From Arenibacter arenosicollis (GTDB taxonomy: Bacteria; Bacteroidota; Bacteroidia; Flavobacteriales; Flavobacteriaceae), in assembly GCF_014397245.1 (NCBI RefSeq), contig NZ_JACLHY010000005.1, positions 62,001-126,000 of the forward strand: a DNA stretch of 64,000 bases. Direction: 5' to 3'. The notes below the pieces were generated by a model that saw only the letters and a program-made list of their open reading frames with translations, was not told the origin of the DNA and ran no database searches. The position numbers and the translations under genes are program-made. Position 1 is the stretch's first letter. Each line of letters begins with the position of its first letter. This document shows positions 1 through 64,000 of the stretch, piece after piece.

Positions 1-1005
1 GCAACAGAAACACCTAAAGAGTATGCTTTTTGTGGACATGCCATTAATACGCCAAATGATGTATTTATTGTTCAGGATGCCAGAATGGATGAACGCTTTC
101 ATGACAATCCAATAGTTACAGATGATCCCCATGTAATTTTCTATGCCGGTGTGCCGCTGGTTACTGAAGCTGGACTTCCATTGGGTACCTTGTGCGTTAT
201 AGATCATAAACCCAATTTATTAAGTCAAAGCCAGATACGATCCTTAACTGCCCTTTCAAAACAAGTGATGAATTTATTGGAGTTAAGAAGGAATAAAATT
301 CTGTTGGAGCAGGCGATAACGGAATTGGAAGAAAAAAATGAGGCCTTGGAAAGGTTTGCCCTTGTTGCTGCCCATGACCTTAAATCACCCTTGATAAATA
401 TTTCCAGTTTGGCGCAACTTTTCCAAAATCAATATAAGGAGACGTTGGATAGTGAAGGTTTGGAAATGTTGGAAATGATTATTGGTTCCTCCGACAATCT
501 AATTGGTCTAATTGAAGGTTTACTACACTATAGCAAGGCTGAGAGCATATTGAGTGAGGGAAAATCAAATATTGATTTGGAACGTTTGAGAGCGGACATA
601 GAAGGACTCTTTAATTATGATCACAGTTTAAATCTGGTTTTAAAATCGGAATTGACCCATATTAAAGTCAATAAAACGGCCATACATCAGATTCTTATTA
701 ATCTGGTCACCAATGCCATTAAATATAATGACAAGGAAAGGGTTGAAATAGAGCTAGGGGTATCGGACTTGGATACCCATTACCTTTTCTATGTTGAAGA
801 CAATGGACCTGGAATAGCAGCTAAGTATCAGGAAAAGATATTTAAAATTTTCGAAAAATTAACTGCTACGGATAAATTTGGTCGCCCTGGAAATGGGATA
901 GGACTGGCAACGGTAAAGAAAATTGTTGAAAAATCGGGTGGTTCAATACATGTGGAATCTGAATTGGGAAGCGGTGCGAAGTTTATTTTTACGCTGGAAA
1001 AATAA
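1..1005 (+). CDS. GAF-domain sensor histidine kinase (5' end outside the window)
   Basis: The frame is open from base 1, so the N-terminus lies outside; 334 residues are visible. Residues 1 to about 75 look like the end of a GAF domain (FCGHAI, GVPLVTEAGLPLGTLCVID). A short coiled coil (LEEKNEALERF) leads into a HisKA dimerisation helix with the phosphoacceptor His encoded at 373-375 (AAHDLKSPL). The ATPase domain follows with N box NLVTNAIKYN, G1 DNGPGIA and G2 GNGIGLA. No transmembrane segment is visible, so it is probably cytosolic in this part. The first ATG at 85 falls inside the GAF fold and is not a credible start. No response regulator is adjacent; the signal and target are unknown. 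Confidence 0.92.
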   Translation, partial: ATETPKEYAFCGHAINTPNDVFIVQDARMDERFHDNPIVTDDPHVIFYAGVPLVTEAGLPLGTLCVIDHKPNLLSQSQIRSLTALSKQVMNLLELRRNKILLEQAITELEEKNEALERFALVAAHDLKSPLINISSLAQLFQNQYKETLDSEGLEMLEMIIGSSDNLIGLIEGLLHYSKAESILSEGKSNIDLERLRADIEGLFNYDHSLNLVLKSELTHIKVNKTAIHQILINLVTNAIKYNDKERVEIELGVSDLDTHYLFYVEDNGPGIAAKYQEKIFKIFEKLTATDKFGRPGNGIGLATVKKIVEKSGGSIHVESELGSGAKFIFTLEK

Positions 1006-1082
1006 TTTATTTGATATTTATACTTCTTAAAATAATAGAAAATCGGCCATGACATAAGTTCAAATATTTTTTACGATTTAAG

Positions 1083-1114
1083 TTGCGCATTAATTAATGA
1101 TAATTGTATATTTG
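1083..1114 (+). promoter_or_regulatory. Bacteroidetes-type promoter of the tRNA-Arg gene
   Basis: A TTG at 1083-1085 is followed after 21 nt by TATATTTG at 1107-1114, matching the Bacteroidetes consensus TTG / TAnnTTTG. The expected start is near 1121, about 30 nt before the mature tRNA. Confidence 0.7.
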
Positions 1115-1151
1115 CAGCCGCTAAAGACGGAATTTATCTTATTTAGTGAAT

Positions 1152-1225
<74 letters not shown>

Positions 1226-1235
1226 CGACACTCTC

Positions 1236-1268
1236 AAAACCACGCCATTAGGCGTGGTTTTTTGTTTT
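1236..1268 (+). terminator. Intrinsic terminator of the tRNA-Arg gene
   Basis: The perfect 11-bp stem AAAACCACGCC / GGCGTGGTTTT closes an ATTA loop and runs into a T-rich tail. The repeat array begins at the next base. Confidence 0.9.
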
Positions 1269-1960
1269 ATGGAAAGGCCGAACAGCGTTCGTAGCCTTGC
1301 AATAAAACAAAGAACTCGCAGTGCTAGCTGCGCGGTTTTGAATTTGCAACATTGATGGAATAGGATCACCGCAGGTAATCCTATGGGCTATGGAAAGGCC
1401 GAACAGCGTTCGTAGCCTTGCAATAAAACAAAGAACTCGCAGTGCTAGCTGCGCGGTTTTGAATTTGCAACATTGATGGAATAGGATCACCGCAGGTAAT
1501 CCTATGGGCTATGGAAAGGCCGAACAGCGTTCGTAGCCTTGCAATAAAACAAAGAACTCGCAGTGCTAGCTGCGCGGTTTTGAATTTGCAACATTGATGG
1601 AATAGGATCACCGCAGGTAATCCTATGGGGCAGTGAAAAAGCCAAACTTGTTTGAGCTTTGGAGTAAATAAAAAAAACTTGCAGTGCTAGCTGCGCGGAT
1701 TTAAATTTGCAACATTGATGGAAGAGGATCACCGTAGGTAATCCTATGGGGCAGTGAAAAAGCCAAACTTGTTCGGGCTTTGGAGTAAATAAAAAAAGCT
1801 CAAAGTGCTAGCTGCGCGGTTTTGAATTTGCAACATTGATGGAATAGGATCACCGTAGGTAATCCTATGGGCTATGGAAAGGCCGAACAGCGTTCGTAGC
1901 CTTGCAATAAAGCAAAGAACTATCTGCGTGGTTTTGAATTTCCAGCATTGATTAAGTAGT
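1269..1960. repeat. 121-bp tandem repeat array (about 5.7 copies) with conserved hairpins
   Basis: Units start at 1269, 1390, 1511, 1632, 1753 and 1873; the last is partial. The first three are almost identical and units 4 and 5 are diverged. Each canonical unit can form three hairpins: AAGGC-CGAAC-AGC-GTTCG-TA-GCCTT, CGCAG-TGCTAG-CTGCG, and AGGAT-C-ACC-GCA-GGT-A-ATCCT. In unit 4 the first hairpin becomes AAAGC/GCTTT with CAAA/TTTG, so both helices changed on both arms. The minus strand stays open through the units, but 121 is not a multiple of 3, so each unit is read in another frame and coding is unlikely. From 1961 to the next gene at 2182 I see only AT-rich leader sequence. Confidence 0.93.
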
Positions 1961-2181
1961 TTTAACACAACCACGTCCAGTTTCTTACCATATTATGATC
2001 AAGTCTCTTTTATTAAGGCATTTAATAGTTATCACTAGGATTTAACGGAAGAAAGTCAATAAACCATCTTTATTTATCCCTTATCACTGTTTTGATATTC
2101 CTTCCATTTATTGCACTTTTGTGTTTTATTTTTCAACTATAACATGGCAAATCGCTATTCATCTAATTAAATATAAACCGA

Positions 2182-3225
2182 ATGGATTACAAATTGCAAA
2201 TCCCGAAAGGATATCATCCGCAATTAAATATGCAAGAGACAGAACAAGCAATTAAGTTGATTAAAGACTTTTTTGAGCTTAGTTTGTCGTCCGAATTGAG
2301 ATTGAGAAGAATCACCGCTCCTTTGTTCGTAAAAAAGGGATCTGGAATTAATGATGACCTTAGTGGGGTGGAACGTCCTGTTACCTTTCCAATAAAAAGT
2401 ATGGATGATGCCGAAGCTGAAATTGTCCATTCCCTTGCCAAATGGAAAAGGCTTGCTTTGGCCGAGTTGGGAATTGAGTCTGGTTACGGAGTGTATACAG
2501 ATATGAACGCATTACGTCCAGATGAAGTTTTTTCAAATATACATTCCATATATGTAGATCAGTGGGATTGGGAAAGAGTGGTCTCCAAAGAAGAAAGAAC
2601 TATCGATTTCCTAAAATATATTGTAAGAAAAATTTACAGCATTTTTAGAAGGGTAGAATATGTTGTTTACGAGCGTTATTCCCATATAAAACCTGTACTT
2701 CCAGAAGAAATTACTTTTATTCATACAGAGGAGTTGGCAGAACAGTATCCCAATCTTTCATGCAAGGAAAGGGAAACAGAAGCTGCTAAAAAGTATGGTG
2801 CCGTATTTATTATTGGAATTGGGGGGCTACTCCCAGAAGGGATAAAGCATGATGGAAGAGCTCCAGATTATGACGACTGGAGCACCGAAACAGATAATGG
2901 TCTAAAGGGTCTAAATGGAGATATCCTTCTGTGGAATCCTATGCTTGAAGATGCCCTGGAGCTTTCATCTATGGGAATTCGCGTTGATAAAGAAGCACTT
3001 AATAGGCAACTGGCGATTGAAGGTAAGGAAGATAGAAAAGAATTAATGTGGCATAAGATGCTTCTTAATGATGAACTTCCTTTATCCATTGGAGGTGGTA
3101 TAGGTCAGTCCCGTCTATGTATGTTCTTCCTGAAAAAAGCGCATATTGGAGAGATTCAGACCAGTATCTGGCCCGAAGAAATGATTGAAGAATGTAAGCA
3201 AGGGAATATTCCCATTCTTTTCTAG
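2182..3225 (+). CDS. asnA: Aspartate--ammonia ligase (AsnA-type asparagine synthetase)
   Basis: This cytosolic enzyme makes asparagine from aspartate, ammonia and ATP, with AMP and PPi as products. The 347 residues match the usual length of AsnA, a relative of class II aminoacyl-tRNA synthetases. Visible family segments are the N-terminal GYHPQLNMQETE, RITAPLFVKKGSGINDDLSG, the YVDQWDWE stretch, and C-terminal LPLSIGGGIGQSRLCMFFL, which resembles motif 3 of the synthetase fold. The start ATG follows an A-rich leader (aatataaaccga) and a hairpin terminator follows the stop, so it is a single-gene unit. No glutamine-dependent asnB is in view. Confidence 0.96.
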   Translation: MDYKLQIPKGYHPQLNMQETEQAIKLIKDFFELSLSSELRLRRITAPLFVKKGSGINDDLSGVERPVTFPIKSMDDAEAEIVHSLAKWKRLALAELGIESGYGVYTDMNALRPDEVFSNIHSIYVDQWDWERVVSKEERTIDFLKYIVRKIYSIFRRVEYVVYERYSHIKPVLPEEITFIHTEELAEQYPNLSCKERETEAAKKYGAVFIIGIGGLLPEGIKHDGRAPDYDDWSTETDNGLKGLNGDILLWNPMLEDALELSSMGIRVDKEALNRQLAIEGKEDRKELMWHKMLLNDELPLSIGGGIGQSRLCMFFLKKAHIGEIQTSIWPEEMIEECKQGNIPILF

Positions 3226-3250
3226 GAACCCCAAGCTTTAAAATACCTTT

Positions 3251-3290
3251 AAAATGGCTGCCGAAACTTTTTGGCGGCCATTTTTATTTT
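3251..3290 (+). terminator. Intrinsic terminator after asnA
   Basis: A 12-bp stem AAAATGGCTGCC / GGCGGCCATTTT (one T-G pair) is followed by T5-A-T4. Confidence 0.9.
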
Positions 3291-3520
3291 AATCATTATT
3301 CGTAATTGACGGCACATTTATGTGTAGTTGTTTTGTTAGGGTACTTAGGGTCTTTTTGGAAAAGTGGTCCGAGCAATTTGTTTCATCTGATTTTCCTGCG
3401 GAAAATCCTTGCCATAAACCCGCAACTTTCATTTTACTCAATTGGTTGTTATTGTTCTTTATTGGTTTTTGTGAATCTTCAATTTCTTTGCTTGTCCAAC
3501 CCTTCGACTCCGCTCAGGGT

Positions 3521-3663
3521 ACGGCCATGTCATCTCCACTATGGAAGAAGATTTACCTGACAACGGAATTCAAGGACAATATTCAACTTTATTCAATAAT
3601 GGTCAATTATTTATTGACATCATATAGGTTGACGGAACAAGGGAACGGCCTATTTTTATTTTA
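3521..3663 (+). repeat. Dispersed repeat R2, copy 1 (ORF-like)
   Basis: This 143-bp segment matches the reverse complement of 26693-26836 and, in its first part, 20387-20450. Shared landmarks are TACGGCCATG, TCATCTCCACTA-GGAAGAAGAT, GTTGACGGAA and the terminal AACGGCCTATTTTT. From the ATG at 3527 both long copies have 37 codons with no indel up to the conserved Leu-Thr-Glu; the stop seen in the other copy is CAA here, so the frame runs on to 3664. See the finding on this family. Confidence 0.7.
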
Positions 3664-3683
3664 GTAGTAAATCAAGGGGTTTT

Positions 3684-3754
3684 CACACCGGGCGAGGGAA
3701 GGCGTCCAAAGAGCATTTCACCTTAGTGAAAGCGGCCTGGACGCTGCGGCTGTG
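3684..3754 (+). other. Nested hairpin element of unknown function
   Basis: Within the 3291-3918 gap, TTTCAC-CTTA-GTGAAA (3716-3731) is nested inside GCGTCCA (3702-3708) / TGGACGC (3738-3744), with an outer CACA / TGTG. It is G+C richer than its surroundings. It could be a folded RNA or a repeat element; I find no second copy in the window. The rest of the gap holds only repeats R2 and R1. Confidence 0.4.
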
Positions 3755-3794
3755 CAAAGTCCGTAGATTTCAAGAAAAGAACAATCAGCCTAGC

Positions 3795-3834
3795 GTTTTT
3801 TGGTTCGTTTTTTGGGCGATGCAAAAAATGAACA
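3795..3834 (+). repeat. Dispersed hairpin repeat R1, copy 1
   Basis: The core TTGGTTCGTTTTTTGGGCGA and the following AAAAAATGAACAT match the reverse complement of 20027-20078 and, more loosely, 26933-26970. The hairpin is TTTTTTG (3808-3814) / CAAAAAA (3822-3828). In the other copies the stem reads TTTTCTTTG / CAAAGAAAA, so the pair is changed on both arms. Confidence 0.7.
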
Positions 3835-3918
3835 TAACACGAACTTCCGCTTAGTTTATTCTATCTTTATCCTATTCACAAACCACTTTTGGGATTGATC
3901 CATTGTATATTGCATTCT

Positions 3919-4857
3919 ATGAGACTATTTCTATTGCTTGCTTTTTTTGTTTTATGTGTTGGTTGTACTGACAAATACGATAAATATAAAAATCCACCAG
4001 AATATATTACAACCCCATCTGCTTCAAATGCAGCTTATTTTGAAGCTTATGACGAAACTTTAAAATTATGGAATGTCCCTTACGAGGAATTATATATTCC
4101 TACCACCAACGGAATTGCACATGTTATTGTAAGTGGGCCTGAAAATGCAGATCCTGTGGTATTACTTCACGGAATGAATGCCAGCTCCACTATGTGGTAT
4201 CCAAATATTGAATCCCTTACCAAAAACCATAGGGTGTTTGCGATCGACTTTATTTTGGAAGCAGGGAAATCCTATTTGTACAATGATATTGAAAGTGTAG
4301 AGAAAGTTACCGACTGGTATAAGGAAGTTTTATTTGCCTTGGAGTTGGATAGCTTTCATGTAATTGGTGCTTCCCGGGGTGGTTGGTTGGCCGTTAACCT
4401 AGCACTGGACGATCAGAAAAAGATAAAAAGCTTACTATTATTAAGTCCGGCCCAAACCTTTACATGGATCAAACCAAGTACGGATTTATTAAAAAATATT
4501 GTTACTTTATTTTCTTCAAAGGAGAAACAAATTGAGCAAAGCTTGAAAAGCATGTCCAGCAACGTTGCCAATATTAGCGATGCCTATATAAAGCAATATA
4601 AATTGGGTACGGAATTGGAGTCTGAAAACAAATTTATGACCAGCATGAAACCTTTTTCGAACGACGAATTAAAATCATTACAAATGCCCGTTTTGGTTTT
4701 AATTGGTGATGATGATATGATCAATGAAAAAAGAACGGTTGAAATTGCCAATACGCTGCCAAAAGGGAAAGGTGAAGTAATACAAAATGCAGGACATTTT
4801 TTATCCATTGATCAAGCGGAAACAGTAAATGCAAAAATGCTGGACTTTTTAAAATAA
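3919..4857 (+). CDS. Lipoprotein alpha/beta hydrolase
   Basis: The start at 3919 gives a lipoprotein signal (MRLFLLLAFFVLCVGC, lipid Cys16); an ATG at 3889 adds ten residues with no signal character. The 312-residue protein has the alpha/beta-hydrolase pattern: oxyanion-side HGMNAS near 84, nucleophile Ser152 in GASRGG, acidic Asp264-266 in LIGDDDM and His293 in AGHFLS. It is probably a membrane-anchored esterase or peptidase-like hydrolase facing the periplasm or outside; the substrate is unknown. The -3 residue of the lipobox is Cys, which is unusual. It stands alone between two repeat-bearing gaps. Confidence 0.85.
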   Translation: MRLFLLLAFFVLCVGCTDKYDKYKNPPEYITTPSASNAAYFEAYDETLKLWNVPYEELYIPTTNGIAHVIVSGPENADPVVLLHGMNASSTMWYPNIESLTKNHRVFAIDFILEAGKSYLYNDIESVEKVTDWYKEVLFALELDSFHVIGASRGGWLAVNLALDDQKKIKSLLLLSPAQTFTWIKPSTDLLKNIVTLFSSKEKQIEQSLKSMSSNVANISDAYIKQYKLGTELESENKFMTSMKPFSNDELKSLQMPVLVLIGDDDMINEKRTVEIANTLPKGKGEVIQNAGHFLSIDQAETVNAKMLDFLK

Positions 4858-4990
4858 GTTCTCTTTTCACTTGGTGAATGTTCTGTCTTTTTGATGAGGG
4901 AAAGTTGGTTATCCTGCTGAACAGATTTACCCGTAAAACCCAAAGGTCACTGGAAAAGCAATAGGCAAGGCGGTGGGACCAATGCAACTT

Positions 4991-5126
4991 CCTGACCAAT
5001 CGAAAAGAGCACCATTCAACGGATATAATGGAACTTTATCGATTAAGCAAATACCAAAATCAAAATTTGTTAACTTAGAAGTCAATACTTGGTCCGCCTT
5101 TTTTATGCCAGCAATAATTTTATTAG
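4991..5126 (+). repeat. Direct repeat A flanking the hydrolase block
   Basis: This segment aligns with 11896-12045 in the same orientation. Shared blocks include CCYGACCAAYC, ACTTTATCGATTAAGCAAAT, ATTTGYTAACTTAGAAG and CCAGCRAWAATTTTATTRG. On the minus strand both copies read as similar short peptides (YYANKIIAGIK here, YYSNKIFAGVK in the other), so they may be remnants of one gene. The rest of the 4858-5228 gap shows nothing else I can support. Confidence 0.7.
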
Positions 5127-5228
5127 CGTAATAGTAATTATAAGACACTCAAATGTATTCAGCAACGTACTGGTCAAATGGAGATAAAGGTACCGGGGTG
5201 TAAATTCATACATAAAAACTATTTTTAA

Positions 5229-6974
5229 ATGAAATTATTTGCGATTCTAATAACATTCTGCATTTCATTTTTATCGTTAGGACAATCAAAGGACTGGCGA
5301 ATGATTTCCAATGGAGAAAAAATATATGAACACGGATACTGCGATCAACCTTATATCGTAACCACAAAGGACGGTACCTGGGTTTCTACCTTTACCACTT
5401 CTCCAGGGCAAGAGGGAAGTGATATCCAATATATCGTCTCTACCTACTCTTCCGATCAAGGAAAAACATGGTCTATTCCTGTAGAGATTGAAGCTGCATC
5501 TGCTGGGGTGGAAGCGTCATGGGCTATGCCTTTGGTTACTAAATTCGATAGGGTTTACGCCTTCTACACTTTTAATGGAGACTCCGTTCGAAATTTACCG
5601 GATGGTGCGGAAATGCGTGCAGATACACACGGATGGTATTGTTATCGTTATTCGGATGATAAAGGAAAAACATGGTCCAAAAGATACCGACTTAATATGC
5701 GCAAAACGGCAAGTGACAGGGAAAACGATTTCGCTGGAGAAGTTCAAATGTTTTGGGGGATCGGAGAACCGGTCTCCAAAGGTAATGATGTGTGGTTTTC
5801 CTTTACAAAACTAGGGAAGTATTTTCTTGAGGAGGGTGAGGGCTGGGTCTATCATTCCGATAATATTCTGACAGAAGAAGATGTATCTAAAATAAACTGG
5901 CAATTGCTGCCGGAAGGGGATATTGGCATCAAAAGTCCTTATTTGGGATCGGTTCAGGAAGAATTTAATATTCAGCCCATGAATATTGATAATGGCCTGT
6001 ACTGTGTATACCGTACTACCCTGGGGCAGCCAGCGCATGCGTATAGTTTTGATAAGGGCAAAACTTGGTCAGAGCCTGAGCTGATGAGCTATGCCAATGG
6101 AATGCCCCTGCGCAATCCCAGGGCATGCCCAAGGATATGGAAATGTAAAAACGGAAAGTATCTGCTGTGGTATCATAACAACGGGGAAACCGGTTCTAAA
6201 CACCGAAATCCGGCATGGGTGGCCGGAGGAATCGAAAAAAACGGGAAAATTTATTGGTCGCAACCGGAAATATTGATTTATGGCCCCGACCAATCATATG
6301 AAACCGGGCGATTTAGCTATCCGGACCTTGTTGATGTGGATGGTAAATATTGGGTCTCCACGACCCAGAAAACTACTGCAACCATTCATGAAGTGCCTGC
6401 CGAATTCTTTGAAAGGTTATGGAGTCAGTTCGATGAGCCTAAAATTGCGTCCAAAAGGCTTATCGGGAGTTTTGAAAACCCTTCGGGCAACAAAAACTTA
6501 AAGCTTGCTTCCCCGTTAAAAATTAATAATGAGGGTTTCGCATTGGACCTTTGGATTGAAGTTGATGCCTTTAAAGAGGCCACCATTTTGGAGGGAAAAG
6601 ATTCCGAAATGAAAAATATGGAATTGCGTTTAACAGACAGTGGAACACTCGAGTTTATTATCACCAACGAAGGGGAAGCTATGAAATTAACGTCGGACAT
6701 AAACCGTCTTAAAAAAGGAGAAAATCAACATGTCGCCATTTTATTCGACGCCCAGGCCAAGATATGTTATATGCTTATAGATGGAAGTATATGTGATGGC
6801 GGCGGTCAGGAAATTTTTGGTTATAGCAGGTTTAATGAGGGTTTATTGGGAAAAAGGATACAAAATCTATCGGTCAAGAAATTTCCCGGTAAAATTGAGG
6901 TATTACGACTGTACGGACAACAAATGTTTACTAGTCAGTTTGTAAACAATTTTAATTCCGAAAAATCGAAATAA
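5229..6974 (+). CDS. Secreted sialidase-fold (BNR/Asp-box) protein with C-terminal LamG-like domain
   Basis: A Sec signal peptide (MKLFAILITFCISFLSLGQS) begins this 581-residue protein. Asp-box repeats of the form S-x-D-x-G-x-T-W are at 73-81 (SSDQGKTW), 142-149 (SDDKGKTW) and 273-280 (SFDKGKTW), which marks a six-bladed sialidase-type propeller over about residues 25-400. Residues from about 435 (GFALDLWIEVDAF, HVAILFDAQAKICYMLIDG) resemble a concanavalin/LamG sandwich. The family removes terminal sugars such as sialic acid, but many marine homologues act on other glycans, so the substrate is open. It is first in a co-oriented row of secreted hydrolases ending with a second propeller of the same class. 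Confidence 0.85.
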   Translation: MKLFAILITFCISFLSLGQSKDWRMISNGEKIYEHGYCDQPYIVTTKDGTWVSTFTTSPGQEGSDIQYIVSTYSSDQGKTWSIPVEIEAASAGVEASWAMPLVTKFDRVYAFYTFNGDSVRNLPDGAEMRADTHGWYCYRYSDDKGKTWSKRYRLNMRKTASDRENDFAGEVQMFWGIGEPVSKGNDVWFSFTKLGKYFLEEGEGWVYHSDNILTEEDVSKINWQLLPEGDIGIKSPYLGSVQEEFNIQPMNIDNGLYCVYRTTLGQPAHAYSFDKGKTWSEPELMSYANGMPLRNPRACPRIWKCKNGKYLLWYHNNGETGSKHRNPAWVAGGIEKNGKIYWSQPEILIYGPDQSYETGRFSYPDLVDVDGKYWVSTTQKTTATIHEVPAEFFERLWSQFDEPKIASKRLIGSFENPSGNKNLKLASPLKINNEGFALDLWIEVDAFKEATILEGKDSEMKNMELRLTDSGTLEFIITNEGEAMKLTSDINRLKKGENQHVAILFDAQAKICYMLIDGSICDGGGQEIFGYSRFNEGLLGKRIQNLSVKKFPGKIEVLRLYGQQMFTSQFVNNFNSEKSK

Positions 6975-7214
6975 AACGTGCTACCATACCCTATTAAATT
7001 ATTAGCTAGAGCAAGCTTCTATATCAAATTCCTCCCATACAAAAAAGCGTGACTGGATAAATTTTCCACGGGCATTCCGGCAGGCAGGTTTGGGTTTTAT
7101 TTGTTAAATTAGGAGCTTGATCGCCTGTCTACCTACTGCCAGAACCTTGGTGGCAGTCAAAAATAGAGAACAACTGAATCCGAAAGCAAAACGGAACAAT
7201 GAAACCATAGGATA

Positions 7215-7871
7215 ATGACGGCAAAAAAATTCATTGAAACTTTAAAAGACATTGGCCAGCAATATTCGAGAGGTATTCCTAAAAGGGAGGTGTTTTATTT
7301 AGCGAAAGATTTTCAGTACATGCCAGTTGCTGAGGTGGTTAAATTACTAAGGGATGAAAATTACGATCACCGACTCGGTGCAGTATCCATCTTGGACTGG
7401 AAAGCACGCAATAAGAAAACCTCAGTAGGGGAGAGGCGGGATGTTTTCCTGGCCTATATAGAAAATCATAAATATATAGACGATTGGGGGTTGGTAGATA
7501 GGGCCGCACCATATGTAGTGGGTGGGTATTTGTTTGATAAGGACAGAACGCCGTTATACGATTTGGCAAAATCCCCAAACCCAATGGAAAGAAGGACAGC
7601 CATTGTAAGTACTTACTATTTTATAAGAAAGAATGAATTGGATGACACCTTTAAAATTGCCGAAATTCTTGCCAATGATCGGGACGAATTTGTACAAAAA
7701 GCAGTGGGTAGCTGGATCAGGGAAGCAGGTAAAAAAGATGAAAATAAACTGAAAGGCTTTCTGGATGTATATGCTCCAACCCTAGCTAGGGTTACCTTAA
7801 GATATGCCCTAGAGAAGTTTAACCCTGAGACTAGAAAACATTATTTGGGATTGGGTAAAAAGAATACATAA
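7215..7871 (+). CDS. AlkD-like DNA alkylation repair protein (HEAT-like repeats)
   Basis: The 218-residue protein lacks a signal peptide and is built of alpha-helical HEAT-like repeats. The segment DDWGLVDRAAP places Trp91 and Asp95 four apart, as Trp109 and Asp113 in Bacillus cereus AlkD, and MERRTAI supplies Arg126/Arg127 near the place of AlkD Arg148. QKAVGSWIREAGK matches the conserved late helix. AlkD enzymes excise bulky N3/N7-alkylated bases. It lies between secreted enzymes but is itself cytosolic, so the link is probably only positional. The 240-bp gap before it holds short inverted sequences and no ORF. Confidence 0.8.
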   Translation: MTAKKFIETLKDIGQQYSRGIPKREVFYLAKDFQYMPVAEVVKLLRDENYDHRLGAVSILDWKARNKKTSVGERRDVFLAYIENHKYIDDWGLVDRAAPYVVGGYLFDKDRTPLYDLAKSPNPMERRTAIVSTYYFIRKNELDDTFKIAEILANDRDEFVQKAVGSWIREAGKKDENKLKGFLDVYAPTLARVTLRYALEKFNPETRKHYLGLGKKNT

Positions 7872-7950
7872 AAACTACCGCTAAGAAGGTATATTGCATG
7901 CCTAATAGGACACAAACCATAAACTAAACCAAGCAAACATTGACCACAGT

Positions 7951-9462
7951 ATGATAAAAACAATTATAAGAACCCTTCTGATCGCCACCCTAATTACCTC
8001 CTGCCAACCCGTGGTTCAGGACATCTATCTTGGACAAGGAATTATGGCTGGTGAAGCCTCTTCAACATCCGTCATCCTACAATCCAGATTAACGGTTTCC
8101 GACAGCTTGATAAACGGGGATTTACCCGGTAAAGAAGGTGTCGCCAGATTTGAAATTGATAAGGATGCTACTTTTGACAATCCCTTGTATTCTGACTTTG
8201 CAGAGGCTACATCAGAGAACGACTTTATTATTAAAAAGAAAATTGAAGGTCTGGAGCCAGGAAATAAATACTTCTATCGTCTCCAATTTGGAAAGGACAA
8301 GAATACGCTTTTTGAAAGTGAAATAGCAACTTTTAAAACTTTGCCCGGACCAAATAGCAGTGCAAAATTATCAATGGTTGTGGTAACGGGTATGAACCAC
8401 TATTTTTTCCATTTCGGAAAATATAAGGAAGGAACGGCCTATTCCGGAGAAGACAAGCTTCAAGGGTATCCGGCATTGCAGGCTATCCAAAACCTGAACC
8501 CGGATTATTTCATTGGAACAGGTGATAACGTTTACTTTGACCATCCACACAAGACTAACTTCGATAGAGCTGTTAAAGCTGGGAAGAATCCCCACCCTGG
8601 AGGGTATGAGGGCATGGGAGTGGTGGATGAAGCAGGGATGCGCAGGAAATACCATGAACAATTTGCCCAACCAAGGTTTCGGGAACTTTTTAGCAAGCTG
8701 GGAACCTACTGGGAAAAGGATGATCATGATTATAGATTCAACGATGCCGATCCCTATCAGGAGTTTCCTATATCCCATGAATTGGGGATCAAGAATTTTA
8801 AGGAGCAATTACCTGTGGTGGATCTAGAGGATATAAATGCCAAAACCTATCGTACCCATCGCATGAGCCAAGATCTTCAGCTTTGGTTTTTGGAAGGGAG
8901 GGACTATAGAAGTCCCAATGAAATGAAAGACGGACCCGAGAAAACGCTGTTGGGACCTGAGCAATTAGATTGGCTTAAGGAGACATTAATGGAGAGCGAT
9001 GCCAGTTTTAAGCTCATAATTTCACCAACGCCAATGGTGGGCCCAGATGATGCGTACAAAACAGATAATCATGTAAATCATGATGGTTTTAGGAATGAGG
9101 GAGAAGCAATTTTCCAGTGGTTGGCTGATAATGGTTTCCTCGATAAAAATCTTTATATCATCTGCGGCGACAGGCATTGGCAATACCACGCCATGCACCC
9201 GAGCGGGTTTGAGGAATTCTCAACAGGTTCCTTGGTAGATAACAATTCGCGCGCTGGGCGCTTGGCAGGAGATCCCGAATCGACCGATCCCGATAGTTTG
9301 ATTAAACAATTCTATATTCAAGGGGATAAAGAGTCCGCAAGTGGTGGGTTTTTGTCGGTTACAGTGCAAAGAAAGGATAGTATTCCAGTGGCCATCTTTC
9401 AACATTATGATGAAAAGGGAAATTTACTTTATGAGACAGAAAAACTGGCCGAAAATAATTGA
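7951..9462 (+). CDS. PhoD-like metallophosphatase/phosphodiesterase lipoprotein
   Basis: The lipoprotein signal is MIKTIIRTLLIATLITSC (Cys18). Residues 25-135 form a fibronectin-like PhoD N-terminal domain (LEPGNKYFYRLQFG). The metal-binding phosphoesterase follows: GTGDNVYFDH at 189-198, WEKDDHDYRFN at 254-264, ISPTPMVGPD near 357, and ICGDRHWQYH at 404-413. The family hydrolyses phosphomonoesters or diesters with Ca/Fe or related metals outside the cytoplasm. At 503 residues it has normal length. The next ORF touches its stop codon region, so the two are likely co-transcribed. Confidence 0.88.
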   Translation: MIKTIIRTLLIATLITSCQPVVQDIYLGQGIMAGEASSTSVILQSRLTVSDSLINGDLPGKEGVARFEIDKDATFDNPLYSDFAEATSENDFIIKKKIEGLEPGNKYFYRLQFGKDKNTLFESEIATFKTLPGPNSSAKLSMVVVTGMNHYFFHFGKYKEGTAYSGEDKLQGYPALQAIQNLNPDYFIGTGDNVYFDHPHKTNFDRAVKAGKNPHPGGYEGMGVVDEAGMRRKYHEQFAQPRFRELFSKLGTYWEKDDHDYRFNDADPYQEFPISHELGIKNFKEQLPVVDLEDINAKTYRTHRMSQDLQLWFLEGRDYRSPNEMKDGPEKTLLGPEQLDWLKETLMESDASFKLIISPTPMVGPDDAYKTDNHVNHDGFRNEGEAIFQWLADNGFLDKNLYIICGDRHWQYHAMHPSGFEEFSTGSLVDNNSRAGRLAGDPESTDPDSLIKQFYIQGDKESASGGFLSVTVQRKDSIPVAIFQHYDEKGNLLYETEKLAENN

Positions 9463-9512
9463 CAAGGAAGTTGGGATCAATTATGTGCGGGAAAGAAGCA
9501 ATAAAAAGGGAA

Positions 9513-10355
9513 ATGAGGAAGGTTCTAAAAATATTGGTCATTGCAATTGGCATATTCGGTTTTGGTGTAACCAAATCGGTCTCCCAGACCAAGGAGACGA
9601 AAATTGCTGAATTGTTCAGCGGGAGAACCTATGTGAGTATGCAAAAAGATACCCTGCACTATCGCTTGCTTATGCCTTTGGATTACGATCCCAATAAACA
9701 GTACCCCTTGGTAGTATGTCTGTCAGGAGGAGCTGGCAGGGGTACGGATAATATCCAGCAAATTGCAGGTTCCAGGGCAGCTCAAGTATTGTCCACTTTA
9801 GAAAATAGAAAAAAATATCCTGCTTTTATTTTTGTGCCCCAATGTCCACCTGGCGCTGATTGGGGGAGGTCTCTGGGAAAGATTGAAACGGAAAGCCTCA
9901 TTGCACGGGGAAGGTATAATCAACCCAATGTGGAAGCTTTAGTTCTTGAAACCATATCGGCCTTGGAAGAAGAATTTAATATAGATACTACTAGACGCTA
10001 TATTACCGGTCAGTCCATGGGTGGATTTGGAACCTGGCATTACATCCTAAGCCACCCTCAAATGTTTGCCGCAGCCATACCCATCTGTGGGGGCGGTAAT
10101 CCTGATCTTGCAAAAAATATTGCTGATGTTCCCCTATGGGTTTTTCATGGTGACAATGATAAAACCGTTCCTGTTGACTTTTCACGAAGAATGGTTGCCG
10201 CACTTAATAAGGCGGGCGGAAATCCAAAATATAATGAGTTTCCCGGGGTTGGCCACGGGAGCTGGCATCTGGCTTTTGATACCCCGGCATTGCTGGATTG
10301 GTTTTTTGCTCAGGTCAAGGAAGGCGCACATCAAGAAAATAGTATAAAATACTGA
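9513..10355 (+). CDS. Secreted serine esterase, dienelactone-hydrolase/PHB-depolymerase-like
   Basis: I take the ATG at 9513, which begins a Sec signal (MRKVLKILVIAIGIFGFGVTKSVSQ); an ATG at 9459 overlaps the previous stop but only adds a charged prefix. The 280-residue protein has Ser168 in GQSMGG, Asp214/Asp216 in HGDNDKTVP and His248 in GVGHGSWH, the alpha/beta-hydrolase triad. LVVCLSGGAGRG forms the oxyanion-side strand. It resembles predicted peptidases and carbohydrate esterases that often accompany polysaccharide enzymes; the ester cleaved is unknown. It is 50 bp downstream of the PhoD-like gene. Confidence 0.84.
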   Translation: MRKVLKILVIAIGIFGFGVTKSVSQTKETKIAELFSGRTYVSMQKDTLHYRLLMPLDYDPNKQYPLVVCLSGGAGRGTDNIQQIAGSRAAQVLSTLENRKKYPAFIFVPQCPPGADWGRSLGKIETESLIARGRYNQPNVEALVLETISALEEEFNIDTTRRYITGQSMGGFGTWHYILSHPQMFAAAIPICGGGNPDLAKNIADVPLWVFHGDNDKTVPVDFSRRMVAALNKAGGNPKYNEFPGVGHGSWHLAFDTPALLDWFFAQVKEGAHQENSIKY

Positions 10356-10470
10356 TATTGATTTTTTAGATCGGGTAAAGTGGGGAAGAAGGGAAGGGTT
10401 GACATAACTCTTGTTCAGAAAAATTAACAAGTATAAAATAATTCAAGTTAAATAAAGTGGAAATATAATT

Positions 10471-11727
10471 ATGATGAAACGTAAAGTAAAAACATTCAGC
10501 TTATTAGGTTTGCTTCTTATGGTTGCCTTGCAATGTTCAGATAGGAATTCAACCAAATCGAGTCCAGAAGTAAAACCCGAAAGCGCTCTCTTTGCCATAA
10601 ATGAAAGCCCGCAATTTATGGGAGATAGTACTCCGGGTGTTCGTAAAATAAAGGATATCGTAATTTATAAAGATTCTATGTTTTTCTCTACATTTCCATC
10701 CGTAATAACACGACCAGATGGTGAGATATTAGTGGCATTTCGCAGGGCACCAGATCGTAAAATATTCGAAGAGAGTAAAACAAATCACGTTGATCCCAAC
10801 AGTTATTTGGTATCGGTGCAATCAAGCGATAACGGAGAAACATGGACAAAGACCCCTAAATTGATTTATGCACATCCTTTTGGGGGTTCCCAAGACCCCT
10901 GTTTATTACAACTGAAGGACGGAACTCTTCTTTGTGCCAGTTATGGCTGGGCTTTTGTTAGGCCTGATGGCTTATCTAACTTAAAGGAGCCGAGTTTTAT
11001 TAACTCTGGAAATGCCGTTTTTTTAGGAGGCTATCTGGTTCGTTCCCATGATGGTGGAAAAACTTGGGGTGATGCCATATATCCTCCACATATAGCACCA
11101 GAAGTTTTAAATGATGCATTGGGCAATCCAGTGGCGGCATATAATAGAGGGGCCTTATACGAGGCAAATGATGGGAGGATTTTATGGATAGTAGCTGCGC
11201 ATGATACCCCTACCAAGACTTCCAATCATCTTATCACATCAAAGGATAAGGGGTTGACCTGGGATTATGTTTCCCCGGTAGCTGTTGATAGCAAAATTTC
11301 ATTTAACGAGGCATCAATAATTGAAACGCCTAAAGGCGATCTTGTGGGTTTTTTAAGAACAGCTCATTTTGAAGACCAAGCTGTTATTTCCCGTTCAACA
11401 GATGGCGGTAAAACTTTTAAATGGGAGTCAATGGGTTTCCAGGGACATCCTTTAAATGCTTTGCGATTAAAAGATAATAGAGTTTTACTTACCTACGGCT
11501 ACCGCCATGAACCATACGGTATTCGCGCCCGAATTCTAAATGCGGAATGTACAGATTTTGCAACAGCTCCTGAAATCGTACTTCGTACTGATGGTGGCAG
11601 TAGTGATATTGGTTATACCTGGGCAACCCAACTCCATGATGATAAAGTTTTGGTCATCTACTATTTCAATCAAGATAATGGAACCCGTTATATTGCAGGT
11701 ACTATTTTGAAAATTGATAATAAATAG
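10471..11727 (+). CDS. Sialidase-fold (Asp-box) lipoprotein
   Basis: The lipoprotein signal runs to Cys22 (LLMVALQC). Four Asp boxes are readable: SSDNGETW at 118-125, SHDGGKTW at 192-199, SKDKGLTW at 257-264 and STDGGKTF at 309-316, typical of an exo-sialidase-like propeller. Other conserved stretches are RPDGEILVAFRR and GGSQDPCLLQLKDGTLL. It is a different subfamily from the 5229 protein: no LamG domain, and surface-anchored instead of freely secreted. It closes the hydrolase row; the direct repeat B follows about 170 bp downstream. Confidence 0.86.
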   Translation: MMKRKVKTFSLLGLLLMVALQCSDRNSTKSSPEVKPESALFAINESPQFMGDSTPGVRKIKDIVIYKDSMFFSTFPSVITRPDGEILVAFRRAPDRKIFEESKTNHVDPNSYLVSVQSSDNGETWTKTPKLIYAHPFGGSQDPCLLQLKDGTLLCASYGWAFVRPDGLSNLKEPSFINSGNAVFLGGYLVRSHDGGKTWGDAIYPPHIAPEVLNDALGNPVAAYNRGALYEANDGRILWIVAAHDTPTKTSNHLITSKDKGLTWDYVSPVAVDSKISFNEASIIETPKGDLVGFLRTAHFEDQAVISRSTDGGKTFKWESMGFQGHPLNALRLKDNRVLLTYGYRHEPYGIRARILNAECTDFATAPEIVLRTDGGSSDIGYTWATQLHDDKVLVIYYFNQDNGTRYIAGTILKIDNK

Positions 11728-11895
11728 TATGTTTTTCTAGATAATCAGAGGTACAACGCTGGTTATAACAAGTGCCCAAATCATTAATTGTCAAAGGCAT
11801 TAATGGTTGAAGTGTGGTGTTTTTTTATTTTCTGTTCGCTAAAGTGTGTCATTTTACTTAAGGGCACTCCTAATCTTTTAAAGTGAAGGTAAATT

Positions 11896-12045
11896 CCCGA
11901 CCAACCAGGAAATACCACACAACGTTTATTAATGTACTTTATCGATTAAGCAAATAGAAAACCTAATATTTGCTAACTTAGAAGACTTATAACATACTCT
12001 TGGTTGTAGTACTCCCCCTCTTTACACCAGCGAAAATTTTATTGG
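11896..12045 (+). repeat. Direct repeat B flanking the hydrolase block
   Basis: This is the partner of 4991-5126, in the same orientation and about 6.9 kb away. The minus strand reads FYYSNKIFAGVKRG, then stops, so any coding content is decayed. The rest of the 11728-12088 gap shows nothing else I can support. Confidence 0.7.
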
Positions 12046-12088
12046 AATAATAAAATGCCAAACTGTTTTATGGTAATTTCCGGATAAC

Positions 12089-12430
12089 ATGGAATTAGCG
12101 TATAAGGAAAATAAACAAGTAATTGAATCTTTTTATGACAGTTTAGGACTGTCTTATGAATTTATAAAAGACAATAATTATTTGGAAAGTGCATTTGTTG
12201 AAATAAATAAAATCTGGATTGAAAATTTCAAAAACATTCACAAAGTAAAATATTTATTGATTGCAGAAGCACCTCTTTGGCGACACAATAGAAAATACAT
12301 TTATAACCCCAATGCAAATAATTCCCAGTTCTTTTTTAGGAGTGATTTGGAAACAATTCTCAACATTAAAATAAAGGACAAAGTGGAATTTATTGAGATA
12401 TGTAATGATATTGGACTACTAGTGGTATGA
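12089..12430 (+). pseudogene. Truncated hypothetical protein (113 codons)
   Basis: The ORF starts after an A/T-rich leader and encodes a soluble protein with KYLLIAEAPLW and FFFRSDLETIL. It ends abruptly in CNDIGLLVV followed by TGA. The compact, well-formed sequence up to Leu-Leu and the sudden switch to unrelated sequence suggest the 3' part was lost. A separate 22-codon tail in the +1 frame begins at 12423, seven bases before the stop. I do not recognise the family by name and cannot assign a function. It could also be a short intact gene. Confidence 0.5.
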
Positions 12431-12491
12431 AGTTCCAGCTAATAATGATCGCCCTTATTATGAAGAATGGTTAAGGAAAATGAAGAAATGA
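12423..12491 (+). pseudogene. C-terminal fragment of an unidentified gene
   Basis: The +1 frame reads WYEVPANNDRPYYEEWLRKM and ends in Lys-Lys and TGA. The composition looks like a genuine protein C-terminus, but it has no start and is preceded by a stop at 12420-12422 in its frame. It is probably the far side of a deletion that also truncated the ORF at 12089. Confidence 0.35.
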
Positions 12492-12608
12492 AATTAACAT
12501 TACACTAAGCATATAATAGCTAATACGAGTAAATTGAAAAACTATTTCAATGCCTCACACTACGCATTTGGTAAATGTAGCTTCCAGCACCGGACTAATT
12601 CAGTCATA

Positions 12609-13520
12609 TCATTCAAATCTTTCAAAAACCAGCTCCTTGTTCACCATCATACCTGCCGCCGTACCCATGGCCACGGCGTTTGCTACGGTGCGCAAGCGCG
12701 ACACATTATCGCCGCAGGCATATATTCCTTTAACATTGGTTTGTAAATAGGCGTCGGTTTTTAGGTAGCCTTCCTCGTTCAACTCGCAACCCATTGCCTC
12801 TGGAATGGTGCAATGTTGTTCAAAGGATGTTTTGGTATACATGGCGGTAACGGCAACTTTGGAACCATTTTTAAAGATGATGTTCTTCAGCAGCCCATTG
12901 TGGTGTTCCAAACGTGTAATTTCAGTTTCAACTATCTTAATGTTATGCGCTTCAAGTTGGGCAGTTTGTTCCCTGGTCAAGGTGGATCTGCCATTGGTAT
13001 AGATGGTTAACTGTTTGGTCCAATTGTAGATTAGTTTTCCAAATTCAAAGGCATAATCCCCATTGCCCAAAATACCGGTTACTTCATTTTATACCTCATA
13101 GCCATGGCAATAGGGGCAATGCAACACGGAGATGCCCCAACAATCCGAAAATCCGTCCATATTGGGCATGATATCCTTAATGCCCGTGGCGAAAATCAAT
13201 TTATCCCCGCTAAAGGTTTCACCAGGGGCTACTGTAATTTTAAAGGCATTGTTGGTGCCGGAGCCCTGTACTGCAAGTCCGTTAAAAAAATGAACCGTAG
13301 GGTAAGCCTGTACCTGCTGTTTGGCCACAGAAGCCATCTCGGCGGGGGTTTTGCCATCATTAGTAATGAAGTTGTGGGAATAGGGGGTTTGCCGGTTACA
13401 GGGGGTATTGCTATCAATGATCAGGACCCGTTTCAAGGCCCTTCCCAAAGCCATCCCTGCTGCAAGACCGGAATAGCTTCCTCCAATGATGATTGTATCA
13501 AAATGTTCTTCCTTTTTCAT
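12609..13520 (-). pseudogene. Thioredoxin-reductase-like FAD/NAD(P) oxidoreductase with an in-frame TAA
   Basis: One frame from 13520 to 12609 encodes a class II pyridine-nucleotide oxidoreductase. The N-terminal FAD site is IIIGGSYSGLAAG, the redox motif CPYC lies in LHCPYCHGYEV, the NAD(P) part starts GILGNGDYAFEFGKL, and the C-terminal FAD motif is IYACGDN. A single TAA at 13091-13089 interrupts it right after HGYEV, before NEVTGILG, where relatives carry a basic residue; one substitution from AAA would produce it. The start at 13520 (MKKEEHFD) is preferred over 13553, which overlaps the upstream gene. Either the gene is recently inactivated or the base is an error. Each half keeps only part of the fold. 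Confidence 0.8.
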
Positions 13521-13545
13521 GGTTTCTTGTTTTAAACATGGTGAT

Positions 13546-13764
13546 TTACTCATTCTTTCTTTGCATTTTCTTCATCAAGGTATCTATAAAAGGCACGCCT
13601 ACAAATACGATCCATGGCACCAATACAATGGTAAGTACCAAGGTTCTAAGGTAGAGGGGAAGGGTGGCCAGTTGGTTGCCAAAAAGAAAAATAAAGGCTG
13701 TGATGGAGGGATAAATGGCAATCCATATTTTTAAGGAAGCCAAGAGTTTTACTTTTGTTTTCAT
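13546..13764 (-). CDS. Small two-helix membrane protein
   Basis: The start at 13764 gives 72 residues, MKTKVKLLASLKIWIAIYPS onward; an upstream start at 13818 adds 18 residues of poor quality. Two hydrophobic segments (about 12-27 and 36-57) are separated by a short polar turn, and the tail is basic (MKKMQRKNE). It lies 25 bp before the flavoprotein and about 100 bp after the AraC gene, all on the minus strand, so it probably belonged to the same transcription unit. I do not recognise its family. Confidence 0.65.
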   Translation of the reverse strand: MKTKVKLLASLKIWIAIYPSITAFIFLFGNQLATLPLYLRTLVLTIVLVPWIVFVGVPFIDTLMKKMQRKNE

Positions 13765-13860
13765 GTTTATGTCGTTAATTTCACATTGAATTATTTTCTG
13801 ATGTAAAAGTAATTTCAACTGCGGAATCCATTATAGGACAAAACTGAACTTGGATGGTAC

Positions 13861-14720
13861 TTAATTAAAATTATGTCTGTAAGCATCGGGAGTATAGCCC
13901 GTGTGTTTTTTAAAAAATCGGATAAAATAGGAGACATCCTCATAGCCCAAATGATAGGCTATCTGGCTCACCTGGTTCACGGTGGCCAATAAATTTCTTT
14001 TGGCTTCCAGAATACTATATTCGTTTATGAGTTGTGAGGCATTTTTGTTTAACAATGCCTTGGTTATGGCATTGAGCTGATACACACTGAGGTGCAATAA
14101 GTCCGCATATTGGGAAACTTGCTTGTATTGGGTAATATTCCCTTCCAACAGTTCCAAAAATTTCTCAAGTTTCTCTTGCTGATAGGGGGTATGGTTATGG
14201 TCTGGATTGGTATCTTCCTGCAGCCTTAAAAGTTCAATGAATAAAATACTTAAATTGGCTCTTATGACCTCGTGATATTCTGCTTGCTTCCCATTATATT
14301 CCAATAAAATTGATGACAATATGGGGACCAACTTTTTAAATATGTCGGCATTTAATGGATAGTAGTTTTGGTTACCCACCTTACGTAGTAACTGTTTGGA
14401 GGAATCATTGTGGGAAAGGAAATATTCCGTTTTAAATTGTACCAAATAACCAGTACTTCCATGTTTAAGGGTTAGTTTGTGGACCTGCCCAGGCCTCAAT
14501 AAAAAAATGGAATTATGGTTAACTTCATAGGGTACGAAATCAATTTCATGTAGCCCTAAGCTTTTATGAGGATGAGCATTAAAAAAAAATCATGTCGGTG
14601 TAGCTCCTCCACCAACTCCTTTCCGTCCAGGATGGCTTCGAGACTTCTAATACTGAAACTGCCCACCAAAGTTGGCTCTTGATTGCTTTCTGGAAGTTGC
14701 CTTATGGGGATGTTTTGCAT
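13861..14720 (-). pseudogene. AraC-family regulator with a frameshift at an A8 run
   Basis: The C-terminal part (ORF from 14499) holds an AraC DNA-binding domain with both helix-turn-helix units (YADLLHLSVYQLNAITKALL and VSQIAYHLGYEDVSYFIRFF). The cupin-like sensor domain starts at 14720 (MQNIPIRQLPESNQEP) and reads to HRHDFF, where it hits TAA in the A8 run at 14581-14588. Removing one base restores LGLHEIDFVPYEV and LLRPGQVHKL in frame, so a single-base indel explains the break. It would have controlled the small membrane protein and flavoprotein downstream. A homopolymer sequencing error is the main alternative. Confidence 0.75.
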
Positions 14721-15115
14721 TTTATTTATATGTTGTTGGACAAGAGTTTAAATGACAGGGGGGAATGCAATTTGCCAATATAAATTTAAGAGAAAGTCTT
14801 TACATCTTTCTAAATTTTATGATAAATGGAAATAGCGTGATTTTTAAAAACCAGTCCTTTTGGAATGCCAGTCCTATGATCTTCGTTTCTCTTTTAACAA
14901 AAAATTAACTTGGCAGAAAAACACATCTAATATTGTTTCAATACGTTTGATGACGGGGCCTTGGAGCCCTTAAAAATGACAAAATTCCATCTTAAAATGA
15001 GCAATTTAACCAAAGTTGGGCATACATAGGTTGAAATTATACCTCAATGGCGGTGTCGCTCTTTTAAATTTTACTTTATGGAGGAAGTTTTGGTAAAAGG
15101 AAAATATGTTAAGCA
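14721..15115. other. Intergenic stretch between divergent genes
   Basis: About 395 bp separates the AraC gene from the TPR gene. I see no ORF, RNA fold or repeat that I can support; it must hold the two divergent promoters. Confidence 0.6.
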
Positions 15116-15154
15116 TTGGCAATGATTTTTAATAAGAAAGGGTATCTACATTTC

Positions 15155-15991
15155 ATGTTTAAAAGAACGCTACTCATATTGTTGTTTTTATTATTGTCCA
15201 TGCCAATGTTAGCCCATGGGGACTTAACCATACGGATAGCAGAAAAAACGATCGAAATATCCGAGGATCCAAACAATTTTGAACTGTACTACCAAAGAGG
15301 CTTGTTGTATCAACAGCATATGGAATTCGACTATGCCCTGGAAGATTACCTTAAATCCCAATTCTTGGGAAATACCAACAAAGCGTTACATTATCAAATT
15401 GCCGAGGTGCACTTTTTAACCGCAGCGTACACCGAGGCCCTACAAAGTATAGAATGGTATTTGGAATTGGACAGCAAGGACCTAAGCGCAAAAAAACTGC
15501 AGGCCCAAATACTGTTCCAGCTGCAATCCCATAAAAAATCCTTGGAGGGGTACCGTTATGTTATTCATAATATGAAGGACATTCGGCCCGAGGATGTATT
15601 GGAGTACTGCAACATCATACTTGCCGAAAACAACAAAAATTATAAGGGGGCTTTGGAGGCTGTGGAATATGGCCTGGACCAACTTGGCCCGCACACCATA
15701 TCGCTTCAACTTAAAAAATTGGACTATTTAAAAGATTCCGGTCAAACCGAAAAGGTCTTGGAACAATACAATTATTTTATCCTGGAATACAACAGAAACG
15801 AGTTCTGGTATTATAAAAAAGCGAAGTATTTAACGGAAATAAATAGACCACATGAGGCCTTTATATCCTTAAAACTGGCTTCGGTTGCCATTGAGCAATT
15901 GAATGCAAAGTTTAAAAATATGAGCCCCGTAATAGAATTAAAAGAACAAATAAAAAGCTTGGAAAGTTCCATTAACAACCAAAAATCATGA
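15155..15991 (+). CDS. Secreted TPR protein
   Basis: The start at 15155 gives a clean Sec signal (MFKRTLLILLFLLLSMPMLA followed by HG); an ATG at 15122 is possible. The 278-residue protein is a series of helix pairs of TPR type: NNFELYYQRGLLYQ, FDYALEDYLKSQFLG, ALHYQIAEVHFLTAAYTEAL, LSAKKLQAQILFQLQ. TPR proteins act as scaffolds; the partner is unknown. Its stop overlaps the start of the phosphatase gene by four bases (ATGA), so the two are translationally coupled and probably work together in the periplasm or at the surface. Confidence 0.85.
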   Translation: MFKRTLLILLFLLLSMPMLAHGDLTIRIAEKTIEISEDPNNFELYYQRGLLYQQHMEFDYALEDYLKSQFLGNTNKALHYQIAEVHFLTAAYTEALQSIEWYLELDSKDLSAKKLQAQILFQLQSHKKSLEGYRYVIHNMKDIRPEDVLEYCNIILAENNKNYKGALEAVEYGLDQLGPHTISLQLKKLDYLKDSGQTEKVLEQYNYFILEYNRNEFWYYKKAKYLTEINRPHEAFISLKLASVAIEQLNAKFKNMSPVIELKEQIKSLESSINNQKS

Positions 15992-17658
15992 TCAAAAAAA
16001 GTACCTTTTTGCTTGCTGCCCTATGTTCGGTGGTCTCAATTGCCCAAACCTACAATGTAGATCTTCCCAATGTAAGTGCTGTTGCAGTAACCAATCCTGT
16101 TGGCCTTCCACAGCATTCCGCTTCGGTAACGGTAGTAAGGGGCCCTTATTTACAGAGCGGTACCCCAACCTCTGTTGTGGTAAAATGGAGAACGGATATC
16201 CCAACCCAATCCGTGGTACATTACGGCAAAACCTTAAAATCGTTATCCAAGAAGGCAAGCAACTCGGCTTTGACTACCGAACACGAAGTTGCCTTATCCG
16301 GTTTGTTCCCGGATACCAAATATTATTTCAATGTAGGTAATAAATCAGAAGTGCTTTCCAAAAGTGATTCTGGTGAGATGTATATAATTACACCCCCTAC
16401 CGCGGGCACCAAACAATTTGTACGCGCATGGATTTTGGGTGATGCAGGTACGGCCAATAACAACCAGAGGGAGGTACGGGATGCCTATTACGATTATGTG
16501 GAAGATGCCCCCCAAAATAAAGGTAAGACCGATATGATGTTGTTCTTAGGGGATAACGCCTATGGCAGTGGTACGGATGAGCAATATCAAAATGCCCTGT
16601 TCGATATTTATGACGATATGTTGAAAAAATCCGTGGCATGGTCCTGCTTGGGAAACCATGATGGTAAATCGGCCGATTCGGCTACACAATCCGGTCCCTA
16701 TTATGATATATTTACCTTCCCTACCAATGCACAGGCCGGAGGTACTGCCTCGGGAACAGAGGCCTACTATTCTTTTGATTATGCCAATATCCACTTTATA
16801 ATACTGGATTCCCATCATACCAGTCGCGCAGTCGGGGGTGCCATGTACAACTGGACAAAGGCCGATATTCAAAACACAAAACAGGATTGGATAGTGACCT
16901 TGTTTCATCATCCAATATATACTAAGGGGTCCCATGACTCCGATACCGAAGATCGACTTATTGAAATGCGACAAAACTTTATGCCCATGATGGAGGCTAA
17001 CGGAGTGGACCTTATTCTAAACGGACATAGCCATTCTTATGAACGCTCGTTTTTCTTGAACGGACATTATGGATTTGCCCATACGTTTAACCCGGATGAA
17101 ATTTCCGAGGGGGGCCATACCGTTGGAGAAAATGGACATGGGGACGGTAAAGTGGATAGCAATGGTGCCTACCAAAAAACCAGTGCAGCTGCAGAGGGGG
17201 CCGTTTATATAACTACGGGGTCTGCCGGTAAAATATCTGGGGGCGACCTAAACCACCAAGCCATGTCCGTGTCCCTGAACCAATTGGGATCCTGTGTTAT
17301 GGAGGTGGAAGATGACGGTAGGGGAGGACAGAACCTGACCGTAAAGTTTATTAGGGAAAATGATGATATTGAGGATTATTTTACCATCAACAAATCAGGT
17401 ATAGCACTAAAGGCGGATAGCACTGCATCCGGACTTATTAGTGGAGGGCTGATTTATGATGCTAACAAGGGTGAGGTGAAGCTTAAAGTGGATAAAAATG
17501 ATAGGCTAAAGAAAGTTAATATCTATAACAACATTGGGGAATTGGTGAAGAAAAGTAGAAAGGAATCCATCAATGTCGGCAAGCTGCCAAAAGGCCTTTA
17601 TATTATTGAAGTCATTACAAAAAATAAAGGGTATACCGAGTCGATTACCATAGAATAG
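15988..17658 (+). CDS. Purple-acid-phosphatase-like metallophosphoesterase secreted by the type IX system
   Basis: A Sec signal (MIKKSTFLLAALCSVVSIAQ) is followed by a fibronectin-like domain (VRGPYLQSGTPTSVVVKWR). The metal site is readable: GDAG 151-154, GDN 188-190, GNHDG 222-226, FHHP 306-309 and NGHSHSYER 345-353, as in purple acid phosphatases. The last 70 residues (VNIYNNIGELV, LPKGLYIIEV) are a type A sorting domain of the Bacteroidetes type IX system, so the 556-residue protein should be released or anchored outside. It hydrolyses phosphate esters; the natural substrate is unknown. It is coupled to the TPR gene. Confidence 0.92.
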   Translation: MIKKSTFLLAALCSVVSIAQTYNVDLPNVSAVAVTNPVGLPQHSASVTVVRGPYLQSGTPTSVVVKWRTDIPTQSVVHYGKTLKSLSKKASNSALTTEHEVALSGLFPDTKYYFNVGNKSEVLSKSDSGEMYIITPPTAGTKQFVRAWILGDAGTANNNQREVRDAYYDYVEDAPQNKGKTDMMLFLGDNAYGSGTDEQYQNALFDIYDDMLKKSVAWSCLGNHDGKSADSATQSGPYYDIFTFPTNAQAGGTASGTEAYYSFDYANIHFIILDSHHTSRAVGGAMYNWTKADIQNTKQDWIVTLFHHPIYTKGSHDSDTEDRLIEMRQNFMPMMEANGVDLILNGHSHSYERSFFLNGHYGFAHTFNPDEISEGGHTVGENGHGDGKVDSNGAYQKTSAAAEGAVYITTGSAGKISGGDLNHQAMSVSLNQLGSCVMEVEDDGRGGQNLTVKFIRENDDIEDYFTINKSGIALKADSTASGLISGGLIYDANKGEVKLKVDKNDRLKKVNIYNNIGELVKKSRKESINVGKLPKGLYIIEVITKNKGYTESITIE

Positions 17659-17786
17659 TTTGGCCAAAAGGGTTATATTTAAAATGACCATTTAATAGTC
17701 ACCAATGGAATGGATTTACCCAAAGTAGGAAAGTAAGGCTAGCGGTAATAAAAAGGCCATAAAATGATAAAAAGCGGTTGTTGAAA

Positions 17787-19673
17787 ATGAAGAAGACAAG
17801 CATTTTATTGGGATCTTTTTTTATTTGCCTGTTGATGTTGTCCGGGGCGCAAATGGCCATTCCATTTCAAAAGGATACTGTTCCGGAAAAGGTAGCAGCT
17901 CTATATGCGGCCAATTTTTACAAGTTTCAAAATGAAGTCAATGCCTTGGCAGCCCTTGCCAATAAAGCAACTTCTGTTAAGGAATGGGAGGCGCTGAAAA
18001 GTCAGGTTGAAAAAACCAGGTTGGTATATAAGGAGATCGAGTTTATTTTTGATTATTATCAAACATTCTACAATGGCACCTATATCAATGGTGCCCCTTT
18101 GCCCAAGGTAAGCGAGTATTTTGAAGCCGAAAAAGTTATTCCACCTGGGGGATTACAGGCATTGGATGAAGCGGTTTATGACTCAGCTTCAATTGAAAAT
18201 TTGCAGCACATAAAAGTATTGGCTAACGGACTTAAAGAGCGGGTAGATTTTATATCGAAAATACATTTACCGGTTCATTTAAAGTCGAGCCAAATTATTG
18301 AGTGTATTCGCTCCGGCATCGTAAGGATCTTTACTTTGGGACTAACAGGATACGATACTCCAGGTTCGGTTAATGGATTGAAGGAAAGTGTTGTGAGCTG
18401 GCAAAGTATGGAAATTACATTTCTATATTTTGAAGCAGGTCTTTCCCCAGAAGCCAAGTCCCAATTCGAAGCCATTAAAAAATACTTTACCAAAGGCAAG
18501 AGAATATTGAATGCCAATACCCATTTTAATGATTTTGATAGGTTGGCATTTTTAAAGGAAGTGGTCAACCCCTTGTATGCGACCTTATTGGAATTTCAAA
18601 ATGCAAACAGGATTGCGCTGGAACCTTATAAAAAGCATGCCCAAAACTATAAGGCCAAGAATTTATTCGATATCGATTTTCTCAACACGGATTTTTATTC
18701 GGAACTGGTTTATCTGCCTTTGGATAACCCCAAGACCATAGCCTTGGGTGAATTGTTGTTCCAGGATCCACAGCTTTCCAGGGACAATGTCATGGCCTGT
18801 ATAAGCTGTCATAACCCCAACAAAGGTTTTTCCGATGGCTTGCCCAAGAGTGTATCCAATCAAAAAGGGGTTTTTACCACTAGGAATGCCCCCACTTTGA
18901 TGGATGCAGGCTATTCCACACGCTATTTTTGGGACATGCGCGCCTTTGATCTTGAAAAACAAGTGGTACATGTTATAGATAACGATTTGGAGTTCAATAC
19001 CGATTTTAATGCGATTATTGCTAAACTGAATAAAAATGCCCTTTACAATAAGTTGTTTAAAGAGGCTTATGGCGGTATTGCCAAAGAAGATATCAATCAG
19101 CGGTCCATAAGTAATGCCATTGCGGCCTATGTAAACTCATTAAAATCCTTCAATAGTCCGTTCGATAAATATGTGCGAAACGAAACCAAGGAGTATCCCG
19201 AGAATGCCAAACGCGGATTTAATTTGTTTATGGGGAAAGCGGCCTGCGGAAGTTGTCATTTTGCACCGGTCTTCAATGGCACCATTCCTCCTTTTTATCT
19301 GGAATCGGAATCGGAGGTGTTGGGCATTACTCAAGGTTTTGATTCCATCGCCCCAAAATTGGATACGGATATGGGGCGAATGGGTAATGGTCTAAAAATG
19401 GACAATCATCCTTTTCTTAAAAATTCGTTCAAAACGGTTACGGTAAGAAATATAGCATTGACAGCACCTTATATGCACAATGGTTTATTTGCTACGCTTG
19501 AAGATGTTCTTGCGTTCTACAACCTAGGCGGAGGTGCAGGCATGGGCTTGGAGGTGGAAAACCAAACTTTGCCAGATGCGCCCTTGAATCTGTCCCAGCA
19601 GGAAATTGAGGATATCATTGCTTTTATGGAAACACTTTCGGATGTATATGCCTATGGGGGTAGAGGGGATTAA
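17787..19673 (+). CDS. Di-haem cytochrome c peroxidase family protein with long helical N-terminal domain
   Basis: The ATG at 17787 starts a signal peptide (MKKTSILLGSFFICLLMLSG). Residues 30-290 are a helical domain without cysteines. The peroxidase part has two haem c sites, CISCH at 338-342 and CGSCH at 487-491, with FSDG near 348, TRNAPTLMDAG near 365 and TAPYMHNGLFATLEDVLAFY near the end. The family reduces hydrogen peroxide or modifies substrates (MauG type) in the periplasm. At 628 residues it is almost twice the length of simple peroxidases. It follows the phosphatase gene by 128 bp on the same strand. Confidence 0.9.
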   Translation: MKKTSILLGSFFICLLMLSGAQMAIPFQKDTVPEKVAALYAANFYKFQNEVNALAALANKATSVKEWEALKSQVEKTRLVYKEIEFIFDYYQTFYNGTYINGAPLPKVSEYFEAEKVIPPGGLQALDEAVYDSASIENLQHIKVLANGLKERVDFISKIHLPVHLKSSQIIECIRSGIVRIFTLGLTGYDTPGSVNGLKESVVSWQSMEITFLYFEAGLSPEAKSQFEAIKKYFTKGKRILNANTHFNDFDRLAFLKEVVNPLYATLLEFQNANRIALEPYKKHAQNYKAKNLFDIDFLNTDFYSELVYLPLDNPKTIALGELLFQDPQLSRDNVMACISCHNPNKGFSDGLPKSVSNQKGVFTTRNAPTLMDAGYSTRYFWDMRAFDLEKQVVHVIDNDLEFNTDFNAIIAKLNKNALYNKLFKEAYGGIAKEDINQRSISNAIAAYVNSLKSFNSPFDKYVRNETKEYPENAKRGFNLFMGKAACGSCHFAPVFNGTIPPFYLESESEVLGITQGFDSIAPKLDTDMGRMGNGLKMDNHPFLKNSFKTVTVRNIALTAPYMHNGLFATLEDVLAFYNLGGGAGMGLEVENQTLPDAPLNLSQQEIEDIIAFMETLSDVYAYGGRGD

Positions 19674-20038
19674 TTGGTTTATGATCAGATTGTTGTGTTT
19701 ATGTCACCTCGAGCGCAGTCGAGAGGTTTTAGGAAGTTATGTTTTTTATTTGAGGTCTCGACCGCGCTCGGCCGGACACGGCAGTCACTTCGACATGAGC
19801 CCTTTTTCGGGCGATTGAGAAGTCACACATATTTGGTCAGAGCCACTTGCGAGATTTAGCTCATAACATTTTTTTTACGGGAATTCGTGAACCTTTGCTC
19901 GAGCTTCGGTTTTTTCTCCCTCTGGTCGTTACCTTTGATGTCTTTATTAAACATCTCAAAATCAGCATTTTGAAAAAATAACAGTACTCGCTTGAAAAAT
20001 AAAATTTCTCAGATCTCGAATTGACTTTTATATGTTCA

Positions 20039-20062
20039 TTTTCTTTGATCGCCCAAAGAAAA
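20039..20062 (-). repeat. Dispersed hairpin repeat R1, copy 2
   Basis: The perfect 9-bp stem TTTTCTTTG / CAAAGAAAA closes loop ATCGCC. The flanking sequence (AACGAACCAAAGG) is the reverse complement of the 3795-3834 copy. Confidence 0.7.
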
Positions 20063-20386
20063 CGAACCAAAGGAAAAGGCGCCTTAACCAAGGAATTTTT
20101 TCGACAACTAGGTCGAAAAACCGTATTCGAAACTCCGCGTCGTCCCTTATTGGGACTCCTGATCTCGGAGTTTTCACATACTATTCTGCGGTTAAGGATT
20201 TTTGGCTGCGCCGCTTTTCTTTCTTTATTATCATTGATAATTACGTGTTTTGCTACTTTTGACATATTTATTGAATTCCTTAAAAATCAAGGTTTTGAAA
20301 TAATGTCATTTTATCCGCATGAGATTGTTTTTGTCTGATGTCTCGACCGGACAATATGAACCTAAACAATTAATTCCATTGTATTT

Positions 20387-20450
20387 TACGGCCACGTCAT
20401 CTCCCAAAATAGAGGAAAATCTGCCCAGCATTCCAATGAACAATATGTTC
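20387..20450 (+). repeat. Dispersed repeat R2, partial copy 3
   Basis: It shares TACGGCCACGTCATCTCC with the other R2 copies and then diverges. The reading frame of the full copies is not kept. Confidence 0.5.
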
Positions 20451-20636
20451 CGCGTTAGGCCTGCCTGCGGAAGGCAGGGACCGAGGCGGCATCCCCGCAG
20501 CAGCGCAAGGGATATAGCCAAGGGCCCGCCCGACGAAGGAGGGAACGCCCAAAATATAAGACTGGAATTTAATTTAAAATCGTTGTTTCGTTTTTCGTGA
20601 ACCTTCGGTTTAGTTCATTGATTTTTGCTTTATGTT

Positions 20637-21749
20637 TCACATTACATCCTTCAATGCCGCCAGCAACATATTCACATGATTGGCATCAGAGCTTTCGCCC
20701 ATAAGTCCGATGCGCCATATTTTTCCTGCAAAGGGACCCAGGCCGCCACCGATCTCAATATTATATTCTTCCAGCAACCGCTTTCTAACCTCCACATCGT
20801 TCACGCCCTCAGGAATCCGTACGGCGTTTAACATGGGCAGTCGGTACTGTTTTTCAACCAAAAATTCAAAACCAAGACTTTCGAGCCCATCGCGCAAAAG
20901 TTCATGATTTTTTTGGTGACGGGCGAAACGGTTTTCCAAGCCTTCCTCAAGAACTATTCGCAGGGCTTCGCGCATGGCGTACATGGCCGATATGGGTGCT
21001 GTATGATGATAGGCCCTTTTGGCTCCGGCCCAGTAATTCTTGACCAAGGTAAGGTCCAAAAACCAGCTCTGTACTTTGGTCTTCCGATTGTCCAGAACGT
21101 CTATCGCGGCCTGACTAAATGTGACCGGTGATAAGCCTGGAGGTGCACTCAAGCATTTTTGACTCCCGGAATACAGGGCATCTATTCCCCATTCATCCAC
21201 TTTTAAATGGGTTCCGCAATAGGAAGTTACGGCATCTACAACGAACAGCGCACCTGCATTTTTTGTAAGTTTACTGATCTCCTCCAAAGGTTGTAAAACA
21301 CCCGTTGAGGTTTCGGCATGCACAATGGCCAATAATTTGGGATTACAACTTGCCAGGGCTTTTTTTACAGCTTCGGGATCAATGGTTTTCCCCCAATCAG
21401 CTTCCACTTTGATTACTTTTGCCCCGCAACGTTCTACAATGTCGGCCATACGGTTACCGAAAACCCCGTTGATACAGATTACCGCCTCATCGCCAGGTTC
21501 CAGTAAGTTCACCAAACAGGTTTCCATCCCGGCACTTCCTGGAGCGGAGACCACAAAGGTAAGGTCGTTTTTGGTCTGAAGGGTCTCTTGTACCATAAGC
21601 TTGATGTCGTCCATCACTACTAAAAATTCGGGATCCAAATGCCCTACCAAAGGGGTAGCCATTGCCCTCAAAACCCGAGGATGTACATCACTTGGCCCAG
21701 GACCCATCAGGACCCTTGTACTTGTTTTCATTTCATCAATTTTTCCCAT
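20637..21749 (-). CDS. Class V aminotransferase, alanine/serine--glyoxylate type
   Basis: This PLP enzyme transfers an amino group from alanine or serine to glyoxylate, making glycine. The 370 residues show LMGPGPSDVHPRVLRAM, the cofactor-side SAPGSAGME, Asp172 in FVVDAVTSY and the Schiff-base Lys198 in SGSQKCLSAPPGLS. C-terminal EYNIEIGGGLGPFAGKIWRIG is typical of the AGXT/PucG group. It is the third gene of a minus-strand operon, 48 bp after the FAD/Fe-S dehydrogenase and behind a LctP-type permease. That context favours glyoxylate from glycolate as the substrate. Purine-derived glyoxylate is the alternative, but no purine genes are near. Confidence 0.9.
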   Translation of the reverse strand: MGKIDEMKTSTRVLMGPGPSDVHPRVLRAMATPLVGHLDPEFLVVMDDIKLMVQETLQTKNDLTFVVSAPGSAGMETCLVNLLEPGDEAVICINGVFGNRMADIVERCGAKVIKVEADWGKTIDPEAVKKALASCNPKLLAIVHAETSTGVLQPLEEISKLTKNAGALFVVDAVTSYCGTHLKVDEWGIDALYSGSQKCLSAPPGLSPVTFSQAAIDVLDNRKTKVQSWFLDLTLVKNYWAGAKRAYHHTAPISAMYAMREALRIVLEEGLENRFARHQKNHELLRDGLESLGFEFLVEKQYRLPMLNAVRIPEGVNDVEVRKRLLEEYNIEIGGGLGPFAGKIWRIGLMGESSDANHVNMLLAALKDVM

Positions 21750-21797
21750 TGTTGTGATTTTTTATATGGATGGTTATAAAATTATTATTAAAATAGT

Positions 21798-24665
21798 TCA
21801 ATTATTCTTTACGGCTCTAATGGCCTCAACAAAATGTATAGGCCTTGCACTTGTGAAATGTTGTATCTGGTGGCGGCAGCTGAATCCACAGGCCACTACT
21901 TTGTGGTCTTTTTGTAGTTTTTCTATTGCCGGAAACAGAATTTCCTCCCCAATTTTTTTGGATATATTGTAGTGCTCCTTTTCATAACCGAAGGAACCCG
22001 CCATTCCGCAACAACCGGATGGAATCTCTGTAACCTGCTTGGAATTCTTTAATAGGGATTTCATGGCATTTGTGCCGTACAACGCTTTTTGATGACAATG
22101 CCCGTGAATGGCAACACCTTCTGAAACGGATTCGAAATCGACCTCCAAATGACCCTTTGTGTATTCGTCGGCTAGAAAAACGTCGATCATCATTACGCCA
22201 TTCTTTAATTGATCGGCCATGTCCTGATCGGCAATTAAATCTGGTAAGTCATCGTTTAATGCGGAGGCACAACTAGGTTCGCAAACCACCACTTTTAGGC
22301 CCTGATCTAAAAATAGCTTTAAGCCTTCTATGGTTTTGGCCCCCTCTTTTTTCGCATCCCTTAAAAATCCATGGGATATTTTTGGTCTTTGGCAGCAGCC
22401 TAAATTGGCCAAAATAACTTCATATCCGCAGGAATTTAATAATTCCAAAGCTGAAATCCCAATATGTGGTTCATGATAATTAAGATAGGTATCGGCAAAC
22501 AACACCACCTTTTTATTGCCTGTATTCGTTTTTTTGGCATTTTTTTCGAACCATTTATAAAAGGGTTCTTTTGCAAAATCGGGCAAGGTCCTCCGTTTGT
22601 CGAATTTTGCGGTACGCTCCAAAAACGATCGGAATAGGGCACTCCTTTGAATGCTGTTTACAATGCCGGCTTTCCAACCAGAGATATTCGCAGCTGCTTT
22701 TGCCGATCCGCGGATCAATTTATCCCTAAAGGTGATGCCATGTTCATCATAGTACATTTGAAGGGAATCGCTTTTCATTTTTGCCATATCCACATTACTG
22801 GGGCATTCGGATTTACAGGCCTTGCAGGAGAGGCAGAGATCCATGACCTCATGCAAGCGTTTGCTCGCAAGTCCCTCCAATCCGAATTGATTGGACATTG
22901 CCATTCTAAGTGCATTGGCCCTGCCACGGGTGGAATGCTCCTCTTCCCGTGTGGCCTTAAAACTGGGACACATGGTCCCACCCAGTATTTTTCGGCATTC
23001 CCCGACCCCGGTGCACATATGTACCGAGGCAGCAAAACCTTCTTCGGACTTATACTGATATTCCGTTTTTACGGTCTGATCTTTATACCCCGTACCGTAG
23101 CGCAAATTGTGTTCTATGGACTGTGCCTCGACAATTTTACCGGGGTTCATCAGGTTATCGGGGTCGAAAAGTTTTTTTATTTCCAAAAAAGCACCGTACA
23201 AGGTATCTCCGAAGAAGCGCTTGTTATAGGCACTCCGTACCAGACCATCGCCATGTTCTCCGCTCCAGGACCCCTTGTATTTCATTACGAGTTCAAAGGT
23301 ATCCTCCGTAATGGCCTTCAATCGCTCAATGTCTTCGGCCAGTCTGAGGTCCAATATGGGACGGACGTGAATTACGCCTACGCTGGCATGGGCGTACATC
23401 CCAGCCTTTGTGCCATGTTTTTCGCATACCTTTAAAACTTGGGTTATATATTCCGCCAAGTGTTTGGATGGGATTCCGGCATCTTCGATAAAGGCTAGGG
23501 GTTTTTTATTTCCTTTTATGCCCAACATAAGTCCCAATCCCTTTTTGCGGATGACCCATACATCTTCATAGGCCTGCCCCTCCGGAAAAAGGGGGTAGGC
23601 ATATCCAACGCCATTGTTCTTTAATTGGGCGATCATAAGCTTCGGTATGTCCATAACATCTTCCATGGTGTCCCCATAAAATTCTACGATCAATATGGCC
23701 CCGGGATTCCCTTCTATAAAGTGACTATGATGTTTTGTAGTTAAATTTTGCCTGCTGAGGTCCACCACGGTCTTGTCCAATATTTCAATGGCCGAGGGAG
23801 CATAGGGCAACATGGATTCTACTGCCGAAATGGCTTCCAAGACTTCCGTAAAATGTACCACACAGACGGATTTGTGTTTGGGCAGATCCGTTAAATTTAG
23901 TTTTAGCTCCAAGGTAGTAGCCAATGTGCCTTCGCTGCCACAGATCAATTTGCCCAGGTTCCATTGGTCGGTATACACAAATTCATCCAAATTATACCCG
24001 CCAACCCTTCGCATCACTTTGGGAAAGCGTTCTTTAATTTCTTCGGAATGCTTATGTATCAGTTTTCTAAAGGAGGCATAAATTTCACCCTCCCTATCCG
24101 TTTGAGAGGCTTTTTCCGAATATTCCGCCGGGGGACAGTTCTTTAGCTGCAATTGGGTGCCATCGGCCAATAGCACGGAAGCTTCAAGAACATGGTCCAC
24201 CGTTTTTCCATATAAAATACTTTTGGTTCCTGATGAATTGTTGCCGACCATTCCCCCTACGTTAGCTCTACTACTGGTTGCGGGATCAGGGGCAAAATGC
24301 AGGCCATAAGGCTTTAAGACCTCATTTAGATCGTCCCTGACCATACCCGGTTGTACCCGTACCCATTTTTCCTTTTCGTTTATTTCCAACAAGCTGTTCA
24401 TGTGTTTTGAAAAATCCAATATCATGGATTCCCCAACCGTTTGCCCCGCCAGACTGGTGCCGGCACCTCTAGGAAGTATCGTTATTTTATTTTCATATGC
24501 CACGGCAACGGCTTTTTTAACATCCTCTGAATCCTTGGGCAAAACAACTGCTAGTGGTTTGATCTGGTAGATACTGGCGTCAGTGGCATACATGCCCAAG
24601 CTGTAGTTGTCCGTTAGCACTTCGCCCTTTACTGAATTCCGTAGGTTATCAAATACATATTTCAT
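21798..24665 (-). CDS. Fused FAD/Fe-S 2-hydroxyacid dehydrogenase (glycolate or D-lactate oxidase)
   Basis: The 955-residue protein joins what are GlcD and GlcF in many bacteria. Residues 30-230 form the FAD-binding PCMH domain (ILPRGAGTSLAGQTVGESMILDFS in two parts, and MVGNNSSGTKSILYGKT), followed by the C-terminal FAD-oxidase cap. Then come Fe-S ligands (CTGVGECRKILGGTMCPSF and CLSCKACKSECPSNVD) and two Cys-rich CCG regions (LGCCQRPKISHG and SGCCGMAGSFGYEKEHY). It oxidises a D-2-hydroxyacid and passes electrons to the respiratory chain. The gene lies 10 bp after the permease and 48 bp before the aminotransferase. Sequence alone does not separate glycolate from D-lactate. Confidence 0.9.
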   Translation of the reverse strand: MKYVFDNLRNSVKGEVLTDNYSLGMYATDASIYQIKPLAVVLPKDSEDVKKAVAVAYENKITILPRGAGTSLAGQTVGESMILDFSKHMNSLLEINEKEKWVRVQPGMVRDDLNEVLKPYGLHFAPDPATSSRANVGGMVGNNSSGTKSILYGKTVDHVLEASVLLADGTQLQLKNCPPAEYSEKASQTDREGEIYASFRKLIHKHSEEIKERFPKVMRRVGGYNLDEFVYTDQWNLGKLICGSEGTLATTLELKLNLTDLPKHKSVCVVHFTEVLEAISAVESMLPYAPSAIEILDKTVVDLSRQNLTTKHHSHFIEGNPGAILIVEFYGDTMEDVMDIPKLMIAQLKNNGVGYAYPLFPEGQAYEDVWVIRKKGLGLMLGIKGNKKPLAFIEDAGIPSKHLAEYITQVLKVCEKHGTKAGMYAHASVGVIHVRPILDLRLAEDIERLKAITEDTFELVMKYKGSWSGEHGDGLVRSAYNKRFFGDTLYGAFLEIKKLFDPDNLMNPGKIVEAQSIEHNLRYGTGYKDQTVKTEYQYKSEEGFAASVHMCTGVGECRKILGGTMCPSFKATREEEHSTRGRANALRMAMSNQFGLEGLASKRLHEVMDLCLSCKACKSECPSNVDMAKMKSDSLQMYYDEHGITFRDKLIRGSAKAAANISGWKAGIVNSIQRSALFRSFLERTAKFDKRRTLPDFAKEPFYKWFEKNAKKTNTGNKKVVLFADTYLNYHEPHIGISALELLNSCGYEVILANLGCCQRPKISHGFLRDAKKEGAKTIEGLKLFLDQGLKVVVCEPSCASALNDDLPDLIADQDMADQLKNGVMMIDVFLADEYTKGHLEVDFESVSEGVAIHGHCHQKALYGTNAMKSLLKNSKQVTEIPSGCCGMAGSFGYEKEHYNISKKIGEEILFPAIEKLQKDHKVVACGFSCRHQIQHFTSARPIHFVEAIRAVKNN

Positions 24666-24675
24666 AATAATGGAA

Positions 24676-26343
24676 TTAATAGAAAATAAAGATTAAACCT
24701 AGAAGGCCCACTACAAACAAATAATATAGGGTCGGCACTATGGTCTTTCTAAGCACCATGCCTTCCTTACCGAGGAAGCCTACGGTAGCCGAAGCGGCCA
24801 CGACGTTATGGATAGCTATCATATTGCCGGCCGCTGCACCTGTTGCTTGGAGTGCGACTACTATAAAAGAGGGCATCGCCAGTTTTACGGCCACTCCATA
24901 TTGGAACAGCGTAAACATTAGGTTGCTTACGGTGTTACTGCCTGCAATAAAGGCTCCCAAAGCCCCTATTGAAGGAGCGAACATAGGGTATATGTCGCCC
25001 ACATTACCGGCCACCCATTCAGCCATGGCAATGGGCATCCCGGGAAGTCCGGATGGATTTATCCCAGAATTGATATAAATGCGGACCATGGGCACCGTGA
25101 AAATGAGGACAAACCCAGCACCCAGCAACATTTTTGCACTGTCTCTAAAGGCAATCCTGACCTTGCCGGATTTCATTTTATGTAGCCAGATGGTAATGAT
25201 TCCCGCCAAGAGCAAAATAGTACCTGGCAAATAGAGCGGGCTGCTGGAGGCGGATATGGAGGTGCCCAATATCCCGGTCCACGCAATTTTCATATCCGTA
25301 AGCCACGCCTTTAAAGGGAGTTGGGGAAGTCGGGAAAGTACCAACAAGGCGGCCATAATGATATAAGGTAACCATGCCTTGACCAAGGGCATTCTTTTTT
25401 CTTTTTTATCATCGTTCAGTTTTACGTTCAAGGTACCAAACCAAACAGAAGGCCAATTCTTTTCCTTGTCGAAGTCCCAGGTGTTCTTAGGTACCAGGAA
25501 GCCTCGTTTTGCTGCGAATACCACAATGGGTATGGCTACCAATGCGCCGAGCATGGAAGGAAACTCGGGTCCCAAAAATAGGCCTGTAAGCACATAGGGC
25601 ACTGTAAACGCAAGGCCCCCGAAAATGGTAAAGGGTAGTATTTGAAGCCCTTCTTTCCAAGACTTGTTCTTCCCAAAAAAGCGGGTCATCATGCAGACCA
25701 TGAGCGTGGGCATAAGCGTGCCGGTTATACCGTGAAGGACCACTACTTCGGAGGTTACCATCTGTATGTAATCTGAAAATTGAAGTCCGGATGCAGCCAG
25801 CTCGGCAGTGAATTCAGTACTTTGGATACCGCCACTTACACCGACCAATATGGGTGTACCCACTGCTCCAAAGGATACCGCAGTGCTCTGCACCATCATG
25901 CCCAACATTACCGCACAAAAAGCAGGAAATCCCATCCCTACCAAAAGGGGTGCTACAATTGCAGCCGGCGTGCCAAACCCGGCGGCCCCTTCGATAAAGG
26001 AACCGAACAACCAAGCAATGATGACGACCTGTATTCTACGATCCTCCGATATATCGGCAAAACCTTTTCGTATCGCCCGGAGTGCGGTTGAATATTTAAG
26101 CAGGTTCAGGAGGACAATTGCCCCAAATACAATATACAGGATGTCAAAAGTAATGAACAGCCCTTGGATACTGGAGGCCGCAATATCTTTGATGGCAATA
26201 TCCCAAGCCACGAAGGCGACAATTACCGTGGCCAAAAAAGAAATGGGCATGGCTATTTTAGCTGGGGTTCTAAATCCTACCAAAAGAATTGCGGCCGTTA
26301 AGATGGGAACGACCGCCAAAAATGCTATAACAGATGGTGACAT
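24676..26343 (-). CDS. LctP/GlcA-family lactate or glycolate permease
   Basis: This 555-residue inner-membrane protein has about 12-14 hydrophobic segments and the family landmarks [18 protein letters not shown] and [21 protein letters not shown]. The family imports L-lactate, D-lactate and glycolate with protons. It is the first gene of the operon, so substrate uptake leads, followed by oxidation and transamination. Hydrophobicity and length are normal. No regulator is adjacent; the promoter must lie in 26344-26500. Confidence 0.92.
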
Positions 26344-26692
26344 ACTCGGTGGGTTATTTATTTATATTGGTTGGTATTATGTCTATTTGCAAAAGAAACG
26401 AATGGTCAACCCACATGTCATCATAACCCTGACCTGTCCCGTTTCTGTAATCCTGGGCTACTATTTCCAAAGCCAGCACATGGCAACTTTCATCATGTGA
26501 TGGGATAAATACAGCATAATTCCTATGGCACAGTTTAATAAAGAATTAGGCCTGGGAATTCAAAAAAATATTCAATGCTTCACTTAAGCTTCTAGGAAAG
26601 ATAAAAAATTATTATGAAAATTAAGAAAGGATTGGCATTAGTATCGTGGGCATTCCTAGAAATAAGGCAATATTTGAGTAACATTAAATACG

Positions 26693-26836
26693 AAATAAAA
26701 AATAGGCCGTTTCTCTATTCCGTCAACTTATAAGGTCCAGAAAAATCCTTATCCGCTATCAAATACTGTTGAATAATGTCTTTTGAGCCTGTTGTTGGGT
26801 CGATCTTCTTCCGTAGTGGAGATGTCATGGCCGTAA
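26693..26836 (-). repeat. Dispersed repeat R2, copy 2, with an intact 37-codon ORF
   Basis: On the minus strand an ATG at 26828 opens a 37-codon frame (MTSPLRKKIDPTTG at the start, GPYKLTE at the end) closed by TAG at 26715. The copy at 3521 keeps the same length and frame with different residues. It may be a tiny gene or a mobile fragment; no function can be assigned. Confidence 0.55.
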
Positions 26837-26877
26837 AGAATTATTGAAGCCTTGGAGATAATTTAGGCCATGGCATC

Positions 26878-26907
26878 GGTCCATAAAATTCCAAGATTTT
26901 ATGGACC
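26878..26907. repeat. Perfect 12-bp hairpin
   Basis: GGTCCATAAAAT and ATTTTATGGACC flank a 6-nt loop TCCAAG. There is no T run on either side, so it is not a standard terminator. Confidence 0.6.
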
Positions 26908-26940
26908 ACCTAGTGAAGAAGGGTCTTTTCTTTTGTTTCG

Positions 26941-26964
26941 TTTTCTTTGGACAAGCAAAGAAAA
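26941..26964 (+). repeat. Dispersed hairpin repeat R1, copy 3
   Basis: The stem TTTTCTTTG / CAAAGAAAA is identical to copy 2 but the loop is GACAAG instead of GGCGAT. The upstream TTTGTTTCG resembles TTGGTTCG of the other copies. Confidence 0.65.
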
Positions 26965-27278
26965 TGAAAGAATTATTTCAACAAAAGTTTCATTCCATTA
27001 TACCTGATAAATAGAGCTGATATCAAAAAAAAAACGATATATCAAGTTCATCACAATTTTTACAGAAACACAACAATTAATTATGATACAAACAACAAGC
27101 TCCTTGTCCACGACTAGAACCGATCAAAGAAAGCTTTCAGCCAAATCTCTTTAGTCCATTGAAAATAATGGGCCAATCTTTAACTGATCACCGCTTTGGG
27201 TATACCCATAATCTTTTTTTGGATGAAATTGTTTCCATAAGAAGTAATGGAAACTTCTAAATTAATTTCTAATTAGTA

Positions 27279-28157
27279 TTATTTAATATGTAACACTTTT
27301 TTTAATTCACCATGCATCACGGAGGGGTCTACATCTATACTGGTCCAGTATTTAATTCCTATAACACCTTGATTCACCAACATCTGCAATCCGCTTACTG
27401 TTTTACAGCCTTTGGTTTCTGCAGTTTGTATTAAATGTGTTTTGGGTGGATTGTGAATGCCATCGGCTACCACCATATTTAACTCAATGCTATCAAAATC
27501 AATATCTAATTGTTCGTTCACATTGGGATAAAGCCCAATACTTGTGGCATTGATAACAATATCGGTTTTTGATTCAATCTTATATTTTTTTGTCCACGAA
27601 TGATAGTTGACCTTTGCTGCCGTATTATTGTTTAATAACTCAACAACTGCTTGGGCACGCTCCTTACTGCGATTCACAATGGTCAATGACTTTGCCCCGG
27701 CCAATGCGAGTTCTACTGCCACAGCTCTGGCCGCAGCCCCAGCACCGAAAAGGGTTATATGTTTATCGGCCGGATTGATTACTTCTCTAAGTGCCTTAAC
27801 AAAACCTTTACCATCAGTATTTTCACCGATCCACTTCTCGCCCTGTTTAACTATGGTATTTACCGCACCTATTAACTGAGCCGATTCGCCTAGTCCGTCC
27901 AAATATTTAATAACGGCCACTTTGTGGGGTATGGAACAATTAAAGCCCGTCCAACCCATTGCTTTGGCGCCATTTACTGCAGCTTCCAAATTCTCGGGAC
28001 TCACTTCACAATTCATATAACGGAAATGTAATCCGTGATATTTATATGCGGCCTCTACCATGGCCACAGTTGGGTTTTCTAGAGCGGGCTGTGCAAATGA
28101 GCCGGTTAACTGAGGCAAAAAGTCAGGCGAGATTTTCAATTTTGTTTTGTTATCCAT
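27279..28157 (-). CDS. Shikimate-dehydrogenase-like oxidoreductase with altered substrate pocket
   Basis: The 292-residue cytosolic protein has the two AroE domains. Catalytic Lys79 (SIPHKV), Asn100 (GAVNT) and Asp115 (ENTDGKGF) are present, and the NADP-binding loop is FGAGAAARAVAVEL (138-150). C-terminal SGLQMLVNQG is typical. The N-terminal segment, however, reads LTGSFAQPALENPT where AroE has H-S-x-S-P, so the two serines that hold shikimate are not there. It may act on another cyclohexene or open-chain acid. No other aromatic-pathway gene is near. It is transcribed away from the ROK regulator at 28796, so a link to that regulator is possible but unproven. Confidence 0.82.
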   Translation of the reverse strand: MDNKTKLKISPDFLPQLTGSFAQPALENPTVAMVEAAYKYHGLHFRYMNCEVSPENLEAAVNGAKAMGWTGFNCSIPHKVAVIKYLDGLGESAQLIGAVNTIVKQGEKWIGENTDGKGFVKALREVINPADKHITLFGAGAAARAVAVELALAGAKSLTIVNRSKERAQAVVELLNNNTAAKVNYHSWTKKYKIESKTDIVINATSIGLYPNVNEQLDIDFDSIELNMVVADGIHNPPKTHLIQTAETKGCKTVSGLQMLVNQGVIGIKYWTSIDVDPSVMHGELKKVLHIK

Positions 28158-28795
28158 ATTTCTGCTTTCTTATCCTATTTGTTTATCATCGATGGGTGCA
28201 TAAATAGGTTTAAAGGGCTATTTTCATGATACTGATTAGTGACATTTTGATCCATGACATTCTATGCAATAAAACCAAATCGATTATCAAATATAGTTTT
28301 TTACACTTTGTTTTTGAATGAAAGTAAGGGCTTGGTAATGGAAATAGTGAGTATGCCGACGGCTATTTGGAGTAGATGCACTTTTATCCGATAGTGATTC
28401 GTCAACCAGATAAGAACACTTTATTTAATCCTTTAGGCTATATGGGCAAGCAGATTTATGGGGAGTTATATGTCTTTACAGGATGGTTCCACGCTATCCG
28501 GTCCAGCAAAAACGTTAATTCAATGATTAGTCTAATTTCTTGTTCCAAACCATAAATTAAATATCAATATGACCTTAATAATTAACTTTTTCTATCTTTT
28601 TAATATAAATATAAGAAGTATATTACATATATGAATATTTTGATGTTATAGGCAATTTATTCGGTTTGGTATGTATAAGTAGGCTATACTTTGCCTACGC
28701 TCATTAATTTTGTAAAAATTGTTTGATAAAAAACACATGAAAAACGATATATGAAAGGTGTTTTAATATCTTTGAATTAGATAGTCTTCAACGGA
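28158..28795. other. Intergenic region between divergent genes
   Basis: About 640 AT-rich bases with no credible ORF, RNA or repeat. It should contain the promoters of the shikimate-dehydrogenase-like gene and of the ROK regulator. Confidence 0.6.
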
Positions 28796-30034
28796 ATGAA
28801 AAAGGAATACGCAAAAATGGATGCAGGTTCGTTGCATCTTGCCAATAAGAAAGTAGTATTAAAGCTTATTAATCATAATACTCAAATTAGTCGCTCTGCC
28901 TTGGCCAAGGAGTCTGGATTGACTCCTCCGTCCATTACTAGAATAGTGGATGAGTTGATAAATGTAGATGGATTGGTGGAAAGTCTTGGTGTAGGTAGTT
29001 CCAGTGGAGGCCGCCCACCCATGATCGTCAAGTTTAAGAACGACAACAATTACATAATCGGGATAGATTTGGGTGCCACCTACATTAGAGGGTGCATGGT
29101 TGATCTTAATGCAAATTTTATTTCCGAGATACAGGTGCCTACCGAATTGAAAAAAGGATTTTCCAGTATTGTTGAAAAGATGATCAAGATGATCCATAAA
29201 CTTCAAAGCAGGAAAGAAGCCACTGCCAAAATATGGGGAGTTGGTATTGGAGTTGCCGGTTTGGTAAACAGTAAAACCGGAATTATTGAATCTTCGCCAG
29301 ATTTTGGTTGGACAAATATTGATTTGCGTAAGGAGTTGGAAAGTCATTTGGATTTGCCTTTTTTCTATGATAATTCCACTCGTTTAATGGCTTTGGGAGA
29401 GATGAAGATGGGGGAGAGGGATAACCAGAAAAATTTTGCCGTAATAAATATTGGATACGGAATAGCTTCCGGTTTGGTGGTTGAAGGTAATCTTTTAAAA
29501 GGCTTTTCTGGATTCGCCGGGGAGTTTGGGCATATTTCGGTAGATACGGACAGTGCCGTGCAGTGTAAATGTGGCATGTACGGTTGTCTCGAAGCTTTGG
29601 CATCAGGTCATAGGATAGCTTCCCTGGGCCAACAGGTCTTGGCGGAGAATAAATCGGAAATGTTGAAGGAGCTGTGTAATGGTAATAAAGATTTGATTAC
29701 CGCCGAGTTGGTGGCACGGGCTGCAAAAAAAGGAGACCCTGCATCAATGAAGATATATGATGATGTAGCCGAGTATCTCTGTAAGGGAATAGGAACCATT
29801 GCAAATTTATTGAATCCGGAAACGGTGTACATAGGCGGAGGAATTTCCTTGAACGGCGATCTGCTTTTCGATTTAATTGAAAAGAAAAAAGACAAGTATT
29901 TGTTGCCTGGAAACGCTAGGGTTGATATTAGACCTTCCACCTTTGGTGATCAGGCAACTTCAATTGGTGCGGTTTCCGTGGTTTTGCAGAAAATTTTAAA
30001 TTTGGAACTGTCCGGGGTCAATCATAATAATTAA
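28796..30034 (+). CDS. ROK-family transcriptional regulator
   Basis: The 412-residue protein begins with a winged helix-turn-helix (NHNTQISRSALAKESGLTPP, SITRIVDELI; about 26-55) and continues into a ROK sugar-kinase fold. IGIDLGATYIRGCMVDL (about 88-104) is the phosphate-binding strand, GEFGHISV precedes the zinc motif CKCGMYGCLEALASG, and IGGGISLNGDLL lies near the C-terminus. Such proteins (NagC/XylR type) bind DNA and respond to a sugar. The target is unknown; the aldo/keto reductase follows after a terminator and the shikimate-like gene is divergent. Length and motifs are normal. Confidence 0.93.
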   Translation: MKKEYAKMDAGSLHLANKKVVLKLINHNTQISRSALAKESGLTPPSITRIVDELINVDGLVESLGVGSSSGGRPPMIVKFKNDNNYIIGIDLGATYIRGCMVDLNANFISEIQVPTELKKGFSSIVEKMIKMIHKLQSRKEATAKIWGVGIGVAGLVNSKTGIIESSPDFGWTNIDLRKELESHLDLPFFYDNSTRLMALGEMKMGERDNQKNFAVINIGYGIASGLVVEGNLLKGFSGFAGEFGHISVDTDSAVQCKCGMYGCLEALASGHRIASLGQQVLAENKSEMLKELCNGNKDLITAELVARAAKKGDPASMKIYDDVAEYLCKGIGTIANLLNPETVYIGGGISLNGDLLFDLIEKKKDKYLLPGNARVDIRPSTFGDQATSIGAVSVVLQKILNLELSGVNHNN

Positions 30035-30051
30035 AAATGTAACAAGCCAGA

Positions 30052-30086
30052 TCGCACATGTAGGTTAGTGCGACTTATCTTTTTTT
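30052..30086 (+). terminator. Intrinsic terminator after the ROK gene
   Basis: TCGCAC (30052-30057) pairs with GTGCGA (30068-30073) and is followed by ATCTTTTTTT. The rest of the 30035-30345 gap holds no ORF; a TTTGCTAACTTAG stretch about 40 bp before the next gene may be its -7 region. Confidence 0.7.
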
Positions 30087-30345
30087 CTGCTTCTGGCACG
30101 CAATCAATAAAAATTAAATGGGGCAAACAGAACTTAAAGCTCTGTATTTTAAAAACTTTAAAACCATGTAAAAAGGTAGATTATTTGCATTTTGAATATA
30201 AGAATGGTTGCCAAATTTCATTTAGACCGAATTTTAGGTTATTCCCATTTGCCTTTCGTTCATGAATAGGATACATTAAGTCTACCTTAATTTAAAAGAT
30301 TTGCTAACTTAGGGGTTTGTTCAAATTAATTAGATAATAGTAAAA

Positions 30346-31362
30346 ATGAAAATAAACGACACCTTCGATCCCGGCCATTATAAGGCCAATGATAAACGTT
30401 ATGATACAATGCAATACCGTCGCTGTGGCAACAGCGGTATCCTTTTGCCCTTAATCTCATTGGGGCTTTGGCATAATTTTGGTCATACGGACAATCTGGA
30501 GATAGGCCGTAACCTCTTGCGTTGTGCCTTCGATAACGGGATTACCCATTTTGATCTGGCCAATAATTATGGACCTCCTTATGGTGCTGCGGAAGAAAAT
30601 TTCGGACAGATCTTTAAAAAGGATTTTCAGCCTTATCGGGACGAACTTATAATTTCTAGTAAAGCTGGTTGGGATATGTGGCCCGGCCCCTATGGTAATT
30701 TTGGCTCACGTAAATACCTAATTGCATCGGCAGATCAAAGTCTTAAAAGAATGGGGCTGGATTACGTAGATATTTTTTACCATCATAGACCAGATCCGGA
30801 TACCCCCTTGGAGGAAACTATGGGAGCTTTGCACCATTTGGTTCAGACAGGTAAGGCACTATATGCCGGCATATCGCAGTACCCAGCAGAATTAACTGCC
30901 AAGGCCGCAAAAATAATGAAGGATTTGGGTACGCCCTTGTTGATCCATCAACCGCGATATAATATGTTCGACCGTTGGGTGGAAGACGGTTTGTTACAGG
31001 TGTTAGAGGATCAGGGGATAGGCTCTATTGCTTTCTCCCCATTGGCCCAAGGTGTTTTGACCAAGAAGTATTTAAAAGGTATTCCGGAGGATAGTAGGGC
31101 CAGTAAGGATGGTCGTTATTTGAAAGAAGACCAAATTACACCGGAAGTTTTGGATAAGGTAGGCAGACTTAATAAACTGGCTGAAAATCGGGGCCAAAGC
31201 CTCGCCCAAATGGCTATTGCCTGGTTGTTGAAAGATCAGCGCATTTCCACGGTACTCGTTGGCGTTAGTCGCAGAGAGCAATTGCTGGACAATATTGAAG
31301 GTTTAAAGAACATCGGTTTTAGCGAAACGGAATTAAAGGAGATAGAGGGAATTTTGGGATAA
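30346..31362 (+). CDS. Aldo/keto reductase, L-glyceraldehyde-3-phosphate reductase (YghZ) type
   Basis: This cytosolic NADPH-dependent reductase has 338 residues, the usual size. Visible are ITHFDLANNYG (Asp and Tyr of the catalytic set), IISSKAGWDMWPGPYG (catalytic Lys), YVDIFYHHRPDPDTPLEET, and the cofactor-side STVLVGVSRREQL. The tryptophan/glycine loop and overall order match the YghZ/Gpr branch, which detoxifies L-glyceraldehyde 3-phosphate or methylglyoxal. A flavin reductase follows 42 bp downstream on the same strand, so they may share a transcript. Confidence 0.92.
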   Translation: MKINDTFDPGHYKANDKRYDTMQYRRCGNSGILLPLISLGLWHNFGHTDNLEIGRNLLRCAFDNGITHFDLANNYGPPYGAAEENFGQIFKKDFQPYRDELIISSKAGWDMWPGPYGNFGSRKYLIASADQSLKRMGLDYVDIFYHHRPDPDTPLEETMGALHHLVQTGKALYAGISQYPAELTAKAAKIMKDLGTPLLIHQPRYNMFDRWVEDGLLQVLEDQGIGSIAFSPLAQGVLTKKYLKGIPEDSRASKDGRYLKEDQITPEVLDKVGRLNKLAENRGQSLAQMAIAWLLKDQRISTVLVGVSRREQLLDNIEGLKNIGFSETELKEIEGILG

Positions 31363-31404
31363 CGAATAATTTAGTACCTTGAAATATACAATTAGAGTAT
31401 AATT

Positions 31405-32085
31405 ATGGCGAAAGCGAAGAAGACCCATATTGTTAAGATATTGGAGACACATTATATAACCCATGACGTAAAACGTTTTGTGGTGGAAAGACCCGCGGGT
31501 TATGATTTTATTCCGGGACAGGCGACAGAGGTTTCAATAAACCTACCGGAATGGAAGGACCAATTGAGACCTTTTACCTTTACCTCAATAATGGAGCATG
31601 GCTTTCTTGAATTTATGATCAAGATCTACAATGATCATGAAGGGGTCACCAATATGTTGGGCCGTACCCACGCAGGGGCAGAACTAATTCTTCATGAGGT
31701 ATTTGGAGCCATACAATACAAGGGGCCTGGTGTTTTTATTGCCGGTGGATCTGGAATTACACCCTTTATATCCATTTTTAGACATCTTTATACCCATAAG
31801 AACCTACATGGCAATAAATTGATATATTCCAATAAAACGTCGGAAGATGTAATTATGGAAGATGAATTGCAAAAGATGCTGGACGGTAATTTTATAAAAA
31901 TATTTACCCGCGAAAATGTGGTGGGATTTAGGGGGAATAGAATAGATCGAAAATTCCTTATCGACAATATTTCTGACTTTGGACAGAACTTTTATTTATG
32001 TGGTCCCAAAAAGTTCGTTATAAGTATTTCTGATTTATTGTTGGAGCTTGGAGCCACGGCCGAGACAGTCATATTTGAAGAATAA
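31405..32085 (+). CDS. FAD-dependent ferredoxin/flavodoxin reductase-like protein
   Basis: The 226-residue soluble protein has an FAD-binding barrel (residues 5-100) with the flavin motif RPFTFTS, and a NAD(P)-binding part with GGSGITPFISIFRHL. Near the end, FYLCGPKKFV is the usual nucleotide-binding CGP motif. There is no fused iron-sulphur domain, so it needs a separate electron partner, not seen nearby. It lies 42 bp after the aldo/keto reductase; a TACCTTG stretch at 31373 might be its own promoter. A terminator follows. Confidence 0.85.
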   Translation: MAKAKKTHIVKILETHYITHDVKRFVVERPAGYDFIPGQATEVSINLPEWKDQLRPFTFTSIMEHGFLEFMIKIYNDHEGVTNMLGRTHAGAELILHEVFGAIQYKGPGVFIAGGSGITPFISIFRHLYTHKNLHGNKLIYSNKTSEDVIMEDELQKMLDGNFIKIFTRENVVGFRGNRIDRKFLIDNISDFGQNFYLCGPKKFVISISDLLLELGATAETVIFEE

Positions 32086-32132
32086 GTACAAGATAACCTT
32101 TGGGAAGGGTGATGAACCCATCGATTGGGCAT

Positions 32133-32168
32133 AAAAAAAAGGTGGTCCATATTTAGACCACCTTTTTA
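32133..32168. terminator. Bidirectional terminator between convergent genes
   Basis: AAAAAAGGTGGTC pairs with GACCACCTTTTT around loop CATATTTA. T runs occur on both strands, fitting the convergent flavin reductase and katG. Confidence 0.9.
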
Positions 32169-32187
32169 TATTTGTATCAACTTAAAC

Positions 32188-34470
<2,283 letters not shown>

Positions 34471-34721
34471 TTAAATTTACGATAATATTTTCTGATGGAT
34501 TTGATTTCTTGATAACTAAAACTTATGGTGGTTCAAGAAAACTTATGACCCAACCTGGACTGGGCTATTTCTTCATATAGGAGAACTTTACAAAGGAAAA
34601 ACACAACCAACCTCGGGAGTAAAATAATCTTAACGGGATAATAAAGGATTTTATAACTTTAGGTTTCACTGGTTTATATTTCATGACCAGTTGTAATTGT
34701 TGTTCTAAGATTGATTAAACC

Positions 34722-35564
34722 ATGTTGGACAGTGACAATATAGAAATACATGAAACGGCATTTGTAACCTCCACCTTTCGTGCTACAGATGTAAACTTAA
34801 GCAAAGATATTTTTGCCCATTTATGGAGTAATATCAAAACCGAAAAATGGACACAAGAATATTTAGAAAAGGTTTCTTCAGAGGAAACTTTTACCCATTG
34901 CTTAAGGAACAGATATTTTTTAGATAGCATAAAGGAGAATATTAAAACTAACGCCATTGAGGTATTAATAAATTTCGGAGCCGGGTTTAGCATGTATCCA
35001 TTTCTGTTGGACAAAAAAATAATCAACATTGAAATTTATAAATTGGAAGTTGTAGAATACAAAAAATCCAAAATAGATTAATGGCAAAAAACCAAGGTGC
35101 TTCCTAAGCGAAATTTACATTTTATTGGAGTTGATTTTGGTACGGAATATAAGGATGCATTATTGACCGCCATTAACACGATTAAGGGCAATAAAAAATG
35201 CTTTATTCTTATTGAAGGGGTTTTGTTCTTTTTGGACCGTGAAGAAACAGATAATTTGTTCGACTTTTTCAACATAGTTCAAAATAAGGGCGATATCATT
35301 GGCAGTGCATCCTTTCAGGACGAATTAAAGAAATCTTTGGCCTTTAAACGGTTGCTGCTTTTTTTTGGGGAGAAGGTTGCAAAGACAAAGGCGAGCGACT
35401 ATCAAACCATTCAGGATGAGTTTTACCAAAGTAGAGCTAATTATTCCTTAATGGACCATCAAGAATATTTTAGTCTCTCCAAGACGTATAACCATAAAAT
35501 TAGACTACAAAAGGAACTTATCTTAAATGAACATTTCTATCTCTTGCTGAAAACAAAATTCTAA
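34722..35564 (+). pseudogene. SAM-dependent methyltransferase (leucine carboxyl methyltransferase family) with an in-frame TAA
   Basis: One frame of 281 codons, interrupted only by TAA at 35079-35081, matches the TcmP/LCMT-type O-methyltransferases. The first part has ETAFVTSTFRATD, CLRNRYFLD and a degenerate SAM loop INFGAGFSMYPF. After the stop the frame goes on directly with WQKTKVLPKRNLHFIGVDFG and CFILIEGVLFFL, the usual later strands. The stop falls in the variable helix between them. It is probably a nonsense mutation; one substitution from AAA, CAA or GAA would do. A GTG at 35097 could restart a half-protein without the SAM loop, which would be inactive. Confidence 0.78.
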
Positions 35565-35639
35565 ACAATATCCTATGTCTAAAGGGTATATGAAAATTAT
35601 GTACCTTAACCTGTTACCAAACTTTGACCAAACCTAAAC

Positions 35640-37133
35640 ATGAAAAAACTTAAGTTTCCAACGGCCCAAACTATTCTTATTCTAATTGCTGTATTGGTAA
35701 CCATATTAACCTGGCTTGTTCCTGCCGGCAAATATGATAGTCTGGCGTATGATGCCAAAAGCAATAGTTTTACTAAAATAAGCCCTGAAGAAAGTTTGGA
35801 ATTACCGGCGACACAGGCAACTTTGGAAGAGTTGGGCATAAAAATTCCAATAGAAAAATTCACAAACGGGGATATCTATAAACCTATAGGCATTCCAAAT
35901 ACTTATAGGGAAATGAAGTCCCATCCGCAAGGTCTTGCCGCCTTGGCAAAATCGCCCATTAAGGGAATAATCGCCGCGGCCGACATTATTTTTTTAATCC
36001 TTATTATTGGAGGCCTTATTGGCATCATGAACTTAACTGGTGCTTTCAATGCCGGAATTTCCTGGATGGCGAAAACACTCAGAGGGCGGGAGTACATTCT
36101 TATAATTGTGGTAACCACTCTTATTGCCCTAGGGGGTACGACCTTTGGGCTTGCGGAGGAAACTATGGCGTTTTATCCAATTTTAATTCCGGTTTTTCTA
36201 GCGGCCAAATATGATGCCATGGTTGGTCTTAGTTGTGTGTTTCTGGGTTCTGGTATTGGTTCCATGTGTTCTACTGTAAATCCCTTTGCGACAATTATTG
36301 CTTCGGATGCCGCAGGAATAAGTTGGACTACGGGGCTCAACAATCGAGTAATTATGTTGCTGCTTTGCGTTACCATTACCATTGTTTATATACTTAGGTA
36401 CGCCAAACGGGTAAAGGCTGATCCATCAAAATCACTTATTTATGATCAAAAAGAGAATATCGACAAGCTGTTTGGATTGCATACGATGGATACTACAGTA
36501 AAATTTACCAATAGACTACGGCTTATTACAGTAGTGTTTTCATTGTGTTTCGTTGTTATGATCATTGGCGTTTCTTTTTTGGATTGGTGGTTTGTAGAAA
36601 TGACGGCCACATTTCTGGTAGGGGCCATAATCATTGGCTTTATTGGCAGAATCAAGGAAAGCGATTTTGTGGAGGCCTTTGCCAAAGGTGCTGCCGATTT
36701 GCTTAGTGTGGCATTTATAGTTGGAATCGCAAGGGGAGTAACCATTTTAATGGAGGATGGACTTATTAGTGATACTATTTTATATTATGCCAGCACCATC
36801 ACCGAAGGTATGCACAAAGGCCTATTTGCGAACGCTATGCTCTTTATTTATGGGGGACTGTCATTTTTTATGCCATCGTCCTCGGGTATGGCGGTCTTGA
36901 CCATGCCTATTTTTTCTCCCTTGGCGGATACGGTTAATATTGGTAGGGAAATAATTGTAGATACTTATTTATATGGGATGGGCTTATTTTATTTGATCAA
37001 TCCCACGGGTTTAATTCTGGCAGCCTTGGCAATAGTGAAAATTGGTTTCGATAGGTGGTTAAAATTTATTGTTCCCCTTCTTTTAATATTAACGGTTACC
37101 ACAATGATTTTTTTGACTATTTCTGTGTTGTGA
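35640..37133 (+). CDS. YfcC-family permease (C4-dicarboxylate/basic amino-acid carrier type)
   Basis: The 497-residue inner-membrane protein has about 12 hydrophobic segments. Family landmarks are the N-terminal FPTAQTILILIAVLVTILTW, LVPAGKY, GGTTFGLAEETMAFYP, VFLGSGIGSMCSTVNPF and MPSSSGMAVLTMPIFSPLAD. YfcC/DcuC/ArcD relatives carry dicarboxylates or arginine and ornithine; the sequence does not decide which. It follows the broken methyltransferase by 75 bp and stands alone. Confidence 0.87.
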   Translation: MKKLKFPTAQTILILIAVLVTILTWLVPAGKYDSLAYDAKSNSFTKISPEESLELPATQATLEELGIKIPIEKFTNGDIYKPIGIPNTYREMKSHPQGLAALAKSPIKGIIAAADIIFLILIIGGLIGIMNLTGAFNAGISWMAKTLRGREYILIIVVTTLIALGGTTFGLAEETMAFYPILIPVFLAAKYDAMVGLSCVFLGSGIGSMCSTVNPFATIIASDAAGISWTTGLNNRVIMLLLCVTITIVYILRYAKRVKADPSKSLIYDQKENIDKLFGLHTMDTTVKFTNRLRLITVVFSLCFVVMIIGVSFLDWWFVEMTATFLVGAIIIGFIGRIKESDFVEAFAKGAADLLSVAFIVGIARGVTILMEDGLISDTILYYASTITEGMHKGLFANAMLFIYGGLSFFMPSSSGMAVLTMPIFSPLADTVNIGREIIVDTYLYGMGLFYLINPTGLILAALAIVKIGFDRWLKFIVPLLLILTVTTMIFLTISVL

Positions 37134-37316
37134 AATAAAATTCAGAATGCAGAAAGTTGCGTTGAACGTCTTCCCAATTTTTTTATAAAAAATTCCTTCC
37201 AATAATTAACTTTAGTAATTTTGATCGATGCCCCAAACCAAAAACTAGGGAATTCTTGTTGGCAAGGTGGAAGAAAATTTATTTAACCACCGAGTAACGT
37301 AAATAAAAAAGTAAAG

Positions 37317-37733
37317 ATGGAGAAGACAAAAATTTTGGTCCACGCGACCATCTCTGCACAAAAAAATAAGGTTTGGGATTACTACACCCATCCGGAACAC
37401 ATAACAAAATGGAATTTTGCTACGGACGATTGGCAATGCCCACATGCCTCAAATGAAATGCATGTAGGTGGAAAATATTCTGCTCGAATGGAAGCTAAGG
37501 ATGGTAGTTTTGGGTTCGATTTTGAAGCCATTTATGATGAAGTGGTTCCTGGAGAGAGGTTTTCCTATACCATGCCAGATGGGAGACACGTAAAGGTGAC
37601 CTTTAATCAGGTAGGGGATAAGACAGAAGTAAAAGTAAGCTTTGATGCTGAATCCGAAAATTCATTGAAAATGCAAAGAGGAGGATGGCAGGCCATCCTT
37701 GATAATTTTAAAAAGTATACGGAGTCCAATTGA
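37317..37733 (+). CDS. SRPBCC (AHSA1-type) protein
   Basis: The 138-residue soluble protein has the START-like fold of the Activator of Hsp90 ATPase group: IHATISAQKNKVWDYYTHPEH-type opening (in the form VHATISAQKNKVWDYYTHPE), ITKWNFATDDWQCP, YSARMEAKDG, FSYTMPDGR and a long C-terminal helix GGWQAILDNFKKY. Such proteins bind small hydrophobic ligands; the ligand is unknown. It is a single gene with an A-rich leader. Confidence 0.85.
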   Translation: MEKTKILVHATISAQKNKVWDYYTHPEHITKWNFATDDWQCPHASNEMHVGGKYSARMEAKDGSFGFDFEAIYDEVVPGERFSYTMPDGRHVKVTFNQVGDKTEVKVSFDAESENSLKMQRGGWQAILDNFKKYTESN

Positions 37734-37942
37734 ATATTGGGATATTCTTGATTGGATAGGGAGGAGGCGACTATCTATTCTCTTCCAGAAGGATTATCAG
37801 AGCGGATAGGCACCTAAGCAAAACGTAACGAGCACTTTATATTGGACTAAGGAGCACTATTGTGTACCTTGAACATTTATAGATTGCCATATTAATTATA
37901 AATATCAAAAGATTATTTGAGTAAATTTGCTTCTGGAAAAAA

Positions 37943-38314
37943 ATGAAAAATAGAACCCACATATTAACGCTATTTGTTCTTTTGCTGTTCCTTCCGGTCA
38001 GTGAAGTTTTGGCATGTGGAAATTCCAAGGAGAACTCCAAAATTGTAAGTAACAGTTGTTCTGCCAATGATCACCATACTGAAAAAAAATCGTGCTGCGA
38101 CTCAGAAAAAAATCATGCTGATGAGGGCATGGGTGGAAGTTGTAGCAATACCTCTTGTCATTGCCCAGTTCCAATAAACGCTCCCGTTTATTTAACCAAT
38201 TTTGAATTAACATCAACAAATAATTACATTGTATTGGAAATTGATTGGGCATATATCCAAAAAAATCCGAAATTAGTTTATCTCCCCATTTGGCAATGGC
38301 CCAAAATAGGCTGA
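37943..38314 (+). CDS. Small secreted Cys/His-rich protein next to copper genes
   Basis: A Sec signal (MKNRTHILTLFVLLLFLPVSEVLA) precedes a region rich in metal ligands: SCSANDHH, KKSCCDSEKNH and SCSNTSCHCPVP. The last 45 residues have no cysteine. The 123-residue protein may bind copper or related metals outside the cytoplasm. It is 129 bp before the HMA/DUF3347 gene and on the same strand. A TAAATTTG box at 37922-37929 suits a promoter just ahead of the ATG. The family is not one I can name. Confidence 0.75.
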   Translation: MKNRTHILTLFVLLLFLPVSEVLACGNSKENSKIVSNSCSANDHHTEKKSCCDSEKNHADEGMGGSCSNTSCHCPVPINAPVYLTNFELTSTNNYIVLEIDWAYIQKNPKLVYLPIWQWPKIG

Positions 38315-38443
38315 CTTTTCTATGATGGCCATAGGTCTGTCTTTTTATTTCAAGCAGAGACCTATATATTAACTTAGAATAATTAATTTTTTTAACAATT
38401 TGAAAAGGTTGTCACAAACACCTTTTTACAAAATTCTGGTACA

Positions 38444-39304
38444 ATGAAAAAATCAATAAATATAATAATGGCAATTTCCTTATTGTTATCCTTAACAGTG
38501 TGTATAGCCCAAACAAATAATAAAAAATCTGAATCCCTGAAAATCTATGGAAACTGTGCAATGTGCGAGAAAACCATTGAAAAGGCAGGTAATTTAAACA
38601 ATGAAGCCACTGTAGATTGGAACAAAGACACGAAAATGGCAATCATTTCCTATGATAGTCTGGCCACATCAAAAGAAGATATTCTAAAGAGAATTGCATT
38701 GGCAGGTTATGACAGTGATATCTTTTTTGCGCCCGACGATACTTATGCGAATTTGCCAGAATGTTGCCAATATGAACGTGCTAAAAAAGATGCCCATAAT
38801 ATGGAGTCACATGACATGAAAATGGTCAACGACCATTCACAACATGGTGCAATGTCTCAAGATAGTCAGGACAAAAATGCGCTTTCAAGTGTTTTTGAAA
38901 ATTATTTCACGCTTAAGGATGCCCTGGTAAAAACGGATAGACCCTTGGCGTCTACTTCAGCTGAAGGCCTTTTGAAATCGGTGAAGGAAGTGCAAATGAA
39001 TAAACTTCCAATGGACGTTCATATGGTTTGGATGAAGGTGATTGAAAATCTTAACGAAGACCTAGCGGGAATGGTGGCAACCAAAGACGTTGGAAAACAG
39101 CGTGATTATTTTATGTCACTTTCAAAAAACATGTATGAAGTTATGAAGGTTTCAAAATCCCAAACCCCCGTATATTACCAATTTTGTCCAATGGCCAATG
39201 GAGGAAAAGGTGCTAATTGGCTTAGTAGGGACGAAGTCATTAAGAATCCATATTATGGTGCACAGATGTTGAGTTGTGGCAATACAGTGGAAACCATAAA
39301 CTAA
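38444..39304 (+). CDS. Periplasmic copper-binding protein: HMA domain plus DUF3347
   Basis: After a signal peptide (MKKSINIIMAISLLLSLTVCIAQ) comes a heavy-metal-associated domain with GNCAMC (Cys38, Cys41). A Met/His-rich linker (MESHDMKMVNDHSQHGAMS) leads to a DUF3347 domain of about 150 residues, recognisable by ALSSVFENYFTLKDALV and the C-terminal YYQFCPMANGGKGANWLS. DUF3347 is found with CusB-type copper efflux proteins. It probably collects copper and delivers it to the multicopper oxidase, whose gene begins 8 bp later. Confidence 0.88.
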   Translation: MKKSINIIMAISLLLSLTVCIAQTNNKKSESLKIYGNCAMCEKTIEKAGNLNNEATVDWNKDTKMAIISYDSLATSKEDILKRIALAGYDSDIFFAPDDTYANLPECCQYERAKKDAHNMESHDMKMVNDHSQHGAMSQDSQDKNALSSVFENYFTLKDALVKTDRPLASTSAEGLLKSVKEVQMNKLPMDVHMVWMKVIENLNEDLAGMVATKDVGKQRDYFMSLSKNMYEVMKVSKSQTPVYYQFCPMANGGKGANWLSRDEVIKNPYYGAQMLSCGNTVETIN

Positions 39305-39311
39305 CTAAGAA

Positions 39312-41534
39312 ATGATCGGACACAAAAAATGTTGGACAGTATTAATGGTAATACTGTCCATCCATTTTGGCTATGGCCAGAATGTAGTTAGATATGAATT
39401 AACGGTAACGGATACCATAGTTAATTTTTCGGGCAAAGAAAAAAGGGCTATTGCCGTCAACGGGCAAATTCCGATGCCAACACTTACGTTTACAGAAGGT
39501 GATATTGCTGAAATAGTGGTTCACAATAAGCTTAAGGAAGGGACCTCTTTACATTGGCACGGGGTATATCTACCCAACAAGGAAGATGGTGTGCCTTTTT
39601 TGACCCAAATGCCGATTGCAACTAACACCACGCATACCTATAGTTTCCCTATTATTCAAAACGGAACTCATTGGTATCACAGTCATAGTGGTTTACAGGA
39701 ACAAATAGGAATGTATGGATCATTGATCCTAAAGAAAAAGGAATCGGACCCCACCTTTAGAAAAGGTATAGATGACTTACCTGCTGTTCCTATTATATTG
39801 AGCGAATGGACAGATATAAAACCTGAAAATGTACATAGAATGTTGCATAACGCCAATGACTGGGGTGGAATTAAAAAAGGTACGGTTCAGAGTTATTCGG
39901 AGGCTATAAAGGCAGGGCATTTTAAGACTAAACTGGAAAACGAATGGAAGCGTATGCTGGCCATGGACGTAAGTGATGTGTATTACGATAAATTTCTTGT
40001 CAATGGGAAGGAGGAAAGCCAACTGCCCCAATTTAGGGCGGGGGAGAAGGTACGCTTACGCATATCCAATGGTGGAGCGTCTTCCTATTTTTGGCTTACC
40101 TACGCTGGTGGAAAAATAACCGTTGTGGCCAATGATGGAAATGATGTGGTACCAGTTGAGGTAGACCGATTAATTATTGGCGTTTCGGAAACATATGATG
40201 TGGTAGTTAATATTCCTCAGGAGGATACTGCCTATGAATTATTGGCGACCCCTGAGGACCGTACCAAGTCTGCCTCAATTTACTTGGGCAATGGCACCAT
40301 ACAACTGAAAAGTAGAATGCCAAAACTAAAGTATTTTGAAGGTATGAAAATGATGAACGGCATGATGAATATGGACGGAACCATGGATGATATGGGCATG
40401 GATATGTCCCTTCAAAAAATGGATATGAACACAGTGATGTATCCAGAGATTACCGGAAGTACTGATATGAAAATGGACGACAAAATGGACCATGCAAATC
40501 ATTCCATGAAAACCGAACAGGATTTGGTGACCTTAAATTACGGCATGTTAAAAGCACCACATCCAACAACCTTGCCTAAAGATGCCCCAGTAAGGGAACT
40601 CCGTTTTGAACTAACGGGAAATATGAACCGTTACGTTTGGAGTATGGACAATAAAGTGCTGTCTGAAACAGATAAGATCTTGATTAAAAAGGGTGAGAAT
40701 GTACGGATAACACTATACAATGGATCTATGATGAGGCACCCCATGCACCTGCACGGTCACGATTTTAGGGTAATTAACGGACAAGGGGAATTTGCGCCCT
40801 TAAAGAACGTTTTGGATATAATGCCCATGGAGACCGATACCATAGAGTTTCTCGCAAATGTGGAAGGCGATTGGTTTTTTCACTGCCACATTCTTTATCA
40901 TATGATGGCGGGAATGAACCGTGTTTTTTCTTATGAGGAGCAAGCTCCCAATCCGTATCTTCCCAATAAGGAATGGGCTTACAAAAAGTTGCAAAAAGAA
41001 AGTAACGAATTCCATTTTATGGCGGAAAACGACTTTGCAACCAATGGCAACGATGGAATGGCAATGCTTCAAAATACCCGTTGGAGTATTGGTACGGAAT
41101 GGCGTTTAGGGTATCATGATGGACATGGTTACGAAAGTGAAACCCATATTGGTAGATATATTGGAAAGAATCAGTGGTTTATGCCATTTGTAGGATTCGA
41201 TTGGCGCTATCGAAAATCAGAGGGAAGCGTGGAAAAAAACATTTTTGGACAAGGAAATACAAAGGACACCAGGGCTGTAGCAAGTCTTGGAGCTGAATAT
41301 ACCTTACCTATGTTGGTAACCTTACAAGGAGAGATATTTACGGACGGGAATATACGTTTTCAACTGATGCGGGAGGATATTCCGATTAGCCCAAGATTGC
41401 GATGGGCCTTTATGGTAAATACGGATAAGGAATATATGACAGGCTTCAAGTATATCGTAACACGTAATCTAGGGATTTCCACCCATTATGATAGCGATAT
41501 GGGACTTGGATTTGGAGCTACCTTGAATTATTGA
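39312..41534 (+). CDS. Multicopper oxidase (CopA-type) fused to a CopB-like outer-membrane domain
   Basis: A signal peptide (to about residue 22) precedes three cupredoxin domains. Copper ligands are HWHG (81-84), HWYHSH (120-125), HPMHLHGHDF (from 476) and HCHILYHMMAGM (from 524). A Met-rich insert at about 343-397 (MKMMNGMMNMDGTMDDMGM) is typical of CopA/CueO-like copper detoxification oxidases. Residues from about 555 differ: WSIGTEWRLGYHDGHGYE, FVGFDWRYRKSEG and LRWAFMVNTDKEY look like the beta-strands of CopB outer-membrane proteins. Total length, 740 residues, is well above a plain CopA. The enzyme would oxidise Cu(I) in the periplasm while tethered to the outer membrane. A terminator follows. 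Confidence 0.9.
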   Translation: MIGHKKCWTVLMVILSIHFGYGQNVVRYELTVTDTIVNFSGKEKRAIAVNGQIPMPTLTFTEGDIAEIVVHNKLKEGTSLHWHGVYLPNKEDGVPFLTQMPIATNTTHTYSFPIIQNGTHWYHSHSGLQEQIGMYGSLILKKKESDPTFRKGIDDLPAVPIILSEWTDIKPENVHRMLHNANDWGGIKKGTVQSYSEAIKAGHFKTKLENEWKRMLAMDVSDVYYDKFLVNGKEESQLPQFRAGEKVRLRISNGGASSYFWLTYAGGKITVVANDGNDVVPVEVDRLIIGVSETYDVVVNIPQEDTAYELLATPEDRTKSASIYLGNGTIQLKSRMPKLKYFEGMKMMNGMMNMDGTMDDMGMDMSLQKMDMNTVMYPEITGSTDMKMDDKMDHANHSMKTEQDLVTLNYGMLKAPHPTTLPKDAPVRELRFELTGNMNRYVWSMDNKVLSETDKILIKKGENVRITLYNGSMMRHPMHLHGHDFRVINGQGEFAPLKNVLDIMPMETDTIEFLANVEGDWFFHCHILYHMMAGMNRVFSYEEQAPNPYLPNKEWAYKKLQKESNEFHFMAENDFATNGNDGMAMLQNTRWSIGTEWRLGYHDGHGYESETHIGRYIGKNQWFMPFVGFDWRYRKSEGSVEKNIFGQGNTKDTRAVASLGAEYTLPMLVTLQGEIFTDGNIRFQLMREDIPISPRLRWAFMVNTDKEYMTGFKYIVTRNLGISTHYDSDMGLGFGATLNY

Positions 41535-41605
41535 TTCCTTAAATTAAATTGCTAACGCTGGCCTATGGATTATAACGTAAGTCAGTGGTTTAAATAAAGA
41601 ATACC

Positions 41606-41645
41606 AAAGCCCTATTTTAAAATCATATTGCGAAATAGGGCTTTT
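41606..41645 (+). terminator. Intrinsic terminator of the copper gene set
   Basis: AAAGCCCTATTT pairs with AAATAGGGCTTT and ends in TTTTG. Confidence 0.85.
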
Positions 41646-41686
41646 GCTATTAGTTATACATAAACAGAAGATTGTATATTTATGAG

Positions 41687-42220
41687 ATGACCACAACGGA
41701 TAATTTTCAGGAATTGGAGACCAACCGACTTATCTTACGTAGGTTGGAGGAGACGGACTGGGAGATGATCCTTTATCTGCGCTCGGATAAGGAGGTAAAC
41801 AAGTTTGTTAATAGACAGAGCGCAGAAACTAAGGAAAAGGCACTTGCCTTTATTGCCAGGACCAACAATGATATCAAGAAAGGGCAACTATTCCAATGGT
41901 GTATTTCCTTAAAAAATAGTCCTGCTATGATAGGAAATATTGTCCTCTGGAATTTTTCCAAGGATCGAAAAACAGCAGAAGTGGGGTACGACCTAAGTCC
42001 GGAATTTCAAGGCAAGGGCATAATGGACGAGGCTATGAAAGCAGTGCTCGACTTTGGGTTCAACCAATTGAAGTTGGAAATGGTGGAAGCGTTCACCAGT
42101 AAACTAAATGAAAGCTCAAAAAAATTGCTGCTTAGAAATCATTTTAAGTGGAATGCAAGCAGAAAAGACTCGGCCGATGAGGATAATATTATTTATGAGC
42201 TAGATAACTCCAATCGTTAA
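41687..42220 (+). CDS. GNAT acetyltransferase (RimJ/RimL type)
   Basis: I start at the ATG 41687 (MTTTDNFQELETNRLILRRL); an upstream TTG is not needed. The 177-residue protein has the family opening LETNRLILRRLEETDWE and the acetyl-CoA loop LSPEFQGKGIMDEAMKAVL. RimJ/RimL relatives acetylate protein N-termini or small amines; the target is unknown. It stands alone after the copper-set terminator. Confidence 0.88.
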   Translation: MTTTDNFQELETNRLILRRLEETDWEMILYLRSDKEVNKFVNRQSAETKEKALAFIARTNNDIKKGQLFQWCISLKNSPAMIGNIVLWNFSKDRKTAEVGYDLSPEFQGKGIMDEAMKAVLDFGFNQLKLEMVEAFTSKLNESSKKLLLRNHFKWNASRKDSADEDNIIYELDNSNR

Positions 42221-42297
42221 TAGAACACAAAAGATTTTATATCTTACGGTAACATTAGGGACAGTTCTAATAACCACACCCTTTAAAACCACATCCA

Positions 42298-43155
42298 ATG
42301 CAATACTCAAGAAATTCATTTTTAAAAACACTTGGTCTTGGTGGCCTATTGGCTACCAGTTCAGTTTTAACCGCTAGTCCATTCAAGGATCTTTTAGGGG
42401 CAAGTCATACAGGCACGGAAGCAAGAAGTCTTACGCTGGGATTGGCATCCTATTCCACGCGAAAATTTAGTTTGGACGAAACATTGGCAATGGCCAACCG
42501 ATTAAATCTTAAGCAGATTGCGCTCAAAAGCATGCATATGCCATTGGAGAGCAGTGAGGAAGAGATCCAAAGCATAACTGCAAAATTTAATAAGGCAGGA
42601 ATAAACCTTTATGGAGCTGGAGTAATCTATATGAAAACGGCCCAAGAAGTTGAAAACGCTTTTCGCTACGCCAAAGCGGCCAAAATGAAGATGATCATAG
42701 GAGTACCTAATCACGACTTATTGCATTTGGTGGAAATGAAAATAAAAGAGACCAATATAAAGTTGGCCATACATAATCATGGACCAGGAGATGAGGTGTA
42801 CCCAACACCTGAAGTGGTTTACAATAAAATTAAAATGCTCGACTCCCGAATTGGACTTTGTATAGATGTGGGTCACGTACAAAGATTGGGGTTAGATCCC
42901 GTAAAGAACATCAAAAAATATGCGGATCGTTTGTATGATGTCCATCTCAAAGATGTGGACAAATCCGAGGCCGATGGCAAGTCGGTCGAGTTTGGAAGAG
43001 GGGTCTTGGATATCCCTGCGGTTCTCAAAGCCTTGAAAGGGATTAATTATTCTGGGGTAATGGCCATGGAATTTGAAAAGGATACCGATGATGTTTTTGC
43101 TGGCCTTGCCGAATGCGTGGGTTATGTAAACGGAGCATTGGACGCCATGAAATAA
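42298..43155 (+). CDS. Sugar phosphate isomerase/epimerase-like TIM barrel, exported
   Basis: The N-terminus (MQYSRNSFLKTLGLGGLLAT) resembles a Tat-like export signal without the twin arginine. The AP-endonuclease-2/xylose-isomerase-like barrel follows: LAIHNHGPGDE, IGLCIDVGHVQRLG and YDVHLKDVDKSE hold the usual metal-binding His, Asp and Glu residues, with FGRGVLDIPAVL and VMAMEFEKD near the end. Many marine flavobacteria carry secreted members in sugar-degradation clusters; the substrate is unknown. The next gene begins 35 bp downstream. Confidence 0.85.
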   Translation: MQYSRNSFLKTLGLGGLLATSSVLTASPFKDLLGASHTGTEARSLTLGLASYSTRKFSLDETLAMANRLNLKQIALKSMHMPLESSEEEIQSITAKFNKAGINLYGAGVIYMKTAQEVENAFRYAKAAKMKMIIGVPNHDLLHLVEMKIKETNIKLAIHNHGPGDEVYPTPEVVYNKIKMLDSRIGLCIDVGHVQRLGLDPVKNIKKYADRLYDVHLKDVDKSEADGKSVEFGRGVLDIPAVLKALKGINYSGVMAMEFEKDTDDVFAGLAECVGYVNGALDAMK

Positions 43156-43190
43156 GTGGACTGAAATGTAATACAAATATTTTATTAAAG

Positions 43191-44198
43191 ATGAGCGCAC
43201 CTCCAAAAAGCCTTATTCTATTTTTAATTGCTGTAATGGCCTTTGGAGGTTCATTTTTCGCGCAACAACCCTATATACAGGATGTGCAAGGTAGTCACGC
43301 AGTAGACTTCACCCAAATCTGGTTGTCACACGAGCATATTTTGGTCGATTTTATTGGAGCCGATAGTATTCAGCCCGATTCCTGGAACCATGATGCCATA
43401 ATTGCGGAAGTATCTCCTTATTTGGATGAACTGACAGCCTTTAAAGTGAATTATTTTGTGGATGCCACTCCTGCCTACTTAGGAAGGGATGTTCTGCTCT
43501 TAGAAAAACTAGCATTGAAGACAGGCCTGAGGATCATCACCAATACCGGACTGTATGGTGCGCGAAATAATAAATTCCTTCCCAAATATGTCCAGGAACT
43601 AAGCGCTGAAGATTTAGCGCAAAAATGGATCAATGAATTTAAGTTCGGCATAGATGGTACTTCTATAAAACCTGGCTTTATCAAGATTGGCATAGATACT
43701 GCCGACCCTTTGGATACCCTACACCAAAAATTGGTAAAAGCCGCTGCCCTTAGCAGTTTGGAAACGGGATTAACCATAGCCTCCCATACCGGAAAAGCAA
43801 TTGGCCTATGGCCGCAACTGAAGATTCTTAAAGAAATGGGAGTTTCCCCAAACTCATTTATCTGGGTACATGCCCAGGCGGAAGATGATAACGATACATA
43901 TCTAAAGGCGGCAGCTATGGGTTGTTGGATAAGTCTGGACGGTTTGGGATGGGATGTGGATAGGCACCTTAAGAAACTGCTATTTGCCAAAGAACATGGC
44001 ATATTGGACCGCATTCTAATATCCCATGATGCGGGTTGGTACGATCCCCAAAAGCAACAACAGACAATTACCCCTTATACAAATATTTATACCAAACTCC
44101 TTCCGCAGCTCAGAACACAAGGCTTCACGGAAGAGGAAATTAATCTATTGCTGTCTGTGAATCCGGCTAAGGCTTTTTCTATAGAAATGGAGGACTAA
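43191..44198 (+). CDS. Phosphotriesterase-family metal-dependent hydrolase, secreted
   Basis: The ATG at 43191 begins a signal peptide (MSAPPKSLILFLIAVMAFGG); a start at 43113 would overlap the previous gene by 43 bases and hide the signal. Metal ligands of the amidohydrolase fold are visible: HEH (47-49), the carboxylated Lys165 in FIKIG, His199 in ASHTGKA, His227 in WVHAQAE and Asp280 in ISHDAGW. The family includes lactonases and phosphotriesterases; natural substrates are mostly lactones. The 335-residue protein follows the isomerase-like gene by 35 bp, so they may act on one sugar-derived compound. Confidence 0.88.
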   Translation: MSAPPKSLILFLIAVMAFGGSFFAQQPYIQDVQGSHAVDFTQIWLSHEHILVDFIGADSIQPDSWNHDAIIAEVSPYLDELTAFKVNYFVDATPAYLGRDVLLLEKLALKTGLRIITNTGLYGARNNKFLPKYVQELSAEDLAQKWINEFKFGIDGTSIKPGFIKIGIDTADPLDTLHQKLVKAAALSSLETGLTIASHTGKAIGLWPQLKILKEMGVSPNSFIWVHAQAEDDNDTYLKAAAMGCWISLDGLGWDVDRHLKKLLFAKEHGILDRILISHDAGWYDPQKQQQTITPYTNIYTKLLPQLRTQGFTEEEINLLLSVNPAKAFSIEMED

Positions 44199-44201
44199 AT
44201 C

Positions 44202-44945
44202 TCAATATTCAATCTCCAATTCCTCGTATTGTACTTCCTCAATAATATCTTCCCTGTTGGAATCTACTTTTGGATTGTAAAGATCCTTACTTATAGGGTG
44301 TGCCTTTATGGCCACATCCTCCATATCATCTTCCATTACATTACGGATTTCTTCTTCGTTGAGGTCGTTGTTCAACCATACGTCCACATCCTCGTCCCTT
44401 AAAATTATGGGTCTCCTATTTTTGGTATTGTGGATTTTCTTGAAGAGGGGAGTGGCGGCCTTGGTCAAGATGGTAAAGGTATTATAACCGTCCTTGGTTG
44501 TAGTGTAGAGTCCGGCCAGGCTCATAAGGGCCTCATTTTTTCGTTCAAAATAAAAAGGAATCTTAAACTTTTTGGGTGCCGTATGGGGTTCATAAAATCC
44601 GTTTACGGGAATTACGCAACGCTTGGTCATGGCACTGAAGCGATAAATAAAATGATCAAAAAGTTTTTCCGATTGGGCATTGAGTCCCGCCCCAAATCTG
44701 GCCGCGTCCTTGTAGTAGTTTTTAAAATCGGCACCCATACTGTTTTGTGGCATTATACCCCACATAGAGGGGGTAATATGGCCACTACTTTCTTGGGGAA
44801 TGATCCATAACAAGGGGTGTGCCCAGCCGTTGGCATGGTGATAAGTGAGTTCTCCTTCTATAGGGGTCTTGCCCATTAATTTGGAAACATTGTAAAATTT
44901 CTCCACGTCCTTTACGGAGGTGGTTACCCTGGTACCGAAACACAT
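44202..44945 (-). CDS. SOS response-associated peptidase (YedK/HMCES type)
   Basis: Cys2 after Met1 (MCFGTRV) is the residue that crosslinks to abasic sites in single-stranded DNA. Other landmarks are the Asn/Glu pair in CVIPVNGFYEPH (family CLIPADGFYEW), PFYFERKNEALMSLAGLY and TKAATPLFKKIHNTKNRRPIIL with the active His. The acidic C-terminal tail is a normal extension. The 247-residue enzyme protects abasic sites during replication. It converges with the phosphotriesterase gene, three bases apart. Confidence 0.93.
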   Translation of the reverse strand: MCFGTRVTTSVKDVEKFYNVSKLMGKTPIEGELTYHHANGWAHPLLWIIPQESSGHITPSMWGIMPQNSMGADFKNYYKDAARFGAGLNAQSEKLFDHFIYRFSAMTKRCVIPVNGFYEPHTAPKKFKIPFYFERKNEALMSLAGLYTTTKDGYNTFTILTKAATPLFKKIHNTKNRRPIILRDEDVDVWLNNDLNEEEIRNVMEDDMEDVAIKAHPISKDLYNPKVDSNREDIIEEVQYEELEIEY

Positions 44946-45052
44946 AAAAATAGTTTTACCCTAATTTAAGAATTTAACTTTTCTGGATTGACTTCAAAAT
45001 CAAAAAATCGTAAATTTGGAAAATATCCATAAAATAGGATTATTTCCAAATA

Positions 45053-45310
45053 ATGAAAAATATTGTGTACAGAAATCATGATCGATATGCCATTAAACGC
45101 CTCCTTATGGAAATAGGTGCGCACCAATTGAACAAGGAATGCGAGTTGATGCGACTCCCCTTTCCAAAGCGCTTGGGCCTATTTTATATAGAAAGTTCGG
45201 ATGATTGTGTATACCTGGTATATAAATATTACGATGGGGAAAGAAAGGTCATGAAATTGGACCGCTACGAACTCCCTGAAGCAGGATGGGAACGGGTTAA
45301 TTTGGAGTGA
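45053..45310 (+). CDS. Small conserved-looking hypothetical protein
   Basis: The 85-residue ORF has good composition, a normal ATG after an A/T-rich leader and no signal or membrane segment. It contains MRLPFPKRLGLFYIESSDD and VYLVYKYYDGERKVMKLDRY, which suggests a small beta-rich fold. It is divergent from the SOS peptidase gene with about 107 bp between. I do not recognise the family. Confidence 0.6.
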   Translation: MKNIVYRNHDRYAIKRLLMEIGAHQLNKECELMRLPFPKRLGLFYIESSDDCVYLVYKYYDGERKVMKLDRYELPEAGWERVNLE

Positions 45311-46240
45311 AGCTAATTTAGCGTTGGATGGATGGTATTGAGAATTGAGTAGTGCATAGTTTTCAGTAATCAGTGGTCGATGTTTTTCAGGCAAAAGCCA
45401 TTAGCCACTAGGCAATATTAATATGTTAGTTTAATATTATTAACAGTCGTCAGGTAGGCGCAGCGCGGCAATCAGCTTGTTACAGTTTGCAATGATCAAT
45501 AAGCAATGTTCAGTCTAATTTTCAAGTTTGCGGAACCAGTCATTTCGAATGAACATGAGAAATCGCACAAGCAGCTCCAGCCTATTTTGTGCGACTTCTC
45601 TCGTCCCGAAAAGGGACTCTGTCGAAGTGACCTACATTGTCCGTTTGAATGCATTCGGATATCTATCGGGAGAGAACTTCCTAGGTGTAAATCCGCTAAC
45701 GGCTCCCCTCTTGGAAAGAAAGGGGAGTTTGAAATTCCGAACCCTAAACCAATCCTCTATATATTGTCCCAATCCCAAGGCCCGCAATTTCAATCCCTTC
45801 CGTCTTCGCTTATGGCGAAGCCACCTTGTCCTCCCGCGGAAAACGCGGGACAGGCTTAACCAAGGGAAGGAGCCCTTGCTGTCGTCGTTGCGAGCGAAGC
45901 GCGGCAATCTGTTTGTTGTCAGAACGCAACAAATTCCCCTTTTAAGAGAACATGTACCGTTTTTTTAGTGGAAATTCCTGCCCCGTATTTTGGCGGGGTT
46001 CGGGAGTGTTCAGTAGTCAATATTCTTCTAAGGTATGACTATAAGTAGTTTTGATCCTTCTAGAAAACATGAACAGACTTCAATTTTGTTCTGCGTTGTC
46101 CACTAAAACAACGTATGTTTACGTTTATATAAAACCACCACCATCTTTAAACCAAATATGACCCCAATATTCTCGGGATATAAAGGAATTAAGTCCATCT
46201 TCCAACCTATCCTATATAGGGTAACCCATCAACCCTGTCA
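45311..46240. repeat. Repeat-rich intergenic region with R3 copy 1
   Basis: The main element is R3 (about 45538-45735), also found near 48061-48245. It opens with CAGTCATTTCGAA and contains the hairpin TCGCACA (45563-45569) / TGTGCGA (45588-45594), then TCCCGAAAAGGGACTCTGTC and AACGGCTCCCCTCTT. Bacterial repeats of the GCGAGCGAAGCGCGGCAATC type lie at about 45888-45910 and, weaker, at 45450. ORFs through this area have repeat-driven composition and I do not call them. Confidence 0.7.
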
Positions 46241-47701
46241 ATGAAAAAACCACTTCTTTATTCATTACTCTTTTTGATTATTGCTTGTAATTCGGACAAT
46301 GTTGTCCCAGCGACAAATGCAGAAGTAATTCCAACAGAGGAAGAGACTTTGCCAGAAGAAGAGGTGGAGGAAGTGCCTGTGGAAGAGGTTTTATTGCCAG
46401 AAGAGGTTTTCCCGGCTGGAAGTTTGAACAGTTTTTTTTCCAACTGTTTAATCTCCGATAGATCTAGCAATATTGCGAGAAAGTACCCCATACAAATAAC
46501 GGAATATGACCAGGGCAATAACAGGGTCAAAACCAATTATTCAAACTTGGAAAATTTATTGATGCAGGGCAGTAATAATCAAAGTTGGTTTGTAACCCAA
46601 AATGCTGAAGCTTCAACGGTAGTTGAAATAGTAAATGTAGATACAACGGAGGGTTGGATCGGACTAGGGAATACCTATCTCGGAAGTTTAAATACCAGAA
46701 TCGGTGCGACCTTGGAATTTTTTAATCCTTTTATCAATTACGAAATTATAAATGATAGGCCATTATTTAGCCCTTATCCTACCGTTGCATCCGAGGAAAA
46801 CCTCCATTATATACAACCAGGTGGTCTCATTGAAAAATCCGATGGCACCTATATTCTATTGACTCCTGTGGTATTCGGTCCACATACCAAAAGAAGTATT
46901 TATTATGCCAGCAGTTCCAATTTGGAAGATTGGACCTTCCATGATGACTTGGTATTGGAAACCATGACCATCCCCTTTGCCAAAGCAAATGGTAACATGT
47001 TTTCTACGGGAAATCCGTTAAGATTGGAAGATGGTAGTTTGCTGGTGTTGTTGGGGGTACAGCAGCCAAACAATAATTATACTTCTGCCTATATGATCAT
47101 TGATGAAGAGCTGAATATTTTGCAACAGCCAACCGAAATTATGATCCCGGAATGGAACGGTTTGGATCAAAACAGCTTTCCTTTGTCCATCACAAAATTT
47201 AATAATGAGTATAGGATATTATTTCACCGAAGAAATCCAAGTTTTATTGATAGGGAAATCCATGAAATTGTAGCTTCAAATTTGTTCGATGCCCTGAATT
47301 TGAATCAAAGCATTATCTCTTCCAATATTATCCACAAAGGAAATACCAGCAGTGGTTATTTACGCGGGAAAGCAGATGATGCGGCATATATGGAATTTAA
47401 TTCGGAACTCTATATACTCCTCGGTGGTGAAGAGTTAGGGTCTACCTATTTAACTTCGAGGAACAGGGAATACGGACTGGTGAAATGGAACGGAGGTAAT
47501 TGGGACCATGATAGTAGAAGTCCATTATTGGTGAACCCAGTGCAATTGTACAAAAAGTACCCTGAATATGATTGGGCTTGGGATCACCTAGGGGCCTTTG
47601 TCTCCCCAATCATCAAGAATAATACCCTATACATTTTTATGGCTTTTGGGACGGACAATCCAGATTACTTTATTTCAGGTATAAAGGTGTCTTTAAATTA
47701 A
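46241..47701 (+). CDS. Beta-propeller lipoprotein, glycosidase-like
   Basis: The lipoprotein signal ends at Cys16 (LLFLIIAC). Residues 22-60 form a Glu/Pro/Val-rich spacer (EEETLPEEEVEEVPVEEV). The remaining 420 residues have a repeating strand pattern (YIQPGGLIEKSDGTYILLTP, SIYYASSSNLEDWTFHDD, GNPLRLEDGSLLVLLG, AWDHLGAFVSPIIKNNTLYI) that resembles the five-bladed propellers of GH43/GH32/GH117-like enzymes. Catalytic acids cannot be assigned with confidence. It is probably displayed on the surface to act on or bind a glycan. It stands alone between two repeat-rich gaps. Confidence 0.65.
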   Translation: MKKPLLYSLLFLIIACNSDNVVPATNAEVIPTEEETLPEEEVEEVPVEEVLLPEEVFPAGSLNSFFSNCLISDRSSNIARKYPIQITEYDQGNNRVKTNYSNLENLLMQGSNNQSWFVTQNAEASTVVEIVNVDTTEGWIGLGNTYLGSLNTRIGATLEFFNPFINYEIINDRPLFSPYPTVASEENLHYIQPGGLIEKSDGTYILLTPVVFGPHTKRSIYYASSSNLEDWTFHDDLVLETMTIPFAKANGNMFSTGNPLRLEDGSLLVLLGVQQPNNNYTSAYMIIDEELNILQQPTEIMIPEWNGLDQNSFPLSITKFNNEYRILFHRRNPSFIDREIHEIVASNLFDALNLNQSIISSNIIHKGNTSSGYLRGKADDAAYMEFNSELYILLGGEELGSTYLTSRNREYGLVKWNGGNWDHDSRSPLLVNPVQLYKKYPEYDWAWDHLGAFVSPIIKNNTLYIFMAFGTDNPDYFISGIKVSLN

Positions 47702-48632
47702 CGAACTAGTTGGCTTCTATTTGCTTCTTATTGGATAAAAATCATCAATATGTCTAACGTACTCACGGAGATTGAGCCTGCCTATCGGCAGACAGGCGGA
47801 TTATAAATCGAAGAGGGAGGGTAGGAGTGATTAAAGAGTAATGGGAATTGAGTAGTGAGAGAAGTAAGAATCTAGAGCCTAGACTAAAGACTTATATTGA
47901 AAGTTTAAAAGTTGAAGTTGCCGAAACAGTCATTTCGAACGAACGATAGTGAGGAGAAACCGTAGCTTTAGCGAAGGTTCACGAATACCCCTAGGATAAA
48001 TACGGCATGAGCTAAATCGCACAAGTAGCTCAACCGAAAAGTCTGGAATACCCCTAAAATAAATACAGCATGAGCAAAATCACACAAGTAACTCCAGCCT
48101 ATTATGTGTGACTTCTCGTCGTCCCGAAAAGGGACTCTGTCGAAGGGACCAACAATGTACGTTCGAGGGTAAGGCAATGATTATTGGGAGAGAGCTCCTT
48201 GAGTGTAAATCAGCGAACGGCTCCCCTCTTTGTTCCAAGAGGGGAATGAATTTTGCTCCAGTTGGCGCGAAAGAAAGGGGAGCCTTCCTGACGGCAGGTA
48301 GACCTACAGTCAGGAAGGCGCAGCAAAGCCATCTGTTTATTCTTGTTCTGAGAATGCTTCGTGGCTATAGCCACTCAAATTCACGAATCCCTTTTAAAGT
48401 CCATCCTTGGGTCAAAGGGACTTTTACGAATTAATTACCTTGTCCCTGTAATTTGCCTGCCCATTGTTGAACCTCTTATTGAATTAAGGAATGCCATCTG
48501 GAAATAACCCTATCCCAAACTTTGGGTTGAACTTATTTTTACTGTTAAAGTGGAATTCTATGATAATTTGGTATCATTATAATTGATGAAAATTGTAGCT
48601 TTACAGTCTTAGCCTAAAAAAGTAATAATTTG
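47702..48632. repeat. Repeat-rich intergenic region with R3 copy 2
   Basis: It includes a 63-bp tandem duplication (47983-48108), R3 copy 2 (about 48061-48245) with hairpin TCACACA (48080-48086) / TGTGTGA (48105-48111), and a perfect 11-bp inverted repeat GCCTTCCTGAC / GTCAGGAAGGC (48282-48292 / 48309-48319). No ORF is credible. From about 48430 on it is plain AT-rich sequence leading to the kinase gene. Confidence 0.7.
47983..48108 (+). repeat. 63-bp tandem duplication
   Basis: Two units begin with GAATACCCCTA at 47983 and 48046 and share GATAAATACGGCATGAGC-like and TCGCACAAGTAGCTC-like blocks with scattered substitutions. The second unit runs into R3 copy 2. Confidence 0.65.
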
Positions 48633-49871
48633 ATGTGGTTTCCTTTACACAGCCGATTTAAGCGCCATAAGAAAAATAAGGACAAGTCCTATCGCGAATT
48701 GGAAGATCAGGTTACTGAACTCCAAAAACAGAATGAAATCCTTCAATCGCTATTATCCTTTCACAATGAAGAGGAAAAGGAATACGGAAGTGAGAAATAT
48801 GCCAACACCCTTCTCAATAATATGGGCGATGCTGTATTTGTCAAGGATGATGAAAGTAGGTTCCTTCTTGTTAATAATGCCTTATGTGATCTTATGGACC
48901 TTCCAAGAGCAAAAATAATAGGTAAGACCCTTGCCGAAAATATTCCTCTTGATGAGATGAAATGTTTTTTAGAAATAGACAAGCAAGTTCTTTTAGACGG
49001 AATCGACAATGTTAATGAGGAATATCTTACACTTGAAAAAAACCAAAAGAAAATTCTTTCTACCAGGAAGTCAAGGTATATTGATGCCAACGGAAAGAAG
49101 TTCTTAGTTGGGGTAATTAGGGATATTACCGAAAGTAAACTGGCAGAACAGGCTTTAAGAGCGAGTGAAGTTCAATTGAGGGAACTTAATGCCACCAAGG
49201 ATAAATTATTTGCAATTATTGCCCATGACTTAAGAAGTCCGTTCAATAATATTTTAGCATTATGCGAAATATTGAATATGGCCATAAAAAGATCGGAAGT
49301 TGAAAATTCTGAAAAGTATCTAGGCCTGATAAATTCTACAGCCAAAAACACCCTTGTTTTGCTTGAAAATTTATTGGATTGGGCAAAATCACAATCCGGA
49401 CAAATCAGCTTTAAATCTGAGAAAATTAGTATTGCTAAGGTTGTCCAAGAAATATTAGATCTTTCAAGATTCATTGCGAAAACTAAAGGTATAACTATAA
49501 ATGTAATCGAATCGGTTGATATTGAAGTGATTTCAGATATTAAGATACTAAAGACCATCATGAGGAATCTTATATCAAATGCTATTAAATATAGCAAACC
49601 TGGTGGTACTATTAGTATTTCTGCCATTGAAGAAGACAACCAGGTTAAAGTGACTATTTCTGACACTGGTGTTGGAATGGATGATGAAACGCTTAAAAAT
49701 TTATTCCTTATAACTGCTAATACACCATTGCCAGGAACCTTAAATGAAAAAGGCTCGGGATTTGGATTGGTGCTCTGTAAGGAATTTATTGAAAAACTGG
49801 GCGGTAAAATTTGGGTGGAAAGCGAAGAAGGTAAAGGAAGCAATTTTATTTTTACCCTACCGCTGAATTAA
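48633..49871 (+). CDS. PAS-domain sensor histidine kinase
   Basis: The ATG at 48633 gives 412 residues with no signal peptide or transmembrane segment. An N-terminal coiled coil (YRELEDQVTELQKQNEILQS) leads to a PAS domain (NMGDAVFVKDDESRFLLVNNA to GVIRDITESK). The HisKA His is in IIAHDLRSPFNNILALC; the ATPase part has NLISNAIKYSKPGG, SDTGVGMDDE and GSGFGLVLCKEF. It is a soluble sensor of unknown signal; no response regulator is adjacent. Confidence 0.93.
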   Translation: MWFPLHSRFKRHKKNKDKSYRELEDQVTELQKQNEILQSLLSFHNEEEKEYGSEKYANTLLNNMGDAVFVKDDESRFLLVNNALCDLMDLPRAKIIGKTLAENIPLDEMKCFLEIDKQVLLDGIDNVNEEYLTLEKNQKKILSTRKSRYIDANGKKFLVGVIRDITESKLAEQALRASEVQLRELNATKDKLFAIIAHDLRSPFNNILALCEILNMAIKRSEVENSEKYLGLINSTAKNTLVLLENLLDWAKSQSGQISFKSEKISIAKVVQEILDLSRFIAKTKGITINVIESVDIEVISDIKILKTIMRNLISNAIKYSKPGGTISISAIEEDNQVKVTISDTGVGMDDETLKNLFLITANTPLPGTLNEKGSGFGLVLCKEFIEKLGGKIWVESEEGKGSNFIFTLPLN

Positions 49872-50103
49872 TTCACTAAAATAACAAAGCCCATGTAGAT
49901 TGCATCTAATTGCAAAATACACGGGCGCTATATTGCTAAAGTTCCCATTGGTGTACTATAACCACCTATTCCCAAGTACCTATAACTTATGATTTGGGTT
50001 TCAACAAATATATCTGCAGTATACCTTCATCGCTGGGTATTGGACTTTTGACTTTTGTTTTTCCATTCAGATTGTTGTGATATCAAAAATCAATTCCTAC
50101 CCA

Positions 50104-50826
50104 TTATCCTTTTTTTACAATTTTAGAGTTTGAGGACAATTTTTGATGTACAATGGTGGCATTACCCTTATAGGATAGCACACTATTTCCACTGGCATCG
50201 ACTGAAATGGAATTGTTTACTGTAAGATAGGCATTGCTGTTACCGGAGAAGTCAATTTTTAGCGTTTCAACACTTAGGTCGTAATCTGATATTTCAGAGT
50301 TTCCTCTTAGATTCACATCCATAGTTTTTACACTTCCTGAAAAATCGATCATACAGTTTCCTGAAGCATCCACGTCAAGGTTTTCAACCTCCAAAGGGCC
50401 GGAAATGAAGCTATTTCCTGTAAGATTTATTTTTAGATTATCTGTTTCCAAAGGATCTTCCAATACCAATTTAGCGTTGCCCACAATGGTAAAATTATTG
50501 ATTTTCTTGGTGGTAATAAACACGTTCAAGGTTTCCTTTCCTTTTATTCTACGAACATTGTCCAATTTCACGGTTAACTTGTTACTTTCCTTGCCAACTA
50601 AGATATACTCATGAAGGTTTTCGTTCGCCTGAACTCTCAATTTTTCCTCTGTATCCGAAAAGTTTATGTAAACCTTGAAATTATCGTTTACTTCCAAGGA
50701 AGTGTAGCCAGAGAATTCAAAGTCCTTTGTGGTAATTTCCGAGGAGGCCGTAATAGTCTCCTTTTCACAGGATAATAATAGAATTGAAAAAACAATTACA
50801 AAACTTATTTTTGATGTAGTACTCAT
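50104..50826 (-). CDS. DUF2807 (head-GIN domain) lipoprotein
   Basis: The start at 50826 gives a lipoprotein signal (MSTTSKISFVIVFSILLLSC, Cys20); an ATG at 50907 would bury it. The 240-residue protein has the DUF2807 beta-helix-like repeat, seen as alternating S-G-N-S and N-D/L-x-G-N-S turns (LTGNSFISG, ASGNCMIDFSG, LRGNSEISD, FSGNSNAYL, ASGNSVLSY). These proteins are common in Bacteroidetes as putative surface adhesins; their role is unknown. It is the first gene after the 41-codon ORF and its hairpin, so it may have its own promoter in 50827-50970. Confidence 0.85.
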   Translation of the reverse strand: MSTTSKISFVIVFSILLLSCEKETITASSEITTKDFEFSGYTSLEVNDNFKVYINFSDTEEKLRVQANENLHEYILVGKESNKLTVKLDNVRRIKGKETLNVFITTKKINNFTIVGNAKLVLEDPLETDNLKINLTGNSFISGPLEVENLDVDASGNCMIDFSGSVKTMDVNLRGNSEISDYDLSVETLKIDFSGNSNAYLTVNNSISVDASGNSVLSYKGNATIVHQKLSSNSKIVKKG

Positions 50827-50969
50827 TTCTTGTTTTTTTAGATTGATTATTTCTTTGCTGAGACCAGTAAATAGATTAGAAAAACAGTATATATAACATA
50901 TATACATTTTCTGTAAAATTCAATACCTAGATTTTTCATAGTACATTTATTTAGAGATTTTTTTAAGTT

Positions 50970-50997
50970 AAAATGGTGTTTAAGACACCACCATTTT
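50970..50997. terminator. Hairpin after the 41-codon ORF
   Basis: AAAATGGTG pairs with CACCATTTT (9 bp). On the minus strand the stem starts 6 bp after the stop of the small ORF and ends in TTTT, then AACTTAAAAAAA; it is a weak terminator or attenuator. Confidence 0.5.
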
Positions 50998-51003
50998 TCC
51001 GTT

Positions 51004-51129
51004 TTAATAAGCGGCCGTGAAACGTCTTAAGGCCGACCATTGACTTCTTTTGCCATATTTCATTTGTGAAAAGAAGACATGTTTATTGGATTCTGTGGGT
51101 ATTCTTCGATAATTATCAAATGCTTTCAT
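51004..51129 (-). CDS. 41-residue basic peptide under the shared operator promoter
   Basis: The ATG at 51129 is about 24 nt after the expected start of transcription from the promoter at 51160-51206, with an A-rich leader (aatcaaaaaaaataaagtc) as is usual for Bacteroidetes. It encodes MKAFDNYRRIPTESNKHVFF and continues to ALRRFTAAY: net positive, no signal peptide, no membrane segment. A longer frame up to 51246 would begin before the promoter and is rejected. A hairpin follows the stop, so this looks like a complete small gene. It could instead be a small RNA that happens to be open. No homologue is known to me. Confidence 0.5.
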   Translation of the reverse strand: MKAFDNYRRIPTESNKHVFFSQMKYGKRSQWSALRRFTAAY

Positions 51130-51159
51130 GACTTTATTTTTTTTGATTAATAATTGAAG

Positions 51160-51206
51160 CAAAGATCGTTTGGAATATAACTGCCCACAATCGCATATGT
51201 ATGTGG
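51160..51206 (-). promoter_or_regulatory. Operator-promoter 1 of the propeller-kinase regulon (41-codon ORF)
   Basis: On the minus strand the dyad CCACATACATATGCGA (51206-51191) is followed by TTG, then after exactly 23 bp from the dyad by GATCTTTG (51167-51160). This is the same layout as four other sites at 53458, 54191, 57593 and 57729. Confidence 0.75.
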
Positions 51207-51325
51207 AAGATTGATGGTTCCCCATCTTCCTTATGCCGCCAGTCACATTTTAAATAACATTCTTTTTAAACCACTCATTTCTAATGATTGAAAAGAATGG
51301 GTACCTTATAACTACTATATTTTTA

Positions 51326-53419
51326 CTAGGGTAGGGATACATTTCCAAGGCTTAGGTCCTCAAAAATATTTACCATGTCATAATCCGAGTTCAATGACGT
51401 TCTGTTGTCTTCCAAGACAATGCCGTAACCATGACCATGCGCGATTTTCGAATTCTTAATGGTCAAATTGGCTAAGTAATCCCCGTCAAGACCAATACTC
51501 GCAATTTTGGCTACCCCTGGCATTTCAGTTTTTCCGGCGTAGAGCACCTCCGTTTGGTCTAGCATGTTTTTAACGTTGTCCGATTGAATACGGATTCCGT
51601 TCCAGAAACCTTTGCTGGCATTGGCCCCGGTAAAAACAATCTTGTTGGCATCCGTGCCTTTGGCAATTAAATATCCGTTTGGGAAAACCCCTAACATTTT
51701 ATCTTCCGCAAACTTAAATACAGCTCCGGGAAGTATTTTTAAGCCGGATTGAATTCCTAAATTGCCACTCACCAAATAGCTGGCGCCAAAATGCAGGGCG
51801 GGCCAAACAGTCTCGCTTCCATCTGGACTGAACAGAGTAGATCCAATAATTTCAACTCCATTATGGCCATTGCCCATAAATTCCATTCCTGCGGCATCAT
51901 TTAATTTTTTTACTTGATTTGCGGACACTGACATGGCAGGACCTTGGTTTTCATGAAATTTTACAAATGCCAACGATACAAGTTCGGCTCCGTTTTCAAC
52001 GTACAGTCCGTTACCGCCACTGTGGGCAATTTTGGTACTACCCAGCTTCAATTTGGACTCATTGGCTCCTTCCAGTCCAATGGCAGTCTTGTTGTGTAGG
52101 CCACTCATGATTTCACTTCCGGCATCGTGGATTTCTACATAGTTCATTTCATTTTTCATATCGGCCGACATAAAGGAGATACCTTTCCAATACCCTCCGT
52201 CCAAGGATTCGATTCCACGAAATTTAATGGGGTCTTGAGGACTGCCAAGGGCAATTAAATAGCCTCTCTTGGTAATATTGATTTCAGAGTCCTTGTCCAT
52301 GTACAATTCAAGGCCTCCCAAAATCCTTAGCCCGGAAACCACCTCTATTTTTCCCTTCACAATGTATTTTGCATCTAAAGAAAGACCCGAGCCGTTGTAA
52401 AAATCGCTCCATACGGTTTCTTCAGTACCATCGATTCGGTCACCGATGATTTCTATATCGTCTTCTTCATTATTTTGAAATTCGGACAAGCTGGATACAA
52501 CCCCAAACTGTGAGGCAGGTATCCTCATAATTTTTTTGTTGTTCCTATAAACATTAAAAGATTCGGTATTCCACTTAGCTCCAACTTCAACGGCCATGGC
52601 ATAGGCAGCACTATACTGAATAATCGAGGAGACTAGGTTAAGGTGGCCTGGACCCTCATTGGCGATACCCAAACTAGTAGCAACCTCCATACCTTGGGCA
52701 ATGGCACCACCTCCGTATTCAATGGTAACCCGGTCTAACTTGTTTAATGGACTATTGGAGTTTATAATCAATCCCTTCCAATATCCAGGAACCTTGTTCT
52801 TACCCGTAAAAATGATAAACGAGCTGGCCGTTGCGGTTGTTATGATGGCCCCGGGATTATCTATAAACATAGCGGTATTTTCTTCAAAGGCAATAACAAC
52901 GTTTGGATCTATGGTAAGTAGGGCCGTTACATGAATATCGCCTGTTACCAGATAATCAAATTTGTTAGGGTCGTCAAATACATTGGCCAAATGAATGCGT
53001 TCCGTAATATTCTCTGAAATAATTATAGTTTCCTGCAAAGGAGGGTTTTCTCCGTCTTTTGCTATAATTGCAAGTTCATCCGTATCATAGAATTCGGTAT
53101 TGAAAATTTTTAGTTCCACCGAATAATTCCCTGGTTTGTCTGGAGTAAATTTAGGTTTGGCCGTTGTTTCTTCCGTCAATTCGGTTAAACTGCCGTTAGG
53201 CTTGGTCTTTATTTTCCATAGATACTGGAATGGTTTACCAGCTTTATCCTTGGATTTGGAACCATCCAAGACCACGGTCTCACCGGTAAGGATTTCTCCT
53301 TGATAGTCGTCGACTACCTTTGCCTCCAAGGTGTTTGCTGGAATTTCACTGCTGTCGTCCTCAGAACAGCCGATTATCATTAAGAAGAAGATGGAAAGTA
53401 GAATTAGTTTTGTTTTCAT
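51326..53419 (-). CDS. Large beta-helix lipoprotein with N-terminal PKD-like domain
   Basis: The lipoprotein signal ends at Cys18 (FFLMIIGC). Residues 30-120 are a PKD-like sandwich (VVLDGSKSKDKAGKPFQYLW, PGNYSVELKIFNTE). The rest consists of three related modules of about 190 residues, each with a KYIVKGKIEVVSGL-like strand, a GYLIA-x-G block, a GYWKGI- or GFWNGI-type turn and a late I-A-H-S/G-H-G-x-G sequence; this fits a right-handed parallel beta-helix. The 697-residue protein is probably displayed at the surface, with no catalytic site seen. It has its own operator-promoter with a leader of about 32 nt, and is one of the outputs of the adjacent two-component system. Confidence 0.82.
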   Translation of the reverse strand: MKTKLILLSIFFLMIIGCSEDDSSEIPANTLEAKVVDDYQGEILTGETVVLDGSKSKDKAGKPFQYLWKIKTKPNGSLTELTEETTAKPKFTPDKPGNYSVELKIFNTEFYDTDELAIIAKDGENPPLQETIIISENITERIHLANVFDDPNKFDYLVTGDIHVTALLTIDPNVVIAFEENTAMFIDNPGAIITTATASSFIIFTGKNKVPGYWKGLIINSNSPLNKLDRVTIEYGGGAIAQGMEVATSLGIANEGPGHLNLVSSIIQYSAAYAMAVEVGAKWNTESFNVYRNNKKIMRIPASQFGVVSSLSEFQNNEEDDIEIIGDRIDGTEETVWSDFYNGSGLSLDAKYIVKGKIEVVSGLRILGGLELYMDKDSEINITKRGYLIALGSPQDPIKFRGIESLDGGYWKGISFMSADMKNEMNYVEIHDAGSEIMSGLHNKTAIGLEGANESKLKLGSTKIAHSGGNGLYVENGAELVSLAFVKFHENQGPAMSVSANQVKKLNDAAGMEFMGNGHNGVEIIGSTLFSPDGSETVWPALHFGASYLVSGNLGIQSGLKILPGAVFKFAEDKMLGVFPNGYLIAKGTDANKIVFTGANASKGFWNGIRIQSDNVKNMLDQTEVLYAGKTEMPGVAKIASIGLDGDYLANLTIKNSKIAHGHGYGIVLEDNRTSLNSDYDMVNIFEDLSLGNVSLP

Positions 53420-53457
53420 TATCCTGATATTGAGTTATTGTTTCAATTTTTTCAGGA

Positions 53458-53504
53458 CAAAGGAAGTCAGGAACTTTAGTACCTACAATCGCATAAGTAT
53501 GTGA
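53458..53504 (-). promoter_or_regulatory. Operator-promoter 2 of the regulon (beta-helix lipoprotein)
   Basis: The minus strand reads TCACATACTTATGCGA (53504-53489), then TTG, and TTCCTTTG at 53465-53458, 23 bp after the dyad. It lies just before the lipoprotein ATG at 53419. Confidence 0.78.
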
Positions 53505-53542
53505 ATTTGAGGGCTAATTTGTGGGTTTGAATCAAGAATATG

Positions 53543-54175
53543 TTATAATAGCCTATCCTTAAAAGCCTTGGCCACTGCTTCACTTTTGCTGTTTACATGA
53601 AGTTTTTCATAGATTTTTTTAATGTGGGACCGTACGGTATCTATGGCGATGAAGAGCTCCGAAGAAATCATTTTATAGCTGTATCCATCTACCAAAAGTT
53701 GTAGTACCTGGGTCTCCCTTTCACTAAGGCAATAGTCCTGGTTCTTGGTTTGAGGAATTACCTGGAACATCTTTAGAACTTGTGTGGCAATGGAGGAGGT
53801 CATGGGAGCACCTCCCAAGGTGGCATCTTGTATATATTCCAACAGTTTGGCCGGTGGGGTCTTCTTCAACAAATAACCATTGGCCCCGTTTCTCAGGGCC
53901 TCAAAAACATTTTTATTGTCGTCAAAGACGGTTAGCATCAATACTTTAACTTCTGCATCTACTTCCCTTATTTTCTTAAGGCCTTCCAGTCCATCTGTCC
54001 CTGGCATATTGATATCCATCAAGACTACATCGGGTGACCATTTTTCTACTTCTTCGGCAACATTGTTGCAATTTTTGTACGATGCCAAAACGGAAAATCC
54101 ATCACTACCATTGATCAACATGGTAAGTCCCTCACGAAATTGGGGATTATCCTCATATATTACTACACTTATCAT
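53543..54175 (-). CDS. NarL/LuxR-type response regulator
   Basis: The 210-residue protein has a receiver domain with acidic pocket YEDN, phosphoacceptor Asp54 (VVLMDINMPG), Thr in MLTVFDD and Lys in LLKKTPP. The C-terminal LuxR helix-turn-helix (LSERETQVLQLLVDGYSYKM, VRSHIKKIYEKLHV; about 145-205) binds DNA as a dimer, often at dyads. Its gene follows the sensor kinase by 71 bp on the same strand, yet has its own operator-promoter in that gap, with a leader of only about 9 nt. It is the likely activator of all five operator sites, including its own. Confidence 0.95.
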   Translation of the reverse strand: MISVVIYEDNPQFREGLTMLINGSDGFSVLASYKNCNNVAEEVEKWSPDVVLMDINMPGTDGLEGLKKIREVDAEVKVLMLTVFDDNKNVFEALRNGANGYLLKKTPPAKLLEYIQDATLGGAPMTSSIATQVLKMFQVIPQTKNQDYCLSERETQVLQLLVDGYSYKMISSELFIAIDTVRSHIKKIYEKLHVNSKSEAVAKAFKDRLL

Positions 54176-54190
54176 AACTGTCGCTTTTTG

Positions 54191-54237
54191 TAAAGTTAGG
54201 CCCGAATTCCATAAGATAAAATCACATAAATATGTTA
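54191..54237 (-). promoter_or_regulatory. Operator-promoter 3 of the regulon (response regulator)
   Basis: The minus strand reads TAACATATTTATGTGA (54237-54222), and TAACTTTA (54198-54191) 23 bp later. It sits between the kinase stop and the regulator start, so the regulator can be made from an internal promoter. The -33 triplet is TTT instead of TTG. Confidence 0.72.
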
Positions 54238-54246
54238 AAATGACCT

Positions 54247-57200
54247 TTACCGTACAGGAATTCCCAAACAGATTTCTGTTCCAAGATCTGTCTTACTGTC
54301 TATTTTCAATTTTCCTTTAAGATTTGATGCCCTTTTAACCATATTGTCCAGACCATTGCCACTATCTACCTTTTCTACTTCGAAGCCTATTCCGTTGTCC
54401 ATGATTTGCAATTTTAACCACCTATCCTTGTAGGTAAAGAGCACCTTTGCCCGTTTGGCTTGGGAATATTTAGCTATGTTGTTGATGGCCTCCTTGAATG
54501 TAAGAAAGAGGTCGCGCCGGGCTTCCATATCCAGTTTTAAATCATTTATTTTATCATCTACCTCAAAGTTGAACTCAATGTTCCGGGCCTCCAAAATTCC
54601 AGTCGCATATTCCCTCATCCTTGCAATTACCCTGTGCATGTTGTCGTTGTCCGGTTTAATGCTCCAAACAATATCATCCATGGCCTCCATCATTCTTTGG
54701 CTGTTATCGGTAATCTTGGAAAGGTAGTTGCTGCTGGTTACGGTGTCATTGTTCATTTTGCTCTTGGCCATAGAACTGAGGATGTTTATAGTGCTCAGGG
54801 TAGAACCCATGTCATCATGTAGGTCCCTAGCCACCTTGTTCCTTAAATTTTCAACTGCCAATATTCGGTTTACCTTAAGGCGATAAATAAAATAGGTGAT
54901 ACCCAATACCGTTAATAGGATTAAGGAAATAAACCACCAAGTACGATAGAAGGGCGGAAGTATTCGGAAATCGATATTGGTAATTTCATCGGGTTCCAGG
55001 CCCTGTAGGTTCATACATTTTACTTGGAAGGTATATTTTCCTGAGGGCATTGTGGTGTAGGTTGCGGCCAAATCCTTTTCGGCCTTTACCCAATCTTTGT
55101 TAATTCCCGGAATACGATAGAAGTATTGTATTTTTTTTTGCTGCGAAAAGCTCAGTGCGGAAAAATAGAAAGTAAACGAATTTTGATAATGATTAAAAAT
55201 AATTTCTTTTTGGGTCATTATCGAATCCACGGACAAGTATGTATTGAATAGCTTAAAATCGGTGATGCTTACTTTGGGAGGCTTTTGTTTAAAATTCAGT
55301 TTTTCGGGCGAAAACCCAAACACTACATCCTCACCACCAAACCATATCTCCCCATTTTGCATCATCCATTTGGCACTGTTGGTCTTTTCCGCATAGATTA
55401 CCCCATGGAGGTTGTTATAGGAACTAATGATGTTCTTGTCATAGTTATAACTGCTTAGGCCATTGCTGGTAATCATCCAGGCGATACCTTCGCGGTCCAT
55501 CATCAGCTGCAACACCTTTGATCCAAATAAGCCTTCATAGGAAGTAATTTTTCTAACCTTGGAAGTATTAATGTTGAGGATGTTCAATGCCTCGGTCCCC
55601 AATAAAAAAATACTGTCATTATATTGCTGGATGTCGAAAATAGTATTGTCCACAATCCCATAACTGTCGCTGAACTCCTTGTTAAAATGAAACAAGATTT
55701 CATTGGTGTTTACATCAATAACATATACACCTTGCTTGTGCGTTCCCACCCATAACCTACCTTGATCATCTACATAGAGTCGGTAAATAATGGTATTGAA
55801 ATGATGCACTTCCTCAAAGTTTTCATCGGCAATGGGATCCGTCTTGTTCCATTTTACCAAACGCCCGCTTTGGGTGCCAAACCAAAGGTTTCCATTGCGG
55901 TCTTCTTTTAACTGACGAATGGTAGAATTACTAAAAACAGGTGGATGCAACCAATGAAGTCCCTTTTTCTTTTGAGGGTCAAATACGGCCAATCCGCCTC
56001 CTTGACAGCCAGACCAAACATAGCCGGATTCACTATGCTGTTGAAGATCCCAGATGGAAGAGTATTTAGCAATGGATTCCGTCCCCAGACCAACATAGGG
56101 ATTGGCGTCCAATTTTATGAATTTATCATTATAAAATAGAATACCTTTGCCCCAAGTTCCAATCCAGTTTTCCTTGTCCTGGGTTTCCAGTATTGCATTT
56201 ACAGGTGAGTCCAGCCCTAGGCCATCAATGACTACCAGACTGTAAACATCCTTCTGGTTGGGATTCATAACATAAAGTCCATTCTCTGTACTCAACCAGA
56301 TATTGCCTTCCCTGTCCTCAAAGATATGTCTTGTCTGATTACATTTAATGTCGAACTCCAAAGGGTTTGACTTAAGATGTTGGTAAAAACCTTGAAGGTC
56401 ATTGTCATAGCTCAACAATGAATTTTCGCCTCCTATCCATATCTGTCCTGAACTGGTCTCCAGAATTTGCCTTAGAACCGTATATTTTTTTGTAGGCCAT
56501 TTGCTTCCCAATGTATCAGGTAGAATTTTGTTGGTATTTGGGTCGAAATGAAGAAGAACAGGGTGTTCCCTGTGTGGACTGTAGTCCCAATACGTAACCC
56601 ACCAAGTACCATTTTTGTCTTTAATGAAATCCCCGGAGTTTGTAATTGCCTTGTCGTTCAACAGGGGTATGCCCTCCGGATTATTGTGCCTGTAAAATAC
56701 TTCGCCGCTGGTACTACGGTATACGGCAAGACCCTGTTCACTACAGATCCAATATTCCCCAGTTTCCTTGTCCTCAAAAAGGGATCCAACACCCCATCCT
56801 CTGGGAATTTTTATAGGTAAATTGGATTCAACAAAAGACTTGGAATTATCATCGTACCATAAAAGACCATATTTGGAAGCGCATAAGAATACCTGATTCT
56901 TACTGTCGACATAGAGTGTGAATTCCGATCTAGGGGGGATGCTGCCAAAACTTCGTATTGGAACAGAGGTATAGTGAAAATCTACAGTATTGAATTTCCC
57001 GATCTGGCCTCCTTGTAAGAGCCATAAATCGCCATTGCCAGCATCTAAAATTTGATCTACACCGATGCTTGGTGGTAGCTGGTAATTTTCGGGACCAACA
57101 TAGGATAAAAATTTTCTGCCATCAAAACGCTGTATGCCCACCTCGGTGCCTATCCAGAGAAAACCTTTTGGGTCTTGCCAAACACATTTCACCTTGTTGG

Positions 57201-57303
57201 TGGCTAAACCATCGGCGGTAGAAAATCTATTGAAAACATAAGAGTTCTGTCCAAAAATATAGGTTTGGAAACATAACAAGCAAAAAAGAATTCTTATGCT
57301 CAT
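54247..57303 (-). CDS. Two-component propeller sensor histidine kinase (Reg_prop, HisKA_3)
   Basis: A signal peptide (MSIRILFCLLCFQTYIFGQ) is followed by a large periplasmic sensor built of propeller repeats of the form W-x-G-T-x-x-G-x-x-x-x-D (FLWIGTEVGIQRFDG, NIWLSTENGLYVMNP, NLWFGTQSGRLVKWN, RLWVGTHKQGVYVID). A Y_Y_Y domain (about 700-780, FYRIPGINKDWVKAE) and one transmembrane helix (WWFISLILLTVLGITYFIY) lead to HisKA_3 with His829 (ARDLHDDMGSTLS) and an ATPase with MDNGIGF and GNGLDNMVKRA. The 1018-residue protein stops there, whereas classic hybrid versions carry a fused regulator; here the regulator is the next gene. Such sensors often detect oligosaccharides. Confidence 0.94.
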   Translation of the reverse strand: MSIRILFCLLCFQTYIFGQNSYVFNRFSTADGLATNKVKCVWQDPKGFLWIGTEVGIQRFDGRKFLSYVGPENYQLPPSIGVDQILDAGNGDLWLLQGGQIGKFNTVDFHYTSVPIRSFGSIPPRSEFTLYVDSKNQVFLCASKYGLLWYDDNSKSFVESNLPIKIPRGWGVGSLFEDKETGEYWICSEQGLAVYRSTSGEVFYRHNNPEGIPLLNDKAITNSGDFIKDKNGTWWVTYWDYSPHREHPVLLHFDPNTNKILPDTLGSKWPTKKYTVLRQILETSSGQIWIGGENSLLSYDNDLQGFYQHLKSNPLEFDIKCNQTRHIFEDREGNIWLSTENGLYVMNPNQKDVYSLVVIDGLGLDSPVNAILETQDKENWIGTWGKGILFYNDKFIKLDANPYVGLGTESIAKYSSIWDLQQHSESGYVWSGCQGGGLAVFDPQKKKGLHWLHPPVFSNSTIRQLKEDRNGNLWFGTQSGRLVKWNKTDPIADENFEEVHHFNTIIYRLYVDDQGRLWVGTHKQGVYVIDVNTNEILFHFNKEFSDSYGIVDNTIFDIQQYNDSIFLLGTEALNILNINTSKVRKITSYEGLFGSKVLQLMMDREGIAWMITSNGLSSYNYDKNIISSYNNLHGVIYAEKTNSAKWMMQNGEIWFGGEDVVFGFSPEKLNFKQKPPKVSITDFKLFNTYLSVDSIMTQKEIIFNHYQNSFTFYFSALSFSQQKKIQYFYRIPGINKDWVKAEKDLAATYTTMPSGKYTFQVKCMNLQGLEPDEITNIDFRILPPFYRTWWFISLILLTVLGITYFIYRLKVNRILAVENLRNKVARDLHDDMGSTLSTINILSSMAKSKMNNDTVTSSNYLSKITDNSQRMMEAMDDIVWSIKPDNDNMHRVIARMREYATGILEARNIEFNFEVDDKINDLKLDMEARRDLFLTFKEAINNIAKYSQAKRAKVLFTYKDRWLKLQIMDNGIGFEVEKVDSGNGLDNMVKRASNLKGKLKIDSKTDLGTEICLGIPVR

Positions 57304-57592
57304 GCAACCACATGGTTTATATTAAAATTACGCAAAGATTTGACATCCAATCTATAAAAAATCTTAAATGATTTTTTATCTTGGAAGTCCTGTCATGTGG
57401 TGATAGATTCAAGTTTTGTTTAGAATAATATTGTAATCCACAGGTCCATTAATAATTTTATTAGAAGAAGAAAAAGTGCTAACATGATGGTCTTTTTTTT
57501 TTTTGATTGATGAATAAACCCTTTTCATTTAAATGAGCTTAAGTGTAAGGAATTTTTTCAATTTCCATAAACAACCAAGCTATCGAATTGGA

Positions 57593-57639
57593 CAAATGTA
57601 GACCAAGTTGGCAATTCAGGAAATAGCATAAATATGTGA
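57593..57639 (-). promoter_or_regulatory. Operator-promoter 4 of the regulon (sensor kinase)
   Basis: The minus strand reads TCACATATTTATGCTA (57639-57624), and TACATTTG (57600-57593) after exactly 23 bp. The -7 box matches TAnnTTTG fully. The distance to the kinase ATG is about 290 bp. Confidence 0.68.
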
Positions 57640-57728
57640 AAATAGACTTCCTCAATTCTGGAAATAGATTATGAAAAAAAATTATTCAGCGATTTTTCTC
57701 CCGGTCTTTTATGCTCCCTAATTAAATA

Positions 57729-57775
57729 TCACATTCATATGTGATTGTGCGGTATCACCTATCTCTAGACCTTTG
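57729..57775 (+). promoter_or_regulatory. Operator-promoter 5 of the regulon (S41 peptidase)
   Basis: TCACATTCATATGTGA at 57729-57744, then TTG, then GACCTTTG at 57768-57775 with 23 bp after the dyad. The leader to the ATG at 57876 is about 95 nt. Confidence 0.77.
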
Positions 57776-57875
57776 TATACTGAAATTGTAGTTTCCTCTA
57801 CACTTGGGATGTCCAACAGATGGGCTTATGTGAAGGGGATATTTTTGAGCGTAATCTATATGAATATTAAAATTT

Positions 57876-59315
57876 ATGAAAACAAAAGTAATATTACAGT
57901 GCGGTTTTATAATGGCCCACCTCTTTTGTGGCCTTAAGGTATCAGGACAAAGTGTATTGACGCTTCCCCAGCTAAAGGAAGATTTTCAATTCTTCAGGAC
58001 AGCTATGGAGGAAGCACACCCCGGAATCTATAGATATGAAACCAAATCTGTTTTGGAAGACAGCTTTGATGTGGTTTCCAAAGCGTTGGTTGGACCAATG
58101 ACCCAGCAGGAGTTTTACAAGAAATTGAATCCTATAGTGGCAAGAATTGGATGTGGACACACCAAGCTAATGCCTTCAGAGGATAAAGGGTTTATGTATT
58201 ATTACAATACTGAAAACCTATTTCCCTTAAAATTATTTTTGGAAGGACACAAGGCGTATGTACTCTCCAGCTATGATAGTTCCATTAAAATTAAACCAGG
58301 AACGGAAATTATAGGTATCAATGGTATGGCGATAAAGGATATTATTAACGGGTTGTTGAACAATCTGTTTTCTGATGGGCATAACCAGACCTTCAAGTAT
58401 TATGAGCTGAATAGGTACTTCAGCGCATTATTTTCTAATTTTTATTTGGAGGAAGGAATGGGTAACGACAAAATTAGCATTACATATAAGGACCACGGGC
58501 GGAAGGGTAGAATGGATCTACCGGTGGTTTCTTACCAATGGATAAAGGAAATTGATGAAGAAGAAGGGAATAAAATACCTTATCAATTGGAATTCAAGGA
58601 AGGCAATACCGCTCTCATGACCATCCGTACCTTTTGGCCAGACCAGGAGAAATATAATTTTGAAGAATTTTTAAAGCAATCTTTTGCCTCTATCAACGAT
58701 AAAAACATTCAGAATTTAATATTGGATTTAAGAGGTAATGAAGGAGGGAAGGATGGCTTTGGAGCCTTGTTATTGTCCTATTTAATGGATGCCGAATTTA
58801 GGTATTACGATAAACTTTTGCTGGCAACCAACGAAAAATTTTCATTTGTGGAGCATGCCCAATTACCAGAGGGTTATGACCAGTTAAGGGCATTGATAAC
58901 CCAGACTGAGGATGGGGAGTTCCGATGGGAACACAATGAAAACCTCAATATTCAAACCCCACAAGAGAATCGGTTTACCGGTGAGGTATTTGTACTTATA
59001 GATGGGGCTTGTTTCTCGGTAACCTCCGAGTTCAGTGCTGTAGCACATTCCTTGGGTAGAGCCACATTTGTAGGGGATGAAACCGGAGGTGGGTATTATG
59101 GGAATAATAGTGGAGCCTTTGCAATAGTCACTCTGCCAAATTCCAAAATAGAGCTTGGTATTCCCTTGATGGCCTATTATACAGCGGTGCAGGATTATGA
59201 ATTTACAGATCGTGGAATTATGCCCCATTACCAGGTGCAACCTACGATTACAGGTGTTTTATCGGGTAGGGATGAGGTTATGGAACGGACAATGAAAATC
59301 ATAAAAAAAAGATAG
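57876..59315 (+). CDS. Secreted S41-family peptidase
   Basis: A signal peptide runs to about residue 25 (CGFIMAHLFCGLKVSGQS). The helical N-terminal domain (LKEDFQFFRTAMEEAHPGIY) and PDZ-like region (IKPGTEIIGINGMAIKDII) precede the protease core: ILDLRGNEGG near 285, then VLIDGACFSVTSEFSAVAHS with the candidate nucleophile Ser, and GDETGGGYYGNNSG. Tail-specific proteases of this group cleave C-termini outside the cytoplasm; this branch has no known substrate. Its promoter carries the same operator as the adjacent two-component genes and faces away from the kinase, so it is an output of that system. The 479 residues are normal for the group. Confidence 0.87.
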   Translation: MKTKVILQCGFIMAHLFCGLKVSGQSVLTLPQLKEDFQFFRTAMEEAHPGIYRYETKSVLEDSFDVVSKALVGPMTQQEFYKKLNPIVARIGCGHTKLMPSEDKGFMYYYNTENLFPLKLFLEGHKAYVLSSYDSSIKIKPGTEIIGINGMAIKDIINGLLNNLFSDGHNQTFKYYELNRYFSALFSNFYLEEGMGNDKISITYKDHGRKGRMDLPVVSYQWIKEIDEEEGNKIPYQLEFKEGNTALMTIRTFWPDQEKYNFEEFLKQSFASINDKNIQNLILDLRGNEGGKDGFGALLLSYLMDAEFRYYDKLLLATNEKFSFVEHAQLPEGYDQLRALITQTEDGEFRWEHNENLNIQTPQENRFTGEVFVLIDGACFSVTSEFSAVAHSLGRATFVGDETGGGYYGNNSGAFAIVTLPNSKIELGIPLMAYYTAVQDYEFTDRGIMPHYQVQPTITGVLSGRDEVMERTMKIIKKR

Positions 59316-59358
59316 ATGAAGTTCCTGCCCTGGAAATAATGTAAAAATCTAATGAAGA

Positions 59359-59886
59359 ATGGCAGTTCAAATGGCAATCGAAACAGAGAATCTATGGTTG
59401 GTTCCATGTAATGCAGAAATGCTTAAAATAGCCATTAAGGGCAATAAGCAACTTTCTAAATTACTTGGAGCGGCTCTTGTGGACCAGTGGACCACATTTG
59501 GAGTTGATGCTTTACGGTATGCTATGGACCAACTTTCAGCTAGCTCATTAGAATTTGGGTGGTGGACCTATTTTCCAATTCATAAACTGGATAATATGCT
59601 GATTGGCTGTGGGGGATACAAGGGAAGTCCAACTAAAGAAGGTACAGTAGAATTGGGTTATGAAATTGCTTCAAGATATTGTAATAGAGGGCTTGCTACT
59701 GAAATGGCAAGAGGATTAATTTTGAATGCATTTGCGGATAGTCGGATAAAATCCATTTTGGCGCATACCTTGGGAGAATCAAATGCCTCCACAAGAGTTT
59801 TAGCAAAATGCGGCTTCGTAAAAAAGGAAGAAATTTATGACATGGAAGATGGTCTCATTTGGAAATGGGAGTTAATCAGGCCTTAA
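59359..59886 (+). CDS. GNAT acetyltransferase
   Basis: The 175-residue protein has the acetyl-CoA-binding segment YEIASRYCNRGLATEMARGL and the later strand ILAHTLGESNASTRVLAKCG typical of RimJ/RimL-like enzymes. A second ATG at 59371 is an equally plausible start. It follows the peptidase by 43 bp. The natural acceptor is unknown. Confidence 0.87.
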   Translation: MAVQMAIETENLWLVPCNAEMLKIAIKGNKQLSKLLGAALVDQWTTFGVDALRYAMDQLSASSLEFGWWTYFPIHKLDNMLIGCGGYKGSPTKEGTVELGYEIASRYCNRGLATEMARGLILNAFADSRIKSILAHTLGESNASTRVLAKCGFVKKEEIYDMEDGLIWKWELIRP

Positions 59887-59964
59887 CTAGGAAGAGGGTC
59901 CATTGTTTTTGCTAAGAGCCAATTTTCCAATGAAAAATATCTCCTTTATTTTTAAATTTACCTT

Positions 59965-60504
59965 ATGGAAAAAAGAAATCTGGTCTTTATAGCAACAAGT
60001 TTGGATGGATATATCGCCGATAGGAATGGTGGATTGGATTGGCTTACCTCTGTTCCTAATCCCGAGCTATCGGATATGGGTTATAAAAATTTTGTGGCAC
60101 AGGTGGATGCTTTGGTAATGGGGCGTAATACCTTTGAAACCGTTTGTGGCTTCGATGGTGATTGGCCTTACAACCAACCTGTATTTGTATTGAGTAGCAC
60201 TTTGAAAACTATCCCTGAGAAATATAGAGACAAAGCAGAATTGGTTAAAGGAAGCTTAAATGAAATCCTGAAGCAAATACATGATAAGGGATACCATAAT
60301 CTTTATATCGATGGAGGTGTAACCATACAGAATTTTTTAAAGGAAGATCTAATTGATGAAATGACAATTACAACCATCCCCATAGTTTTGGGAGGAGGGA
60401 CTGCGTTGTTCTTGCAACTTTCCAAGGAATTGGAATTTAGTCTAGTGGAATCTAAAGTGCTTTTAAATCAGATAGTCCAGAATCATTACCTCAGGAAGGT
60501 ATAA
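59965..60504 (+). CDS. DHFR-like/RibD C-terminal reductase
   Basis: The 179-residue protein shows the family opening VFIATSLDGYIADRNGGLDW, then MGRNTFETV, a YIDGGVTIQNFL block and TTIPIVLGGGTALF. These belong to the RibD C-terminal / YyaP-YwjB group of NADPH-dependent reductases. The substrate in this group is mostly unknown; it is not a housekeeping folate reductase. It stands 78 bp after the acetyltransferase on the same strand. Confidence 0.9.
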   Translation: MEKRNLVFIATSLDGYIADRNGGLDWLTSVPNPELSDMGYKNFVAQVDALVMGRNTFETVCGFDGDWPYNQPVFVLSSTLKTIPEKYRDKAELVKGSLNEILKQIHDKGYHNLYIDGGVTIQNFLKEDLIDEMTITTIPIVLGGGTALFLQLSKELEFSLVESKVLLNQIVQNHYLRKV

Positions 60505-60614
60505 AAACCTTACTACCTACATGTGGGGAAAAAGACTAAATGTTAGTTAAGGGGTTGTTATTTGTTTATATTTTGAGTGACTTTAACAAGCCAATTCTAT
60601 AAAAATTACTTCAT

Positions 60615-61493
60615 ATGAGAAACTTTTTGTTAGTTCTACTGATTGGGTACGCTGCCATGGCTAAAGCTCAGACCTTGGGCGACTGTAAAGATCTATTGCT
60701 GGAATACGCGGATTTTATGGAGACTGATAGCACACAATGGCATTTAAATTTAAAGGATAATACTAACAGTACTGCACTGTTGTACTTTGGGGCCATTCAT
60801 TCCAAAGATGCCTCCCATCCACAATTTCAGGAAATATTGGTTGCATGGAATTCGGGAGAATATGATATTGCTCTTTTTGAAGGACCCAATAGAGGTATAC
60901 TTTCGACCATGGAAGAGACTATTGTTAAATTGGGGGAATCTGGCTATGTTCGGTATTTGGCCAACGAAAAAGACATTTTGGTAGCTTCCCTTGAGCCTAG
61001 CCCGATAGCTGAAATTGAATATCTGTCCAAAGTATTTCCAATTGATCGGATTAAACTTTTCTTTTTATTGAGGGAAGCTCAACGGGTACGGGAAGCATTT
61101 GGAATGGATAAAGAGCAAGTGGTAGGACATATTGATAAATTATTATTAAAAGCCAATGCCATTTCCCTATTGGAGGATACCATAACTACCGTTCCCGAGT
61201 TGGAGAAAGCATATATACATTATTGGGGGAATGACCGGGAATGGTGGCAAGCTCCCAAAGAATGGTTTACACCTTCGGGTAATTCTTCCGAAACAGGCGG
61301 AATTTTTACCAATGAAATAAATAAATATTCAAGTAGTTTCCGTGACCTTCATATGATTGAACTAATCACTGGATTATTAAAAGAGGGGAAGAAAATATTC
61401 GCCGTGGTCGGGAGAAATCATATCCCCATTCAAGCAGATGTTTTGGAATGTGAATGGGAAAAATTGAAAAGTACATCACAAGGGCGTAATTGA
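60615..61493 (+). CDS. TraB/TIKI-like secreted protein
   Basis: A signal peptide (MRNFLLVLLIGYAAMAKA) precedes a domain with LLYFGAIHSKDASHPQF, ALFEGPNRG and FAVVGRNHIPIQ. The pattern G-x-x-H, F-E-G and G-R-N-H is that of the TraB/PrgY/TIKI metalloprotease-like superfamily, which uses conserved His and Glu residues. The middle part (190-230) does not help. The assignment is by motif only; an erythromycin-esterase-like fold is the alternative. It is a single 292-residue gene. Confidence 0.6.
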   Translation: MRNFLLVLLIGYAAMAKAQTLGDCKDLLLEYADFMETDSTQWHLNLKDNTNSTALLYFGAIHSKDASHPQFQEILVAWNSGEYDIALFEGPNRGILSTMEETIVKLGESGYVRYLANEKDILVASLEPSPIAEIEYLSKVFPIDRIKLFFLLREAQRVREAFGMDKEQVVGHIDKLLLKANAISLLEDTITTVPELEKAYIHYWGNDREWWQAPKEWFTPSGNSSETGGIFTNEINKYSSSFRDLHMIELITGLLKEGKKIFAVVGRNHIPIQADVLECEWEKLKSTSQGRN

Positions 61494-61691
61494 ACTCCTA
61501 ATTTAAAGTGAAATGAACCTCATTTGCAAGTGAGTTTGGCTGAGTTGTTACTAAAATCTTTACATTAATTCCAATCTTCAATTGGACGATTACAAACTAC
61601 ATCATTTTTATTTATATGGTTTACAACGCATTTCCTATCTTAGAAGCTTAAATAAAGTTCATTCCAACTAGCCCTTTCTAAAAAACTGTAA

Positions 61692-62537
61692 ATGCGTTTA
61701 AAATTATTTATTGCCCTGATGATTGGTACTTTATTCAGTGCCCAAATATGTAATTCTCAAGAGGAGATTCTTTATAAGAAAGTGGATACGACCCAATTGT
61801 TTTTGGAAGTACATTATCCCCCCAATATGGAATCTTCCAAAACTTATCCGGGCATGGTTTTCTTTTTTGGCGGCGGTTGGGTAGGGGGCAAAAGGTCCCA
61901 ATTCCTGCATCAGGCACAATATTTTGCCAAAAGAGGGATAGTTTGTTTTTTGGCGGATTATCGTACTTCAAAAATAAATGGAACAACTCCATTCGAATCT
62001 CTAAAAGATGCTAAGTCGGCCATAAGGTTTATAAGAAATAATGCGGCCAAGTTTAACATAGACGGTAACAAGCTAATTGCTTCTGGTGGCTCTGCAGGCG
62101 GACACCTAGCGGCTGCAACGGCTTTAATTGAAGGGTACAATGACCCGGCAGATGATCTAACCATTGATTGTATCCCTAATGCCTTGGTCCTTTTTAACCC
62201 TGTGGTAGATAATGGTCCCGGAGGTTATGGTTATGAGAGGATAGGGGAGGCTTACAAGGACTTTTCCCCTCTCCACAATATTAAAAAAGCGGCTCCCCCA
62301 ACCATCGTCTTCCAGGGAACCAAGGACCACTTGATTCCAGTGGTGACTGCCGAGTATTTTAAAATGGTAATGGAAAAAGTGGGAAGTAGGTGCGACCTTA
62401 AATTGTATGAAGGGGAGGGGCATGGATTTTTTAATTACGCCAATCTTAAAGCTTACAAAAGCACTGTTGCCGAGGCCGATCAATTTTTGGTGTCACTGGG
62501 GTATTTAAATGTGGAACCCAAAGTGGCCATAGAGTAA
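61692..62537 (+). CDS. Secreted alpha/beta-hydrolase esterase (acetyl-esterase/lipase type)
   Basis: A signal peptide (MRLKLFIALMIGTLFSAQICNS) is followed by a compact hydrolase. The oxyanion motif is FFFGGGWVGGKR in place of the more common HGGG, the nucleophile Ser is in ASGGSAGGHLAAA, the acid is in QGTKDHLIPV and the base in GEGHGFFNYA. The 281 residues match the BD-FAE/acetylxylan-esterase-like enzymes that remove acyl groups from sugars. It has a TATCTTAG stretch about 60 bp before the ATG that may be its -7 box. Confidence 0.87.
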   Translation: MRLKLFIALMIGTLFSAQICNSQEEILYKKVDTTQLFLEVHYPPNMESSKTYPGMVFFFGGGWVGGKRSQFLHQAQYFAKRGIVCFLADYRTSKINGTTPFESLKDAKSAIRFIRNNAAKFNIDGNKLIASGGSAGGHLAAATALIEGYNDPADDLTIDCIPNALVLFNPVVDNGPGGYGYERIGEAYKDFSPLHNIKKAAPPTIVFQGTKDHLIPVVTAEYFKMVMEKVGSRCDLKLYEGEGHGFFNYANLKAYKSTVAEADQFLVSLGYLNVEPKVAIE

Positions 62538-62603
62538 TTAAGCTTGGGGTTAAGTAATGAACCGATAAACATTACCATAACAAACATCGAAGATTGAAAA
62601 TAT

Positions 62604-62930
62604 ATGAATTGGTTTTTTTTAATCATAGCAGGCCTGTTTGAGGTGGCTTTTGCGGCCTGTCTTGGCAAGGCAAAAGAGGCTACTGGAGTGGAGGCAACCT
62701 ATTGGTATATTGGGTTTTTGTTGTGCCTGGCCATAAGTATGTTCCTACTGGTTAAGGTCACACAAGAATTGCCCATAGGGACCGCTTATGCCGTTTGGAC
62801 AGGAATTGGGGCTGTTGGGACCGTATTGGTGGGGATACTTGTATTTAAAGAGCCTGCCACCTTTTGGAGAATGTTCTTTATTACCACTTTAATTGGTTCC
62901 ATTATTGGGCTGAAATTTGTGTCGAATTAA
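62604..62930 (+). CDS. sugE: SMR-family exporter, Gdx/SugE type
   Basis: The 108-residue inner-membrane protein has four hydrophobic segments. IIAGLFEVAFAACLGKA carries the essential membrane Glu, and GTAYAVWTGIGAVGTVLVGI is typical of the family. The Gdx/SugE branch exports guanidinium, other members quaternary amines; the glycine-rich motif and lack of a second subunit gene favour Gdx. The 66-bp upstream gap is too short for a guanidine riboswitch and none is visible. Confidence 0.88.
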   Translation: MNWFFLIIAGLFEVAFAACLGKAKEATGVEATYWYIGFLLCLAISMFLLVKVTQELPIGTAYAVWTGIGAVGTVLVGILVFKEPATFWRMFFITTLIGSIIGLKFVSN

Positions 62931-63008
62931 AGTAAGGTCAATTATTAACTTAATAGTTATGGTTGCATCTAATAATAGGTAGATATTAACTTCTTGTTTA
63001 CGTGTAAA

Positions 63009-63347
63009 ATGAATCCAGCGAATAGGCTTCTCATAATAAAATGGATACACTCCTTGATCTGGCTATTTTTTGTAGGCGTGATTTTCTATATTTTGTATTC
63101 CGGTATATCCAATAATATCAATTCCTATACTTGGATTGGCATTGGGTTGATCATAATGGAAGGCATTGTTCTTTTGATTTTCAAAATGTTTTGCCCTCTA
63201 ACTATTTTGTCGCGGAAATATTCAGATTCTACCAAAGAAAATTTTGATATTTTTCTTCCCAACTGGTTGGCTAAATATAATAAGTTGATTTTTACAACCC
63301 TTTATATTATAGGATTGATAATAGTATTAATAAGGACTATATTTTGA
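63009..63347 (+). CDS. Four-helix membrane protein, DUF2784-like
   Basis: I start at the ATG 63009; the upstream TTG adds five residues. The 112-residue protein has hydrophobic segments at about 5-30, 37-58 and 85-110, with a middle loop FKMFCPLTILSRKYSD and FDIFLPNWLAKYNK. The CPLT and later FDIFLP elements resemble the DUF2784 group of small membrane proteins. Function unknown. Confidence 0.6.
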   Translation: MNPANRLLIIKWIHSLIWLFFVGVIFYILYSGISNNINSYTWIGIGLIIMEGIVLLIFKMFCPLTILSRKYSDSTKENFDIFLPNWLAKYNKLIFTTLYIIGLIIVLIRTIF

Positions 63348-63495
63348 GACCATTTTATTTGTAGCGCTAATAGTTAACTTGGCTAACTTAGGATTAAGAC
63401 TTTGAATGAAAATAGGCCATTTTATAATAATACAGCCCAAAGTTAGGATTGATAAAAATAAAGAACCAATACTTAAACATACAAATCGAACACAA

Positions 63496-64000
63496 ATGAG
63501 GAATACCAAAGTTTTAGGAATACTTCTCTTCTTCTTAATCGGGTCGCAGTTCCATGTCAAGGCCCAAAATACCTATCAAATACCACAGGATGTTAAGCGA
63601 ATACTTTTTCTAGGGAACAGTATTACCTATTCTGGGCAGTATGTGTCTTATATAGACGCCTATTTTACCTTACAATATCCAGATCGGGAATTTGAAATTA
63701 TCAATGTGGGTTTACCTAGCGAAACGGTATCCGGGCTTTCGGAACCTGGACATGCAGATGGTAAATTTCCACGTCCCGACCTTCATGAACGCTTGGACCG
63801 AATTCTTACAAAGGTAAAACCGGATTTGGTATTTGCCTGTTACGGTATGAACGATGGAATATATTTACCTTTTGATGAAAGCCGTTTTCAAAAATATAGG
63901 GACGGCATCCTTTGGTTAAATAACGAAGTTGAGGAATCCGGGGCTTCCATTGTACATATTACCCCTCCCATTTACGATGAACGCATGGGGGAAGCCTACG
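63496..64000 (+). CDS. SGNH/GDSL hydrolase, secreted (3' end outside the window)
   Basis: The ATG at 63496 starts a signal peptide (MRNTKVLGILLFFLIGSQFH) and the frame stays open to the edge, 168 codons. ILFLGNSITYSGQY is block I with the nucleophile Ser, VGLPSETVSG is block II, and YGMNDGIYLPF is block III with its Asn. Family members are esterases or acetylxylan esterases; in marine Bacteroidetes they often deacetylate polysaccharides. The His of block V must lie beyond 64000. Confidence 0.88.
   Translation, partial: MRNTKVLGILLFFLIGSQFHVKAQNTYQIPQDVKRILFLGNSITYSGQYVSYIDAYFTLQYPDREFEIINVGLPSETVSGLSEPGHADGKFPRPDLHERLDRILTKVKPDLVFACYGMNDGIYLPFDESRFQKYRDGILWLNNEVEESGASIVHITPPIYDERMGEAY

Follow-up and report, generated by a model that had tools for sequence, protein, structure and literature searches.

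A predicted autoregulated regulon of a NarL-type response regulator, with a dyad operator at near-constant promoter spacing, in Arenibacter arenosicollis and other Bacteroidota

Hybrid two-component systems (HTCS) of Bacteroidota have Reg_prop/Y_Y_Y sensors, and peptide-pheromone two-component systems of Firmicutes join positive autoregulation to short secreted peptides under the same regulator. For the E. coli regulator NarL, the sections of PMC4549865 drawn on here describe binding to 7-2-7 sites, and activation from a site at -40 to -49 for napF and at -38 to -47 for yeaR. In PhoPQ-MgrB, a small protein of the regulon inhibits the kinase (PMC8404706, excerpt), and the promoter elements of Bacteroidota are a -7 TAnnTTTG and a -33 TTTG (PMC7366714, excerpt). 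The system described here is like NarL at napF and yeaR in its REC domain and LuxR-type HTH and in its inverted heptamers 2 bases apart, with a centre near -42 to -45 and an activating role that are here predicted (PMC4549865, same sections). Unlike NarL, it has the heptamer TCACATA, compared to TACCCCT in an engineered NarL site (PMC4549865, same sections), and it combines a propeller kinase sensor and a Bacteroidota promoter with a small, putatively autoregulated regulon that includes peptide genes. Among the matches listed, no description of such a system was found in the open-access full-text literature, which is consistent with an earlier sequence-only reading that knew of no described system of this composition.

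The regulator gene (53543..54175, minus strand) lies in the window, by which we mean the whole stretch of 64,000 nucleotides analysed, and by its Pfam domains (Response_reg, 4.3e-26, and GerE, 2.9e-17, both above cut-off) its 210-aa product is a NarL/FixJ-type response regulator, with D54 as the candidate phospho-acceptor (counted by eye). Its best NCBIfam match is NarL, at 151.4 bits and below the equivalog cut-off of 250; we therefore rejected it as an orthologue of the nitrate regulator, and nitrate, a signal raised by the resemblance, was dropped because this cut-off is not reached. The sensor histidine kinase (54247..57303, minus strand, 1018 aa) carries a Reg_prop propeller, Y_Y_Y, HisKA_3 and HATPase_c in one chain, all four above the Pfam cut-off. 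Its propeller and Y_Y_Y sensor are like those of HTCS. Unlike in HTCS, a HisKA_3 kinase is paired with a NarL-type regulator encoded by its own gene, the kinase itself showed neither receiver nor AraC-type HTH (Pfam, E ≤ 0.001), and no polysaccharide-utilisation genes were seen among the targets annotated here, though these were not specially sought. Membership of the HTCS was rejected, as receiver and AraC-type HTH are not fused to the kinase.

Five sites, each with one or two mismatches to TCACATA-NN-TATGTGA, are read directly in the window, and a motif scan recovered all of them at exactly the positions reported by the sequence-only reading. Operator 1 (51191..51206, minus strand) stands before a 41-codon ORF, with a box GATCTTTG at 51160-51167; operator 2 (53489..53504, minus strand) before a lipoprotein gene, with TTCCTTTG at 53458-53465; operator 3 (54222..54237, minus strand) before the response regulator gene, with TAACTTTA at 54191-54198; operator 4 (57624..57639, minus strand) before the kinase gene, with TACATTTG at 57593-57600; and operator 5 (57729..57744, plus strand) before an S41 peptidase gene, with GACCTTTG at 57768-57775. 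The dyad-to-box distance is exactly 23 bp at all five, as had been claimed, and the triplet adjoining the dyad is TTG at sites 1, 2 and 5 and TTT at sites 3 and 4, in keeping with the three abutting -33 TTGs reported. Compared to the Bacteroidota TAnnTTTG, one box scores 6/6 and four score 5/6. Every site points at a start codon, again as reported, at varying distances (about 290 nt upstream of the kinase ATG for operator 4 and about 100 nt upstream of the S41 ATG for operator 5), and the linker between dyad and box varies in sequence among sites and species with a nearly fixed length. A sixth match to the dyad, at 24649, has three mismatches. Scans of the locus for sigma-70 promoters (34 versus 32.8 in shuffles) and terminators (12 versus 10.4) gave about as many calls as shuffled sequence.

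Behind operator 1, the 41-codon peptide gene (51004..51129, minus strand) is probably first; this ORF is kept in 10 genomes with a pooled pN/pS of 0.21 and has no match in Pfam or NCBIfam. A stem-loop at 50974-50990 behind it was called on the plus strand only, so we claim no terminator there. Downstream of the peptide gene lies that of a DUF2807 (head GIN) protein (50104..50907, minus strand, Pfam 6.6e-36), a family that recurs behind the operator in other loci (by protein clusters, with L159 confirmed by Pfam). The predicted target of operator 2 is a large lipoprotein-like protein of 697 aa (51326..53419, minus strand) with a lipobox recognised by eye and a weak PKD match below cut-off (PF22352, 3.1e-05). 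Operator 5 faces the S41 peptidase gene (57876..59315, plus strand, Pfam 5.2e-17), followed on the same strand by a GNAT gene (59359-59886) after a 43-nt gap and a RibD_C gene (59965-60504) after a further 78 nt, both assigned by Pfam, and the three genes possibly form one operon. Families that turn up repeatedly behind the operator are S41 peptidases, DUF2807 proteins and a c-type cytochrome; their recurrence and the short ORFs found there are new here. The cytochrome was ruled out as a target in the A. arenosicollis genome because its homologue there (61% identical, C45:136458) has no dyad upstream, and those of two sister genomes have none either.

The composite of dyad, TTG, fixed spacing and box was scanned as TCACATNNNNATGTGATTG-N20-TANNTTTG with at most three mismatches, using the same pattern reversed as the control. 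Regulator orthologues (72-98% identical) are patchily distributed across Bacteroidota. For each of the 80 orthologous loci examined, the highest-scoring composite is found 51-95 bp upstream of the regulator start, with a spacing of 23 bp in 69 and 22 bp in 11. Seventy-nine of these composites score at least 14/18, a value attained by 0.2% of 8000 dinucleotide-shuffled versions of those upstream regions, and the conservation in relatives that had been suggested as a check is thus clearly above shuffles; the composite of L179 scores 13, reached by 2 of 100 of its shuffles and so within reach of chance. The system is not peculiar to A. arenosicollis, since even distant relatives have the operator in front of their regulator gene. 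The 80 loci do not count as 80 independent events because they were found through this regulator and many come from related species. Some sites are degenerate (of the 12 dyad positions, 17/80 match only 8 or 9). C4 and G13 of the dyad never vary, and regulator residues 179-189, which presumably fall in the recognition helix, are identical in all 80 proteins. Both in the window (five sites) and across the 80 loci, what the operator shares with NarL is the 7-2-7 geometry only.

Boxes counted by distance from 341 dyads (deduplicated, strand-wise, 81 loci) fall at 23 bp in 105 cases, at 22 bp in 12 and at 37-39 bp in 37, with no more than 9 at any other distance within 0-60 bp. In many other lineages it is the kinase-gene dyad that stands 37-39 bp from its box, about 1.5 turns farther upstream. 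A kinase homologue occurs in the regulator's own locus in 70 of 80 cases; among the ten loci with none in the stretch examined, L127, L138 and L147 span less than 6 kb upstream and the other seven more. Operators 1, 2 and 4 are present in all nine Arenibacter loci (L106-L114), and operator 5 in eight, being absent from L113.

We propose, with a probability of about 0.83, that the NarL-type regulator binds the 7-2-7 operator near -42.5 and activates itself, the propeller kinase and a small envelope/secreted regulon. The kinase would phosphorylate the regulator, which would then bind as a dimer to the inverted heptamers, centred near -42.5 relative to predicted starts and next to the -33 element of the primary promoter of Bacteroidota, and activate transcription; activation of its own gene and the kinase gene would amount to positive feedback. 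Its further targets would be the 41-codon peptide and DUF2807 genes, the lipoprotein gene and the S41 peptidase gene with GNAT and RibD_C, together with two genes in other parts of the genome, for a 39-codon peptide and an alpha/beta hydrolase; the signal would presumably be read by the periplasmic propeller. That the regulator binds the dyad, activates beside the -33 element and controls itself and its kinase was the core of the sequence-only reading; comparison supports it, and we continue to infer it from the composite before the regulator gene in 80 loci, which tracks regulator presence at one main spacing, and from that before the kinase gene in the nine Arenibacter loci. If the starts are as predicted, class II geometry would fit the 23 bp at 5/5 window and 69/80 orthologous sites; it does not explain the 37-39 bp found before the kinase gene elsewhere.

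It is unlikely, in our estimate, that the regulator binds the dyad as a repressor of a negatively autoregulated regulon that is derepressed by the signal. A dyad placed against the -33 element could get in the way of polymerase, and NarL itself represses frdA, where one NarL site near the start is a 7-2-7 site (PMC4549865, same sections), but one main spacing, 23 bp for 105 of 341 dyads, is shared by many promoters across lineages, and this favours contact activation, which depends on such a spacing where repression does not. Operator position is not identical everywhere, as the kinase-gene dyads at 37-39 bp show, and this speaks for repression, whereas four of the five window boxes are non-consensus (5/6), as expected of activator-dependent promoters.

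The dyad by itself is not rarer than chance, either in the window, where six matches at three or fewer mismatches compare to 3.62 on average in shuffles (six or more in 17 of 100), or in the A. arenosicollis genome, with 18 sites at two or fewer mismatches versus 13 for the reversed pattern; dyad-only scans, with counts near chance level, were dropped as stand-alone evidence. The composite occurs at seven sites in this genome (5.40 Mb) versus one for the reversed pattern; five are the window sites and two stand before a 39-codon ORF (C77:141885) and an alpha/beta hydrolase gene (C12:229314). The assertion that fixed spacing is hard to get by chance thus stands for the composite, a genome-wide scan for dyad plus 23-bp spacing returned these seven matches without hundreds of equal ones elsewhere, and the five-promoter regulon, whose five sites are real, extends to more sites here and in other genomes. 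Composite matches number 117 versus 3 reversed in 27 genomes with the regulator, 184 versus 3 in 38 further ones and 301 versus 6 in all 65. Composite occurrence tracks the presence of the regulator gene: among 60 relatives, 68 matches fall in the 11 with a regulator orthologue and 6 in the 49 without, these scattered at no more than one per genome (reversed control, 8 over all 60).

These counts also weigh against the idea that the dyad is read by a general Bacteroidota factor, or by another DNA-binding protein encoded in the locus, with the regulator gene merely among its targets, which we regard as very unlikely. Contact by the regulator itself is a prediction, and 10/80 loci have no kinase nearby, both of which leave room for such a factor, but the few scattered composites in relatives without the regulator, the invariance of residues 179-189 together with the operator core, and a 7-2-7 geometry that is NarL's (PMC4549865, same sections) all point to the regulator. 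Its presence in all loci is given by construction and is therefore no evidence in itself. Coincidence, or a shared repeat of one locus, has a negligible probability, since dyad-only matches are indeed near chance level but the composite counts, the relatives without regulator and the shuffles, which rarely reach the scores of 79/80 regulator-gene sites, refute it, as does a linker that differs by site and species at nearly constant length.

In 24 loci of more distant regulators (28-45% identical), the TCACAT dyad was found in none. A few of these loci have other dyads at 22-23 bp from a stretch resembling the box: YTACCCG..GAGTAA in L047 and L048, and TACG..CGTA in L050 and L054 and, with a poorer fit, in L051. 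As 18 to 101 of 300 shuffles score as high, none of these is significant, and the idea that the geometry is shared while the heptamers have changed is no more than a lead. In one genome (L283), a second regulator copy, 60% identical, lies behind a variant TAGCATAATCATGTGA site.

Short ORFs follow the operator in up to 38 of 81 loci, with no credible match in Pfam (nine scanned) or NCBIfam (seven of those), where the single match (E 0.058) was judged chance, and pN/pS is below 1 in all five families tested. In Chitinophagaceae and kin, the peptides of one family (10 loci) begin much like a signal peptide, vary in the middle and share a conserved aromatic C-terminus; the genes of another family are divergent from the kinase gene, a few hundred bases away behind the same operator. 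A tryptophan near the C-terminus (31/46 short ORFs versus 23/101 controls, a difference inflated by related species) is a lead; no hydrophobic segment is evident by eye in either of the two Arenibacter peptides. As in PhoPQ-MgrB (PMC8404706, excerpt), short protein genes would be under the response regulator; unlike there, the peptides differ in sequence, and their predicted link to the kinase is one of co-regulation. With its predicted positive autoregulation and the short peptides, secreted in appearance, that its regulator would also control, the system resembles the Firmicutes peptide-pheromone systems, a likeness of co-regulation and sequence features only, with export and sensing predicted at most; unlike those systems, the hosts are Gram-negative and the sensor is a propeller. 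As a long shot, the peptides may be exported and then sensed by the kinase through its propeller in the periplasm, in which case they would make up a self-inducing loop with the kinase and the regulator; if true, this would be peptide signalling of that kind in Gram-negative Bacteroidota.

The operator of a Bacteroidota response regulator can thus be read from sequence together with a promoter spacing rule, and because the reversed-pattern control (6 versus 301) leads us to expect about 1 in 50 composite matches by chance, regulons can be listed in dozens of species for a two-component system that is scattered and, among the open-access literature matches listed, apparently undescribed. It would also allow a clean view of how an activator is positioned on the unusual promoter of Bacteroidota. 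The regulon list points to recurrent envelope targets and to peptide genes that, where scanned, have no Pfam match, and with it both the signal and what the peptides do become testable.

We scanned the window for the five dyads close to TCACATA-NN-TATGTGA that a sequence-only reading had proposed, and found each exactly where claimed, at 51191-51206, 53489-53504, 54222-54237, 57624-57639 and 57729-57744 (operators 1 to 5, before a 41-codon ORF, a lipoprotein gene, the regulator gene, the kinase gene and an S41 peptidase gene), with the proposed 23 bp between dyad and −7 box at 5/5 sites. The boxes matched TAnnTTTG at 6/6 positions in one case and 5/6 in four. The dyad alone was unremarkable, both in the window (6 matches versus a shuffle mean of 3.62) and across the own genome (18 matches versus 13 with the reversed pattern). 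When a genome-wide scan combined the dyad with the box and its spacing, the composite proved unusual, with seven matches in 5.40 Mb versus one reversed. Conservation, suggested as a further check, extends to Arenibacter loci L106-L114, where operators 1 to 4 are each kept in 9/9 loci and operator 5 in 8/9. Kriegella (L115) keeps the regulator and lipoprotein sites and has a weaker kinase-gene site, and A. certesii (L116) keeps a kinase-gene site and has imperfect regulator (10/12, at 22 bp) and lipoprotein sites; the S41 and peptide sites are absent from the scanned stretches of both.

By Pfam, the regulator gene (53543..54175, − strand) encodes Response_reg and GerE domains, and the kinase gene (54247..57303, − strand) encodes Reg_prop, Y_Y_Y, HisKA_3 and HATPase_c. 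The S41 peptidase gene, the + strand target, is followed by GNAT and RibD_C genes, a DUF2807 protein gene lies behind the 41-codon ORF, and the operator 2 target (697 aa, a putative beta-helix protein) has a weak PKD match as its sole domain match. The mRNA of the kinase gene would begin with a leader of about 290 nt that contains a 39-codon ORF (window 57303-57590); relatives show similar but unequal ORFs. Beyond the window, the contig also encodes a near-full-length paralogue of the kinase with 29% identity (G000:C45:18143-21064), and two further genomes of the genus have its counterpart.

From a scan of genome contigs we took as orthologous loci the 80 best among 383 related stretches, with 72-98% regulator identity. 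Titles among these 80 include Flavobacteriaceae, Chitinophagaceae, Cyclobacteriaceae, Prolixibacteraceae and others, and the nine named records with 94-98% regulator identity are all Arenibacter; because many of the 80 are sister species, they are not independent events. Ahead of the regulator gene, the top-scoring composite is found 51-95 bp from the start codon, with a spacing of 23 bp in 69/80 and 22 bp in 11/80, and TTG follows the dyad in 50/80. C at dyad position 4 and G at position 13 never vary, and the 12 fixed positions are matched at 12 in 6 loci, 11 in 36, 10 in 21, 9 in 13 and 8 in 4. Since a best match always exists, we compared the composite scores with those of 8000 dinucleotide-shuffled versions of these 130-bp upstream stretches (maximum summed score 18). 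Observed scores were 13 in one locus, 14 in 6, 15 in 17, 16 in 32, 17 in 18 and 18 in 6; a score of 13 was reached by 1.9% of shuffles, 14 by 0.2% and 16 by none, and L179 was the only locus whose own 100 shuffles attained its observed score (2/100). Regulator residues 179-189, presumably within the recognition helix, are identical in 80/80 proteins, and 70/80 loci also carry a full or partial kinase homologue (34-94% identical).

Spacing was tallied over 341 deduplicated dyads (at least 11/12, strand by strand; box at least 5/6) from the own and 80 orthologous loci. A box stood 23 bp away from 105 dyads, 22 bp from 12 and 37-39 bp from 37, and every other distance from 0 to 60 accounted for at most 9 of the 341. 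The 37-39 bp class, a few of which are shadows of 23-bp sites, falls just before a kinase homologue in 21/37 cases by our count, in Chitinophagaceae, Cyclobacteriaceae and others. Such kinase-gene dyads (L124, L171, L174, L168, L137 and others) are more distant from the box than those of other targets, by roughly 1.5 helical turns. Assuming a box centre at −7, the 23-bp spacing would put the dyad centre near −42.5, similar to the NarL position at napF and yeaR (PMC4549865).

Composite matches follow the regulator. An orthologue (at least 82% identity) is present in 11/60 relatives, own included, the next best regulator match among the matches listed being 41-45%. These 11 hold 68 composite matches (3 to 8 each; A. 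certesii, G007, has 3, one at the locus) versus 6 in total in the 49 relatives without it, and the reversed pattern gave 8 over all 60. We observed 117 composite versus 3 reversed matches in 27 genomes chosen by locus, five of which are the own genome or the same assembly as among the 60 relatives, and 184 versus 3 in 38 further genomes. In an even phylum sample, the regulator appeared at E ≤ 1e-80 in 2/148 genomes, own included; the system is therefore patchy yet strongly conserved where present. With 72-98% identity across distant families and most relatives searched lacking it, the regulator may possibly have spread horizontally.

Among 184 dyad sites in the 81 loci, 46 had a short ORF of 30-109 codons behind them and no long one, 110 had a long ORF and 28 had neither. 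An MK start occurred in 39/46 of these short ORFs; dyad-less TAnnTTTG boxes in the same loci led to a short ORF in 101/869 cases, with an MK start in 12/101. Both the 46 short ORFs and the 38/81 loci with at least one are upper figures, because some entries are unlikely to be peptide genes, among them a truncated hemerythrin and leader ORFs that precede the kinase. Pooled pN/pS was 0.21 (10 sequences) for the family with the window's 41-codon ORF and 0.34 (3), 0.65 (10), 0.40 (5) and 0.42 (3 sequences) for four others. Nine short ORFs scanned had no Pfam match, and seven of the nine had no credible NCBIfam match. In one family, about 75 residues long, the start by eye resembles a signal peptide and the last residue is aromatic. 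Such peptides may be secreted and may have a role in the system.

Targets elsewhere were assigned with Pfam on 19 representatives and first genes by a simple ORF rule rather than a gene caller. Besides the regulator and kinase genes, they comprise S41 peptidases (by Pfam in L117 and L286, elsewhere by eye), DUF2807 proteins (two clusters, one of 13 members with ten from Arenibacter and one of 5; Pfam in L159), serine beta-lactamase-like proteins (L117, L278), hemerythrin (L148; L123 below cut-off), an OmpA-like protein (L271), an ECF sigma factor (L165) and alpha/beta hydrolases (own genome, L034), the last five by Pfam. The targets also include a c-type cytochrome lipoprotein, outside the locus in 7/11 Arenibacter genomes (L252-L258; Pfam in L252) and in a 9-member cluster from other lineages (Pfam in L133); the own-genome homologue has no site. 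With L269 and L320 also among the cases, this target occurs in two distant lineages. RibD_C-type genes stand directly behind the operator in L319 (by eye) and third after operator 5 (window 59965-60504). In several Chitinophagaceae the kinase and regulator genes are separated by a gene for an Acyl_transf_3 membrane protein of about 369 aa (L117:6822-7928, by Pfam; by eye in the equivalents L124, L148, L172, L160, L146, L150 and L159); in the window the gap is only 71 bp.

No TCACAT dyad was found upstream of 24 regulators 28-45% identical. Five of these are preceded by different dyads, placed 22-23 bp from a stretch that resembles the box and common to two or three regulators (YTACCCG..GAGTAA in L047 and L048; TACG..CGTA in L050, L051 and L054), none significant against shuffles taken singly; distant NarL-type regulators perhaps share one geometry with changed heptamers. 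L283 (G084:C2) carries a second regulator copy, 60% identical, preceded by the variant operator TAGCATAATCATGTGA; here a paralogue and its operator may have diverged.

Regulators of the NarL type that use 7-2-7 sites have been described before. Among the matches listed in searches of open-access full text, there was no description of a Bacteroidota system that combines a propeller kinase, this operator and peptide genes. Operator positions, spacing, conservation and joint occurrence with the regulator are shown by the sequences. As the most likely mechanism we propose that the kinase propeller would sense something in the periplasm, upon which the kinase would phosphorylate the regulator; a regulator dimer would then occupy the 7-2-7 dyad, contact polymerase at a promoter with weak −33 and −7 elements, and turn on its own gene, the kinase gene and the envelope set.
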